Below, piece after piece: positions 1-37,039 of a stretch of DNA of 37,039 nucleotides (positions are counted from its first letter, which is position 1; each line of letters begins with the position of its first letter). The DNA is from a virus. The notes beneath the pieces are model-generated. The model did not search any database, was not told the DNA's origin, and worked only from the letters and a program-made list of their open reading frames with translations. A program made the translations under genes and the position numbers. The stretch spans positions 1-37,039 of the IMG/VR virus record IMGVR_UViG_3300045976_000135, one strand, 5' to 3'.

Positions 1-1
1 C

Positions 2-127
2 CTGGAGATCGCCAAGAACCAGATGGGGACCGTGGCGGCTCTGCGGGACGACTCGGACGTCTACGAGATCGCCGAGGCGGGCCGAGACCTCGAGCCCAAG
101 GCTCACAACACCGAATGCGAGGTCTGA
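2..127 (+). CDS. C-terminal fragment of an unknown phage protein
   Basis: An open frame enters from the left edge and gives 41 residues ending in HNTECEV before TGA at 125-127. The start lies outside the window. The fragment is charged and hydrophilic with no motif I recognise. The next gene starts 2 nt downstream, so the two are probably cotranscribed and translationally coupled. Codon use (mostly G/C third positions) matches the following gene. No function can be assigned. Confidence 0.6.
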   Translation: MEIAKNQMGTVAALRDDSDVYEIAEAGRDLEPKAHNTECEV

Positions 128-129
128 TC

Positions 130-597
130 ATGCGTGAAGAGATCGTGAACGCGTCCCACCTGGACCGGCTGCCGGTGACGAAGGTGCACTACGCCCCGCG
201 GGGCCTCGACACGGTGGCGATTCCGGTGACGGAGGAGACCATCGGCGCCATGGCGATCGAGTTCGGCGTGGAGATCAGGCGCAACAGCGTCGGGCTGTAC
301 CTCGACGTCGCGCTCGAGCGCAAGGGGGACGCCGGCCCGACCGTCCAGCGCAAGATCTTGCACCTGAGTGACTGGTTGGTGGCGCTGGACTACGAGATCC
401 ACGTGTTCCCGCACAACGTCATGTGGAACACGTTCGGTCAGGTCTCGAACCCGCAGCACGAGATGGCGGAAGAGCAGTTCCTGGGTCTCGTGACGAAGCA
501 GGAGTTGATCGGCGACGTGAAGGCCGAGGGGACGGGATTCCAGAAGCTGCCCGTGGAACTCACGGCGGACCGGAAGCTGCCGGATCTCCCGGCCTAG
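130..597 (+). CDS. Unknown phage protein, 155 aa
   Basis: The ATG at 130 is preferred over the in-frame ATG at 115 because GCGAGG at 118-122 sits a normal distance upstream and the 115 start would overlap the preceding gene. The product is soluble and acidic, with no membrane segment, signal peptide or recognised motif. The C-terminus is proline-rich (LPDLPA). It follows the truncated first gene directly and is followed by about 100 bp without a supported gene. It may be an early-region or host-takeover protein, but nothing in the sequence proves that. Confidence 0.65.
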   Translation: MREEIVNASHLDRLPVTKVHYAPRGLDTVAIPVTEETIGAMAIEFGVEIRRNSVGLYLDVALERKGDAGPTVQRKILHLSDWLVALDYEIHVFPHNVMWNTFGQVSNPQHEMAEEQFLGLVTKQELIGDVKAEGTGFQKLPVELTADRKLPDLPA

Positions 598-701
598 TGG
601 ACTGGCGGAAGGGCGCCACAACGTGTGGCCCGAGTGGGGCGTCCGAGCAGGTAAGGGGTTAGGCCTGCACCCAAAAGTAATACCTACCGACGAGGAGTAC
701 C

Positions 702-875
702 ATGTACACGTACCCGAACACGGTCACCGACATCCTGAACTACTTCCGGGAGTCGGACCCGGAGTTGCCGTTCCACGAGTTCTGGGAGTTCTGGAAGTCG
801 CTGGACCACGACGAGAAGTGGTACTACCTCACTGTGAACCTGTCGACGGGCAAGCACCCGATCGACTACAAGTAG
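702..875 (+). CDS. Small unknown protein, 57 aa, aromatic-rich
   Basis: ATG at 702 is preceded by GAGGAG (692-697) with 4 nt spacing, a layout also seen at other well-supported starts here. The product is rich in aromatic and acidic residues (for example FHEFWEFWKS and KWYYL) and has no membrane span or metal motif. It ends 11 nt before the next start, so it probably belongs to the same transcript as the two CxxC proteins that follow. Between 598 and 701 I see no gene, only this ribosome site. I do not recognise the family. Confidence 0.6.
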   Translation: MYTYPNTVTDILNYFRESDPELPFHEFWEFWKSLDHDEKWYYLTVNLSTGKHPIDYK

Positions 876-886
876 ATGGGGATCTG

Positions 887-1123
887 ATGGACGACGTGAT
901 TTTCGTGGAGAAGTTCTGCTCGGTCTGCGGCAAGATGAGCTGGGACAGCACCACCGGGGACTACAACGAGACGCACGAGATCGGGCGCCGGCACCCCCGG
1001 ACCGTCGCGTGCAACACGGTCGGCACGCAGGTCGAGACGTTCTCGACCGGCCGTCTGCGGGTCACCTACTTCAACGGCCGTGTGGAGCTGTACGACATCA
1101 ACGGCAAGTTGGTGGAGGACTGA
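887..1123 (+). CDS. Small CxxC (putative zinc-binding) protein, paralog A
   Basis: This 78-residue protein starts at ATG 887. It has FCSVCGKMSWD near the N-terminus, then a histidine pair region (ETHEIGRRH) and a later cysteine (VACNT). One CxxC plus downstream H/C residues suggests a small treble-clef or zinc-ribbon-like fold. The next gene shares the same CSVCG-x-x-x-WDS-x-x-G-x-Y pattern, so the two look like tandem duplicates. The C-terminus (TYFNGRVELYDINGKLVED) suggests a short beta hairpin region. The stop overlaps the next start by one base (TGATG). Metal binding is inferred from spacing only. Confidence 0.65.
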   Translation: MDDVIFVEKFCSVCGKMSWDSTTGDYNETHEIGRRHPRTVACNTVGTQVETFSTGRLRVTYFNGRVELYDINGKLVED

Positions 1124-1299
1124 TGTACTTCACCGAGAAGTGCTGCTCCGTGTGCGGTGCCGTGAACTGGGACTCGCTGCAGGGTAACTACCACAACGAT
1201 CACATCATCCGGGGCGGCAGGGACGACGGCAAGCTGAAGTCCTGCGACACCAACGGTGAGGTCCGCAAGTGGGACGCTCACGGAAACCGAGTGAACTAG
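1123..1299 (+). CDS. Small CxxC (putative zinc-binding) protein, paralog B
   Basis: This 58-residue protein starts at the ATG overlapping the preceding TGA. It has CCSVCGAVNWDS, then HNDH, then a late SCDTNG. The pattern aligns with the preceding protein (CSVCG, WDS, G-x-Y, histidines, final Cys), but the loop before the last cysteine is shorter. The frame extends upstream to 1009, but that part overlaps paralog A and lacks a ribosome site. An AGGAGG (1298-1303) right at its stop serves the leader-like mini-ORF that follows. It is probably a nucleic-acid or protein adaptor, but no partner can be named. Confidence 0.65.
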   Translation: MYFTEKCCSVCGAVNWDSLQGNYHNDHIIRGGRDDGKLKSCDTNGEVRKWDAHGNRVN

Positions 1300-1310
1300 G
1301 AGGTGTAACC

Positions 1311-1349
1311 ATGTGGAGGCCTCCGTACGTGCTCTCGATCAGCTACTGA
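1311..1349 (+). CDS. Possible 12-residue leader peptide
   Basis: A mini-ORF reading MWRPPYVLSISY starts at ATG 1311, 7 nt after a strong AGGAGG (1298-1303). Its stop lies inside a 12-bp inverted repeat (1334-1369), and a 16-bp hairpin follows (1379-1418). A palindrome GGAGGCCTCC (1316-1325) lies within its start region. This arrangement resembles a translated leader that could influence downstream hairpins. It could equally be a chance ORF behind a ribosome site, so confidence is low. Confidence 0.3.
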   Translation: MWRPPYVLSISY

Positions 1350-1369
1350 TGTGGCTCTAGCTGATCGAG
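1334..1369 (+). promoter_or_regulatory. 12-bp perfect inverted repeat (hairpin 1)
   Basis: CTCGATCAGCTA (1334-1345) and TAGCTGATCGAG (1358-1369) are exact reverse complements around a 12-nt loop. The 5' arm overlaps the end of the putative leader peptide. It lies 9 bp upstream of a second, stronger hairpin. As RNA it would fold stably; as DNA it could be an operator. No U tract follows it directly. Confidence 0.6.
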
Positions 1370-1378
1370 TGGTAGAAA

Positions 1379-1418
1379 GGCCCGCAGACTTCCCGCTTCC
1401 CTGGGGAGTCTGCGGGCC
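1379..1418 (+). terminator. Strong 16-bp hairpin, probable terminator or attenuator
   Basis: GGCCCGCAGACTTCCC (1379-1394) pairs with GGGGAGTCTGCGGGCC (1403-1418) with one G-U wobble and an 8-nt loop. A run of five T follows about 16 nt later (1435-1439), which is later than in a classical intrinsic terminator. It separates the CxxC gene pair from the next zinc-ribbon group and lies just before the GGAGG of the 1449 gene. It may end the upstream transcript, stabilise an RNA end, or act with hairpin 1 as an attenuator. Confidence 0.6.
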
Positions 1419-1448
1419 CCTTACTGGGACTCAGTTTTTGGAGGAAAT

Positions 1449-1673
1449 ATGCTGCCCGATAACGGCGACCGCAACGACAAAGGCGAGTTGGTCACCTCTT
1501 TGGACGAGAACGAGCTTCGGGGCGTTTGGTTGTGCAGTAATCCTAGTTGCGGCATCAAGATGTTCCGAGCGATCTTCGTTCGTTTCCCGCATTGTGAAGG
1601 ATGCGGCGAGACGCCGACGCTTGCAGTGACGTCGATGAACTACACCTATATTGAAAGGTTTCCGGGAGAATGA
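1449..1673 (+). CDS. Small zinc-ribbon-like protein 1 (CxxxxC...CxxC)
   Basis: ATG 1449 follows GGAGG-AAAT, giving 74 residues. CSNPSC in the middle and CEGC further on form a CxxxxC...CxxC set that would suit a zinc ribbon. The N-terminus is acidic and the C-terminus (TYIERFPGE) runs into the next gene by ATGA overlap. The same cysteine layout recurs in the next two proteins, so these are likely a tandem paralog set. Role unknown. Confidence 0.65.
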   Translation: MLPDNGDRNDKGELVTSLDENELRGVWLCSNPSCGIKMFRAIFVRFPHCEGCGETPTLAVTSMNYTYIERFPGE

Positions 1674-1858
1674 CCGAGAGATTCCATCAGTTGAACGGAA
1701 CCTTCGAGCCGGAGAAATTTGTCCTGTGCAGCAACCCCGACTGTCTGGTGACGATGTGGGATATGCTACGGATCGAAGTGTGTCCGGGATGCTATCAGCC
1801 TCCGACACACAAAGTGGTGTTTCTGGAATGGGTCATTGAACCTTCGGAAGGTGGATGA
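1670..1858 (+). CDS. Small zinc-ribbon-like protein 2
   Basis: This 62-residue protein begins at the ATGA overlap with the preceding stop. It contains CSNPDC and CPGC, the same layout as its upstream neighbour, followed by a hydrophobic strand-like region (HKVVFLEWVI). Its stop overlaps the next start by ATGA (1855-1858). The tight coupling of three such genes suggests equal expression and perhaps a shared complex. The metal-binding claim rests on cysteine spacing. Confidence 0.65.
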   Translation: MTERFHQLNGTFEPEKFVLCSNPDCLVTMWDMLRIEVCPGCYQPPTHKVVFLEWVIEPSEGG

Positions 1859-2250
1859 TGGACTTGTCATCGGGCAAGTTACTGAACACATGCGACGATC
1901 CCATCTGCACTGTATTGCTCTTTGCTGAGGACTCAGTGAACCAAGGTCGTTGTCCTGTATGCGGTACACCAGGAGTGGATGTCAATGTCACTAGATTCGA
2001 AGCTTCGCCCGCATCAGAAGGAGGCTTTGGAGAAATTAAAATCCGGATCAATCCTCTGGGGCGGAGTCGGGAGCGGCAAGAGCCGAGTGGCAGCGGCGTA
2101 CTACATGAAAATGTGGGCGGACGCGAACGTGTACGTGATCACGACGGCCAAGAAGCGGGACAGCCTGGATTGGCAGAGAGAGTTTGCCGGCATGGGTGTG
2201 GGACCATCTGCTTCTACAGCGGGATTACTGGTTGTCGATTCGTGGAATAA
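1855..2250 (+). CDS. Zinc-ribbon-like protein 3, running into the helicase gene
   Basis: The frame opens at ATG 1855 (or 1858, better spaced from AAGG) and first encodes about 40 residues with CDDPIC and CPVCGTPG, a third copy of the zinc-ribbon layout. It then stays open for about 270 nt inside the helicase gene, where the translation looks like an out-of-frame shadow (many R, G and E residues). Either the protein has a long overlapping tail, or ribosomes shift +1 into the helicase frame (open from 1940), or a base error has removed the true stop. The N-terminal third is well supported; the tail is not. Confidence 0.5.
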   Translation: MMDLSSGKLLNTCDDPICTVLLFAEDSVNQGRCPVCGTPGVDVNVTRFEASPASEGGFGEIKIRINPLGRSRERQEPSGSGVLHENVGGRERVRDHDGQEAGQPGLAERVCRHGCGTICFYSGITGCRFVE

Positions 2251-3148
2251 TATCCACAAGTACCAGGACGTGACGAACGCGTTCTTCATCTTTGACGAGC
2301 AACGACTGGTCGGACGAGGCGGATGGGTCAAGAGCTTCCTGAAAATCGCGAAGAACAATCCGTGGATCTTGTTATCTGCGACTCCTGGCGACAGCTGGAT
2401 GGACTATATCCCCGTCTTCATTGCGAATGGTTTCTACCGAAACCGGACGGAGTTCCTGCGAACTCACGTGATATTCAAGTCGTACACGAAATTCCCTGCG
2501 GTGGATCGCTATGTTTCTACGGGAACCTTGCTGAAACACCGGAATGACATCACGGTGCACATGCCGTACGAGAAGCACACGAAGCGGCATGCGGTGGCTA
2601 TTCCGGTCGAATACGACGAAGAAATGATGGATTTGGTCGTCAAAAGACGGTGGAATCCGTACTTGAGCAAACCCTGCAGGAGCTCCGCAGAGGTCTATAT
2701 GTTGGCTCGGAGGGTCGTTGCGACGCATCCCAGCCGGTTTCAGGCCTTGCAAAACAAGATGGAGAGCTGTCCGAAGCTGATTGTCTTCTACAATTTCGAC
2801 TACGAATTGGAGATGCTTCGGACAATTCAGACACGTCCTGTCGCCGAATGGAATGGGCATAAACACGAAGAAATACCCGAAACGGACACGTGGTTGTACT
2901 TGGTTCAGTACACTGCGGGCGCCGAAGCATGGGAATGCATTGAGACAAACACCATGTTTTTCTACTCGCAGAACCCCTCGTACAAGATCACGGAGCAATG
3001 TTACGGCCGGATCGACCGGCTCAACACGCCATTTTCGTCCTTGATCTACTACGTTCCGCTCTCGACGGCGTACATCGACGTGGCCATGCGGCAGGCGTTT
3101 GTGGACAAGAGAGACTTCAACATGCTCGATTTCTTTACAACCATGTAA
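1985..3148 (+). CDS. SNF2/DEAD-box-like helicase (ATPase)
   Basis: This 387-residue superfamily 2 helicase-like protein probably drives DNA remodelling or unwinding in replication or recombination. The N-terminus LRPHQKEALEKL is a Q-motif-like segment, followed by Walker A GGVGSGKS (about 26-33), motif II DEQR (104-107), motif III SATP (131-134) and motif VI QCYGRIDR (about 338-345). ATG 1979 is also possible, but AGGAG (1971-1975) is only 3 nt away from it and 9 nt from 1985. The protein is short for SNF2, with compact lobes. Its stop lies within a small palindrome (3133-3150). VRR-NUC and RecB-like nucleases follow downstream. Confidence 0.85.
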   Translation: MSLDSKLRPHQKEALEKLKSGSILWGGVGSGKSRVAAAYYMKMWADANVYVITTAKKRDSLDWQREFAGMGVGPSASTAGLLVVDSWNNIHKYQDVTNAFFIFDEQRLVGRGGWVKSFLKIAKNNPWILLSATPGDSWMDYIPVFIANGFYRNRTEFLRTHVIFKSYTKFPAVDRYVSTGTLLKHRNDITVHMPYEKHTKRHAVAIPVEYDEEMMDLVVKRRWNPYLSKPCRSSAEVYMLARRVVATHPSRFQALQNKMESCPKLIVFYNFDYELEMLRTIQTRPVAEWNGHKHEEIPETDTWLYLVQYTAGAEAWECIETNTMFFYSQNPSYKITEQCYGRIDRLNTPFSSLIYYVPLSTAYIDVAMRQAFVDKRDFNMLDFFTTM

Positions 3149-3150
3149 AG
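3133..3150. repeat. Short dyad CTTTACA-ACCA-TGTAAAG
   Basis: CTTTACA (3133-3139) and TGTAAAG (3144-3150) are exact reverse complements around 4 nt and span the helicase stop codon. TTTACA recurs at 3161, inverted at 3257, at 3832, and in the downstream promoter-like elements. It may be a protein-binding half-site pair. A weaker stem (CTGTAGG 3174-3180 with CCTGCAG 3188-3194) lies just downstream, with a T run at 3206-3210, and could be a weak terminator. Confidence 0.4.
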
Positions 3151-3250
3151 TTGCCAAGAATTTACAAAACCCCCTGTAGGCCTCTGACCTGCAGTTATGG
3201 TCTCTTTTTACTCCAATGTTTTTCTCTTTAAAAAGTATTAGAATAGGGAA

Positions 3251-3284
3251 GGTTTTGTAAAGAAATATAATACTTAACAAAACC
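3251..3284. promoter_or_regulatory. Dyad surrounding a TATAAT box, candidate operator-promoter
   Basis: GGTTTTGTAAAG (3251-3262) and CTTAACAAAACC (3273-3284) are inverted copies matching at 11 of 12 positions. The 10-nt centre holds TATAAT (3266-3271). A dyad centred on a -10-like box suggests a promoter whose use is controlled by a dimeric protein binding both arms. It would drive the NUMOD4/HNH-like gene at 3340. A third copy of the arm, CTTTACAAAACC, lies at 3831-3842 beyond that gene. No clear TTGACA box is visible. The interval 3149-3339 has no credible gene. Confidence 0.5.
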
Positions 3285-3339
3285 TAACGCTCTAGAAAAG
3301 TTTTTTGTGCGAAAAATCTTGGCAAGGTTAGGAGGTGTC

Positions 3340-3828
3340 ATGGAGCAGTGGCTCCCCGTGCGAGAGTTCCCGGGATACTCGGTCAGTGATGAAGGGAGAG
3401 TTCGAAACGATCGCTTCGGCAAGATGAGAAAGATCAACCACACTAGGGATGGCAATCTTACTGTCGCCTTCTTCGTGGGCGGCCGGTTGTACAACCGCAG
3501 TCTTGCCCGTGTCGTGGCAGAGACGTTTGTTGATCGACCCCGGCAGTCATTCAACACACCCATCTACATCGATGGCGATAAGACGAATTGCAGAGCCTCC
3601 AACTTGGCTTGGCGCCCCAAGTGGTTCGCTATGCGATATCGTGAGCAATTCCGGTTGAAACTCCCGGACTACCCAAATCCTGTTCGCAACATCTATACGG
3701 GCACTGTCTACCCTACTGTGTGGGATGTCGTCTTCGATCGAGGCGTTCTCTACAACGACGTCGTGCTGTCCATCTACAACAAGACCTACGTCTTTCCCCT
3801 GTATCAGTCATTCGAGTGGGTGATCTAA
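3340..3828 (+). CDS. NUMOD4/HNH-type DNA-binding protein, possibly inactive nuclease
   Basis: ATG 3340 follows AGGAGG with 4 nt spacing; the upstream GTG at 3307 lacks a site. The 162-residue product opens with W-x-P-V-x-EFPGYSVSDEGRVRN, a NUMOD4 domain typical of phage homing-type endonucleases. A middle region (VVAETFV, then YIDGDKTNCRASNLAW) resembles an HNH_3 core, but the usual first histidine before IDGDKTN is tyrosine. The C-terminus has a NUMOD1-like segment. The gene stands alone between TTTACAAAACC repeats (3161 and 3832), as expected for an inserted mobile gene. It may still bind or nick DNA. Confidence 0.7.
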   Translation: MEQWLPVREFPGYSVSDEGRVRNDRFGKMRKINHTRDGNLTVAFFVGGRLYNRSLARVVAETFVDRPRQSFNTPIYIDGDKTNCRASNLAWRPKWFAMRYREQFRLKLPDYPNPVRNIYTGTVYPTVWDVVFDRGVLYNDVVLSIYNKTYVFPLYQSFEWVI

Positions 3829-3830
3829 AA

Positions 3831-3867
3831 CTTTACAAAACCTCGCAGGAAAAACATGGATTATAAT
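3831..3867 (+). promoter_or_regulatory. Promoter-like region with CTTTACAAAACC and ACATGGATTATAAT
   Basis: CTTTACAAAACC (3831-3842) repeats the dyad arm found before the preceding gene. It is followed by CGCAGG...ACATGGATTATAAT, with TATAAT at 3862-3867. From CGCA through TATAAT this resembles the four elements near 30.7-34.3 kb (CGCAAGATTTACA-TGGCT-TATAAT). It lies 54 bp upstream of the GTG start of the nuclease gene at 3921, consistent with a promoter for the recombination and polymerase-like genes. Confidence 0.5.
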
Positions 3868-3920
3868 AGAAGGGGACAGAATGTGGTCGATTACAGACCA
3901 TCGATTTTTAGGGAGGTGTC

Positions 3921-4223
3921 GTGGGTAAGCTCGAGCGTGACTACCAGGCTGGTTTGATCGATCGCATCTCCATGCGATTTCCTGGCTGCTTCATCCTCAA
4001 GAACGACGAGCAATACATCCAGGGCATCCCCGACTTGACGATCCTGTATGGCACGTACTGGGTCATGCTGGAAGTCAAGAAGAGCGCGAAAGAGCCGTAC
4101 CGTCCCAACCAAGAATATTATCTCGAGGTTCTTGGCGAAATGAGTTACACCGCCACCATCTTCCCTGAGAACGAGGCGGAGGTGTTGGATGAGGTTCAAT
4201 CAGCATTCGGGATTGAGCGGTAG
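3921..4223 (+). CDS. VRR-NUC-type PD-(D/E)XK nuclease
   Basis: GTG 3921 follows GGGAGG with 4 nt spacing. The 100-residue product has the compact VRR-NUC plan found in phage-encoded stand-alone nucleases: an N-terminal helix with E5, then GIPDL (D38), then VMLEVKKS giving E51-x-K53, then RPNQ before the last helix. These residues would coordinate metal for DNA cleavage, probably of branched or flap structures. It sits between the helicase and a RecB-like nuclease, suggesting replication or recombination work. The next gene starts inside it (4189), 35 nt before its stop. Confidence 0.8.
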   Translation: MGKLERDYQAGLIDRISMRFPGCFILKNDEQYIQGIPDLTILYGTYWVMLEVKKSAKEPYRPNQEYYLEVLGEMSYTATIFPENEAEVLDEVQSAFGIER

Positions 4224-4749
4224 TCATGCACTCTTGAGCCCCAGCAAATACCACTGGGTCAACTACAGCGAAGATCAGATCGATCTCACCATCGTCAAGT
4301 CATTTGCTGCAGCACGAGGCACGGCGCTGCACAACCTTGCCAAAGATCTGATCATCTTGAAGCAGAACCTTCCGGACACCACAGCCACGTTGAACGCCTA
4401 TGTCAACGACGCCATTGGTTTCCGGATGACTCCGGAACAGACGTTGTTCTACTCGAGAAATTGCTACGGCACTGCGGATGCTATCTCGTTCCGTCAGAAC
4501 AAGTTGCGCATCCATGATCTGAAGACTGGTGTGAGTCCTACGTCAGTCACACAGTTGGAAGTGTACGCAGCGTTGTTCTGCCTCGAGTACGACGTCAATC
4601 CGAACGAGATCGAAATGGAATTCCGGATCTACCAAAACGACGAGGTTCGCATCTACGATGGCGATCCTTTGTCGATCTTTAGCATCATTGACAAGATCCG
4701 GTGGGCCGACGCCCGCATCGAGCAGCTGAGGATGGAGGCTTACGGATGA
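4189..4749 (+). CDS. RecB/Cas4-like PD-(D/E)XK exonuclease
   Basis: ATG 4189 has GGAGG (4178-4182) 6 nt upstream, supporting this start despite the 35-nt overlap; a TTG at 4234 is the weaker alternative. The 186-residue protein shows RecB-family motifs: ARGTALH with H48, GTAD with D97, HDLKTG with D110 and K112, and Q122-x-x-x-Y126. It lacks a helicase domain and a visible Fe-S cysteine cluster. It probably degrades or resects DNA ends during phage recombination, with the helicase and VRR-NUC protein as partners. The stop overlaps the next start by ATGA. Confidence 0.8.
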   Translation: MRFNQHSGLSGSHALLSPSKYHWVNYSEDQIDLTIVKSFAAARGTALHNLAKDLIILKQNLPDTTATLNAYVNDAIGFRMTPEQTLFYSRNCYGTADAISFRQNKLRIHDLKTGVSPTSVTQLEVYAALFCLEYDVNPNEIEMEFRIYQNDEVRIYDGDPLSIFSIIDKIRWADARIEQLRMEAYG

Positions 4750-7382
4750 TCATTCCGGAGGACGCAGTTCTCGCGCACTACGGGATTCTCCGTAGGTCGG
4801 GCAGATACCCTTGGGGTTCTGGCGGTCCCGAGAAGGCGAGCAACAAGAGTTTCTTGGGATATGTGGCTCAGCTTCAGAGTCAAGGGCTGAGTGAAGCGCA
4901 GATCGCCGAAGGTATGGGTATTTCAACTACCCAGCTTCGTGCTTCGAAATCCATTGCTCGCAACGCCGAGCGTCAAGCCGATATCAATGCCGCACAGCGT
5001 TATCGTGACAAGGGCATGTCCAACACCGCCATTGCGGAGAAGATGGGCAAGCCTGAATCCACGATTCGTGCGCTCCTTCAGCCGAGTGCCAAGGATCGCA
5101 GCGATGTTCTGCACAGCACCAGCGTCATGCTGAAAGAACAGATTGCACAAAAGAAATACCTCGACATCGGAACCGGTGTTGAAAATCATCTCGGTATCAG
5201 CCAGACCAAGCTTGCCACTGCTGTTGCTGTACTTCAAGAAGAAGGCTACAACGTCTACTACTTGAAGGTGAAGCAGCTGGGCACGGGCAAGCAGACCACA
5301 CTCAAGGTCTTGGCTGCGCCGAGCGTCCAGTATTCCGAGGTGTCACGCAATCGTGCGAACATCGGTCAAATTCGTTCCTTCTCCGAAGACGGCGGACGAT
5401 CCTACATCGGAATCCAGCCGCCACTCTCCATCAGCAGCAAGCGAGTCAAGGTTCGCTACGCTGAAGATGGTGGTGCTGACTCAGATGGCGTTATTCATGT
5501 TCGACCTGGCGTGCCTGACACTTCTCTTGGGAGTGCTCGGTATGCTCAGGTTCGGATTGCAGTCGATGGTACCCATTACCTTAAAGGTATGGCTATGTAC
5601 AAGGACGATCTTCCGGACGGGGTTGACCTTGTATTCAACACAAACAAGAGGAACACGGGCAACAAGCTCGACGCCATGAAGGCGATGAAGGACGACCCCG
5701 AGAACCCCTTCGGCGCCACTGTTCGACAGCGAGTGGATCCGAAGACTCGTAAGGTCACCTCCGTCATGAACATCGTCAATGAAGAGGGCGACTGGGACAA
5801 GTGGTCCAAGAACCTGTCTTCACAGATGTTGTCGAAGCAGAGCCCGGCCTTGGCCAAGCAACAATTGGCCATGACATACGAACGGCGTCAGCGCGAGTTC
5901 GATGAGATCATGAAGTTGACGAACCCCACTGTTCGTCAGAAGATGTTGGAAAGCTTTGCCGATGGCGCGGACTCTGCGGCTGTACATCTGAAGGCCGCTG
6001 CTCTTCCTCGTCAGCGATCGAACGTCATCCTTCCGATCAACAGTCTGAAGGAAACCGAGATCTACGCGCCCAACTTCAGGAATGGCGAACGTGTTGCGTT
6101 GGTTCGCTACCCCCATGGCGGTGTGTTCGAGATCCCGGAACTCACAGTCAACAACAACCATCCCGAAGCGAAGCGTGCTTTGGGAAACGCGAAAGACGCA
6201 GTCGGTATTCATTCGAAGGTGGCAGAACGTCTGTCAGGTGCAGACTTCGATGGCGATACCGTTCTGGTCATCCCGAACAATCAGAAGCGCGTGAAGACCG
6301 CACCTGCACTGGACGGTCTGAAGGGGTTCGACCCGCAGCGTTCGTATCCAGCATATGAGGGTATGAAACGTATGTCGGCGAGAACCAAGGCTACACAAAT
6401 GGGTGAGATCTCCAATCTCATCACTGACATGACGATCCATGGCGCTACCCATGAGGAACTCGCTCGTGCCGTGCGTCATTCCATGGTGGTCATCGATGCG
6501 GAAAAGCACAACCTGAATTGGAAGCAATCGGCTCTCGACAATGGTATCGCACAGCTGAAGTCCAAGTATCAAGGCGGCCCTCGTGCAGGCGCCGCAACCT
6601 TGATCTCTCGTGCTCGGTCGGACATCCACGTTCCTGAAAGAAAGCCCCGCCCTGCAACACAAGGCGGCCCTGTCGACAAGACTACTGGCAAGAAGGTCTT
6701 CGTTCCGACAGGCGCCACCTATGTGAACCGCAGTGGCAAGGTTGTTCTGAAGGGCGAACGCTCGACCAAGCTGGCAGAGACGGACAACGCCCACACTCTG
6801 TCGTCGGGCACTACCATCGAGCGCATCTATGCCGACCATTCCAACAAGCTCAAGGACTTGGCCAACAAGGCACGGCTCGTGGCTGTCAACACCAAGCCGA
6901 ATCCGTACAGCCCTGCAGCTAAAGCCGCCTACGCAAAGGAAGTTGAATCCCTCCGGGTCAAACTAGACACGGCCCAGAGAAACGCGCCTCTTGAAAGACA
7001 AGCCCAGCTTCTAGCAAACGCCGCCGTCCGTGCTAGACAGGATGCTAATCCTGACATGGATGCAATCGAACTCAAGAAGATTCAAGGACAAGAACTAGCG
7101 AAAGCTCGAGTTCGCACAGGCGCAGGCAAGAAGCGCATCGAGATCACGGATCAAGAGTGGGCTGCCATCCAGGCAGGTGCAGTCAGCAACAACACACTGC
7201 AGAAGATCCTGTTGAATGCAGATCAAGACAGGATCAAGGAACTGGCCACACCACGCACCACAATCAAGATGACAGCAACCATGCTGGACCGTGCACGTTC
7301 GATGGACAATCTTGGCTACACACAGGCTGAGATAGCGGATCAGCTAGGCGTGTCACTGACTACACTTAAGGACGCTCTGTAG
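4746..7382 (+). CDS. RNA polymerase-like protein with DFDGD motif and terminal HTH domains
   Basis: This 878-residue protein starts at the ATGA overlap (4746). Near residue 500 it has LSGADFDGDTVLVIP, preceded by VALVRYPHGG and H-rich spacing. This parallels the RAP...H...NADFDGD...V..P block of RNA polymerase beta-prime and the DxDGD loop of YonO/QDE-1 two-barrel polymerases, whose aspartates hold catalytic magnesium. An upstream stretch (YLKGMAMYKDDL) could belong to the second barrel. Residues about 45-115 contain two helix-turn-helix units (LSEAQIAEGMGIS, MSNTAIAEKMGK), and the C-terminus has another (TQAEIADQLGVSLTTL). The N-terminus (LAHYGILRRSGRYPWG) resembles a phage motif also present in the 11555 gene. 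It may be a phage transcription enzyme or, less likely, a non-catalytic regulator. Confidence 0.65.
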   Translation: MIIPEDAVLAHYGILRRSGRYPWGSGGPEKASNKSFLGYVAQLQSQGLSEAQIAEGMGISTTQLRASKSIARNAERQADINAAQRYRDKGMSNTAIAEKMGKPESTIRALLQPSAKDRSDVLHSTSVMLKEQIAQKKYLDIGTGVENHLGISQTKLATAVAVLQEEGYNVYYLKVKQLGTGKQTTLKVLAAPSVQYSEVSRNRANIGQIRSFSEDGGRSYIGIQPPLSISSKRVKVRYAEDGGADSDGVIHVRPGVPDTSLGSARYAQVRIAVDGTHYLKGMAMYKDDLPDGVDLVFNTNKRNTGNKLDAMKAMKDDPENPFGATVRQRVDPKTRKVTSVMNIVNEEGDWDKWSKNLSSQMLSKQSPALAKQQLAMTYERRQREFDEIMKLTNPTVRQKMLESFADGADSAAVHLKAAALPRQRSNVILPINSLKETEIYAPNFRNGERVALVRYPHGGVFEIPELTVNNNHPEAKRALGNAKDAVGIHSKVAERLSGADFDGDTVLVIPNNQKRVKTAPALDGLKGFDPQRSYPAYEGMKRMSARTKATQMGEISNLITDMTIHGATHEELARAVRHSMVVIDAEKHNLNWKQSALDNGIAQLKSKYQGGPRAGAATLISRARSDIHVPERKPRPATQGGPVDKTTGKKVFVPTGATYVNRSGKVVLKGERSTKLAETDNAHTLSSGTTIERIYADHSNKLKDLANKARLVAVNTKPNPYSPAAKAAYAKEVESLRVKLDTAQRNAPLERQAQLLANAAVRARQDANPDMDAIELKKIQGQELAKARVRTGAGKKRIEITDQEWAAIQAGAVSNNTLQKILLNADQDRIKELATPRTTIKMTATMLDRARSMDNLGYTQAEIADQLGVSLTTLKDAL

Positions 7383-7395
7383 GAAGGAGAGAGCG

Positions 7396-7656
7396 ATGCC
7401 GCACATGCTGACCACAGTGGACAACCCTTACAATCCGTTCACTCAGTACGATGAGTGGAGTTCATGGGACGAACGTTCGGGCTACTACACACCACAGTTC
7501 CTGGCCCGCCTCACCATGTCCTCTACTGAGCTGTCGGATGCAGATCAATCTCTTGCGATCGAGCGAGCAATCGATGAGATTGTGAATGAGAATGTTTTGG
7601 GAATCTACAGAAAGGTCGCAGCTCCACCTGACTGGGTCGACGATCTCGCTGCGTGA
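7396..7656 (+). CDS. Conserved small phage protein (TVDNPYNPFTQ family)
   Basis: ATG 7396 follows AAGGAGAG. The 86-residue acidic protein begins with TTVDNPYNPFTQYDEW and later has GYYTPQFLARL and IERAIDEIV. I recall similar short proteins in Firmicutes and actinobacterial siphophages near the terminase region, but their function is unknown to me. It follows the polymerase-like gene by 13 nt and is probably cotranscribed with it. It could be a cofactor of that enzyme or of packaging; context is the only support. Confidence 0.7.
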   Translation: MPHMLTTVDNPYNPFTQYDEWSSWDERSGYYTPQFLARLTMSSTELSDADQSLAIERAIDEIVNENVLGIYRKVAAPPDWVDDLAA

Positions 7657-7670
7657 TTTCGGTTTTCAAA

Positions 7671-7775
7671 GGTAGGGGGAGGGGGTCGCGCAAAACTGCC
7701 ACCCCCTCTGCATCGCGTGGCTCCCAAAAATAGCTCCGGAGGGACTTTTCCCTCAATGTTTCTACCCCGGGGGTC
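7671..7775. other. G/C-tract structured non-coding region, candidate packaging site or RNA
   Basis: The gene-free interval 7657-7806 holds GAGGGGGT (7679-7686) pairing with ACCCCCTC (7701-7708), then GAGGGA (7739-7744) pairing with TCCCTC (7749-7754), then CCCCGGGG within 7764-7774. It lies directly before a possible small terminase gene and an HNH gene, where cos sites commonly lie in HK97-type siphophages. It could be the packaging site, a structured leader RNA for the 7807 gene, or both. No promoter box is obvious. Confidence 0.4.
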
Positions 7776-7806
7776 TTGAGAAGTGGCATGAAAGGAGGTC
7801 ATTACT

Positions 7807-8163
7807 GTGCCAGCAAGGCGAAGAACTCCCTCAGAAAATGTGGGCGCCCCTCGTTCACCGGCCAGGACGCCGCAAGAACAAGAGAATGTACTCATCGATG
7901 CGGCTATCGACCTTGCTCATCGCCAAATTCAAGACGGCACAGCCTCGTCGATGGTCATCACGCACTTCCTGAAGCTCGCATCATCTCGAGAACGACTCGA
8001 GCAGGAACGACTGAGGCACGAGATCGCCCTTGCAGAGACCAAACGCAAGGAGATCGAGTCCAGCATGCATATTGGCGAGCTGATGGAGCAGGCCATCATC
8101 GCCATGAGCAAGTACACGGGCAATACGCCTGCTATCGAAGATGCTGAGTTCGATGAGTACTAG
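7807..8163 (+). CDS. Possible small terminase-like or DNA-binding packaging protein
   Basis: GTG 7807 follows AAAGGAGG. The 118-residue protein has a basic proline-rich N-terminus (MPARRRTP), a helix with DLAHRQIQDGTASSMVITHF, and a long charged helix (LEQERLRHEIALAETKRKEIE). I recall relatives just upstream of HNH and large terminase genes in siphophages. The helix content and position suit a small terminase subunit, but I see no clear helix-turn-helix. The HNH gene begins inside its last codons (8153). Confidence 0.5.
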   Translation: MPARRRTPSENVGAPRSPARTPQEQENVLIDAAIDLAHRQIQDGTASSMVITHFLKLASSRERLEQERLRHEIALAETKRKEIESSMHIGELMEQAIIAMSKYTGNTPAIEDAEFDEY

Positions 8164-8569
8164 ACTGAGAACATATTCCGAGCTCATGCAGCTGGAAACA
8201 TTCGAGGAACGGTACCGGTATCTTCAGATCCGTGGCGAAGTGGGCTGTGCGACCTTCGGACACAACCGTTGGATCAATCAGAACTTCTACACGTCATCTG
8301 AATGGCGTCGTTTACGGCGGGACATCATTGTACGCGATGCCAGCTGTGATTTAGCCGTCCCGGGTCGCGAGATTCATTCGGATCTCATCGTGCATCATAT
8401 GAATCCGATCACTCAGCGAGATCTCGAGCATGGAACGCCTGCAGCGCTCGATCCCGAGAACCTGATTTGCACAACTCTGAGGACGCACAACGCGATCCAC
8501 TTCGGGGACGAAAGCCTTTTGTTGACAGAATTCGTTCCCCGCAGCCCTGGCGATACGAAACTCTGGTGA
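8153..8569 (+). CDS. HNH endonuclease
   Basis: ATG 8153 gives 138 residues; the frame opens at 8141, but 8153 overlaps the preceding gene less. SSEWRRLRRDIIVRD leads into VHHMNP and DPENLICTTLRTHNAIH, which match the histidine-asparagine-histidine layout of HNH nucleases. The first part lacks the CxxC zinc pair of many relatives, having a single Cys in DASCDLA. HNH proteins next to terminase genes often assist cos cleavage in HK97-type phages, and the G/C-tract region at 7671-7775 is close by. A role in packaging is therefore likely but inferred. Confidence 0.8.
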   Translation: MSTRLRTYSELMQLETFEERYRYLQIRGEVGCATFGHNRWINQNFYTSSEWRRLRRDIIVRDASCDLAVPGREIHSDLIVHHMNPITQRDLEHGTPAALDPENLICTTLRTHNAIHFGDESLLLTEFVPRSPGDTKLW

Positions 8570-8580
8570 AGGAGATCATC

Positions 8581-9009
8581 ATGCCCACCAAGGCGACCAA
8601 GGACGACGACAAGAACTCCGAGAACGACAAGCCCAAGACCGAGACCGTCACGACCACTTCCTCCGGCAACCCGCCGCAGCTGAACGAGCAGCCGGCGCCG
8701 GAGACCGTGGGTGACAAGTCCGTCGCGGAGCTCGCCAACGACGTCCTGCACGGCCGCTTCGGCGACTTCAACGTGGTCCGCGAGAACCTCGACAAGGCCG
8801 GCGCCGACACTACCGCGGTCCTGACGCTCGTCAACGACCGGCTGGCGCACGGCGCGCCATCGTCCTACCGTCCCAACATCTCGCAGGTGCTCGAGTCCGC
8901 CAAGCTGGGCGAGTGGGGCGACAAGAACCACGCCCTCCGGATCCGCGGCGCCGGCTACAGCGAGGCCGACGCGCTCCACGTGGAGTCGCAGCTGAACCAG
9001 GAGAGCTGA
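8581..9009 (+). CDS. Protein with two CW_7-like wall-binding repeats
   Basis: ATG 8581 follows AAGGAGATCATC. The 142-residue product has a charged, T/S/P-rich N-terminal tail (about 1-45). A segment AELANDVLHGRFGDFNVV...AVLTLVNDRL (about 47-88) resembles the CW_7 (Cpl-7) wall-binding repeat, and a more divergent copy (LGEWGDKNHALRIRGAGY) ends the protein. No catalytic domain is present. The next gene is a lysin, so this may be a separate wall-binding partner or a virion protein. Its codons are strikingly G/C-ending compared with the flanking genes, suggesting high expression. Confidence 0.55.
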   Translation: MPTKATKDDDKNSENDKPKTETVTTTSSGNPPQLNEQPAPETVGDKSVAELANDVLHGRFGDFNVVRENLDKAGADTTAVLTLVNDRLAHGAPSSYRPNISQVLESAKLGEWGDKNHALRIRGAGYSEADALHVESQLNQES

Positions 9010-9803
9010 TGGCACTTCGACGCATGGCCGATAGCGTCACGCCGACCGACATTCCGGTCAACGACCCGAAGACCGGTCGACCGTGGGACTTCATCGCGGG
9101 CTACATCGACGGTGTGCCTCGTTGGGCGCCATCCGCTTGGGATCGCTTCCCGAATTCACGTCATGTGCGCATCGCTCTCAATCCCGCCACGAACGATGGC
9201 GACGTTCTCGACGTGGAGCGTGGTGCGGCGAATCCCGATCAGGCTCCGGGATGGGTCATGCGTCGAAGGGCTGCCGGCGCAGACCCTTCGGTCTACTGCA
9301 GCCTGAGTCTGTGGCCGTCGGTCAGAGATCAGTTCCGATTCGCCGGAGTTCCCGAGCCGCACTGGTGGATTGCTGCGTACCCTGGAATCGGCGAAGACGT
9401 CTACGACGGAGCCGTGGCACATCAATTCGCCGATCCGCCTTCCAGTGGTGGTCACTGGGACCTTTCCGTCGTGGCTGACTTCTGGCCCGGCGTCGAATCA
9501 GGAGGAAACATGGACGAGCAGAGCATCGTCAAGGCGCTGCTGAACTACACGTTCGAACGGCAGGGCCAGAACGAGGACGGCCAGCCCCAGAAGGGGAACG
9601 CCAACGTCGACGCCATCTTCAAGAACATGGATTCCGGCTGGACGCTGCCGGTCCGCGAGCTCAAGCCGTTGCTGGAGACGCTGATCTCCAAGGTCGATGC
9701 GTTGGCCACCGAGGTCCAGCAGCTCAAGTCCGCCAGCGGCACGGCCGGCGGGACGGCGCACGTCAAGATCGAGGGTGACTTTCCCTTCACTCCGTCGTCC
9801 TGA
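9009..9803 (+). CDS. Endolysin-like glycoside hydrolase (DUF1906/Rv2525c-like)
   Basis: The ATG overlaps the preceding TGA at base 9009, giving 264 residues. The first ~165 residues form a TIM-barrel-like hydrolase region: FIAGYIDG, DGDVLDVERGAA, a cluster of tryptophans, PHWWIAAYPG, and GAVAHQF...WDLSVVADFWPG. This is the pattern of DUF1906 or GH25-like lysins that cut cell-wall glycans. From residue 168 the sequence changes to a hydrophilic, coiled-coil-like tail with glycine-rich end. A strong ribosome site and ATG (9510) at exactly this boundary point to a second, internally started product. The holin at 30297 lies far away. Confidence 0.65.
   Translation: MALRRMADSVTPTDIPVNDPKTGRPWDFIAGYIDGVPRWAPSAWDRFPNSRHVRIALNPATNDGDVLDVERGAANPDQAPGWVMRRRAAGADPSVYCSLSLWPSVRDQFRFAGVPEPHWWIAAYPGIGEDVYDGAVAHQFADPPSSGGHWDLSVVADFWPGVESGGNMDEQSIVKALLNYTFERQGQNEDGQPQKGNANVDAIFKNMDSGWTLPVRELKPLLETLISKVDALATEVQQLKSASGTAGGTAHVKIEGDFPFTPSS
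9510..9803 (+). CDS. Internally started C-terminal product of the lysin gene
   Basis: In the same frame as the lysin, ATG 9510 is preceded by AGGAGG (9500-9505) with 4 nt spacing, the layout of other strong starts here. It would give a 97-residue protein: MDEQSIVKALLNYTFERQ, then a helix with ELKPLLETLISKVDALATEVQQL and a Gly/Thr-rich end. Codon use switches at this ATG from mixed to strongly G/C-ending, as in the capsid and tail-tube genes. Some endolysins form complexes with an internally translated C-terminal subunit. Alternatively, an abundant small virion protein has been fused in frame behind the lysin. Confidence 0.5.
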   Translation: MDEQSIVKALLNYTFERQGQNEDGQPQKGNANVDAIFKNMDSGWTLPVRELKPLLETLISKVDALATEVQQLKSASGTAGGTAHVKIEGDFPFTPSS

Positions 9804-9840
9804 CCTTCACCGTCAAAATGGCAGCCCAGGGAGGTGAGCC

Positions 9841-10236
9841 ATGATCGACAGCATTCTCACCAGCACCAAGGATGCGCTGGGAATTCCCGCGGGTCACACC
9901 GAGTTCGACAATAGCATCATCATGCACATCAACTCGGTGTTCAGTACGCTGCACCAATTGGGCGTGGGGCCGTCGCAGGGTTTCATGATCACCAGCGACG
10001 CCGAATTGTGGTCCACCTTCCTGGGCGGAAGCCTACCGCAGAACAACATCCGTTCGTACATGTACCTCCGCGTTCGGATGTTGTTCGATCCGCCCACCAC
10101 GGGCTACCACATGGCGTCGATGCAGGACCAGGCCAAGGAACTCGAGTGGCGCATCAACGTCGACCGCGAGGGAATCGCCTGGACCGACCCCGATCCGTCA
10201 CCGGACACTGAGGTTCTCGACGGAGGTAGCCCGTGA
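9841..10236 (+). CDS. Conserved phage protein, head-tail connector-like
   Basis: ATG 9841 follows AGGGAGGTGAG. The 131-residue protein has [15 protein letters not shown], then [20 protein letters not shown], then [15 protein letters not shown] and [13 protein letters not shown] recall close relatives in Firmicutes and actinobacterial siphophage structural clusters, with a mostly helical fold resembling gp6-type connectors. The location before adhesin genes rather than after the capsid is unusual for a connector, so the role remains open. The next gene starts at a GTGA overlap. Confidence 0.6.
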
Positions 10237-10745
10237 AGACGTTCCTGTTTCAGATGAAGCGAGCTCTGGCCGCCGAATGGGCAACCAAGAACCCGGTTCT
10301 TCGAGACGGCGAGATCGGTGTCATCAGTGACACCAGCCAATTCAAAATCGGCAACGGCTACACGGCATTCGCCGGCCTCCCGGTGTTCGACAATCACAAT
10401 CTCGTCGCCCAGATGATTGCCGACGCTGTGATCGAAGGAGTGCCCGGTCCCGCCGGACCGACAGGGCCTCAGGGTCCGGCGGGACCAACTGGCGCCACCG
10501 GTCCTCAAGGACCGAAGGGAGACAAGGGCGATCCCGGCAACGTCGGTCCTCAAGGCATTCAGGGGATCGACGGCCCCACAGGACCTACTGGACCCACCGG
10601 TCCTCAAGGTCCGAAGGGCGACACCGGGGATACTGGTCCCCAAGGACCGGCCGGGACTAGCTACACGGGCCCGAAGATCTCTGTTGCCAGCTCGGCGCCC
10701 TCTGCTCCTTCCGTCGGTGACGTCTGGATCGACACGAGCTCATGA
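10233..10745 (+). CDS. Collagen-like tail protein
   Basis: GTG 10233 overlaps the preceding stop and has GGAGG upstream. Residues 1-55 form an N-terminal tail-attachment-like domain ([26 protein letters not shown]) that recurs in the 20340 gene. A run of Gly-X-Y triplets follows (about residues 69-145; [21 protein letters not shown]), as in trimeric collagen-like phage fibres. It ends with a short [17 protein letters not shown] segment typical before a receptor-binding domain. The lectin-like gene follows with an ATGA overlap, so the pair may form one fibre. Confidence 0.8.
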
Positions 10746-11542
10746 GTCTGTACGGCGCCTCGACGGAGTCATGTCACCTCAGTATTTCCTCGCCTTCTGC
10801 CGGAGGCGTGGGAAGCGGCGCTTACACTACGGCAGCGTTATTTGCGCCGAATCTGTTCGGGGGATCGGCGACAATCTTCCAAGGATACGACGCGACCAAT
10901 TTCAGTCACCGTGGTTTGTACGTCGATGGTGACATGTGGTGTTTGAACGAGCAAGCCGATACGAATATTCCGTCGTTCGGCAATCCGGCGCAGTGGTACT
11001 GGTTCGCTGTGTCCAAGGGTTCCGCTACGGAAGCACCGCGAGCTCACTGGGCGGTCTACGATGGAACGAATCCCATGTCGTGGACTCACCTTGACGCGTT
11101 GACGACGCAAGCAGCTCGGCCCGACATCACACGCCTTTGCTTGGGCGACGAATTCGGCGCAGCGTTCAAGGGTAATATCGCTTGCTTGGTCGCGTTCACT
11201 ACCAAGCTGAATGACGCGACGATCGCGGCGCTCTTCTCCCGAAGCTCTGCCGATATTCTTGCGGCGTCTCCGCAGTTCTTTGCTCACTGGCCGCAAGCGG
11301 ACGGTGTTGGCTCGACATTTCACGACATTGCTGGGGGCGGGGTTGAAACTGTTCGGTCCGGGAACTGGGCCGTGTCCGCGGATCCTCCTGGTTTCAGTTT
11401 TGCTCTTGGCAGGAGCGGTAAACCCAAAGTCTGGGATGGCTCAGCCTGGGTACAGCACACTGCCAAGGTGTACGGCGGGAGTACGTGGGATCCACACAAG
11501 ATGAATGGAGCCACCGCGGGTGGCTGGATCACGTCGAAGTGA
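10742..11542 (+). CDS. Lectin-like (ConA/LamG-type) tail adhesin
   Basis: This 266-residue protein starts at the ATGA overlap. It reads as a beta-rich jelly roll: [60 protein letters not shown], then [14 protein letters not shown]. The alternation and the LamG-like [18 protein letters not shown] block suggest a concanavalin-like fold that binds sugars on the host surface. The C-terminus has [11 protein letters not shown] and a glycine-tryptophan repeat as in tail-tip proteins. It probably works with the collagen-like protein upstream. Confidence 0.65.
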
Positions 11543-11554
11543 GAGGAGGTGGAC

Positions 11555-11908
11555 GTGACCGACGTTGAGGACATCCTCGCGCACTTCGGCGTCAAGGGTA
11601 TGAAGTGGGGAGTGCATCGCAAATCTCCGGTGCCCGCTTCCAAGGACGCTCAGAGATCGCTGGACGTTCGCAAGAAGGCGAAGACCGGTAAGGTCAAGTC
11701 GCTGACGAACGAAGAATTGCAGCTCGCGATCAATCGTATGAATCTCGAGCAGCAATTCAAGCGGCTTGCCGTCAACGAGAGGCCTCCGATCCAGCGATGG
11801 GTTGCTTCGACGTTGCTCGAGATCGGTAGCCGCGAAGTGAAGGTGGCCATCGGTAAGAAGGTCGCCACAACCATCGCCAAGAAAGTCGCCACTGGTGGTG
11901 TCGCATGA
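11555..11908 (+). CDS. Small head-associated protein with HFGVKGMKWGV motif
   Basis: GTG 11555 is chosen because AGGAGG (11544-11549) lies 5 nt upstream; the GTG at 11549 overlaps the site. The 117-residue basic protein begins with DILAHFGVKGMKWGVHRK, a short motif common in phage head-region proteins, then a lysine-rich helical part and an Ala/Lys C-terminus. The RNA polymerase-like protein starts with a related LAHYGI...GRYPWG sequence. It may be an internal head or scaffold-linked protein. It overlaps the 2H phosphoesterase gene by ATGA. Confidence 0.6.
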   Translation: MTDVEDILAHFGVKGMKWGVHRKSPVPASKDAQRSLDVRKKAKTGKVKSLTNEELQLAINRMNLEQQFKRLAVNERPPIQRWVASTLLEIGSREVKVAIGKKVATTIAKKVATGGVA

Positions 11909-12390
11909 CCACCAGCGAACCCGATTACATCATCGCCTTCCTTCCGTCGGATGGTTCGTGGTGCCAGCAGGATTTCCCGCACATGACTCTCGTGTGGGGG
12001 CCTGTGGGCACACGTTCCGACGCCCAGTTCAATGATCTGGTCAAGGACGCGATTTCGGCATCCCGCATCACGCGCGCTTTCAGCCTTCCGGTGACGGGTG
12101 TTCAGGAATTGGGCGATCCGCCGGTGGATGCGCTCATATTCTACCCGACTCCGCAGTTGCTTCTGGCCTACAATCTCGTCAAGCGGTGGAACGGTTCGGA
12201 GTTTACGGATTATCTTCCGCATGCGACGATCGGGCCAGCGGGATCTGCGGCTCAGATGACGATGCCGCAGAACGTGTGGCCGGATGTCAACGGGAATACG
12301 CCCAACAAGGGTCTTCCATCGATCCTCTGGTTCAACCGCATAGCCATTGGCTGGGGCGACAAGAAGATCGCGTTCAACATCGACTACTGA
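11905..12390 (+). CDS. 2H phosphoesterase-like protein
   Basis: This 161-residue protein starts at the ATGA overlap. It has two H-x-T motifs, PHMTLVWG (H26, T28) and LPHATIGP (H106, T108), in the arrangement of the 2H superfamily (LigT/2'-5' RNA ligase-like, cyclic phosphodiesterases, Acb1). These enzymes cut cyclic or 2'-5' phosphodiester bonds. The 80-residue spacing and hydrophobic strands around both motifs fit the fold. It lies between a head-associated protein and the terminase. It could destroy host signalling nucleotides or repair RNA ends. Confidence 0.75.
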   Translation: MTTSEPDYIIAFLPSDGSWCQQDFPHMTLVWGPVGTRSDAQFNDLVKDAISASRITRAFSLPVTGVQELGDPPVDALIFYPTPQLLLAYNLVKRWNGSEFTDYLPHATIGPAGSAAQMTMPQNVWPDVNGNTPNKGLPSILWFNRIAIGWGDKKIAFNIDY

Positions 12391-12399
12391 AAGGGGTGA

Positions 12400-14148
12400 A
12401 TGATGACGCTGTCGAACACGGCTGTGCCGTACTACTACGGTTTGTTTCGGGATGCCGTCCTCCGGGGCGAAATTCCTGTTAACCGAGAAGTCTCGGCAGA
12501 GATGAACCGGATCGATGCGCTCATCGCTGACCCCCGCTTCTTCTACGACTCGGATGCTGTCAACGGTTTCATCCTCTATTGCGAGGCTGAGCTGACCTTG
12601 ACCGACGGCACTGATCTGCATCTGCTCCCGACCTTCAAGTTGTGGGCAGAGCAGGTGTTCGGATGGTTCTACTACGTCGATCGTTCGGTCTGGGAACCTG
12701 GTGTGGATGGTGGGGAAGGCCGCTACATCACCAAGACCATCAAACTGCGATTGACGAAGAAGCAATTCCTGATTGTGGCCCGTGGCGCGGCAAAGTCGAT
12801 GTACGCTGAGTGCATTCAGGCGTACTTTCTCAATGTCGACACGTCCACGACACACCAAATTACGACTGCGCCGACCATGAAGCAGGCGGAGGAGGTCATG
12901 GCGCCATTTCGCACAGCGATCACTCGTGCGAAAGGCCCCCTCTTCAAATTCCTGACTCAAGGATCGATGCAGAACACGACAGGAAACCGGATGTTGCGGC
13001 AGAAACTGGCCGCGACGAAGAAGGGTATCGAGAATTTCCTCACTGGGTCTATTCTCGAGATCCGTCCGATGACCATCGCGAAGCTGCAGGGTCTGAGGCC
13101 GAAAGTTGCCACGGTCGATGAGTGGTTGTCCGGCGATATTCGTGAGGATGTCGTGGGCGCCATCGAGCAGGGCGCATCAAAGCAGGACGAGTATCTGATT
13201 CTCGCCATTAGCTCTGAAGGCACTGTTCGAAATGGTTCTGGCGACACCATCAAGTTGGAGTTGCAGGAGATTCTCAAGGGCGAGTACTCGGCGCCTCACG
13301 TTTCCATCTGGCATTACAAGCTGGACGAGCTGACTGAAGTCGCCGACCCGGCAATGTGGGTGAAAGCTCAGCCGAACATCGGCCGTACTGTCACTTACGA
13401 GACCTATCAGCTCGATGTGGAACGCGCCGAGAAGGCCCCTGCCGCTCGTAACGATATTTTGGCGAAGCGGTTTGGTATTCCCATGGAGGGGTTTACCTAC
13501 TTCTTCACCTACGAAGAGACGATCCCGCATCCCACGCGATATTTTTGGAATTTGCCCTGTTCTCTCGGGGCCGACCTCTCGCAAGGCGATGACTTCTGCG
13601 CATTCACATTCCTATTTCCCCTTCCCCGAGGGGAATTCGGAGTCAAGACGCGCAGTTACATCACTCGCAAGACGCTGATGAAGCTTCCGGGAGCACTACG
13701 CTACAAATACGACACTTTTGTCAGAGAAGGAAGTCTGCACGTCCTGGAAGGGACTGTGTTGGACATGATGGAAGTGTACGATGATCTTGACGGGCATATC
13801 GTTGAGTGTCGTTACGATGTTCGTAGCTTTGGGTACGACCCGTACAACGCCAAAGAATTCGTTACTCGATGGGAACAAGAGAATAGCCCGTACGGTGTCG
13901 AAAAAGTCATTCAGGGAGCACGCACAGAGTCTGTTCCCCTGGGTGAGTTGAAGAAACTGAGTGAAGAGCGCATGCTCATATTTGATGAAGGACTGATGTC
14001 TTTCACGATGGGCAACGCGATCACCTTGGAAGACACCAACGGCAACCGCAAGCTCCTCAAGAAACGCACCGAGGAGAAGATCGACAACGTTGCGGCCATG
14101 ATGGACGCGTACGTTGCCTACAAGCTCAACAAGGAGGCGTTCGAGTGA
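12400..14148 (+). CDS. terL: Terminase large subunit
   Basis: This ATPase-nuclease packages DNA through the portal. The 582-residue protein has Walker A VARGAAKS (about 126-133), Walker B VATVDE (236-241), and nuclease-domain signatures SLGADLSQGDD, GYDPYNAKEF and EKIDNVAAMMDAY. Length and order match HK97-type large terminases (terminase_1 family). The start may be ATG 12400 or 12403; AAGGGG (12391-12396) suits 12403 slightly better. It precedes the portal, but here lies 3.8 kb downstream of the possible small subunit, with lysin and fibre genes between. Confidence 0.95.
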   Translation: MMTLSNTAVPYYYGLFRDAVLRGEIPVNREVSAEMNRIDALIADPRFFYDSDAVNGFILYCEAELTLTDGTDLHLLPTFKLWAEQVFGWFYYVDRSVWEPGVDGGEGRYITKTIKLRLTKKQFLIVARGAAKSMYAECIQAYFLNVDTSTTHQITTAPTMKQAEEVMAPFRTAITRAKGPLFKFLTQGSMQNTTGNRMLRQKLAATKKGIENFLTGSILEIRPMTIAKLQGLRPKVATVDEWLSGDIREDVVGAIEQGASKQDEYLILAISSEGTVRNGSGDTIKLELQEILKGEYSAPHVSIWHYKLDELTEVADPAMWVKAQPNIGRTVTYETYQLDVERAEKAPAARNDILAKRFGIPMEGFTYFFTYEETIPHPTRYFWNLPCSLGADLSQGDDFCAFTFLFPLPRGEFGVKTRSYITRKTLMKLPGALRYKYDTFVREGSLHVLEGTVLDMMEVYDDLDGHIVECRYDVRSFGYDPYNAKEFVTRWEQENSPYGVEKVIQGARTESVPLGELKKLSEERMLIFDEGLMSFTMGNAITLEDTNGNRKLLKKRTEEKIDNVAAMMDAYVAYKLNKEAFE

Positions 14149-14164
14149 CGGAGGGAGGTAACGT

Positions 14165-15427
14165 ATGACCGTCATGGGTCGACTGAAGCACGCCTGGAAC
14201 GTTTTCATGAACGTCAATCCCGTCGAACCGTTCCAAGCGGTGGCCTCCTACGGCACTCGACCGGATCGACTTCGATCCAGGTATGTCAACGAGAAGACGA
14301 TCTACCAGTCGATTCTCGCGCGACTCGCGATCGATGTTTCCGCCATCAAGATCCAGCATGTTCGTGTGGATGACGAAGAGCGTTTCGATGAGGTCATCAA
14401 GAGCGGGTTGAATTCGTGCCTGAACCTCGAAGCCAACATCGACCAGGCCGGTCGCGAGTTCCGCATGGATATCGCTCTGTCGCTGTTCGAAGAGGGCTTC
14501 ATCGCCATCGTACCGACTGACGTCACGGCAGATCCGCTCATCACTGGCGCGTGGGATATTCTCACGATGCGTGTCGGACGCATCACCCAGTGGTATCCGG
14601 AACAGGTACGAGTCTCTGTGTACAACGAGAAGACCGGCCTTCGAGAAGAAGTTCTCGTGGACAAACGGTACGTGGCAATTGTCACGAACCCGCTGTACTC
14701 AGTGATGAACGAGCCCAACTCCACGCTCCAGCGGTTGATTCGCAAGCTCAGCATGCTGGATGCCGTGGATGAGCAGTCATCTTCCGGCAAGCTCGATCTG
14801 ATCATTCAGCTTCCGTACACGATTCGGTCGGAAGCAAAGCGTGAACAAGCTGAGCAGCGCCGCAAGGACATCGAGTTCCAACTCAAAGGCAGCCAATACG
14901 GCATTGCCTATGTCGATGGCACCGAGAAGGTTGTTCAGCTCAACCGCCCATCCGAGAACAATCTGATGAAGCAGGTTGAGTGGCTGACAAGCCTGCTGTA
15001 CAGCCAGCTGGGTATCACGACGGCGGTCATGGATGGGACTGCATCCGCTGCGGAGATGCAGAACTATTACAACCGCACCTTGGAACCGATTCTGACGGCG
15101 ATCACGGAAGCCATGATACGGTCGTTCCTGACCAAGACGGCTCGTACACAGGGTCAGAGCATCGCGTTCTTCTACGATCCGTTCAAGGTCATTCCGCTGG
15201 ATCAGATCGCGGATATCGTCGACAAGCTCACGCGCAACGAGGTCTTGTCGTCCAACGAATTCCGGCAGATCTTCGGACGCAAGCCGAGCAAGGATCCGAA
15301 GGCCGATCAACTCCGCAACAGCAATATGCCCCAATCCGAACTGGGGCAGCAAAATCCTCCAGCACTTCCCCCGAAGCAACCCGTCATCAAGGTAGCTTCC
15401 CAACGAGTGCCGGAATTACCGTCCTGA
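14165..15427 (+). CDS. Portal protein
   Basis: ATG 14165 follows GGAGGGAGG. The 420-residue protein forms the dodecameric DNA channel at one capsid vertex. It has the usual portal features: an N-terminal YVNEKTIYQSILARLAIDVSAI segment, a beta-rich wing (WYPEQVRVSVYNEKTG), the clip and stem region with LYSQLGITTAVMDG, and a helical C-terminus followed by a proline-rich tail (NPPALPPKQP). Length and position between large terminase and protease-capsid support the call. The 37-bp gap to the next gene holds its ribosome site. Confidence 0.9.
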   Translation: MTVMGRLKHAWNVFMNVNPVEPFQAVASYGTRPDRLRSRYVNEKTIYQSILARLAIDVSAIKIQHVRVDDEERFDEVIKSGLNSCLNLEANIDQAGREFRMDIALSLFEEGFIAIVPTDVTADPLITGAWDILTMRVGRITQWYPEQVRVSVYNEKTGLREEVLVDKRYVAIVTNPLYSVMNEPNSTLQRLIRKLSMLDAVDEQSSSGKLDLIIQLPYTIRSEAKREQAEQRRKDIEFQLKGSQYGIAYVDGTEKVVQLNRPSENNLMKQVEWLTSLLYSQLGITTAVMDGTASAAEMQNYYNRTLEPILTAITEAMIRSFLTKTARTQGQSIAFFYDPFKVIPLDQIADIVDKLTRNEVLSSNEFRQIFGRKPSKDPKADQLRNSNMPQSELGQQNPPALPPKQPVIKVASQRVPELPS

Positions 15428-15464
15428 GCGCCCGCGCTCTACGACGAACCGGAAGGAGACCGTA

Positions 15465-17510
15465 GTGGAACCCGATTTCGGGGGATACGCGACGAAGTTC
15501 GGCGTGAAGTGCTCGGACGGGCGTACGATCACCGCCGAGGCTTTCAAGCACATGGATGGGAAGCAGATTCCGCTTCTGTGGTCCCACCAGCACAACACGC
15601 CCGAGAACGTTCTGGGTCATTCGATTCTCGAATGGCGACCCGACGGCATGTACGCGAAGGCGTTCCTCAACGAGACGCCCGCGGCGTTGGCCGCCAAGCT
15701 GGTCGTGGAGCACAAGGACATCGACGCGATGTCGATCTACGCCAATCGGCTGGTCGAGCGCAACAGTCAGGTGCTTCACGGCGAGCTCATCGAGGTCAGT
15801 CTCGTGCACAAGGGCGCCAATCCGGGCGCCAGGATCGATTTCGTGCAGATCCAGCACGCTGACGGCGCACTGGACACCCTGTCCGACGAGGCCGTCATCT
15901 ACACCGACGAGAAGATCGAACTCACTCACGCCGCCACGACGACCAAGACGTTCCAGGACGTTTACGACTCGCTGGATGCTGACCAGCGCGAGCTCGTGAA
16001 CGTGATGGTCGCGCGGGCACTGCAGGACAACACCGCCCAGCACTCGGACGACGATGGCAAGCACGCCGCCGACAAGCCCGAGGACGAGAACACTGCGGGC
16101 ACGTCCACCGAGGACGAGAAGAAGGACACCGAAACCGAGGGCAAGGACTCGGTGGTCGTCGAACACAGCGACAAGGACGGGAACATGGCGACGCGCAACG
16201 TCTTCGAGAACAACAAGCAGGTCGTGGTGAAGGGCGAACTGGTCCACAACGACGAGGGCAAGGTCATCTCGCACTCGGAGCTGAAGACCATCGCGAAGAA
16301 CGTCTTCGCGGACTTCAAGAAGGGCGTCCTCTTCAAGGAGGCCGTCCTGCAGCACGCCGGCGAGTTCGGGATCACCAACATCGAGGTGTTGTTCCCGGAC
16401 GCCAAGCTGATCGACAACAAGCCCGAGTGGATCACTCGGGACATGGCGTGGGTCAACGGCGTGATCGGCGGCACCAACAAGCTGCCGTTCTCCAAGGTCC
16501 GTTCGATGCACGCGGATCTGACCCAGGACGAGGCGCGCGCCAAGGGGTACATCAAGGGGACGCTCAAGAAGGAGCAGTTCTTCTCGATCACCCAGCGGAC
16601 GACCGAGCCGACCACGATCTACAAGAAGCAGCGGCTCAACCGTGATGACATCATCGACATCACGGACTTCGACGTCGTGGCGTGGATCTGGCAGGAGATG
16701 CGGTTCATGCTCCTGGAGGAGATCGCCCGCGCCATCCTGATCGGCGACGGCCGCGAGATCGACGACCCGGACAAGATCAGCGAGACCAACGTCCGGCCGA
16801 TCGCGTACGACGACGTCTTCTACACCGATGTCGTCACGGTTCCGGCGAACGTCAACGGCCAGGACCTGATCGACGCCGTGCTGCGGGCGCGCCAGTACTA
16901 CAAGGGCAATGCCCCGACCGCCTACATGACCACCTCGGTCATGATGGACCTGCTGCTGACCCGCAACAGCATCAGCGAGCGCAGCTACAAGACCAAGGCC
17001 GATCTGGCCGCGGCCCTGCTCGTGCAGGACATCGTCGAGGTGCCCGTCATGGAGAACGCCATGCGGGACGGCGCCGAGGTCCAGATGATCCTCGTCAACC
17101 TGCGGGACTACTCGGTCGGTTCGACCCGCGGTGGCGAGATCACCACGTTCGACGACTTCGACATGGACTACAACCAGTTCAAGTACCTGATCGAGGGCCG
17201 GATGTCCGGCGCCCTCAGTCGGGCCAAGACCGCGCAGGTCGTGATCCGCGGCACGGGCACGCTCATCAACACCACCAGCGTCGTTCCGACCTTCAACAAC
17301 TCGACGGGCGTCATCACGATCCCGACCGTGACCGGCGTGACCTACAAGACGCAGGCGGCCGGTCCGCTGGGCGCCGCGGACACCACGCTCTCGGCGGGCG
17401 CGCAGACCGCTCTGACCACGGGTCAGTCGCAGTCGATCAAGGCCGTCGCGAACACCGGCTACTACTTCCCGCACAACTACGACCAGGACTGGACCTTCAC
17501 CAAGTCGTAA
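15465..17510 (+). CDS. Fused prohead protease and major capsid protein
   Basis: GTG 15465 follows AAGGAGACC. The 681-residue polypeptide starts with an HK97-type serine protease (about 1-140; LLWSHQH holds the catalytic His, EVSLVHKGANPGA the Ser). An acidic, low-complexity linker (about 185-240) acts as scaffold or delta domain. The HK97-fold capsid part follows (MATRNVFENN, EWITRDMAWVNG, MLLEEIARAILIGDG, TYMTTS-like loop). Residues about 606-681 form an Ig-like domain similar to the C-terminus of the tail-tube protein at 18142. ATG 16185 could start capsid protein alone. Codons are strongly G/C-ending, as expected for high expression. Confidence 0.9.
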   Translation: MEPDFGGYATKFGVKCSDGRTITAEAFKHMDGKQIPLLWSHQHNTPENVLGHSILEWRPDGMYAKAFLNETPAALAAKLVVEHKDIDAMSIYANRLVERNSQVLHGELIEVSLVHKGANPGARIDFVQIQHADGALDTLSDEAVIYTDEKIELTHAATTTKTFQDVYDSLDADQRELVNVMVARALQDNTAQHSDDDGKHAADKPEDENTAGTSTEDEKKDTETEGKDSVVVEHSDKDGNMATRNVFENNKQVVVKGELVHNDEGKVISHSELKTIAKNVFADFKKGVLFKEAVLQHAGEFGITNIEVLFPDAKLIDNKPEWITRDMAWVNGVIGGTNKLPFSKVRSMHADLTQDEARAKGYIKGTLKKEQFFSITQRTTEPTTIYKKQRLNRDDIIDITDFDVVAWIWQEMRFMLLEEIARAILIGDGREIDDPDKISETNVRPIAYDDVFYTDVVTVPANVNGQDLIDAVLRARQYYKGNAPTAYMTTSVMMDLLLTRNSISERSYKTKADLAAALLVQDIVEVPVMENAMRDGAEVQMILVNLRDYSVGSTRGGEITTFDDFDMDYNQFKYLIEGRMSGALSRAKTAQVVIRGTGTLINTTSVVPTFNNSTGVITIPTVTGVTYKTQAAGPLGAADTTLSAGAQTALTTGQSQSIKAVANTGYYFPHNYDQDWTFTKS

Positions 17511-17523
17511 CAGGAGGCGCCGA

Positions 17524-17865
17524 ATGGCACGGTTCTACGGCAGGGTTGGGTTCGGTCAAACGCAAGACCGTGGAAACGGCGTGCACAGTTTGGACGTCCA
17601 TTACCGGCACTATTACGGTGATGAAGTCCAAAACTATAAGACGACTGACGAATCGCAGAGTGTCAACAGCGAGTTTCGGTCGTCCACGCAGCTTTCCATC
17701 ATGTCCGACTCGTACATCAGCGAGAATCTGTCTGCCATTCGGTATGCGGAATGGAAGGGGGTGCTGTGGAAGGTCACTGGAGTGGACACCCGGCACCCCC
17801 GCCTTCTGCTGAGGTTGGGAGGTGTATACAATGGCCCCGAGGGCACATCTGCAGACACTCCTTGA
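17524..17865 (+). CDS. Head-tail joining (stopper-like) protein
   Basis: ATG 17524 follows AGGAGGCGCCGA. The 113-residue protein is beta-rich (ARFYGRVGFGQT, VLWKVTGVDTRHPRLLLRLGGVYNG) with no motif of enzymatic activity. Its position right after the capsid gene and before the tail terminator-like gene is typical for a neck stopper. The last 35 nt overlap the next gene. Its codon use is more mixed than the capsid's. Assignment rests on synteny and size. Confidence 0.6.
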   Translation: MARFYGRVGFGQTQDRGNGVHSLDVHYRHYYGDEVQNYKTTDESQSVNSEFRSSTQLSIMSDSYISENLSAIRYAEWKGVLWKVTGVDTRHPRLLLRLGGVYNGPEGTSADTP

Positions 17866-18130
17866 GTCCATTGTTCCGCGCGTGTACTTCCAACCGCCTG
17901 ATGACGTGCAGACGGATTTCCCGGCGATCTTCTACGAGCGCGCACGCGCGGACACGCGCCACGCAGACAACATTCCGTACACGGTCACAAAGCAGTACCA
18001 GCTGACATTAATTTCTCCTGATCCTGATGATCCGGCGTTCGACGCCATTGCAGCACTGTCTTCGTGCGTGCATGAACGCAATTTCCCAGCTAACGGTTTG
18101 AACCACGACGTGTTCAATCTTTACTTCTGA
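17831..18130 (+). CDS. Tail terminator-like / neck protein
   Basis: ATG 17831 lies 8 nt after GGGAGG (17817-17822); the GTG at 17822 overlaps that site. The 99-residue product reads as an alpha-beta protein: LQTLLESIVPRVYFQPP, FPAIFYER, YTVTKQYQLTLISPDPDDPAFDAI, and a C-terminal FNLYF strand. This pattern fits tail completion or terminator proteins that cap the tail tube just before the tail-tube gene. Exact neck position (terminator versus adaptor) cannot be told. Confidence 0.6.
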   Translation: MAPRAHLQTLLESIVPRVYFQPPDDVQTDFPAIFYERARADTRHADNIPYTVTKQYQLTLISPDPDDPAFDAIAALSSCVHERNFPANGLNHDVFNLYF

Positions 18131-18141
18131 AAGGAAGTCGC

Positions 18142-19032
18142 ATGACCGCTCTGCAGTGGGACAAGACCGGTGAGCGCACGTACGAGACTGGTGTGTCGAA
18201 GGGCGTGCTCTACCAGATCGACCCGGACACCGGCGAGTACACCCCCGGTGTGGCCTGGAACGGCCTCACGACCGTCACGGAGAAGCCGGGTGGCGCCGAC
18301 TCCAACAAGCAGTACGCTGACGACATCGTGTACCTGAACCTCCTGGCGGCCGAGACGTTCGACGCCACCATCGAGGCCTTCACGTACCCGGTGGAGTTCG
18401 AGCAGAACGATGGCACGGGATCGCCGACCGCGGGCGTGACGATCGGCCAGCAGCCGCGCAAGCCGTTCGGTTTCTGCTGGCGGACGGTCGTCGGCAACGA
18501 CACCGACGGCAACGAGTACGGCTACAAGCTCCACATGGTGTGGGGCGCCCTGGCGGCTCCGTCCGAGAAGGGCTTCACGACGATCAACGACTCGCCGGCG
18601 CCGATCGGTTTCTCGTGGGATGTCTCCACGACGCCGGTCAACGTGGGCACCGTGCTCGGGAACGCCTACAAGCCGACCGCGCTGATGACCGTCAGCAGCA
18701 TCGGTACGGACCCGGCCAAGCTGGCCACCCTCGAGGCGTACTTGTACGGCACGGTCGCGGACGACCCGATGCTGCCGTCGCCGGCCGACGTGATCAACAT
18801 CATGGCCAGCACGCTGACCGTGGCCACTCCGACCGCGCCGACGTACAACGCGTCGACGGACATCATCACCATTCCGTCCGTCACGGGCGTCGAGTACTAC
18901 ATCGACGGTGTCCTCGTGCCGGCCGGTTCGTTCGGCCCGATCACGTCGAACAAGCTGGTCAAGGCCAAGCCCGCCACGGGCTACACGTTCCCGGCCGAGC
19001 AGCAGAAGGAATGGGGCATCATCTTCTCGTGA
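18142..19032 (+). CDS. Major tail (tube) protein with Ig-like domain
   Basis: ATG 18142 follows GAAAGGAAG. The 296-residue protein forms the stacked rings of the tail tube. The first ~225 residues (LQWDKTGERTYETGVSKGVLY, WNGLTTVTE, TFDATIEAFTYPVEFE, GQQPRKPFGFCWRT, GYKLHM) are the tube domain and align along their length with the 19591 gene. A C-terminal Ig-like domain (PTYNASTDIITIPSVTGV, TGYTFPAEQ) resembles that on the capsid protein. Codons are strongly G/C-ending, suggesting very high expression. Confidence 0.85.
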   Translation: MTALQWDKTGERTYETGVSKGVLYQIDPDTGEYTPGVAWNGLTTVTEKPGGADSNKQYADDIVYLNLLAAETFDATIEAFTYPVEFEQNDGTGSPTAGVTIGQQPRKPFGFCWRTVVGNDTDGNEYGYKLHMVWGALAAPSEKGFTTINDSPAPIGFSWDVSTTPVNVGTVLGNAYKPTALMTVSSIGTDPAKLATLEAYLYGTVADDPMLPSPADVINIMASTLTVATPTAPTYNASTDIITIPSVTGVEYYIDGVLVPAGSFGPITSNKLVKAKPATGYTFPAEQQKEWGIIFS

Positions 19033-19050
19033 TGAATTCGGAGGCAAGGA

Positions 19051-19581
19051 ATGCTCGAGATTGACGTCGTTCTTAGTGAAATGTACGACGAAGAGACGGA
19101 AAAATTCCTTCCGGCGGAGTCGTGCAAGGTCACGCTCGAGCATTCCTTGGTCTCCGCGTCAAAATGGGAGTCAATCTGGAAGGAAGCTTTTCTCTCCAAG
19201 AAAGAGAAGACTTCCGACCAGACGATTTCCTACATCCGGTGCATGATTCTTACCCCTGACTTGCCTCCGGAGGTTTTCCAGAAACTCGTTGAAGGACATC
19301 TCAGCGAGATTCAGGCCTACATCATCGATGAGGCCACGGCAACTACGCTTCGGCAGGATCCGAATGCTCCTCCGTCTCGGGAAATCATCACGACGGAGCT
19401 GATCTACTACTGGATGATCTCGTTGAACATCCCGGTGGAGTTTCAGCACTGGCATTTGAACCGATTGATCACCTTGATTCGAGTGATCAATCTCAAGAAC
19501 GCCCCTGCGCAAAAGAGAACCGCTGCGCAGCGCAGGGAAGAGAATCGTCGACGCCTGAAGCAATTCAACACGACTGGGTAA
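19051..19581 (+). CDS. Tail assembly chaperone-like protein
   Basis: ATG 19051 follows GGAGGCAAGGA. The 176-residue protein is mainly helical with a conserved-looking strand start (IDVVLSEMYDEETEKFLP) and a basic C-terminus (KRTAAQRREENRRRLKQF). Position after the tail tube and size fit the gpG-like chaperone that wraps the tape measure. Many phages extend it by a programmed -1 frameshift; I found no clear slippery heptamer near its end. Its downstream neighbour is a second tube protein rather than the tape measure. Confidence 0.65.
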   Translation: MLEIDVVLSEMYDEETEKFLPAESCKVTLEHSLVSASKWESIWKEAFLSKKEKTSDQTISYIRCMILTPDLPPEVFQKLVEGHLSEIQAYIIDEATATTLRQDPNAPPSREIITTELIYYWMISLNIPVEFQHWHLNRLITLIRVINLKNAPAQKRTAAQRREENRRRLKQFNTTG

Positions 19582-19590
19582 GGAGGTGCG

Positions 19591-20340
19591 ATGACGAGAC
19601 TGGACTGGGATCGAACCGGCGAACGCTTCTTCGAGGCAGGCGCCGATCGAGGCGTGCTGTTCATCGGTGACAACGCCGGTGTCCCGTGGAATGGTTTGGT
19701 CGGTTTCAGTCACAATCAGTCTGGCGGCGAATCTTCACCCAGGTATCTTGATGGCGTCAAGATCAGCAATCGAACAACGCCTGAAGAGTTTGAGGGGACG
19801 CTCGAAGCCTATACCTACCCCACGGAATTCGAGCGCTGTGATGGCACTGCTCGGGCTGACAATGGTTTGCGTATTACCAAGCAACGGCGAAAGCCGTTCA
19901 GCATGGTGTATCGCACCAAGATCGGCGATGATCTTGAGGGAATCGACAGCGGGTACAAGTTGCATTTCCTCTACAATCTCACCGCCGAACCTTCTGATCG
20001 ATCCTACAAGTCGTTGAGTGACCAGGTTGAGCCTCTAACGTTCAACTGGAAGATCACGTCTCGCGGGGTAGCGGTCAGCGGGTACCGTCCCACTGCTCAT
20101 TTCTACATCGACAGTCGGGATATTCCCTCAGGACTGTTGTCGGATCTCGAAGACATCATCTACGGTACAGACACGACCGATTCGAGTCTTCCGGCACCGG
20201 ATGAACTGTTCTTCATGTTCGATTCCTACTCGGACACCGTCTATGACGCCGGATCGCCGTTGACACCGGTATTCGTGACGTACGACGCCGGTGGGCCCAC
20301 AACCGCAGTCGACGCGATCATTGACGGAGGTACAGCGTAA
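19591..20340 (+). CDS. Second, paralogous tail-tube protein
   Basis: ATG 19591 follows AAGGAGGTGCG. The 249-residue protein aligns with the main tail-tube protein from its start: LDWDRTGERFFEAGADRGVLF, WNGLVGFSH, EFEGTLEAYTYPTEFE, KQRRKPFSMVYRTKIG, GYKLHFLYN. It lacks the C-terminal Ig-like domain. Its codons are mixed, suggesting a lower level than the main tube protein. It may form a special ring near the tip or neck, or a minor tube variant. The next gene overlaps by TAATG and encodes an adhesin-like protein. Confidence 0.75.
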   Translation: MTRLDWDRTGERFFEAGADRGVLFIGDNAGVPWNGLVGFSHNQSGGESSPRYLDGVKISNRTTPEEFEGTLEAYTYPTEFERCDGTARADNGLRITKQRRKPFSMVYRTKIGDDLEGIDSGYKLHFLYNLTAEPSDRSYKSLSDQVEPLTFNWKITSRGVAVSGYRPTAHFYIDSRDIPSGLLSDLEDIIYGTDTTDSSLPAPDELFFMFDSYSDTVYDAGSPLTPVFVTYDAGGPTTAVDAIIDGGTA

Positions 20341-21497
20341 TGGCAGTCGGCACACAGATGAAGCAACGGCGTGACACTGCCGCCAACTGGGCCACCAGCA
20401 ACGTCGTTCTGGGAGCAGGTGAGCTGGGTGTCACGACGGATACCGGAATCATCAAGATCGGGAACGGCACGAGTCACTGGGTCGACCTCCCGGTGGCTTT
20501 CTCGAGCGATTATCTGCCTATTCTTGGCACCGCCGCCAATTCGGCGCTTCTTGGCGGTGTTAGTGTCAGCAGTCTGGTCAAGTACACGGACGGTGATACG
20601 GCAGCAACTCCGGACAAGTTCCTCAAGCGACTTAGTGACGGACGTGCGAAAGCTGCGGCTGGTACGGCGTCAGACGATCTGATCCAGAAGTCGCAGCTGG
20701 ACGCCGTACAGGCTGCGTTGGTCTTGACGACCATTTCGCAGACAGTGACGGCTGCGGTGACGTTGGCTCTGAGCGATCAGTCCAAAATCGTGGCTGTCAA
20801 CAATTCGTCTCTGACCACCAATGTGGTTGTGACGATCCCGGCGAATACCACCGTTGCATTTCCGGTCGGCTCTGTGATCGAGGTGCTGTCGATTGGAGTC
20901 GGGGGCAGCAAGATTGTCGGTGCTGCTGGCGTGACGTTGAACGGTTCCTACATCGCATATCCCGGATATGGCGCCGTTCGTCTGGTCAAGACTGCGACGA
21001 ACACGTGGATGGGGCTCGGTCGGAACGCGCACAAGCGTTTGCCAAAGTGCCGTGTGTACAAGACGGGCAGCGGTACGACGTACACGCAAAACGCTGAAAC
21101 TCCGATCCCGTGGACTAACGAAGACACGACCAGCGCGGATGTCTGGAATCCGGATCACGAGTGGTTCACGATGCCCGCTAACGGTCTGGCCACAGCTCGT
21201 CGAGTCACCATCAACAAAGACGGTGAATATCTGGTACAGGCTAACCTGCCCACAACCGGCAGCGTGACCGCGGCTTTGTACATCGTGAAGATGGTCAATG
21301 ACAATACGACTACAGGCGCCACGAAGTACTGCAATGCGCCAGCTCTGGCCGCAGGTGCTGCGGTTGTACAACGCCGTTTCTCGGCTGGCGACACTATCGG
21401 CGCGGCTTATCAGCCACTGTCGGCCAACTCCACTGATGAGGCCGATGGAACATTCGGTAACCGGTGCGACCTTGTCATCACCCGCCTGAGTGACTAG
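20340..21497 (+). CDS. Adhesin-like tail protein sharing the fibre N-terminal domain
   Basis: The ATG overlaps the preceding TAA. The 385-residue protein starts with QRRDTAANWATSNVVLGAGELGV and DTGIIKIGNGTSHWVDLP, the same tail-attachment domain as the collagen-like protein at 10233. The middle has alanine- and threonine-rich beta segments (VVVTIPANTTVAFPVGSVIEVLS). The C-terminal ~150 residues look like a beta-sandwich (RVTINKDGEYLVQANLPTTG, AVVQRRFSAGDTIGAAY), similar in style to C1q- or TNF-like receptor-binding heads. It probably contacts the host. Its place between tube and tape measure genes is unusual. Confidence 0.7.
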   Translation: MAVGTQMKQRRDTAANWATSNVVLGAGELGVTTDTGIIKIGNGTSHWVDLPVAFSSDYLPILGTAANSALLGGVSVSSLVKYTDGDTAATPDKFLKRLSDGRAKAAAGTASDDLIQKSQLDAVQAALVLTTISQTVTAAVTLALSDQSKIVAVNNSSLTTNVVVTIPANTTVAFPVGSVIEVLSIGVGGSKIVGAAGVTLNGSYIAYPGYGAVRLVKTATNTWMGLGRNAHKRLPKCRVYKTGSGTTYTQNAETPIPWTNEDTTSADVWNPDHEWFTMPANGLATARRVTINKDGEYLVQANLPTTGSVTAALYIVKMVNDNTTTGATKYCNAPALAAGAAVVQRRFSAGDTIGAAYQPLSANSTDEADGTFGNRCDLVITRLSD

Positions 21498-21505
21498 GAG
21501 GCCTT

Positions 21506-21889
21506 GTGTTCTCCGTGTCGTCCTCGGGCGATTTCAGCAAGACGCTGAAATTCCTGCAGCAAATGCAGAAAATCGACTCCACAATCGCTAAGATCTGTGA
21601 GGCGGAAGCTCAGAAGGGTGTGAATGCTCTGATTGCAGCCACTCCCAGGGACTCCGGCTTGGCAGCGAATTCGTGGGGTTACAAGATCGAGCATTCTGCA
21701 GGAAAAGTGCTCATCGGATGGACAAACTCCGATGTGGAAAACGGTTTCCCGGTCGCGCTGATGATTCAGTACGGTCATGGAACGGGAACCGGCGGTTATA
21801 TCGCGGGACGGGACTACATCAATCCTGCGATGCGACCCATATTTGATAGCATCCGAGACACTGTGTGGAAGGCGGTGACTTCAGCATGA
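21506..21889 (+). CDS. HK97 gp10-like tail completion protein
   Basis: GTG 21506 follows AGGAGG with 4 nt spacing. The 127-residue protein has a helical N-terminus (KTLKFLQQMQKIDSTIAKI), then VNALIAATPRDSGLAANSWGYKI, a hallmark of HK97 gp10-like neck or tail proteins, and ends with IQYGHGTGTGGYIAGRDYINPAM and a final helix. These proteins join head and tail or complete the tail. In most phages it precedes the tail tube, whereas here it directly precedes the tape measure. The stop overlaps the next start by ATGA. Confidence 0.75.
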   Translation: MFSVSSSGDFSKTLKFLQQMQKIDSTIAKICEAEAQKGVNALIAATPRDSGLAANSWGYKIEHSAGKVLIGWTNSDVENGFPVALMIQYGHGTGTGGYIAGRDYINPAMRPIFDSIRDTVWKAVTSA

Positions 21890-24800
21890 GCAATATTGAA
21901 GAGCGCATTGTTCGTATGACTCTGGACAGTCAATCTTTCTCCAGTGGCGCTACGAACCTGATGTCACTGCTGCAGGCTCTCAACAAGGCTCTCAAGCTTG
22001 AGGGCGCCTCGCAGGGTCTCAATGATGTCAGCAACAATCTCAACAAGATCGACACTTCACAGCCGCAAGGTCAAGTTTCCGCGCTCGCGGCGAAGTTCAG
22101 TGCCCTACAGGTAGCGGCGATCACGGCGCTGTCGAATATTGTCAATAGAGCAGTCGATGCTGGCCTCAGCCTGGCGAAATCGCTGACGATTCAACCGCTG
22201 ATCGACGGTTTCAGTGAATACGAAACACAACTGGGGTCGATTCAGACCATTCTGGCCAACACGGGGCTCAAGGGCGCCGATGGATTGGCCAAAGTCAATG
22301 CCGCGCTGAATGATCTGAATCATTACTCCGACCAAACGATCTACAACTTCAGTGAGATGACCCGGAACATCGGCACCTTCACGGCTGCCGGTGTGACGTT
22401 GGATGTTGCCACACAGGCGATCAAGGGTATTGCGAATCTGGCTGCGATTTCGGGTTCGAATGCCCAACAGGCATCGACGGCCATGTATCAGCTTTCTCAG
22501 GCGCTTGCCGCGGGCAAGGTCACGCTTGAGGACTGGAACAGTGTTGTCAACGCCGGCATGGGCGGCAAGGTCTTCCAGGATGCCCTGATTGAAACCGCGC
22601 GAGTGCACGGCATCGCGGTCGATAAGATCATCAAGGACGAAGGGTCGTTCCGACTCAGCCTGCAGAAGGGCTGGTTGACCGGCCAGGTCTTGACCGAGAC
22701 GCTGAGCAAGTTCACTGGTGAGCTCACGGACGATCAGCTCAAGTCCATGGGTTACACCAAGGAGCAAATCAAGGGCATTCAGGAGATGGCCCGGACCGCG
22801 GTGGATGCTGCCACCAAGGTCAAGACCATGTCTCAGTTGCTCGACACTCTGCGTGAAGCCGTGGGTTCTGGATGGGCTCAGGCTTGGCAGATTGTGTTCG
22901 GCAACTTCGATCAGGCCAAGGATTTGTTCACGGGTGTGAACAATGAGCTTGGCGGCATCATCCAGAATTCGTTCAAGGCTTTCAATAGCCTGCTTCAAGG
23001 CTGGGCGGATCTCGGAGGGCGTCAGGCCGTCATTGACGGTATTGTCAATGCCTTCCGAGCTCTGCAATCGTTCCTGAAGCCACTAGGCGACGCATTCAGT
23101 CAAGTCTTTCCGCCGACGACAGCGCGCGATCTCGTCAACATTTCGAACGCATTCCGCGACTTCATGGCCAGGCTCAAAATAGGAGCTGAAACTGGCGATG
23201 AGCTCCGGAGGACTTTTGCCGGATTGTTTTCGATCTTGGGGATCGGCTGGGATCTGATCAAGGCCGGCGCCAGGTTCATCGGCGATCTGATAGGCAAGCT
23301 GACAGAAGGCTCCGGAGGATTTCTCAAGTTCACGGCGAGAGTCGGAGACTTCCTCGTCGCGCTGCGCAAGGCCATTCAGGACGGCCAAGGTTTCACCAAG
23401 TTCTTCGATGGACTTGAGAAGATCCTCGCGGTTCCGATCGCGTTGTTCAAAGCACTGTCCAGTGTTCTGAGTGAGCTGTTCAAGAACGCCAACAAGGGCG
23501 GAGACGCTCTCAAGAGTTCCGTTGGCGGAATGACTCAGGTCCTGACCCCGCTGCAGGAACTGGGGCAAAAGATCGAGCGCTTCTGGACACATCTCGGTGA
23601 GGTGTTCCAGGAAGTCGCCAACAAGATCAATGAAGAAACTCGAGCTTTCATCCAGTGGGCCAAGGGCGTCGGCCAAGCCATAGCCGGCGTGTTCAGTGGC
23701 GGTCTTGACTTCGATTCGATTCTCAAAGCCATTGGGACCGGAGTCTTCGCTGCGCTGATCCTGCAGCTCAAGGGATTCGTCAAGAAGGCAACCGGCATCT
23801 TCAGTGATGGCGGCGGTTTGTTCAAGGGAATCACTGAGGCTCTTGAGGGCTTCACTGGCGCTCTCAAGGGGATGCAGAACTCCCTGAACGCCGCGGCTTT
23901 GCTGGGCATTGCCGTTGCTGTTGGTGTCTTGACACTGTCGTTGATCGGTTTGTCCAAGATCGATGCGGCAGGGTTGACGCGAGGCTCTGTTGCTATTGCT
24001 GGGTTGTTCACTCAACTTGGCGCAGCGTTCTTCGCGTTCAACAAAATCACGTCCACCGGCTCGGCGCTCAAAATAGGAGTACTTGCTGCCGGATTGATCT
24101 TGCTCGCTGCGGCGATTGACGTTCTGTCGATTGCTGTTTCCACGCTGGGCAAGATGCCGTTCAATGAATTGAGCAAGGGCCTCATCGCAGTCACGGTCCT
24201 GCTGGGAGATTTGATTCTCGTCAGCAAGGGAATGGATGCCGCTGCTCCGGGCATGATCCGTAGTGGCGCCGCATTGATTCTTATGGCTGGTGCGATCCGA
24301 GTGCTGGTGTCTTCGGTCGAAGCACTCGGAACCATGGACTGGGAATCCCTTGCCAAGGGCTTGGTCGGCGTGGGCGTTCTTCTCGCGGCCTTGACGCTCT
24401 TCACCAAGTTCGCGGAAGCAGACAAGGGCGGAATTCTCCAAGGCGCCGGAATCATCTTGCTTGCAACCGGCTTGCGGATTCTCGCAGCGGCTGTGGGTGA
24501 TTTCGCCAAGTTCGACCTGAAGAGTATGGCCAAGGGTCTCGCCGGTGTGGCCGGTGGGCTAGGGATTCTGACCGGTGCCATGAATCTGCTTCCTCAGGGA
24601 GCGGTCTTCAAGGCCACGGGAATCCTGATCGTCAGTGCTGCACTCGAGATCATCGCCGATGCCGTCAAGAAGATGTCGGCTCTGCAGTGGGACGAGATTG
24701 GTCGGGGGCTCACTGTACTCGGCGGTTCGATCTTTGCCATCAGTACGGCATTGGCTCTGCTCCCGCAAGGCGCCATCTTCAGTGCTGCCGCCGTCCTCGT

Positions 24801-26319
24801 GACCGCGGCCTCGCTGGAGATTGTCGGGAATGTTCTCGGCAAGATGGCCAAGATGAGTTGGGAAGAGATTGCCAAGGGGCTGGTGACCTTGGCGGGTTCA
24901 TTGATCATCATTGCCGCGGCATTGGTGGTCATGGACGGCACTCTGCCTGGTTCATTGGCTCTGGCGGTGGCTGCCGCTTCGCTCGCTCTCTTGATTCCGG
25001 TGTTCAAGGAATTGGGCGGGATGAGCTGGGCCGACATCATCGCTGGACTTGTTGGTCTTGCAGGCATATTTGTGATCCTGGGCGCAGCGGGCGTGGTGCT
25101 GGCTCCGGTGGTCGTAGTCATAGTCGCGCTGGGCGCCGCTGTGACGTTGCTGGGTGCTGGCATTGCTCTGGCGGGTGTCGGTGTGCTGGCATTCGCCACG
25201 GGTTTGTCGATTCTGGCAACTGTCGGTGCTGCGGCCATTGCCGTCACCATCGCGGCGATTCTGGGGCTTGCTGCCACGATCCCGTACGTGGCTACGCAGT
25301 TGGCGCTGGGCCTAGTGGCATTCACGCTGACTGTTGCACAAGCAGCACCCAAGATGCTCGACGCCATGACTGCAGTCATGGATTCGCTGCTCAATGCGAT
25401 CCAGAACGTCGTTCCCAAGGTCGTCGACACGATTTACCAGCTCCTCGACAGGCTTCTGCAGGTCATCGCAGAACACACGCCGTCGATGGTGGACTCGGGT
25501 TCGAAGATCCTTGTCGCTTTCTTGAATGGTATTGCCGCGCATCTCAAGGATATGATCGACGCAGGCACGAATATCGTGATTGCGTTCATCCAAGGGATTG
25601 GGCAGAATGCGGCCAAGGTTGCTCAGGCAGCCAAGGACACCGCGATCAACTTCATCAACAGCCTTGCCCAAACGATCCGCTCCGGCGGTCCGGAAATGGG
25701 CGCCGCGGGTGCAAACCTTGCGGAGGCGATCATCCAGGGCACCGTCAACGGTCTGGGCACCTTCGCCAGCCGTGTCGGCGGCAAGCTGTTGCAGATGGCC
25801 AAGGACGCATGGAACACCGTGCTGCACTTCTTCGGCGTGAATTCTCCGGCGAAGGAAGCGATTTGGTTGTCTGAGATGATTGTGCGCGGCGGTGTGGTCG
25901 GCTTCGACAAGTACGGTCATTTGATGGCGAATGCGGCAGGAAGCGTTGCCGAAGACACACTGACCAGCATGATGAAGCCCTTGACTGGGCTCGCTGCTGC
26001 TCTCGGAACGGAATTGGATGATTTCACCCCCACCATCACTCCGGTGTTGGATCTGTCCGAGGTGCAACGAGGCGCGTCGTCCATCGGCGATATTTTCGGT
26101 TCCCAGCCCATTACTGTGAGTTCGACCCGGTCTAGTGCCCAGAGTGCCAATAGCGGTTTCGAGAGTAACCGCGACACGACGGATACCACGGACGGGACGA
26201 CCGGCTCTGGCGCCACGTACAGTTACACCCAGAACAACTACTCGCCGAAGGCTCTGTCTACGGCGGATATCTACCGTCAGACCAAGAATCTTGTATCCGT
26301 GACGAGGGAGGGTAGCTAG
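21886..26319 (+). CDS. Tape measure protein
   Basis: The ATG at 21886 is chosen for the ATGA overlap (an in-frame GTG lies at 21865). The 1,477-residue protein sets tail length, about 220 nm at 0.15 nm per residue. Residues about 85-215 resemble the tape-measure N-terminal domain (FSEYETQLGSIQTILANTGLKG, AGKVTLEDWNSVVNAGMGG). The centre (about 670-1180) carries repeated hydrophobic spans separated by W-x-E-x-x-KGL-type motifs, likely membrane-inserting. The end has FFGVNSPAKEAIWLSEMIVRG, then a Ser/Thr-rich tail. It precedes the distal tail protein. Confidence 0.95.
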   Translation: MSNIEERIVRMTLDSQSFSSGATNLMSLLQALNKALKLEGASQGLNDVSNNLNKIDTSQPQGQVSALAAKFSALQVAAITALSNIVNRAVDAGLSLAKSLTIQPLIDGFSEYETQLGSIQTILANTGLKGADGLAKVNAALNDLNHYSDQTIYNFSEMTRNIGTFTAAGVTLDVATQAIKGIANLAAISGSNAQQASTAMYQLSQALAAGKVTLEDWNSVVNAGMGGKVFQDALIETARVHGIAVDKIIKDEGSFRLSLQKGWLTGQVLTETLSKFTGELTDDQLKSMGYTKEQIKGIQEMARTAVDAATKVKTMSQLLDTLREAVGSGWAQAWQIVFGNFDQAKDLFTGVNNELGGIIQNSFKAFNSLLQGWADLGGRQAVIDGIVNAFRALQSFLKPLGDAFSQVFPPTTARDLVNISNAFRDFMARLKIGAETGDELRRTFAGLFSILGIGWDLIKAGARFIGDLIGKLTEGSGGFLKFTARVGDFLVALRKAIQDGQGFTKFFDGLEKILAVPIALFKALSSVLSELFKNANKGGDALKSSVGGMTQVLTPLQELGQKIERFWTHLGEVFQEVANKINEETRAFIQWAKGVGQAIAGVFSGGLDFDSILKAIGTGVFAALILQLKGFVKKATGIFSDGGGLFKGITEALEGFTGALKGMQNSLNAAALLGIAVAVGVLTLSLIGLSKIDAAGLTRGSVAIAGLFTQLGAAFFAFNKITSTGSALKIGVLAAGLILLAAAIDVLSIAVSTLGKMPFNELSKGLIAVTVLLGDLILVSKGMDAAAPGMIRSGAALILMAGAIRVLVSSVEALGTMDWESLAKGLVGVGVLLAALTLFTKFAEADKGGILQGAGIILLATGLRILAAAVGDFAKFDLKSMAKGLAGVAGGLGILTGAMNLLPQGAVFKATGILIVSAALEIIADAVKKMSALQWDEIGRGLTVLGGSIFAISTALALLPQGAIFSAAAVLVTAASLEIVGNVLGKMAKMSWEEIAKGLVTLAGSLIIIAAALVVMDGTLPGSLALAVAAASLALLIPVFKELGGMSWADIIAGLVGLAGIFVILGAAGVVLAPVVVVIVALGAAVTLLGAGIALAGVGVLAFATGLSILATVGAAAIAVTIAAILGLAATIPYVATQLALGLVAFTLTVAQAAPKMLDAMTAVMDSLLNAIQNVVPKVVDTIYQLLDRLLQVIAEHTPSMVDSGSKILVAFLNGIAAHLKDMIDAGTNIVIAFIQGIGQNAAKVAQAAKDTAINFINSLAQTIRSGGPEMGAAGANLAEAIIQGTVNGLGTFASRVGGKLLQMAKDAWNTVLHFFGVNSPAKEAIWLSEMIVRGGVVGFDKYGHLMANAAGSVAEDTLTSMMKPLTGLAAALGTELDDFTPTITPVLDLSEVQRGASSIGDIFGSQPITVSSTRSSAQSANSGFESNRDTTDTTDGTTGSGATYSYTQNNYSPKALSTADIYRQTKNLVSVTREGS

Positions 26320-27134
26320 TGCTCACGAGGCTTGAGGTCACCAACAGCCGCGGAAATGTGTTCGAGTTTCCGCTGATGGACGATGACAGCGAATACGTGG
26401 TGGCCGATATCGACGGTCTCGACCCCGTGGATGCTACCCTCATCTCGTCCGAATATGCCGGAATCGATGGCGCGGTCTACCAGTCGGCCAAGCGTGGGCC
26501 GCGCAACATCGTTCTCAAGCTTGACTTGGATCCGGATACCCATACGTACACGGAACTGCGGCAGGCTCTGTACGCATATTTCATGCCGAAGAGCCAGCTC
26601 AAGCTACGGTTCTATCAAGACACGGGGCTGTACGTGGACATCAACGGCGTCGTAGAGAAAATGCCGGCGCCGTTGTTCGTCCAGCAGCCAACAATCGGTG
26701 TGTCGATCATGTGCTACATGCCTGATTTCACTGATCCTCGGATCGTGGATCTTGCGGGTTCAACTGTGGCCGACACGACCAACACCGTCATTTCTTATCC
26801 GGGCAACGTCGAGACGGACACCGTGGTGACACTCAATGTGAATCGCGCGGTGTCCGATCTCTCGATCTACGCATCGGATGAAAGCGGCACCATCCGCCAG
26901 TTGGACTTCACGGCCTCGTTGTTGGCCGGGGATGTGTTGGTGATCAGCTCGTTGCAGGGAGCCAAGGGCATTACCCTCACTCGAGCCGGGGTATCGAGTT
27001 CGCTGCTCTATGGGCGCTCTGCACAATCGAGCTGGATCCAGCTGTTTCCGGGCAACAACAATTTCCGCATTTTTGCTCCGGGGGATCCTATCCCGTATGT
27101 TTTGGAATACGTGGTCCGGTATGGAGGTCTGTGA
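26319..27134 (+). CDS. Distal tail protein (Dit-like)
   Basis: GTG 26319 overlaps the preceding TAG by one base. The 271-residue protein has the Dit N-terminal beta-sandwich pattern: NSRGNVFEFPL, DGLDPVDATLISSEYAGIDG, RNIVLKLDLDPD, then RQALYAYFMPKSQLKLRFYQ, and a galectin-like second half (CYMPDFTDPRIVDLAG to YVLEYVVRYGGL). It forms the ring that links tube and tail hub. Size and place between tape measure and Gp37-like protein support this. The next gene overlaps by TGATG. Confidence 0.8.
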   Translation: MLTRLEVTNSRGNVFEFPLMDDDSEYVVADIDGLDPVDATLISSEYAGIDGAVYQSAKRGPRNIVLKLDLDPDTHTYTELRQALYAYFMPKSQLKLRFYQDTGLYVDINGVVEKMPAPLFVQQPTIGVSIMCYMPDFTDPRIVDLAGSTVADTTNTVISYPGNVETDTVVTLNVNRAVSDLSIYASDESGTIRQLDFTASLLAGDVLVISSLQGAKGITLTRAGVSSSLLYGRSAQSSWIQLFPGNNNFRIFAPGDPIPYVLEYVVRYGGL

Positions 27135-28351
27135 TGGATATCTTCATTCTGGACGCGCTGCTCCGTCCCATTGACGTCGTGGACCAGTATATTTCGTTCG
27201 TGTGGACGGAACGCTGGTCCACGATGGGGGATTTCATACTCGAGACTCTGGCAACGCCGAATAACCGGCGCCGCTTCGTGCCGGATGCGATGTTGTCGAT
27301 CCCGCAATCCAAGCGGGTCATGATCATCGAGAAGGTCGAAGAGGTCGACAAGATCGAGGAAGGAAATGCCCTCAAGATCACTGGGCGGTGTTTGAATTCC
27401 GAACTCGAAAGGCGCGTGGCAGCTCGTATGAGTATTGCCACAGGCCAGATCTCGACATCGTGGGACACGATTTATGCCGCCCCGCCTGAGTTGATTGAGT
27501 ACTACTTCTTCGAAGTGTGCTACAACAACCCCCTACAAACGGGTGATGTGTTTCCCTTTCTGCAACCCAGTACTACTCCGTCGTTGTACCCCGCAGAGAA
27601 TATTTCGGTGACGTACCCTTCGGACTTCCAATGGTCCATCAAGCCGATGAATCTGTATGCGGCGTTGCAAACCTTGACAACGGCGTACGAGGTCGGTTTT
27701 CGTTTCTACAAGGATCCGAACGCCTCGAAGTTGTATTTCGAAGCGGTTCAAGGCTGTGACCGTACGACGCGTCAATCGACGTACACGCCGGTCATATTCT
27801 CGCACGACATGGCGAACTTGATCGACACGACAAACATCACGGACAAGTCGACGTACTACAATGCCGTGTGGATGATCTACAGTTACAAAGACGCCAGCAA
27901 CGACGATGCGATCATCAGTCAATATGTCACTGCGCCGGATCTCTCCCTGTCCGGCGGAGGTTTCCAACAGAAGACGAAGATGGTGACCATCACGCAAATC
28001 CCCGACGGGATGGCGCTGGTGGACGTTCCGGCATATTTGACTCAGTTGGGGCAGGCAGAACTGGGGCGGTCTCAAACACTCAATGTGTACGACGGAGAAG
28101 TCGCGCAGAACAGCGGATTTCTCTACGAACGAGACTACAATCTCGGGGATATTGTCGAGGTCCGCGGTGACGACGGCGGTATCGCATATATGCGTGTGGT
28201 CGAACAGATCTTCAAAAACGACCAAGCCGGATATGCGACGTACCCGTCGTTGGTCATCAAGGATTTCGTGACTCCGGGTACGTGGGCCTCGTGGAAGTAC
28301 GACATCGAGTGGTCGGCGATGGGTTCTGGCGAGTACTGGGCTACTCAGTAG
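27134..28351 (+). CDS. Tail hub protein, Siphovirus ReqiPepy6 Gp37-like
   Basis: ATG 27134 has GGAGG 6 nt upstream; the GTG at 27131 is too close. The 405-residue protein begins with MDIFILDALLRPIDVVDQY and continues with WTERWSTMGDFILETLAT, SKRVMIIEKVEEVD, GNALKITGRCLNSELERR and a C-terminal LGDIVEVRGDDGG. I recognise this as the ReqiPepy6 Gp37-like family, which in structure-based comparisons resembles phage hub or tail-associated proteins. It would bind the distal tail ring and anchor fibres. No peptidase motif was seen. Confidence 0.8.
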   Translation: MDIFILDALLRPIDVVDQYISFVWTERWSTMGDFILETLATPNNRRRFVPDAMLSIPQSKRVMIIEKVEEVDKIEEGNALKITGRCLNSELERRVAARMSIATGQISTSWDTIYAAPPELIEYYFFEVCYNNPLQTGDVFPFLQPSTTPSLYPAENISVTYPSDFQWSIKPMNLYAALQTLTTAYEVGFRFYKDPNASKLYFEAVQGCDRTTRQSTYTPVIFSHDMANLIDTTNITDKSTYYNAVWMIYSYKDASNDDAIISQYVTAPDLSLSGGGFQQKTKMVTITQIPDGMALVDVPAYLTQLGQAELGRSQTLNVYDGEVAQNSGFLYERDYNLGDIVEVRGDDGGIAYMRVVEQIFKNDQAGYATYPSLVIKDFVTPGTWASWKYDIEWSAMGSGEYWATQ

Positions 28352-28364
28352 AAAGGAGGCCATC

Positions 28365-28604
28365 GTGGCCATTGGCGATTTGGCAGCAGCCGCGGGCTAT
28401 CCGTTGGTCCCGGATACTGGAGAGGCCGGCAAGGTCAAGTACGGTGCCCAAGAGATCAACCGCACACGTGATGAGATCGCGGCTCTTCTGGCTATGATCC
28501 CCACGTCGAAGCCGGCCGCTCGAACGGCCGCGGGTATCAGTTCAGGTACGGCTGACCCCGTCGGTGGCGTGGACGGCGACATCTACTTCAAGATCTTGCC
28601 ATGA
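28365..28604 (+). CDS. Small minor tail-associated protein, 79 aa
   Basis: GTG 28365 follows AGGAGG (28354-28359) with 5 nt spacing. The product starts with AIGDLAAAAGYPLVPDTGEAGKVKYG, then QEINRTRDEIAALL, and ends with GTADPVGGVDGDIYFKILP. The last part looks like the short linker seen before receptor-binding domains. It overlaps the FnIII gene by ATGA and probably helps attach that protein at the tail tip. The family is not one I can name. Confidence 0.65.
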   Translation: MAIGDLAAAAGYPLVPDTGEAGKVKYGAQEINRTRDEIAALLAMIPTSKPAARTAAGISSGTADPVGGVDGDIYFKILP

Positions 28605-29578
28605 CCGACTACACGCTGGGCATTGGTGGATCGTCGACGATGATGATCCGAGATCTGGGATATTCTGTCGAATTCTGGTTCAAGACCGGTCCGGATACGT
28701 GGAACAACGACCAATGGTGGTCGTATAACGCCAACGGCAATTATGTTCGGCAGAAGTTCAGACTTCTGCGGGGCGGCAATTGGCAATATTTCGACCATGT
28801 CAATGTCGGCGCCAGCCAGACGGTTCGCTTCACCATTGAGGGCGCCGGTCTTGGGTGGCCCACTACCAACTTCGATCAGTTCATATCTCGATCTACCGTC
28901 CCACCTCCGCCGAACAAGCCGCAGGTCACTCCGACGTCCACCAGCGCATTTCACGTTGTCTTCACGGGCAATGGCGATGGTGGATCCACTGTGGACACGT
29001 GGCAGATCGCGTACAGTGTCCCGAATGGACCGACAAACTACGTCGACTCCAATGGTACCTCGGACATCGGCGGTTTCAGCTCCGGCGATCTGATCTACTT
29101 CTGGGCTCGAGGCCACAACTCTGTCGGTTGGGGTGATTGGTCTGAGCGAGCCGAAGGGGTCACCTGGACGGTTCCGAAGGCTCCCGCAGCGGCTGCATTG
29201 TTGAATGTGGCCCAGACATCGATGCAAGTGGAATATCTGTTCGACGAGAACCCGAATAATCCGCCAACCTTGGAGCGGCAGCTCGGATATGGAACCAACC
29301 CTTCCGCCCCGACGACGTGGGTTAGTGACCCGTCTGGCATCTTTACCCTGTCGGGCTTGTCTCCGGGTGGCACGTACTATATTTGGGGACGCAGTCGAAA
29401 TTCGGTTGGGTGGGGTCCCTATTCGGATTCAACTCAAGTAGTGCTGGTTGCTGGCGCCCGGGTGCTCTCGGGTGGACAGTGGAAACGCGCCGTTCCGTTC
29501 GTGCGGGTCGGAGGAGTATGGAAGGTGGCTGAACCATGGGTGAAGAGTCAAGGGCTGTGGAAGAAAACCACAAACTGA
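28601..29578 (+). CDS. Fibronectin type III minor tail protein
   Basis: This 325-residue protein starts at the ATGA overlap. The first ~100 residues form a beta domain with many tryptophans. Two FnIII modules follow (about 105-190 and 195-285), each ending with the typical YFWARGHNSVGWGDWSE or YYIWGRSRNSVGWGPYSD strand. The C-terminus has repeated G-x-W-K units (GGQWKRAVPFV, GGVWKVAEPWV, QGLWKK). FnIII modules are common on phage tails and may bind surface sugars weakly. The last 43 nt overlap the next gene. Confidence 0.8.
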   Translation: MTDYTLGIGGSSTMMIRDLGYSVEFWFKTGPDTWNNDQWWSYNANGNYVRQKFRLLRGGNWQYFDHVNVGASQTVRFTIEGAGLGWPTTNFDQFISRSTVPPPPNKPQVTPTSTSAFHVVFTGNGDGGSTVDTWQIAYSVPNGPTNYVDSNGTSDIGGFSSGDLIYFWARGHNSVGWGDWSERAEGVTWTVPKAPAAAALLNVAQTSMQVEYLFDENPNNPPTLERQLGYGTNPSAPTTWVSDPSGIFTLSGLSPGGTYYIWGRSRNSVGWGPYSDSTQVVLVAGARVLSGGQWKRAVPFVRVGGVWKVAEPWVKSQGLWKKTTN

Positions 29579-30012
29579 CCCTCAGGGACAAGTTCTGGGG
29601 GTTACGACCGTGGAAGCGCCACAGCACCATTCTCATGGTAGCCGGCATTCTGTATTGCATCATCGGTTGGGTGTACGCATTCGGTCCTGCTAACCCTCTC
29701 CGGGACATCGCTTTGCTGGTCTTGACCCAGATTGCTCCGCTGCAAGTATGGGGCGGAGTATTTCTGGCGTCGGGATTCGGCGCAATGATTTCTTCCAGAT
29801 GGCCCCCTGTGTCTGAAGCCTGGGGTTACATGCTTCTCGCAGGTCTCTCCGCGGCCTGGTCTGCTACATACTTGCTGGGACTCGTGTTCTACAAGATGAC
29901 AGCCAATTTGTCCGGTGTGATACTGTGGGGATTGCTTGCCTTCATGTGGTGGGCCATTTCTGGTTTGTTGAACCCGGACAGAACGGCGGTGATCAGTGGT
30001 GGGGGATCTTAG
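29536..30012 (+). CDS. Four-span membrane protein of the lysis region
   Basis: ATG 29536 lies inside the preceding gene, with GGAAGG upstream. The 158-residue protein has a charged N-terminus (about 1-28) and four hydrophobic spans (about 30-52, 58-82, 95-118, 125-145). I recall similar four-span proteins beside holins in actinobacterial and Firmicutes phages, but their function is unclear. It could be a holin, an antiholin or a membrane protein unrelated to lysis. A coiled-coil membrane protein and an r1t-like holin follow with overlaps. Confidence 0.65.
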   Translation: MGEESRAVEENHKLTLRDKFWGLRPWKRHSTILMVAGILYCIIGWVYAFGPANPLRDIALLVLTQIAPLQVWGGVFLASGFGAMISSRWPPVSEAWGYMLLAGLSAAWSATYLLGLVFYKMTANLSGVILWGLLAFMWWAISGLLNPDRTAVISGGGS

Positions 30013-30304
30013 CTGGCTAGGTGGCTCGATCGTTGCGGCGATCGGTGTCATTTCTGCATGGTTGTCAGGTAGGTCCGCCAAAAAGGCAGCGCAAGCAAGC
30101 GCCGAAGCCAGCATGGCCAATACTCGGACGCAAGCCGAGACTGAGGCCTACAATAGAGCGCGGAAGATGGATATCGAGACCATCAACCGTCAGGAAGCTG
30201 AAATCAAGAAACTTCAAGATCAAGTTCAAGTCCTTGAAGCAGAAAATGCTTTGCTCAAAGAACGCGTACGTCTATTAGAGAGAGGACGAAGACGCAGTGG
30301 ATGA
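29996..30304 (+). CDS. Single-span coiled-coil membrane protein
   Basis: GTG 29996 (or GTG 29999) starts a 102-residue protein. One N-terminal hydrophobic span (SWLGGSIVAAIGVISAWLSG) is followed by a long charged helix with heptad pattern (INRQEAEIKKLQDQVQVLEAENALLKERV). This one-span plus coiled-coil plan resembles spanin-like or holin-partner proteins in lysis cassettes. It overlaps the genes on both sides by 17 and 8 nt. The exact start is uncertain because the ribosome site is weak. Confidence 0.6.
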   Translation: MVGDLSWLGGSIVAAIGVISAWLSGRSAKKAAQASAEASMANTRTQAETEAYNRARKMDIETINRQEAEIKKLQDQVQVLEAENALLKERVRLLERGRRRSG

Positions 30305-30653
30305 CACGGGTTTCACTCTGCCGCCGAAGGTCTACGGTTTCATCAGATGGATGGCCTTGGTGGTCCTCCCGGCGTTCACGACCTTCGTCATCACTCTGGG
30401 CTTGATCCTGCACTGGGATCCGGCTCAGGTGGTGGCGGCCGTCGTGGGCGCATTCGACACCTTCCTGGGCGCCCTGGTCAAGCAGAGCTCGAAGAACTAC
30501 CAGATCCAGAACACTCTGGGTGATCTCATCGTCACGCAGGCCCCCGACGGGACCGCGGATGGCTTGCGGATCGAAGGAACCAAGGAGAACCCCGTCTTCA
30601 AGGACGGCGGCCAGGTGACGCTGAACGTGAAGCGCGAACAGACACTCGAGTAA
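30297..30653 (+). CDS. Holin, r1t/phi-LC3-like
   Basis: GTG 30297 overlaps the preceding stop. The 118-residue protein has LPPKVYGFIRWMALVVLPAF, then a second hydrophobic stretch (WDPAQVVAAVVGAFDTFLGALV), matching the r1t/phi-LC3 holin pattern of short N-terminus, two spans and a hydrophilic tail. It would form membrane lesions that let the lysin reach the wall. The soluble C-terminus (about 55 residues, beta-like with VTLNVKREQ) is longer than the minimal family. The lysin lies 20 kb upstream. Confidence 0.8.
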   Translation: MDDTGFTLPPKVYGFIRWMALVVLPAFTTFVITLGLILHWDPAQVVAAVVGAFDTFLGALVKQSSKNYQIQNTLGDLIVTQAPDGTADGLRIEGTKENPVFKDGGQVTLNVKREQTLE

Positions 30654-30685
30654 TCGCAACATTTACATGGCTTATAGTGAGACCA
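30652..30685 (+). promoter_or_regulatory. Promoter-like element copy A
   Basis: AATCGCAACATTTACA, 5 nt (TGGCT), then TATAGTGAGACC. TTTACA is at 30662-30667 and TATAGT at 30673-30678. It starts at the holin stop and precedes the 30701 gene with AAAGGA. It shares most bases over more than 30 bp with copies at 31074, 31742 and 34315. No TTGACA box lies 17 nt upstream of the -10-like box. Confidence 0.7.
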
Positions 30686-30700
30686 ACGAAAGGATAAGCC

Positions 30701-30979
30701 ATGTTCAAGCGACCCGAAGACCCGATCCAGAAGGCCCTCGAGGGCGAGATCTTGAACGTGCTCAGGCTGTCCAGCGAACAGGATGGTTTCGACGACAACC
30801 GTGACAAGATGATCGCGGCCGCATGCAAGATGATCGAGCTCCGTAACAAGAACCGAATCAGCAAGGATGCGGTCGTGGCAGCTGCCACGCACGTCGTCGG
30901 ACTCCTCCTGGTGCTGCAGCACGAGCGCGTTCACGTGATCGCCACGAAGGCATTTGGACTGGTCCGCAAGATCGTCTGA
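30701..30979 (+). CDS. Unknown small soluble protein, 92 aa
   Basis: ATG 30701 follows AAAGGATAAGCC, 22 bp after promoter-like copy A, and a terminator follows at 31006, so this is a one-gene cassette. The protein is helical (PIQKALEGEILNVLRLSSE, RDKMIAAACKMIELRNKNR) with a moderately hydrophobic C-terminal part (VVGLLLVLQHERVHVIATKAFGLV). It may associate with the membrane but lacks a clear span. I do not recognise the family. Confidence 0.65.
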   Translation: MFKRPEDPIQKALEGEILNVLRLSSEQDGFDDNRDKMIAAACKMIELRNKNRISKDAVVAAATHVVGLLLVLQHERVHVIATKAFGLVRKIV

Positions 30980-31005
30980 CAAGCTCTACTGACATCATCT
31001 CGAAG

Positions 31006-31045
31006 CCTCAAGGCGTGTGACCCGAAAACACGTCTTGAGGTTTTT
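31006..31045 (+). terminator. Intrinsic terminator after the 30701 gene
   Basis: CCTCAAGGCGTGT (31006-31018) pairs with ACACGTCTTGAGG (31028-31040) with one G-U wobble and a 9-nt loop, followed by TTTTT (31041-31045). This is a classical intrinsic terminator. Confidence 0.85.
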
Positions 31046-31048
31046 CGG

Positions 31049-31113
31049 GATTTCTACAGGGCCTATATTTTTCATTCGCAAGTTTTACAAGGCCTATAAT
31101 GAGACTCGATGAA
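31049..31113 (+). promoter_or_regulatory. Tandem promoter-like elements (decayed copy and copy B)
   Basis: A degenerate copy GATTTCTACA-GGGCC-TATATT (TATATT 31064-31069) is followed 31 bp later by a good copy: ATTCGCAAGTTTTACA-AGGCC-TATAATGAGAC (TTTACA 31084-31089, TATAAT 31095-31100). Both keep the 5-nt spacing. They lie directly after the terminator at 31006-31045 and before the 31125 gene. Confidence 0.65.
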
Positions 31114-31124
31114 AGGAAACTCCC

Positions 31125-31289
31125 ATGTCTGACAAGAAAGCTCTCGTCGCCGCCCTGCTGGTGAACGTTGTTGCCACTTCTGTCGCGAGCGCCGCTGCCA
31201 CCGCAGCCGGAACGTTCGTCGCCAAGAAGATGGACCAGCGCAAGGCCCGCAAGGAGGCCGCCGAGAACCTCTGCTCGACCGAGGACTGA
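31125..31289 (+). CDS. Small single-span membrane protein, 54 aa
   Basis: ATG 31125 lies 24 nt after the TATAAT of promoter-like copy B, with GAAAGGAAAC as ribosome site. The product has one hydrophobic, alanine-rich span (LVAALLVNVVATSVASAAATAAG) followed by a basic segment (AKKMDQRKARKE) and an acidic end with one Cys (ENLCSTED). The span could also be a signal-like sequence. A hairpin terminator follows at 31314. Its end resembles that of the 34367 product (TTESED), and both sit in similar cassettes. Function unknown. Confidence 0.6.
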   Translation: MSDKKALVAALLVNVVATSVASAAATAAGTFVAKKMDQRKARKEAAENLCSTED

Positions 31290-31313
31290 CCAACCCACGA
31301 GAATCAAAACTGC

Positions 31314-31342
31314 GAGCCCCATAACACGGGCTCAAAGTTTTT
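31314..31342 (+). terminator. Hairpin with T5, likely terminator
   Basis: GAGCCC (31314-31319) pairs with GGGCTC (31328-31333) around an 8-nt loop, followed after 4 nt by TTTTT (31338-31342). The short stem may give partial read-through into the tiny membrane genes that follow at once. A near-identical hairpin is at 34637. Confidence 0.6.
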
Positions 31343-31351
31343 GGAGGGATC

Positions 31352-31441
31352 ATGCTGGGCAGAATCATTTTTTGGATCGTCATCGTCACGGCGGTCCTCC
31401 TGCTGTGGACATATTTCCTCTCCAAGATTGTTCCTGCATGA
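31352..31441 (+). CDS. Tiny membrane peptide 1, 29 aa
   Basis: ATG 31352 follows TTGGAGGG with a good ribosome site. The 29-residue product is almost entirely one membrane span (IIFWIVIVTAVLLLWTYFL) with a lysine near the C-terminus (SKIVPA). It overlaps the next start by ATGA. Its small size makes gene status uncertain, but the ribosome site and serial overlaps with similar peptides support it. Confidence 0.5.
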   Translation: MLGRIIFWIVIVTAVLLLWTYFLSKIVPA

Positions 31442-31536
31442 AGCAGCCCAGACTCGAGTGGATCGATATTCTGATTATCGGTCTGCTGATCGTGCTGCTC
31501 GGGGCGAATATCGTCCGTACGGTGCAGGGCTCATGA
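31438..31536 (+). CDS. Tiny membrane peptide 2, 32 aa
   Basis: The ATG overlaps the preceding stop (ATGA). The 32-residue product has a charged start (MKQPRLEWID) and one span (ILIIGLLIVLLGANIV), then a short polar end. The N-terminal positive charge would place that end inside the cell. It is coupled to the peptides before and after it, so all are probably made together. Confidence 0.5.
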   Translation: MKQPRLEWIDILIIGLLIVLLGANIVRTVQGS

Positions 31537-31634
31537 GCGACATGAAGTTAGCTATTGCCATTCTGGTCACATGGTTGATCGGCTTGGGCTTTGTGCTGGC
31601 GGCAGTAATATGGCTGGCATGTCATCACAAATAA
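31533..31634 (+). CDS. Tiny membrane peptide 3, 33 aa
   Basis: The ATG overlaps the preceding stop (ATGA at 31533-31536). The 33-residue product has one long span (LAIAILVTWLIGLGFVLAA) and ends in CHHK. It is followed 8 nt later by the next tiny gene behind AAGGAG. Function is unknown. Confidence 0.5.
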   Translation: MSDMKLAIAILVTWLIGLGFVLAAVIWLACHHK

Positions 31635-31642
31635 GGAGTGTA

Positions 31643-31741
31643 ATGGACAGCGATTTGAAAGCTCTGTGCATCGTCTGCGGAACTGTTCTCTTGATCATCA
31701 GCACCGTCGTCTGGGGATTCGTCCAGATCTTCGGTAAGTGA
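31643..31741 (+). CDS. Tiny membrane peptide 4, 32 aa
   Basis: ATG 31643 follows AAGGAGTGTA. The 32-residue product has an acidic N-terminus (MDSDLK), then CIVCG within a hydrophobic span (TVLLIISTVVWGFVQIF). Its stop borders promoter-like copy C at 31742, which closes this cassette. It could be an assembly or lysis accessory; nothing specific is shown. Confidence 0.5.
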   Translation: MDSDLKALCIVCGTVLLIISTVVWGFVQIFGK

Positions 31742-31780
31742 ATTCGCAAGATTTACATGGCTTATAATGAGACCCTACGA
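31742..31780 (+). promoter_or_regulatory. Promoter-like element copy C
   Basis: ATTCGCAAGATTTACA, 5 nt (TGGCT), then TATAATGAGACCCTACGA. TTTACA is at 31752-31757 and TATAAT at 31763-31768. It starts right at the stop of tiny peptide 4 and precedes the 31792 gene with AAAGGA. It is nearly identical to copy D from ATTCGC through CCCTACGA. Confidence 0.7.
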
Positions 31781-31791
31781 AAGGATGAGCC

Positions 31792-32013
31792 ATGTTTGCG
31801 AAGCACGCTCTGCAGGTGACGCTCACCAAGAAGCCCAAGAACGCTACGCCCGACGCTGAGGACTCCACGACCGACCCCGCTGAGATCGCTAAGATCGCAG
31901 GCGGAATGATCAAGGAGACCCTCGTCGTTGCGGCGATCGGCGTTGGCGCGCTGATTGTGCTGAACGCCGCCTGCCAGATCGCTGTGAATGCCCTCAAGGC
32001 CGATGACAAGTAG
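31792..32013 (+). CDS. Small single-span membrane protein, 73 aa
   Basis: ATG 31792 lies 23 nt after the TATAAT of copy C, with AAAGGATGAGCC as ribosome site. The product has a basic N-terminus, an acidic middle (TPDAEDSTTDPAEI), and a C-terminal span (TLVVAAIGVGALIVLNAACQIAVNAL). A hairpin terminator follows, so it is a one-gene cassette. The family is unknown; a tail-anchored inner membrane protein is likely. Confidence 0.65.
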   Translation: MFAKHALQVTLTKKPKNATPDAEDSTTDPAEIAKIAGGMIKETLVVAAIGVGALIVLNAACQIAVNALKADDK

Positions 32014-32021
32014 ATCAACCG

Positions 32022-32051
32022 CCTAGCCCCGCACAGGGGCTTAGGTTTTTT
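32022..32051 (+). terminator. Intrinsic terminator after the 31792 gene
   Basis: CCTAGCCCC (32022-32030) pairs with GGGGCTTAGG (32036-32045) with one bulged base and a 5-nt loop, followed by TTTTTT (32046-32051). Confidence 0.8.
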
Positions 32052-32087
32052 CGTAGGGTCAACCAACTCACAGAAACGGGGAATATC

Positions 32088-32546
32088 ATGCTCAACGCAC
32101 TGAAGAAGTTCTGGCCGGTCCTGGTCGGCGGTTCGATCGTCGCGGCTGTTCTGGCCATGCTGTACGTCTTCTCGCTGGGCCCGGACGGCCACAGCAGCTT
32201 CGAGAACGCCGGCGCCGCCCAGCCCCATCAGGCGGCCGTGCCCGTCGAGGCCACCACGCTAGACGGCGCCTATGTGGGCGAGAGCAACGGTGTCGACATC
32301 CGCGCGTCCATCGAGGGCAAGACGATCGTGGTCACCATGACGAACGAGGGCACGACCATCACGTACTGGCGCGGGTCGTTCGACAACCTGGCGCCGGTCG
32401 GAACCAACGTGGGCTCCGTCGCCGACAACACCGTCGCGCTGCTCTCGCAGAGCAACACCAAGGAGTTCACCGTGGGGGACCGCACGATCTCCTACACGAT
32501 GACGATGATGGGAGTTTCGCGCCAGATCGAGCTACACCATGTCTAG
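32088..32546 (+). CDS. Membrane-anchored extracytoplasmic protein, 152 aa
   Basis: ATG 32088 follows ACGGGGAATATC. The N-terminal span (WPVLVGGSIVAAVLAMLYVFSL, about 9-30) is followed by a Ser/Ala/Pro linker and a beta-rich domain (TLDGAYVGESNGVDIRASI, KTIVVTMTNEGTTITYWRGSF, VGDRTISYTMTMMGV). The plan is that of a protein anchored in the membrane with its domain outside the cell. Such phage proteins sometimes block superinfection, but I have no direct evidence. No lipobox cysteine is seen. It overlaps the next small gene by 8 nt. Confidence 0.65.
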   Translation: MLNALKKFWPVLVGGSIVAAVLAMLYVFSLGPDGHSSFENAGAAQPHQAAVPVEATTLDGAYVGESNGVDIRASIEGKTIVVTMTNEGTTITYWRGSFDNLAPVGTNVGSVADNTVALLSQSNTKEFTVGDRTISYTMTMMGVSRQIELHHV

Positions 32547-32676
32547 ACACGCGAGGGGTGCTGTCATCAAGGTTCCAGTCTGGGTGGCCATTTGCATCGC
32601 GTTGGTCATCGCAGCCATGATCGGTATTGTGATCCCCGTCATCGCATTGGTTTTCGGCGGACATCACTACCAGTAA
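32539..32676 (+). CDS. Small single-span membrane protein, 45 aa
   Basis: ATG 32539 lies in the end of the preceding gene. The 45-residue product has a basic N-terminus (MSRHARGAVIK) and one long hydrophobic span (VAICIALVIAAMIGIVIPVIALVF), ending in GGHHYQ. It is like the tiny membrane peptides at 31352-31741 in size. The ribosome site is weak, so translation probably depends on coupling. Confidence 0.5.
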   Translation: MSRHARGAVIKVPVWVAICIALVIAAMIGIVIPVIALVFGGHHYQ

Positions 32677-32689
32677 GGAATATGAGACC

Positions 32690-33463
32690 ATGAACGTGAA
32701 GTTGATCGCCAAAGCGGCGGAGCGATTCGTCGTCAACAATTCGACCGGGATCCTCACGGGTCTCGGTGTCGCCGGAGCCGTCACGTCCGCAGTGCTGACC
32801 GGCCGCGCTGCGTTTCGTGTGGGTCTGGACGCCAGCACGCAGTTCCACGAAGAGATCAGCCTCAGCGGGGAGCCCGACGACGAACTGCTGTCGAACGCGC
32901 ACCTCGTCAAGACGTACTGGAAAGAGTTCATCCCCAGCGCGGTCGTGCTGGCGGGAACTGCGACCTGCATCATCGCCGCGAACAGTATCGGCGCGCGACG
33001 TACTGCTGCCATCACGGCGGCGTTCAAGCTCTCCGAGGAGTTGGCCGAGGGCTACAAGAAGAAGGTCGTCGAGACTCTCGGCAAGCAGAAGGAAGAGAAG
33101 ATGCGTTCCGAGCTCGCGGCGGAGCGTATCGAGAAGAACGGTGGTGTCGGCACGATCATCGTGGTCGGGTCCGAAGTGTTGTTCGAAGACGCGCTGAGCG
33201 GCCGCGTGTTCAAGCAGGAATACGCCAGGGTCGAGAAGGCCGTCAACGAGATCAACCACCAGGTCAACAATTTCTACCACGCGTCGCTCACGGAGTTCTA
33301 CGAGAAGATCGGTCTGAGCGGCACGATTTTCTCCGACGAGGTGGGGTGGAATTCCGACCAGCTCTTGGAAGTGAAGTACACGCCCACGATCGTCGACGAC
33401 AAGCCCGCCATTTCCATCGAGTTCCGTACCGCCCCCGTTCGCGGTTTCGACCGCTGCATGTAG
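32690..33463 (+). CDS. Two-span membrane protein, DUF6353-like paralog 1
   Basis: ATG 32690 follows AAGGAATATGAGACC. The 257-residue protein has NNSTGILTGLGVAGAVTSAVLTGRAAF (span 1), KTYWKEFIPSAVVLAGTATCII (span 2), then a long charged helix and a C-terminal soluble domain (LSGTIFSDEVGW, IEFRTAPVRGF). The pattern matches, as I recall, phage family DUF6353. The 35326 product is a longer relative. Its role is unknown; spans near the N-terminus and a cytoplasmic C-domain are predicted. Confidence 0.7.
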   Translation: MNVKLIAKAAERFVVNNSTGILTGLGVAGAVTSAVLTGRAAFRVGLDASTQFHEEISLSGEPDDELLSNAHLVKTYWKEFIPSAVVLAGTATCIIAANSIGARRTAAITAAFKLSEELAEGYKKKVVETLGKQKEEKMRSELAAERIEKNGGVGTIIVVGSEVLFEDALSGRVFKQEYARVEKAVNEINHQVNNFYHASLTEFYEKIGLSGTIFSDEVGWNSDQLLEVKYTPTIVDDKPAISIEFRTAPVRGFDRCM

Positions 33464-33470
33464 GAGAATC

Positions 33471-34013
33471 ATGATCAAGCAGACGCTCACGTGGAAGGAC
33501 CTCAACGAGGTCGAGCACACCCAGGATTTCTACTTCCACCTGACGAAGCTCGAGATCGCGCAGCTCCAGCTCGAGCTGGAGAAGTGGCACGCCCGGCTCA
33601 TGCAGGCTGCGCAGACGATGAACTTCAAGGTGCTGATCGAGACGTACCGGGAGATCATCGAGCTCGCCGCGGGTGTGCGCTCCGAGGACGGCGCGAACTT
33701 CATCAAGACTCCTGAGGCCAAGAAGTCCGTGATGGAGTCCCCGGCCATCGACGAGCTGCTGTGGACCTTCGTCACGAAGACCTCGGCCGGCATCGAGTTC
33801 CTGGAGGGCCTCATGCCCAAGGAGGTCCAGGAGAAGTTCCGGGCCGAGGTCGAGACCAACGCCGAAATGGCGGCTCTGATGAACGGCGCCGCGGTCGTCG
33901 AGGACAACCGTCCGGCCTGGGAGAAGGAGAACCGTCGGCCCACGCCGCAGGAGTTCGCGAAGCTGACACCGGAGCAGCAGAAGGCGATCTACGCCAAGGT
34001 GTTCGGCGCCTGA
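33471..34013 (+). CDS. Conserved phage protein, 180 aa
   Basis: ATG 33471 follows GTAGGAGAATC. The protein begins with MIKQTLTWKDLNEVEHTQDF and has long helices (FHLTKLEIAQLQLELEKWHARL, VLIETYREIIELAAGV), ending with PTPQEFAKLTPEQQKAIYAK. I recall relatives with the same start in Firmicutes and actinobacterial phages, where some are annotated as tail assembly chaperones. The position away from the tail module argues caution. Codons are strongly G/C-ending. Confidence 0.6.
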   Translation: MIKQTLTWKDLNEVEHTQDFYFHLTKLEIAQLQLELEKWHARLMQAAQTMNFKVLIETYREIIELAAGVRSEDGANFIKTPEAKKSVMESPAIDELLWTFVTKTSAGIEFLEGLMPKEVQEKFRAEVETNAEMAALMNGAAVVEDNRPAWEKENRRPTPQEFAKLTPEQQKAIYAKVFGA

Positions 34014-34027
34014 TCCACGGGTGAGGG

Positions 34028-34070
34028 GATTCGCGAGGTGCCTGGTCTCACACCTTTTCCAACGCGAATC
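34028..34070 (+). promoter_or_regulatory. Nested hairpin in the 34014-34144 intergenic region
   Basis: GATTCGCG (34028-34035) pairs with CGCGAATC (34063-34070), and AGGTG (34036-34040) pairs with CACCT (34051-34055) inside, leaving a 7-nt bulge. There is no T run after it, so it could be an RNA-stability or processing element rather than a terminator. It does not fit a tRNA. The rest of the interval shows only the AAGGAGG of the next gene. Confidence 0.5.
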
Positions 34071-34144
34071 TTAAACGACAATTGTGACCTCGAGCGTGTG
34101 CCCTCTGCTTTCCCACACCAATACGACCGATGAAGGAGGTGAAT

Positions 34145-34315
34145 ATGTACTTGGACGCCATGTTTGACAAGGACGATGTTCTGGTCTTCAACTGCGTGCC
34201 GGACCAGATGCGCGAGATCGCTGGCGCTATCGTCGAGGAGTCGCAGAAGAACTACACGATCCGGCGCGGCGAGGACTTGCGCACGTACTCCATCGGGGAA
34301 TACCTCGATCAGTAA
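34145..34315 (+). CDS. Small unknown acidic protein, 56 aa
   Basis: ATG 34145 follows AAGGAGGTGAAT, preferred over the upstream in-frame ATG at 34130 that precedes the site. The product is soluble (DAMFDKDDVLVFNCVPDQM, EIAGAIVEESQKN) and ends in YSIGEYLDQ. The stop overlaps the start of promoter-like copy D. The family is unknown to me. Confidence 0.6.
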   Translation: MYLDAMFDKDDVLVFNCVPDQMREIAGAIVEESQKNYTIRRGEDLRTYSIGEYLDQ

Positions 34316-34353
34316 TTCGCAAGATTTACAGGGTCTATAATGAGACCCTACGA
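34315..34353 (+). promoter_or_regulatory. Promoter-like element copy D
   Basis: ATTCGCAAGATTTACA, 5 nt (GGGTC), then TATAATGAGACCCTACGA. TTTACA is at 34325-34330 and TATAAT at 34336-34341. It is almost identical to copy C and precedes the 34367 gene. Confidence 0.7.
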
Positions 34354-34366
34354 CTAAGGAACTGCC

Positions 34367-34627
34367 ATGAACGTGTTGACTGCTGTCAAGAAGACCGTGA
34401 AGTACGTCGTCGCTGCGGGTACCGCCAAGATCGTCCACGACCTCATCAAGAACAACGTCGACACCGAAACCATCCCCAACAAGGTGATGGTGACGAGTGC
34501 CAGCTTTGCGATTGGTGCGGCTGTGGGTGAAATCGCCGGCGACTACACCGACAAGCAGATCGACGAGATGATCGACCTCTTCAAGAACATCAGGAACCGA
34601 CAGAACACTACCGAATCCGAGGACTGA
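34367..34627 (+). CDS. Unknown protein with a hydrophobic segment, 86 aa
   Basis: ATG 34367 lies 26 nt after the TATAAT of copy D, with AAGGA upstream. The product has a basic helical N-terminus (VKKTVKYVVAAGTAKIVHDL), a small hydrophobic segment (SASFAIGAAVGEIAG) and an acidic C-terminus (TTESED). A terminator follows at 34637, so it is a one-gene cassette like that of 31125. Function unknown. Confidence 0.65.
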   Translation: MNVLTAVKKTVKYVVAAGTAKIVHDLIKNNVDTETIPNKVMVTSASFAIGAAVGEIAGDYTDKQIDEMIDLFKNIRNRQNTTESED

Positions 34628-34636
34628 CAAACCCGC

Positions 34637-34662
34637 GAGCCCCTACAAGGGCTCAAGGTTTT
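34637..34662 (+). terminator. Hairpin with short T run, likely terminator
   Basis: GAGCCC (34637-34642) pairs with GGGCTC (34649-34654) around a 6-nt loop, followed by AAGG and TTTT (34659-34662). It is nearly the same as the hairpin at 31314, so cassette ends appear to be duplicated as well. Confidence 0.6.
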
Positions 34663-34678
34663 CGCAGAAATGAGGACC

Positions 34679-35311
34679 ATGAGCGAGATTCCGGGAAGGC
34701 CGCCGACGGGCGCCTCGAAGCCTCCGCCCGAGAAGATTGTGGAGAAGGTCGTCACCGGTGAAGTCGCATCGCGGAAGAAGCCTCTCGGTCGGCGGATTCG
34801 TGATATTTTCATCGGCGGGGACAACAAGACCGTCGTCCAGTACGTGGTCCAAGAGGTCCTGATTCCTCAGGCCAAGGACATGGCCAATGAATTGGTCAGC
34901 ACGTACATCGAGAAGATGTTGTACGGCGAGAGTCGGCCACGAAGCAGGCCGAGCGGTTATCGACCGTCCGTCTCGCCAGGACCGACGAACTACACGCGGT
35001 ATGGCGAACGGGGAAACAATCCCGTTGGGCGCCATACGATGGGTCGCCAGCCGAATGCATCCGTGGCGGCCAAGCCGATCGATGACATGTTGTTCGCAAC
35101 GCGCATCGAGGGCGAAACCGTGCTCAACAACATGTACAAGCTGCTCGAGGGCTACGAGTTCGTGAGCCTGCGAGACCTGTACAGCCTGGTCGGATGGTCG
35201 ACCAGCTACATGGACGAGAAATGGGGTTGGACCAGTCTCAACGGTAGCGACGTTCGCCGAGTCCGTGATGGCTACACCCTGATTCTTCCCGACCCCACAC
35301 CCCTCGACTGA
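34679..35311 (+). CDS. Conserved phage protein, 210 aa
   Basis: ATG 34679 has GAGG just upstream; ATG 34670 is possible but lacks a site. The protein has a proline-rich, basic N-terminus, then IFIGGDNKTVVQYVVQEVLIPQAKD and LVSTYIEKMLYGE, a disordered Arg/Ser/Pro middle (about 85-130), and a folded C-terminal domain (NNMYKLLEGYEFVSLRDLYSLVGW). I recall relatives next to DUF6353-type genes in other siphophages, with no known function. The final SDVRRVRDGYTLILPDP may be a beta hairpin. Confidence 0.6.
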   Translation: MSEIPGRPPTGASKPPPEKIVEKVVTGEVASRKKPLGRRIRDIFIGGDNKTVVQYVVQEVLIPQAKDMANELVSTYIEKMLYGESRPRSRPSGYRPSVSPGPTNYTRYGERGNNPVGRHTMGRQPNASVAAKPIDDMLFATRIEGETVLNNMYKLLEGYEFVSLRDLYSLVGWSTSYMDEKWGWTSLNGSDVRRVRDGYTLILPDPTPLD

Positions 35312-35325
35312 ACAGACAAGGACAG

Positions 35326-36273
35326 ATGATGAAGGTTCTTCCGACCGCGGTGGCCAACAGGTTCGGCCGACCGCTGCTGCACCTGCAGAAGACGTCGCCC
35401 CAGATCATGTTCGGCGTGGGCGTCGTGGGCGTCGTGGGCGCCACCGTTCTCGCGTGCCGCGCGACCATGAAGCTCAGCGAGACCCTCGAGCCGATCGAGA
35501 AGCTCAAGATGCGCAACGAGGAGCTGCTCGACGAGTACAAGATGGACACGGCGAACGGTCTCGAGCACGACCACAACGAGAAGGTCTACGCGCGGAACGA
35601 GATGGTTCTGCGAATCAAGACGATTCTCACGGTCACCAAGCTCTACGCGCCGGCCGCTGGCCTGATGATGCTGTCGGTGGGGCTGCTGACCGGCTCGCAC
35701 GTCACTCTGAACAAGCGCAACGCGTCCCTGACCGCGGCGTACGCCAGCGTCGACCAGGCGTTCGAGAAGTACCGCAGCCGGGTCCGTGAGCAGCTCGGCG
35801 AGGAGCAGGACCGCGAGTTCCGCCACGGCGTGCGGGAGATCCAGGAGGCCGTCGAGGGCAAGGACGGCAAGACGAAGACAGTCACGCACAAGCGCGCCGA
35901 AGGGCCGTCGCTGTACGCGAAGTTCTTCGACCAGCTGTGCAAGGACTGGCGCACGAACCCGGAGTACAACCGGATCTTCCTGCAGGCTCAGCAGAACTAC
36001 TTCAACCAGCTGCTGGAGGCTCGCGGCCACGTGTTCCTGAACGAGGTCTACGAGGCTCTCGGTATCCCGCACACCAGCGCCGGCGCCGTCGTGGGCTGGG
36101 TGCTCGGTGGTCCCGGCGACGACTACATCGACTTCGGGATCTTCGACGACAAGAGCAACGACCGAGTGCGCGACTTCGTGAACGGCGACGAGGCGTCGAT
36201 CCTGCTGGACTTCAACGTCAACGGCGTGATCTACAACCTGCTCGACAAGAGCGCCGACCACCTGCCGGTCTGA
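35326..36273 (+). CDS. Two-span membrane protein, DUF6353-like paralog 2
   Basis: ATG 35326 (or 35329, better spaced from AAGGA) starts a 315-residue protein. Span 1 (SPQIMFGVGVVGVVGATVLACRA) is followed by a charged helix with LEPIEKLKMRNEELLDEYK, span 2 (LYAPAAGLMMLSVGLLTGSH), a coiled coil (AYASVDQAFEKYRSRVREQL), and a C-terminal domain (LLEARGHVFLNEVYEALGIPH to ILLDFNVNGVIYNLL). The order matches the 32690 protein, with a longer loop. Codons are strongly G/C-ending. Role unknown. Confidence 0.7.
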   Translation: MMKVLPTAVANRFGRPLLHLQKTSPQIMFGVGVVGVVGATVLACRATMKLSETLEPIEKLKMRNEELLDEYKMDTANGLEHDHNEKVYARNEMVLRIKTILTVTKLYAPAAGLMMLSVGLLTGSHVTLNKRNASLTAAYASVDQAFEKYRSRVREQLGEEQDREFRHGVREIQEAVEGKDGKTKTVTHKRAEGPSLYAKFFDQLCKDWRTNPEYNRIFLQAQQNYFNQLLEARGHVFLNEVYEALGIPHTSAGAVVGWVLGGPGDDYIDFGIFDDKSNDRVRDFVNGDEASILLDFNVNGVIYNLLDKSADHLPV

Positions 36274-36286
36274 AGGGGCAAGGACG

Positions 36287-36958
36287 ATGAAGCTCCTTTT
36301 GACTGTGACTGCTGCCAGCCTCATCTCGGCGGGGGCTGGCGCAGTAGTCGGCTACAAGGTCGCGGAACGGCGTCTGACGCTGCACTTCGAAGAGCGTATC
36401 TTGAGGGAGACTGCTGGTATGCGGGTGTTCTACTCGCAGGCTAAGCAGCCTTTCGACACGCCGGAGGAAGCGCTGGCGGCGATGGTGTCCGCGGAACAGG
36501 AATCGCCGGAGTCTCCCGCTTCGACGACTCCTGAGCGTGTCGCTTACCACAAGATCGTGAAGTCCTACGTCGAGGACAACCCCCCGGAGGAATCCGAGGG
36601 TCCGCGGGTGGACTTCACGCCACCGCCGGTCGAACCCCATGTTCAGAACTTCTTCGACAAGCCTGTGATCATTTCGCAGGACGAGTTCGTGAACGAAGAG
36701 TCGGGGTACATGCAGGGCACGCTCGTGTACTACGTGCAGGATGGCGCCCTGTGTGACGAGAGGGACCAGCTGATCGAGTCGATCGACGATGTCGTGGGTG
36801 CGGACAACCTGCGATTCGGAGAACAGTCGAGCGACGAGAACACCGTGCATGTGCGCAATCCCAAGCTGCAGCTCGAGTGGGAAATCGTTCGCAATCACGG
36901 GTCGTACGGCCGGGATGTTCAGGGCATCGTGGAACCACCGAGCGGCCGGAGTAGATAG
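36287..36958 (+). CDS. Membrane-anchored conserved phage protein, 223 aa
   Basis: ATG 36287 follows AAGGGGCAAGGACG. An N-terminal hydrophobic stretch (LLLTVTAASLISAGAGAVVGYKV) is followed by a helix (LTLHFEERILRETAGMRVFYS), an acidic proline-rich linker (about 55-115), and a C-terminal domain (KPVIISQDEFVNEE, LVYYVQDGALCDERDQLI, SIDDVVGADNLRFG, EIVRNHGSYGRDV). I recall proteins with the same end in other siphophages, often beside DUF6353-type proteins. The function is not known to me. Its stop overlaps the next start by one base. Confidence 0.65.
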   Translation: MKLLLTVTAASLISAGAGAVVGYKVAERRLTLHFEERILRETAGMRVFYSQAKQPFDTPEEALAAMVSAEQESPESPASTTPERVAYHKIVKSYVEDNPPEESEGPRVDFTPPPVEPHVQNFFDKPVIISQDEFVNEESGYMQGTLVYYVQDGALCDERDQLIESIDDVVGADNLRFGEQSSDENTVHVRNPKLQLEWEIVRNHGSYGRDVQGIVEPPSGRSR

Positions 36959-37039
36959 TGGCTTCCGGAACTCTTGACGACCAATACTTCGAATGGCTGT
37001 ACGGCCAAGTGGCGGACGTCAAGATCCGGAAAGGCCCAA
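36958..37039 (+). CDS. Start of an unknown phage gene, cut by the window end
   Basis: GTG 36958 overlaps the preceding TAG. The 27 visible residues read ASGTLDDQYFEWLYGQVADV and continue past the edge. A QYFEWLYxQV start is, as I recall, common to a small protein conserved in many siphophages near DUF6353-type genes. The rest lies outside the window. Confidence 0.5.
   Translation, partial: MASGTLDDQYFEWLYGQVADVKIRKGP

Follow-up and report, generated by a model that had tools for sequence, protein, structure and literature searches.

A predicted single-chain two-barrel RNA polymerase with helix-turn-helix units at both ends, and a candidate promoter for it, in a widespread phage family

YonO of Bacillus phage SPbeta is a single-chain DNA-dependent polymerase (Forrest et al. 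2017, PMC5467207), which transcribes late genes (PMC5467207), and gp64 of phage P23-45 acts on a DNA template (PMC10770324). The YonO paper left open which promoter is used by single-chain enzymes and whether they need extra factors (PMC5467207). Here, we describe a phage gene whose product is almost certainly a single-chain two-barrel RNA polymerase (RNAP), judging by its predicted fold and invariant residues, and which very likely uses a DNA template. The window, meaning the whole stretch of DNA that was analysed, spans 37,039 bases and is a complete IMG/VR virus record; the virus infects soil bacteria.

The gene, its family and its neighbours

The start codon, stop codon and 878-residue length of the RNAP gene all agree exactly with the original prediction (Table 1). 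The ATG at 4746 shares bases with the stop codon of the preceding gene, a RecB/Cas4-like exonuclease gene ending at 4749, and an endonuclease gene belongs to the same gene run; its counterpart in phage RosaAsantewaa is annotated as VRR-Nuc.

Table 1. Features of the RNAP gene run and candidate promoters in the window
Feature	Positions	Strand	Evidence
Class B candidate promoter TCGCAGGAAAAACATGGATTATAATAGAAGGGG, 5' of nuclease-exonuclease-RNAP gene run	3843..3875	+	equivalent site in nearly all loci examined
Endonuclease gene, same gene run as RNAP	3921..4223	+	PHROG endonuclease match; VRR-Nuc in relatives
RecB/Cas4-like exonuclease gene, overlapping RNAP start codon	4189..4749	+	phrog_3953, E 2e-74
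Predicted single-chain two-barrel RNAP CDS, PHROG_4291 family, 878 aa	4746..7382	+	ATG 4746, stop 7382
N-terminal HTH unit 1, ~residues 34-66	4845..4943	+	Pfam GerE-like 40-62; AF2 helices 34-45, 50-56, 61-88
N-terminal HTH unit 2, ~residues 78-112	4977..5081	+	Pfam HTH_23 82-110, E 3e-9; AF2 helices 93-100, 104-111
Predicted first (beta-type) double-psi barrel, ~residues 223-345	5412..5780	+	whole-model alignment; invariant R270, K280, D294
Predicted second (beta-prime-type) double-psi barrel, ~residues 420-515	6003..6290	+	designed DPBB 7di0, Z 9.4 over 420-515
DFDGD loop, putatively metal-binding, residues 500-504	6243..6257	+	invariant in both alignments
Helices 545-588, probably placed like a bridge helix	6378..6509	+	AF2 helices 545-564, 569-588; inside Rpb1-aligned 415-615
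C-terminal HTH, sigma region 4-like, residues 844-878	7275..7379	+	Sigma70_r4_2 856-875, E 1e-9; AF2 helices 844-855, 860-867, 871-877
86-aa protein, function unknown (phrog_4303), kept directly 3' of RNAP	7396..7656	+	conserved position
Class A candidate promoter TCGCAACATTTACATGGCTTATAGTGAGACC	30654..30684	+	44.1 bits
Class A candidate promoter TCGCAAGTTTTACAAGGCCTATAATGAGACT	31076..31106	+	46.7 bits
Class A candidate promoter TCGCAAGATTTACATGGCTTATAATGAGACC	31744..31774	+	51.5 bits
Class A candidate promoter TCGCAAGATTTACAGGGTCTATAATGAGACC	34317..34347	+	49.8 bits

The protein matches the PHROG_4291 profile, labelled "RNA-dependent RNA polymerase", over its full length (residues 5-878, E 0, 1336 bits), which places its catalytic motif far beyond chance. 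Using tblastn, we identified the family in 250 phage records, with matches covering 80% or more of its length in 249; these phages infect Arthrobacter, Gordonia, Streptomyces, Lactococcus, Curtobacterium, Rhodococcus and Microbacterium or come from gut and oral samples. The usual annotation among the records listed is "helix-turn-helix DNA-binding domain protein", not polymerase. Hundreds more members occur in IMG/VR, and a scan in which each bacterial or archaeal species was represented by one genome identified 134 stretches that encode relatives. The best 80 of these 134 lie mainly on contigs of Lachnospiraceae, Oscillospiraceae and other Bacillota, where the relatives are presumably prophage-borne.

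The family is already in the databases and hence is not itself new; what is new here is the candidate cognate promoter, which together with the helix-turn-helix (HTH) ends sets this polymerase apart as a variant within a known family. In the open-access literature that we searched, a scope that takes in few subscription papers, we found no account of the candidate promoter or of the family as a DNA-dependent RNAP.

Predicted fold, catalytic block and HTH units

The putative catalytic block reads R454-Y-P-H-G-G ... L496-S-G-A-D500-F-D502-G-D504-T-V-L-V-I-P and contains the RYP-H ... LSGADFDGDTVLVIP arrangement described in the original prediction, with D500, D502 and D504 in place. Residues R454, P456, H457, D500, F501, D502, G503 and D504 are invariant in 39 close sequences, including IMG/VR relatives, and the same eight are invariant in a second alignment of 21 sequences that reaches down to 40% identity (Lactococcus and saliva phages, 40-44%). 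Within the first predicted barrel, Q268, V269, R270, H277, K280, G281, P290, G292 and D294 are invariant across the 21 sequences. The stretch YLKGMAMYKDDLPDGVDLVFNTNK may resemble a block of the RNAP beta subunit, NKGVISK ... MP ... VDIVLNP.

An AlphaFold2 model built with the 39 sequences had a mean pLDDT of 77 and a pTM of 0.61. At E < 0.001, its only Foldseek matches in the PDB were QDE-1 (E 7e-9), plant RDR2 (E 1e-6), gp62 of phage P74-26 (E 1e-6) and one Pol IV chain. VIA-align superimposed the model on RDR2 (Z 16.0, 356 residues, 4.3 A), QDE-1 (Z 15.6, 373 residues, 4.2 A) and phage gp64 (Z 12.2, 360 residues, 4.8 A); the alignments to QDE-1, RDR2 and gp64 span model residues ~223-714 and hence both predicted barrels. 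Largest-subunit chains of Pol I-III matched inside residues 415-615 (VIA-align Z 9.4-9.9). Crass-like phage RNAPs were not among the Foldseek and VIA-align matches listed, which says nothing either way. When the single protein was compared by sequence with solved structures, nothing matched, and the family profile returned HTH or designed helical matches and nothing else.

The predicted second barrel is strongly supported, and it holds the DxDGD motif with D500-D504 invariant (residues 420-515, Z 9.4). The first double-psi barrel is predicted in the same chain and carries the invariant basic residues R270 and K280. Folded alone, residues 215-350 reached a pLDDT of 84 and gave no significant Foldseek match; this isolated region matched the first barrels of RDR2, QDE-1 and gp62 and other DPBB proteins weakly (Z 3.5-4.7), so that the case for the first barrel comes chiefly from the alignment of the whole model and from the invariant residues.

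Pfam matches bear out the two HTH units near the N terminus and the single one at the C terminus that had been claimed, and all 21 family members have HTH matches. The original prediction, a single-polypeptide RNA polymerase with DNA-binding ends, is therefore supported by the predicted fold, the invariant aspartates and the HTH units, and the protein is presumably active. It could have failed through a model lacking double-psi barrels or through homologs lacking the aspartates; the model has two such barrels (residues 223-714 to QDE-1 and RDR2, Z 14-16), and the aspartates are invariant in the sets of 39 and 21 sequences.

A candidate promoter motif and its distribution

A motif, TCGCA-N5-TTACA-N5-TATAAT-GAGA (class A), recurs between genes in the window and in two Streptomyces relatives. 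The four class A sites in the window were among those used to build the scoring matrix; in control scans, the best of three shuffles scored 4.8 bits and the opposite strand never exceeded 12 bits. Unseeded motif discovery recovered the motif in RosaAsantewaa, Gordonia phage Tanis, Lactococcus phage P078 and saliva phage D_HF5_2C, and a variant of it in Lactococcus phage CHPC971. A de novo search in phage Correa gave terminator-like sequences instead; however, the matrix scan showed the motif to be present there. In the pooled profile, TCGCA is followed by five AT-rich bases, TTACA, five further bases, TATAAT, GAGA and CCCC; ACA and TATAAT had to be present for a site to be retrieved, and the patterns with which loci were collected gave some preference to TCGCA and GAGA. 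The same outer boxes appear in 16 sites of the window, RosaAsantewaa and HotFries, for whose initial selection the pattern (A/G)TGAGAC had been used.

In four annotated genomes, all 24 strict matches fall between genes, in sequence that is ~92% coding. Most lie 15-37 bp before a start codon, and some lie 80-180 bp before one. One site in D_HF5_2C runs right up to a tRNA-like gene (Rfam tRNA 28.9 bits against a gathering threshold of 29; ARAGORN finds none), which is followed by a T-run; the motif therefore appears to act on transcription. No sigma-70-type promoter pair overlaps the window sites on their strand, and there is no -35 hexamer at the 16-18 bp sigma spacing, the TTACA box being just 5 bp from TATAAT. 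In the window, a matrix scan placed motif copies ahead of middle genes and of the RNAP gene run and none ahead of the terminase region.

The site before that gene run is of a second kind (class B), in which TATAAT is followed by AGAAGG. Among 41 RNAP loci, nearly all carry it immediately 5' of the nuclease gene, with the RNAP start following ~850-960 bp later, and a Butyrivibrio prophage has a site ~1 kb before its RNAP. The class B score was at least 9 of 12 in 39 of the 41 loci; because a coding control of the same length reached 7-9, the case rests on the consistent position and the AGAAGG run.

The core pattern WACA-N5-TATARTGA occurs in 29 of 32 RNAP-carrying records, with 108 matches against 2 for a reversed-pattern control. 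Within each record, the motif is on one strand only, and this is the RNAP strand wherever the position of the RNAP is also listed. Searching from motif to RNAP, we identified an RNAP match in 27 of 31 long records by the long-motif scan (two of the 27, in G016 and G022, are very weak at E ~1e-4 and were not counted as RNAPs) and in 29 of 33 by the core-motif scan. Ten motif records without a convincing RNAP also lack the neighbouring exonuclease, and nine of the ten encode a terminase 77-89% identical to that of the window; they therefore look like fragments of the same lineage. Seven phages verified to lack the RNAP, whose hosts are the same or related, had no matches; in 20 YonO prophages (~2.7 Mb), the 11 matches were spread over both strands and were close in number to the 7 of the reversed-pattern control.

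The motif is common to phages of Actinomycetota, Lactococcus and saliva and to some clostridial relatives. In 14 whole genomes with RNAP relatives, the strict pattern matched once on the RNAP contig and strand, ~9 kb off, and three times elsewhere. Near six RNAPs of clostridial prophages, a looser pattern gave seven sites on the RNAP strand and none on the opposite strand (0.6 expected); three of these six stretches, each only ~20 kb, had no clear site. Lactococcus and saliva relatives share the primase-polymerase, helicase, nuclease, exonuclease, RNAP and small downstream gene with the Streptomyces phages. Because motif and RNAP share ancestry through this common replication module, their association could reflect common descent, and co-occurrence alone is no proof of recognition.

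Proposed mechanism, alternatives and known systems

Taken as a whole, our explanation, which we consider probable, is that a phage DNA-dependent single-chain RNAP reads this promoter by its own HTH units. The active site would lie between the beta-type barrel (~223-345) and the beta-prime-type barrel (~420-515), with D500, D502 and D504 holding the catalytic Mg2+, and the two N-terminal HTH units and the sigma-region-4-like C-terminal HTH would replace a sigma factor. That the polymerase recognises the motif through these HTH domains is, in our judgement, reasonably likely. The boxes are ~10 bp apart and would therefore sit on one helix face, so the HTH units may bind one face of a 30-35 bp promoter, TCGCA-N5-(T)TACA-N5-TATAAT-GAGA; the TATAAT/GAGA part would be melted, and transcription would start in GAGA. 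The enzyme would transcribe the many small middle genes carrying class A sites and, starting at the class B site ~0.9 kb upstream, probably the run to which its own gene belongs, and late genes may be reached by read-through across joined ends or by host RNAP. The motif precedes the RNAP gene, for which reason the enzyme may be delivered with the virion: it would be needed before its own promoter works, so that the first molecules would be either virion-carried, as in crAss-like phages, or made by host RNAP reading TATAAT. On balance, we lean towards a self-contained sigma-free system, in which one polypeptide, holding both the catalytic core and the HTH domains, reads a 30-35 bp promoter conserved among phages of both Actinomycetota and Bacillota and drives its own gene.

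One point against this explanation is the likeness of the TATAAT box to a host -10 element. The main rival is accordingly a host RNAP working with a phage activator, as in phage T4, where MotA works with the host RNA polymerase. Here, host sigma would read TATAAT and a phage activator TCGCA/TTACA, leaving the two-barrel enzyme to transcribe, for example, late genes, as YonO does (PMC5467207); a site ahead of the RNAP gene run, which under recognition by the RNAP itself needs the enzyme to be already present, fits this arrangement too. However, conservation extends beyond TATAAT through GAGA(CC), four of six sites in RosaAsantewaa read TTAAAT or TTATAT, without the -11A of a host -10, and HotFries has TGTAAT. 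The sites also lack a -35 at sigma spacing, and the motif persists across hosts of different phyla but is absent from same-host phages that lack the enzyme. We consider use of the motif by host RNAP unlikely.

Less probable still is that the repeats are operators or start-associated translation elements rather than promoters. Such repeats are known in other actinophages, and many sites here are 15-37 bp ahead of start codons; however, one site is directly 5' of the tRNA-like gene, others lie 80-180 bp before a start, and the motif has a TATAAT core with a conserved start region. It is very improbable that the enzyme copies phage or host RNA as an RNA-dependent RNA polymerase, the label attached to PHROG_4291 and to several GenBank records: the best fold matches are eukaryotic RDR/QDE-1 enzymes and 17 of 21 members have a weak Pfam RdRP match (on the window protein 15.3 bits, below the curated cut-off of 23.8), but the label most likely stems from fold-level similarity, the characterised phage relatives YonO and P23-45 gp64 use DNA templates, and three DNA-binding-type HTH units are conserved.

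Returning to recognition of the motif by the RNAP itself, how one-piece enzymes find their genes becomes a testable question: this is a large family in cultured phages of easy hosts, with built-in HTH domains and one strongly conserved candidate promoter. If that recognition holds, the two would serve in actinobacteria and lactic acid bacteria as a compact orthogonal polymerase-promoter pair. The analysis also corrects the label of ~250 phage genes.

Among known systems, the phage genes labelled PHROG_4291 or "HTH DNA-binding domain protein" belong to the same family, and the template type given in the database is probably wrong. YonO is likewise a phage-encoded single chain of similar size with an R-x-P-H ... 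DxDGD block, and two barrels are expected in it; however, it has no Pfam HTH, SPbeta lacks the motif, and YonO prophages are near background. We used HHalign to align a profile of 21 family members with one of 19 YonO proteins; this analysis aligned the catalytic region alone, without significance (probability 0.7%, E 0.078). The parallel with YonO that had been drawn thus stands for the catalytic block but not for sequence homology elsewhere; for this reason we do not call the protein a YonO homologue, and membership of the YonO family in the strict sense is rejected. The enzyme probably works like YonO and shares its fold class. The non-virion RNAPs P23-45 gp64 and P74-26 gp62 are also phage single-chain two-barrel enzymes (Z ~12 over 360 residues; PMC10770324), and P23-45 has promoter motifs of its own, which are, however, described as AT-rich or GC-rich (PMC10770324). 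Identity to gp64/gp62 is ~15% over the aligned part, and their solved chain of ~590 residues lacks the ~200 extra N-terminal residues and the C-terminal HTH of the window protein. QDE-1 and RDR2 are the best fold matches, with Z 14-16 across both barrels, whereas their identity is 12-14% and they are cellular enzymes with a role in RNA interference.

Genome ends and gene neighbourhood in the window

Because the gap at 7657-7806 matches the genome-end sequences of phages RosaAsantewaa and HotFries (GGGGGAGGGGGTC ... CTGCATCGC), the contig represents a linear cos-type genome whose right end is joined to its left end. A phrog_4303 gene lies immediately 3' of the RNA polymerase gene in the actinophages and in the Lactococcus and saliva relatives, and its protein is a candidate polymerase partner. 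Terminator-like hairpins separate small genes that carry their own copies of the promoter motif, suggesting short transcription units; the number of such hairpins in the window is similar to that in shuffles.

Features with coordinates
Sequence	Position	Feature
Window	7396-7656	86-aa protein, phrog_4303, function unknown (MLTTVDNPY-DPFTQ-DEW)
Window	31314-31333; 32025-32041	terminator-like hairpins
D_HF5_2C (L387)	7854-7959	motif, tRNA-like gene, T-run
P078 (L225)	17630; 22315	motif, leader

RNA genes and leaders in related phages

In saliva phage D_HF5_2C, a copy of the promoter motif is followed by a tRNA-like gene, and that gene in turn by a T-run. The annotated CDS at 7919 overlaps this RNA gene, and its start is probably placed too far upstream. 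In Lactococcus phage P078, two motif copies are followed by an identical leader, GAGAGGAATATCTGTCTAGAAAGAT, ~90 bp upstream of the start codon; this shared leader is possibly a repeated RNA.

Polymerase relatives in gut Bacillota

Relatives of the polymerase occur in cultured gut Bacillota (L475, L480, L395-L474), among them [Ruminococcus] torques, Butyrivibrio, Hungatella and Faecalibacterium. They are presumably prophage-borne, and these cultured hosts could supply inducible systems.
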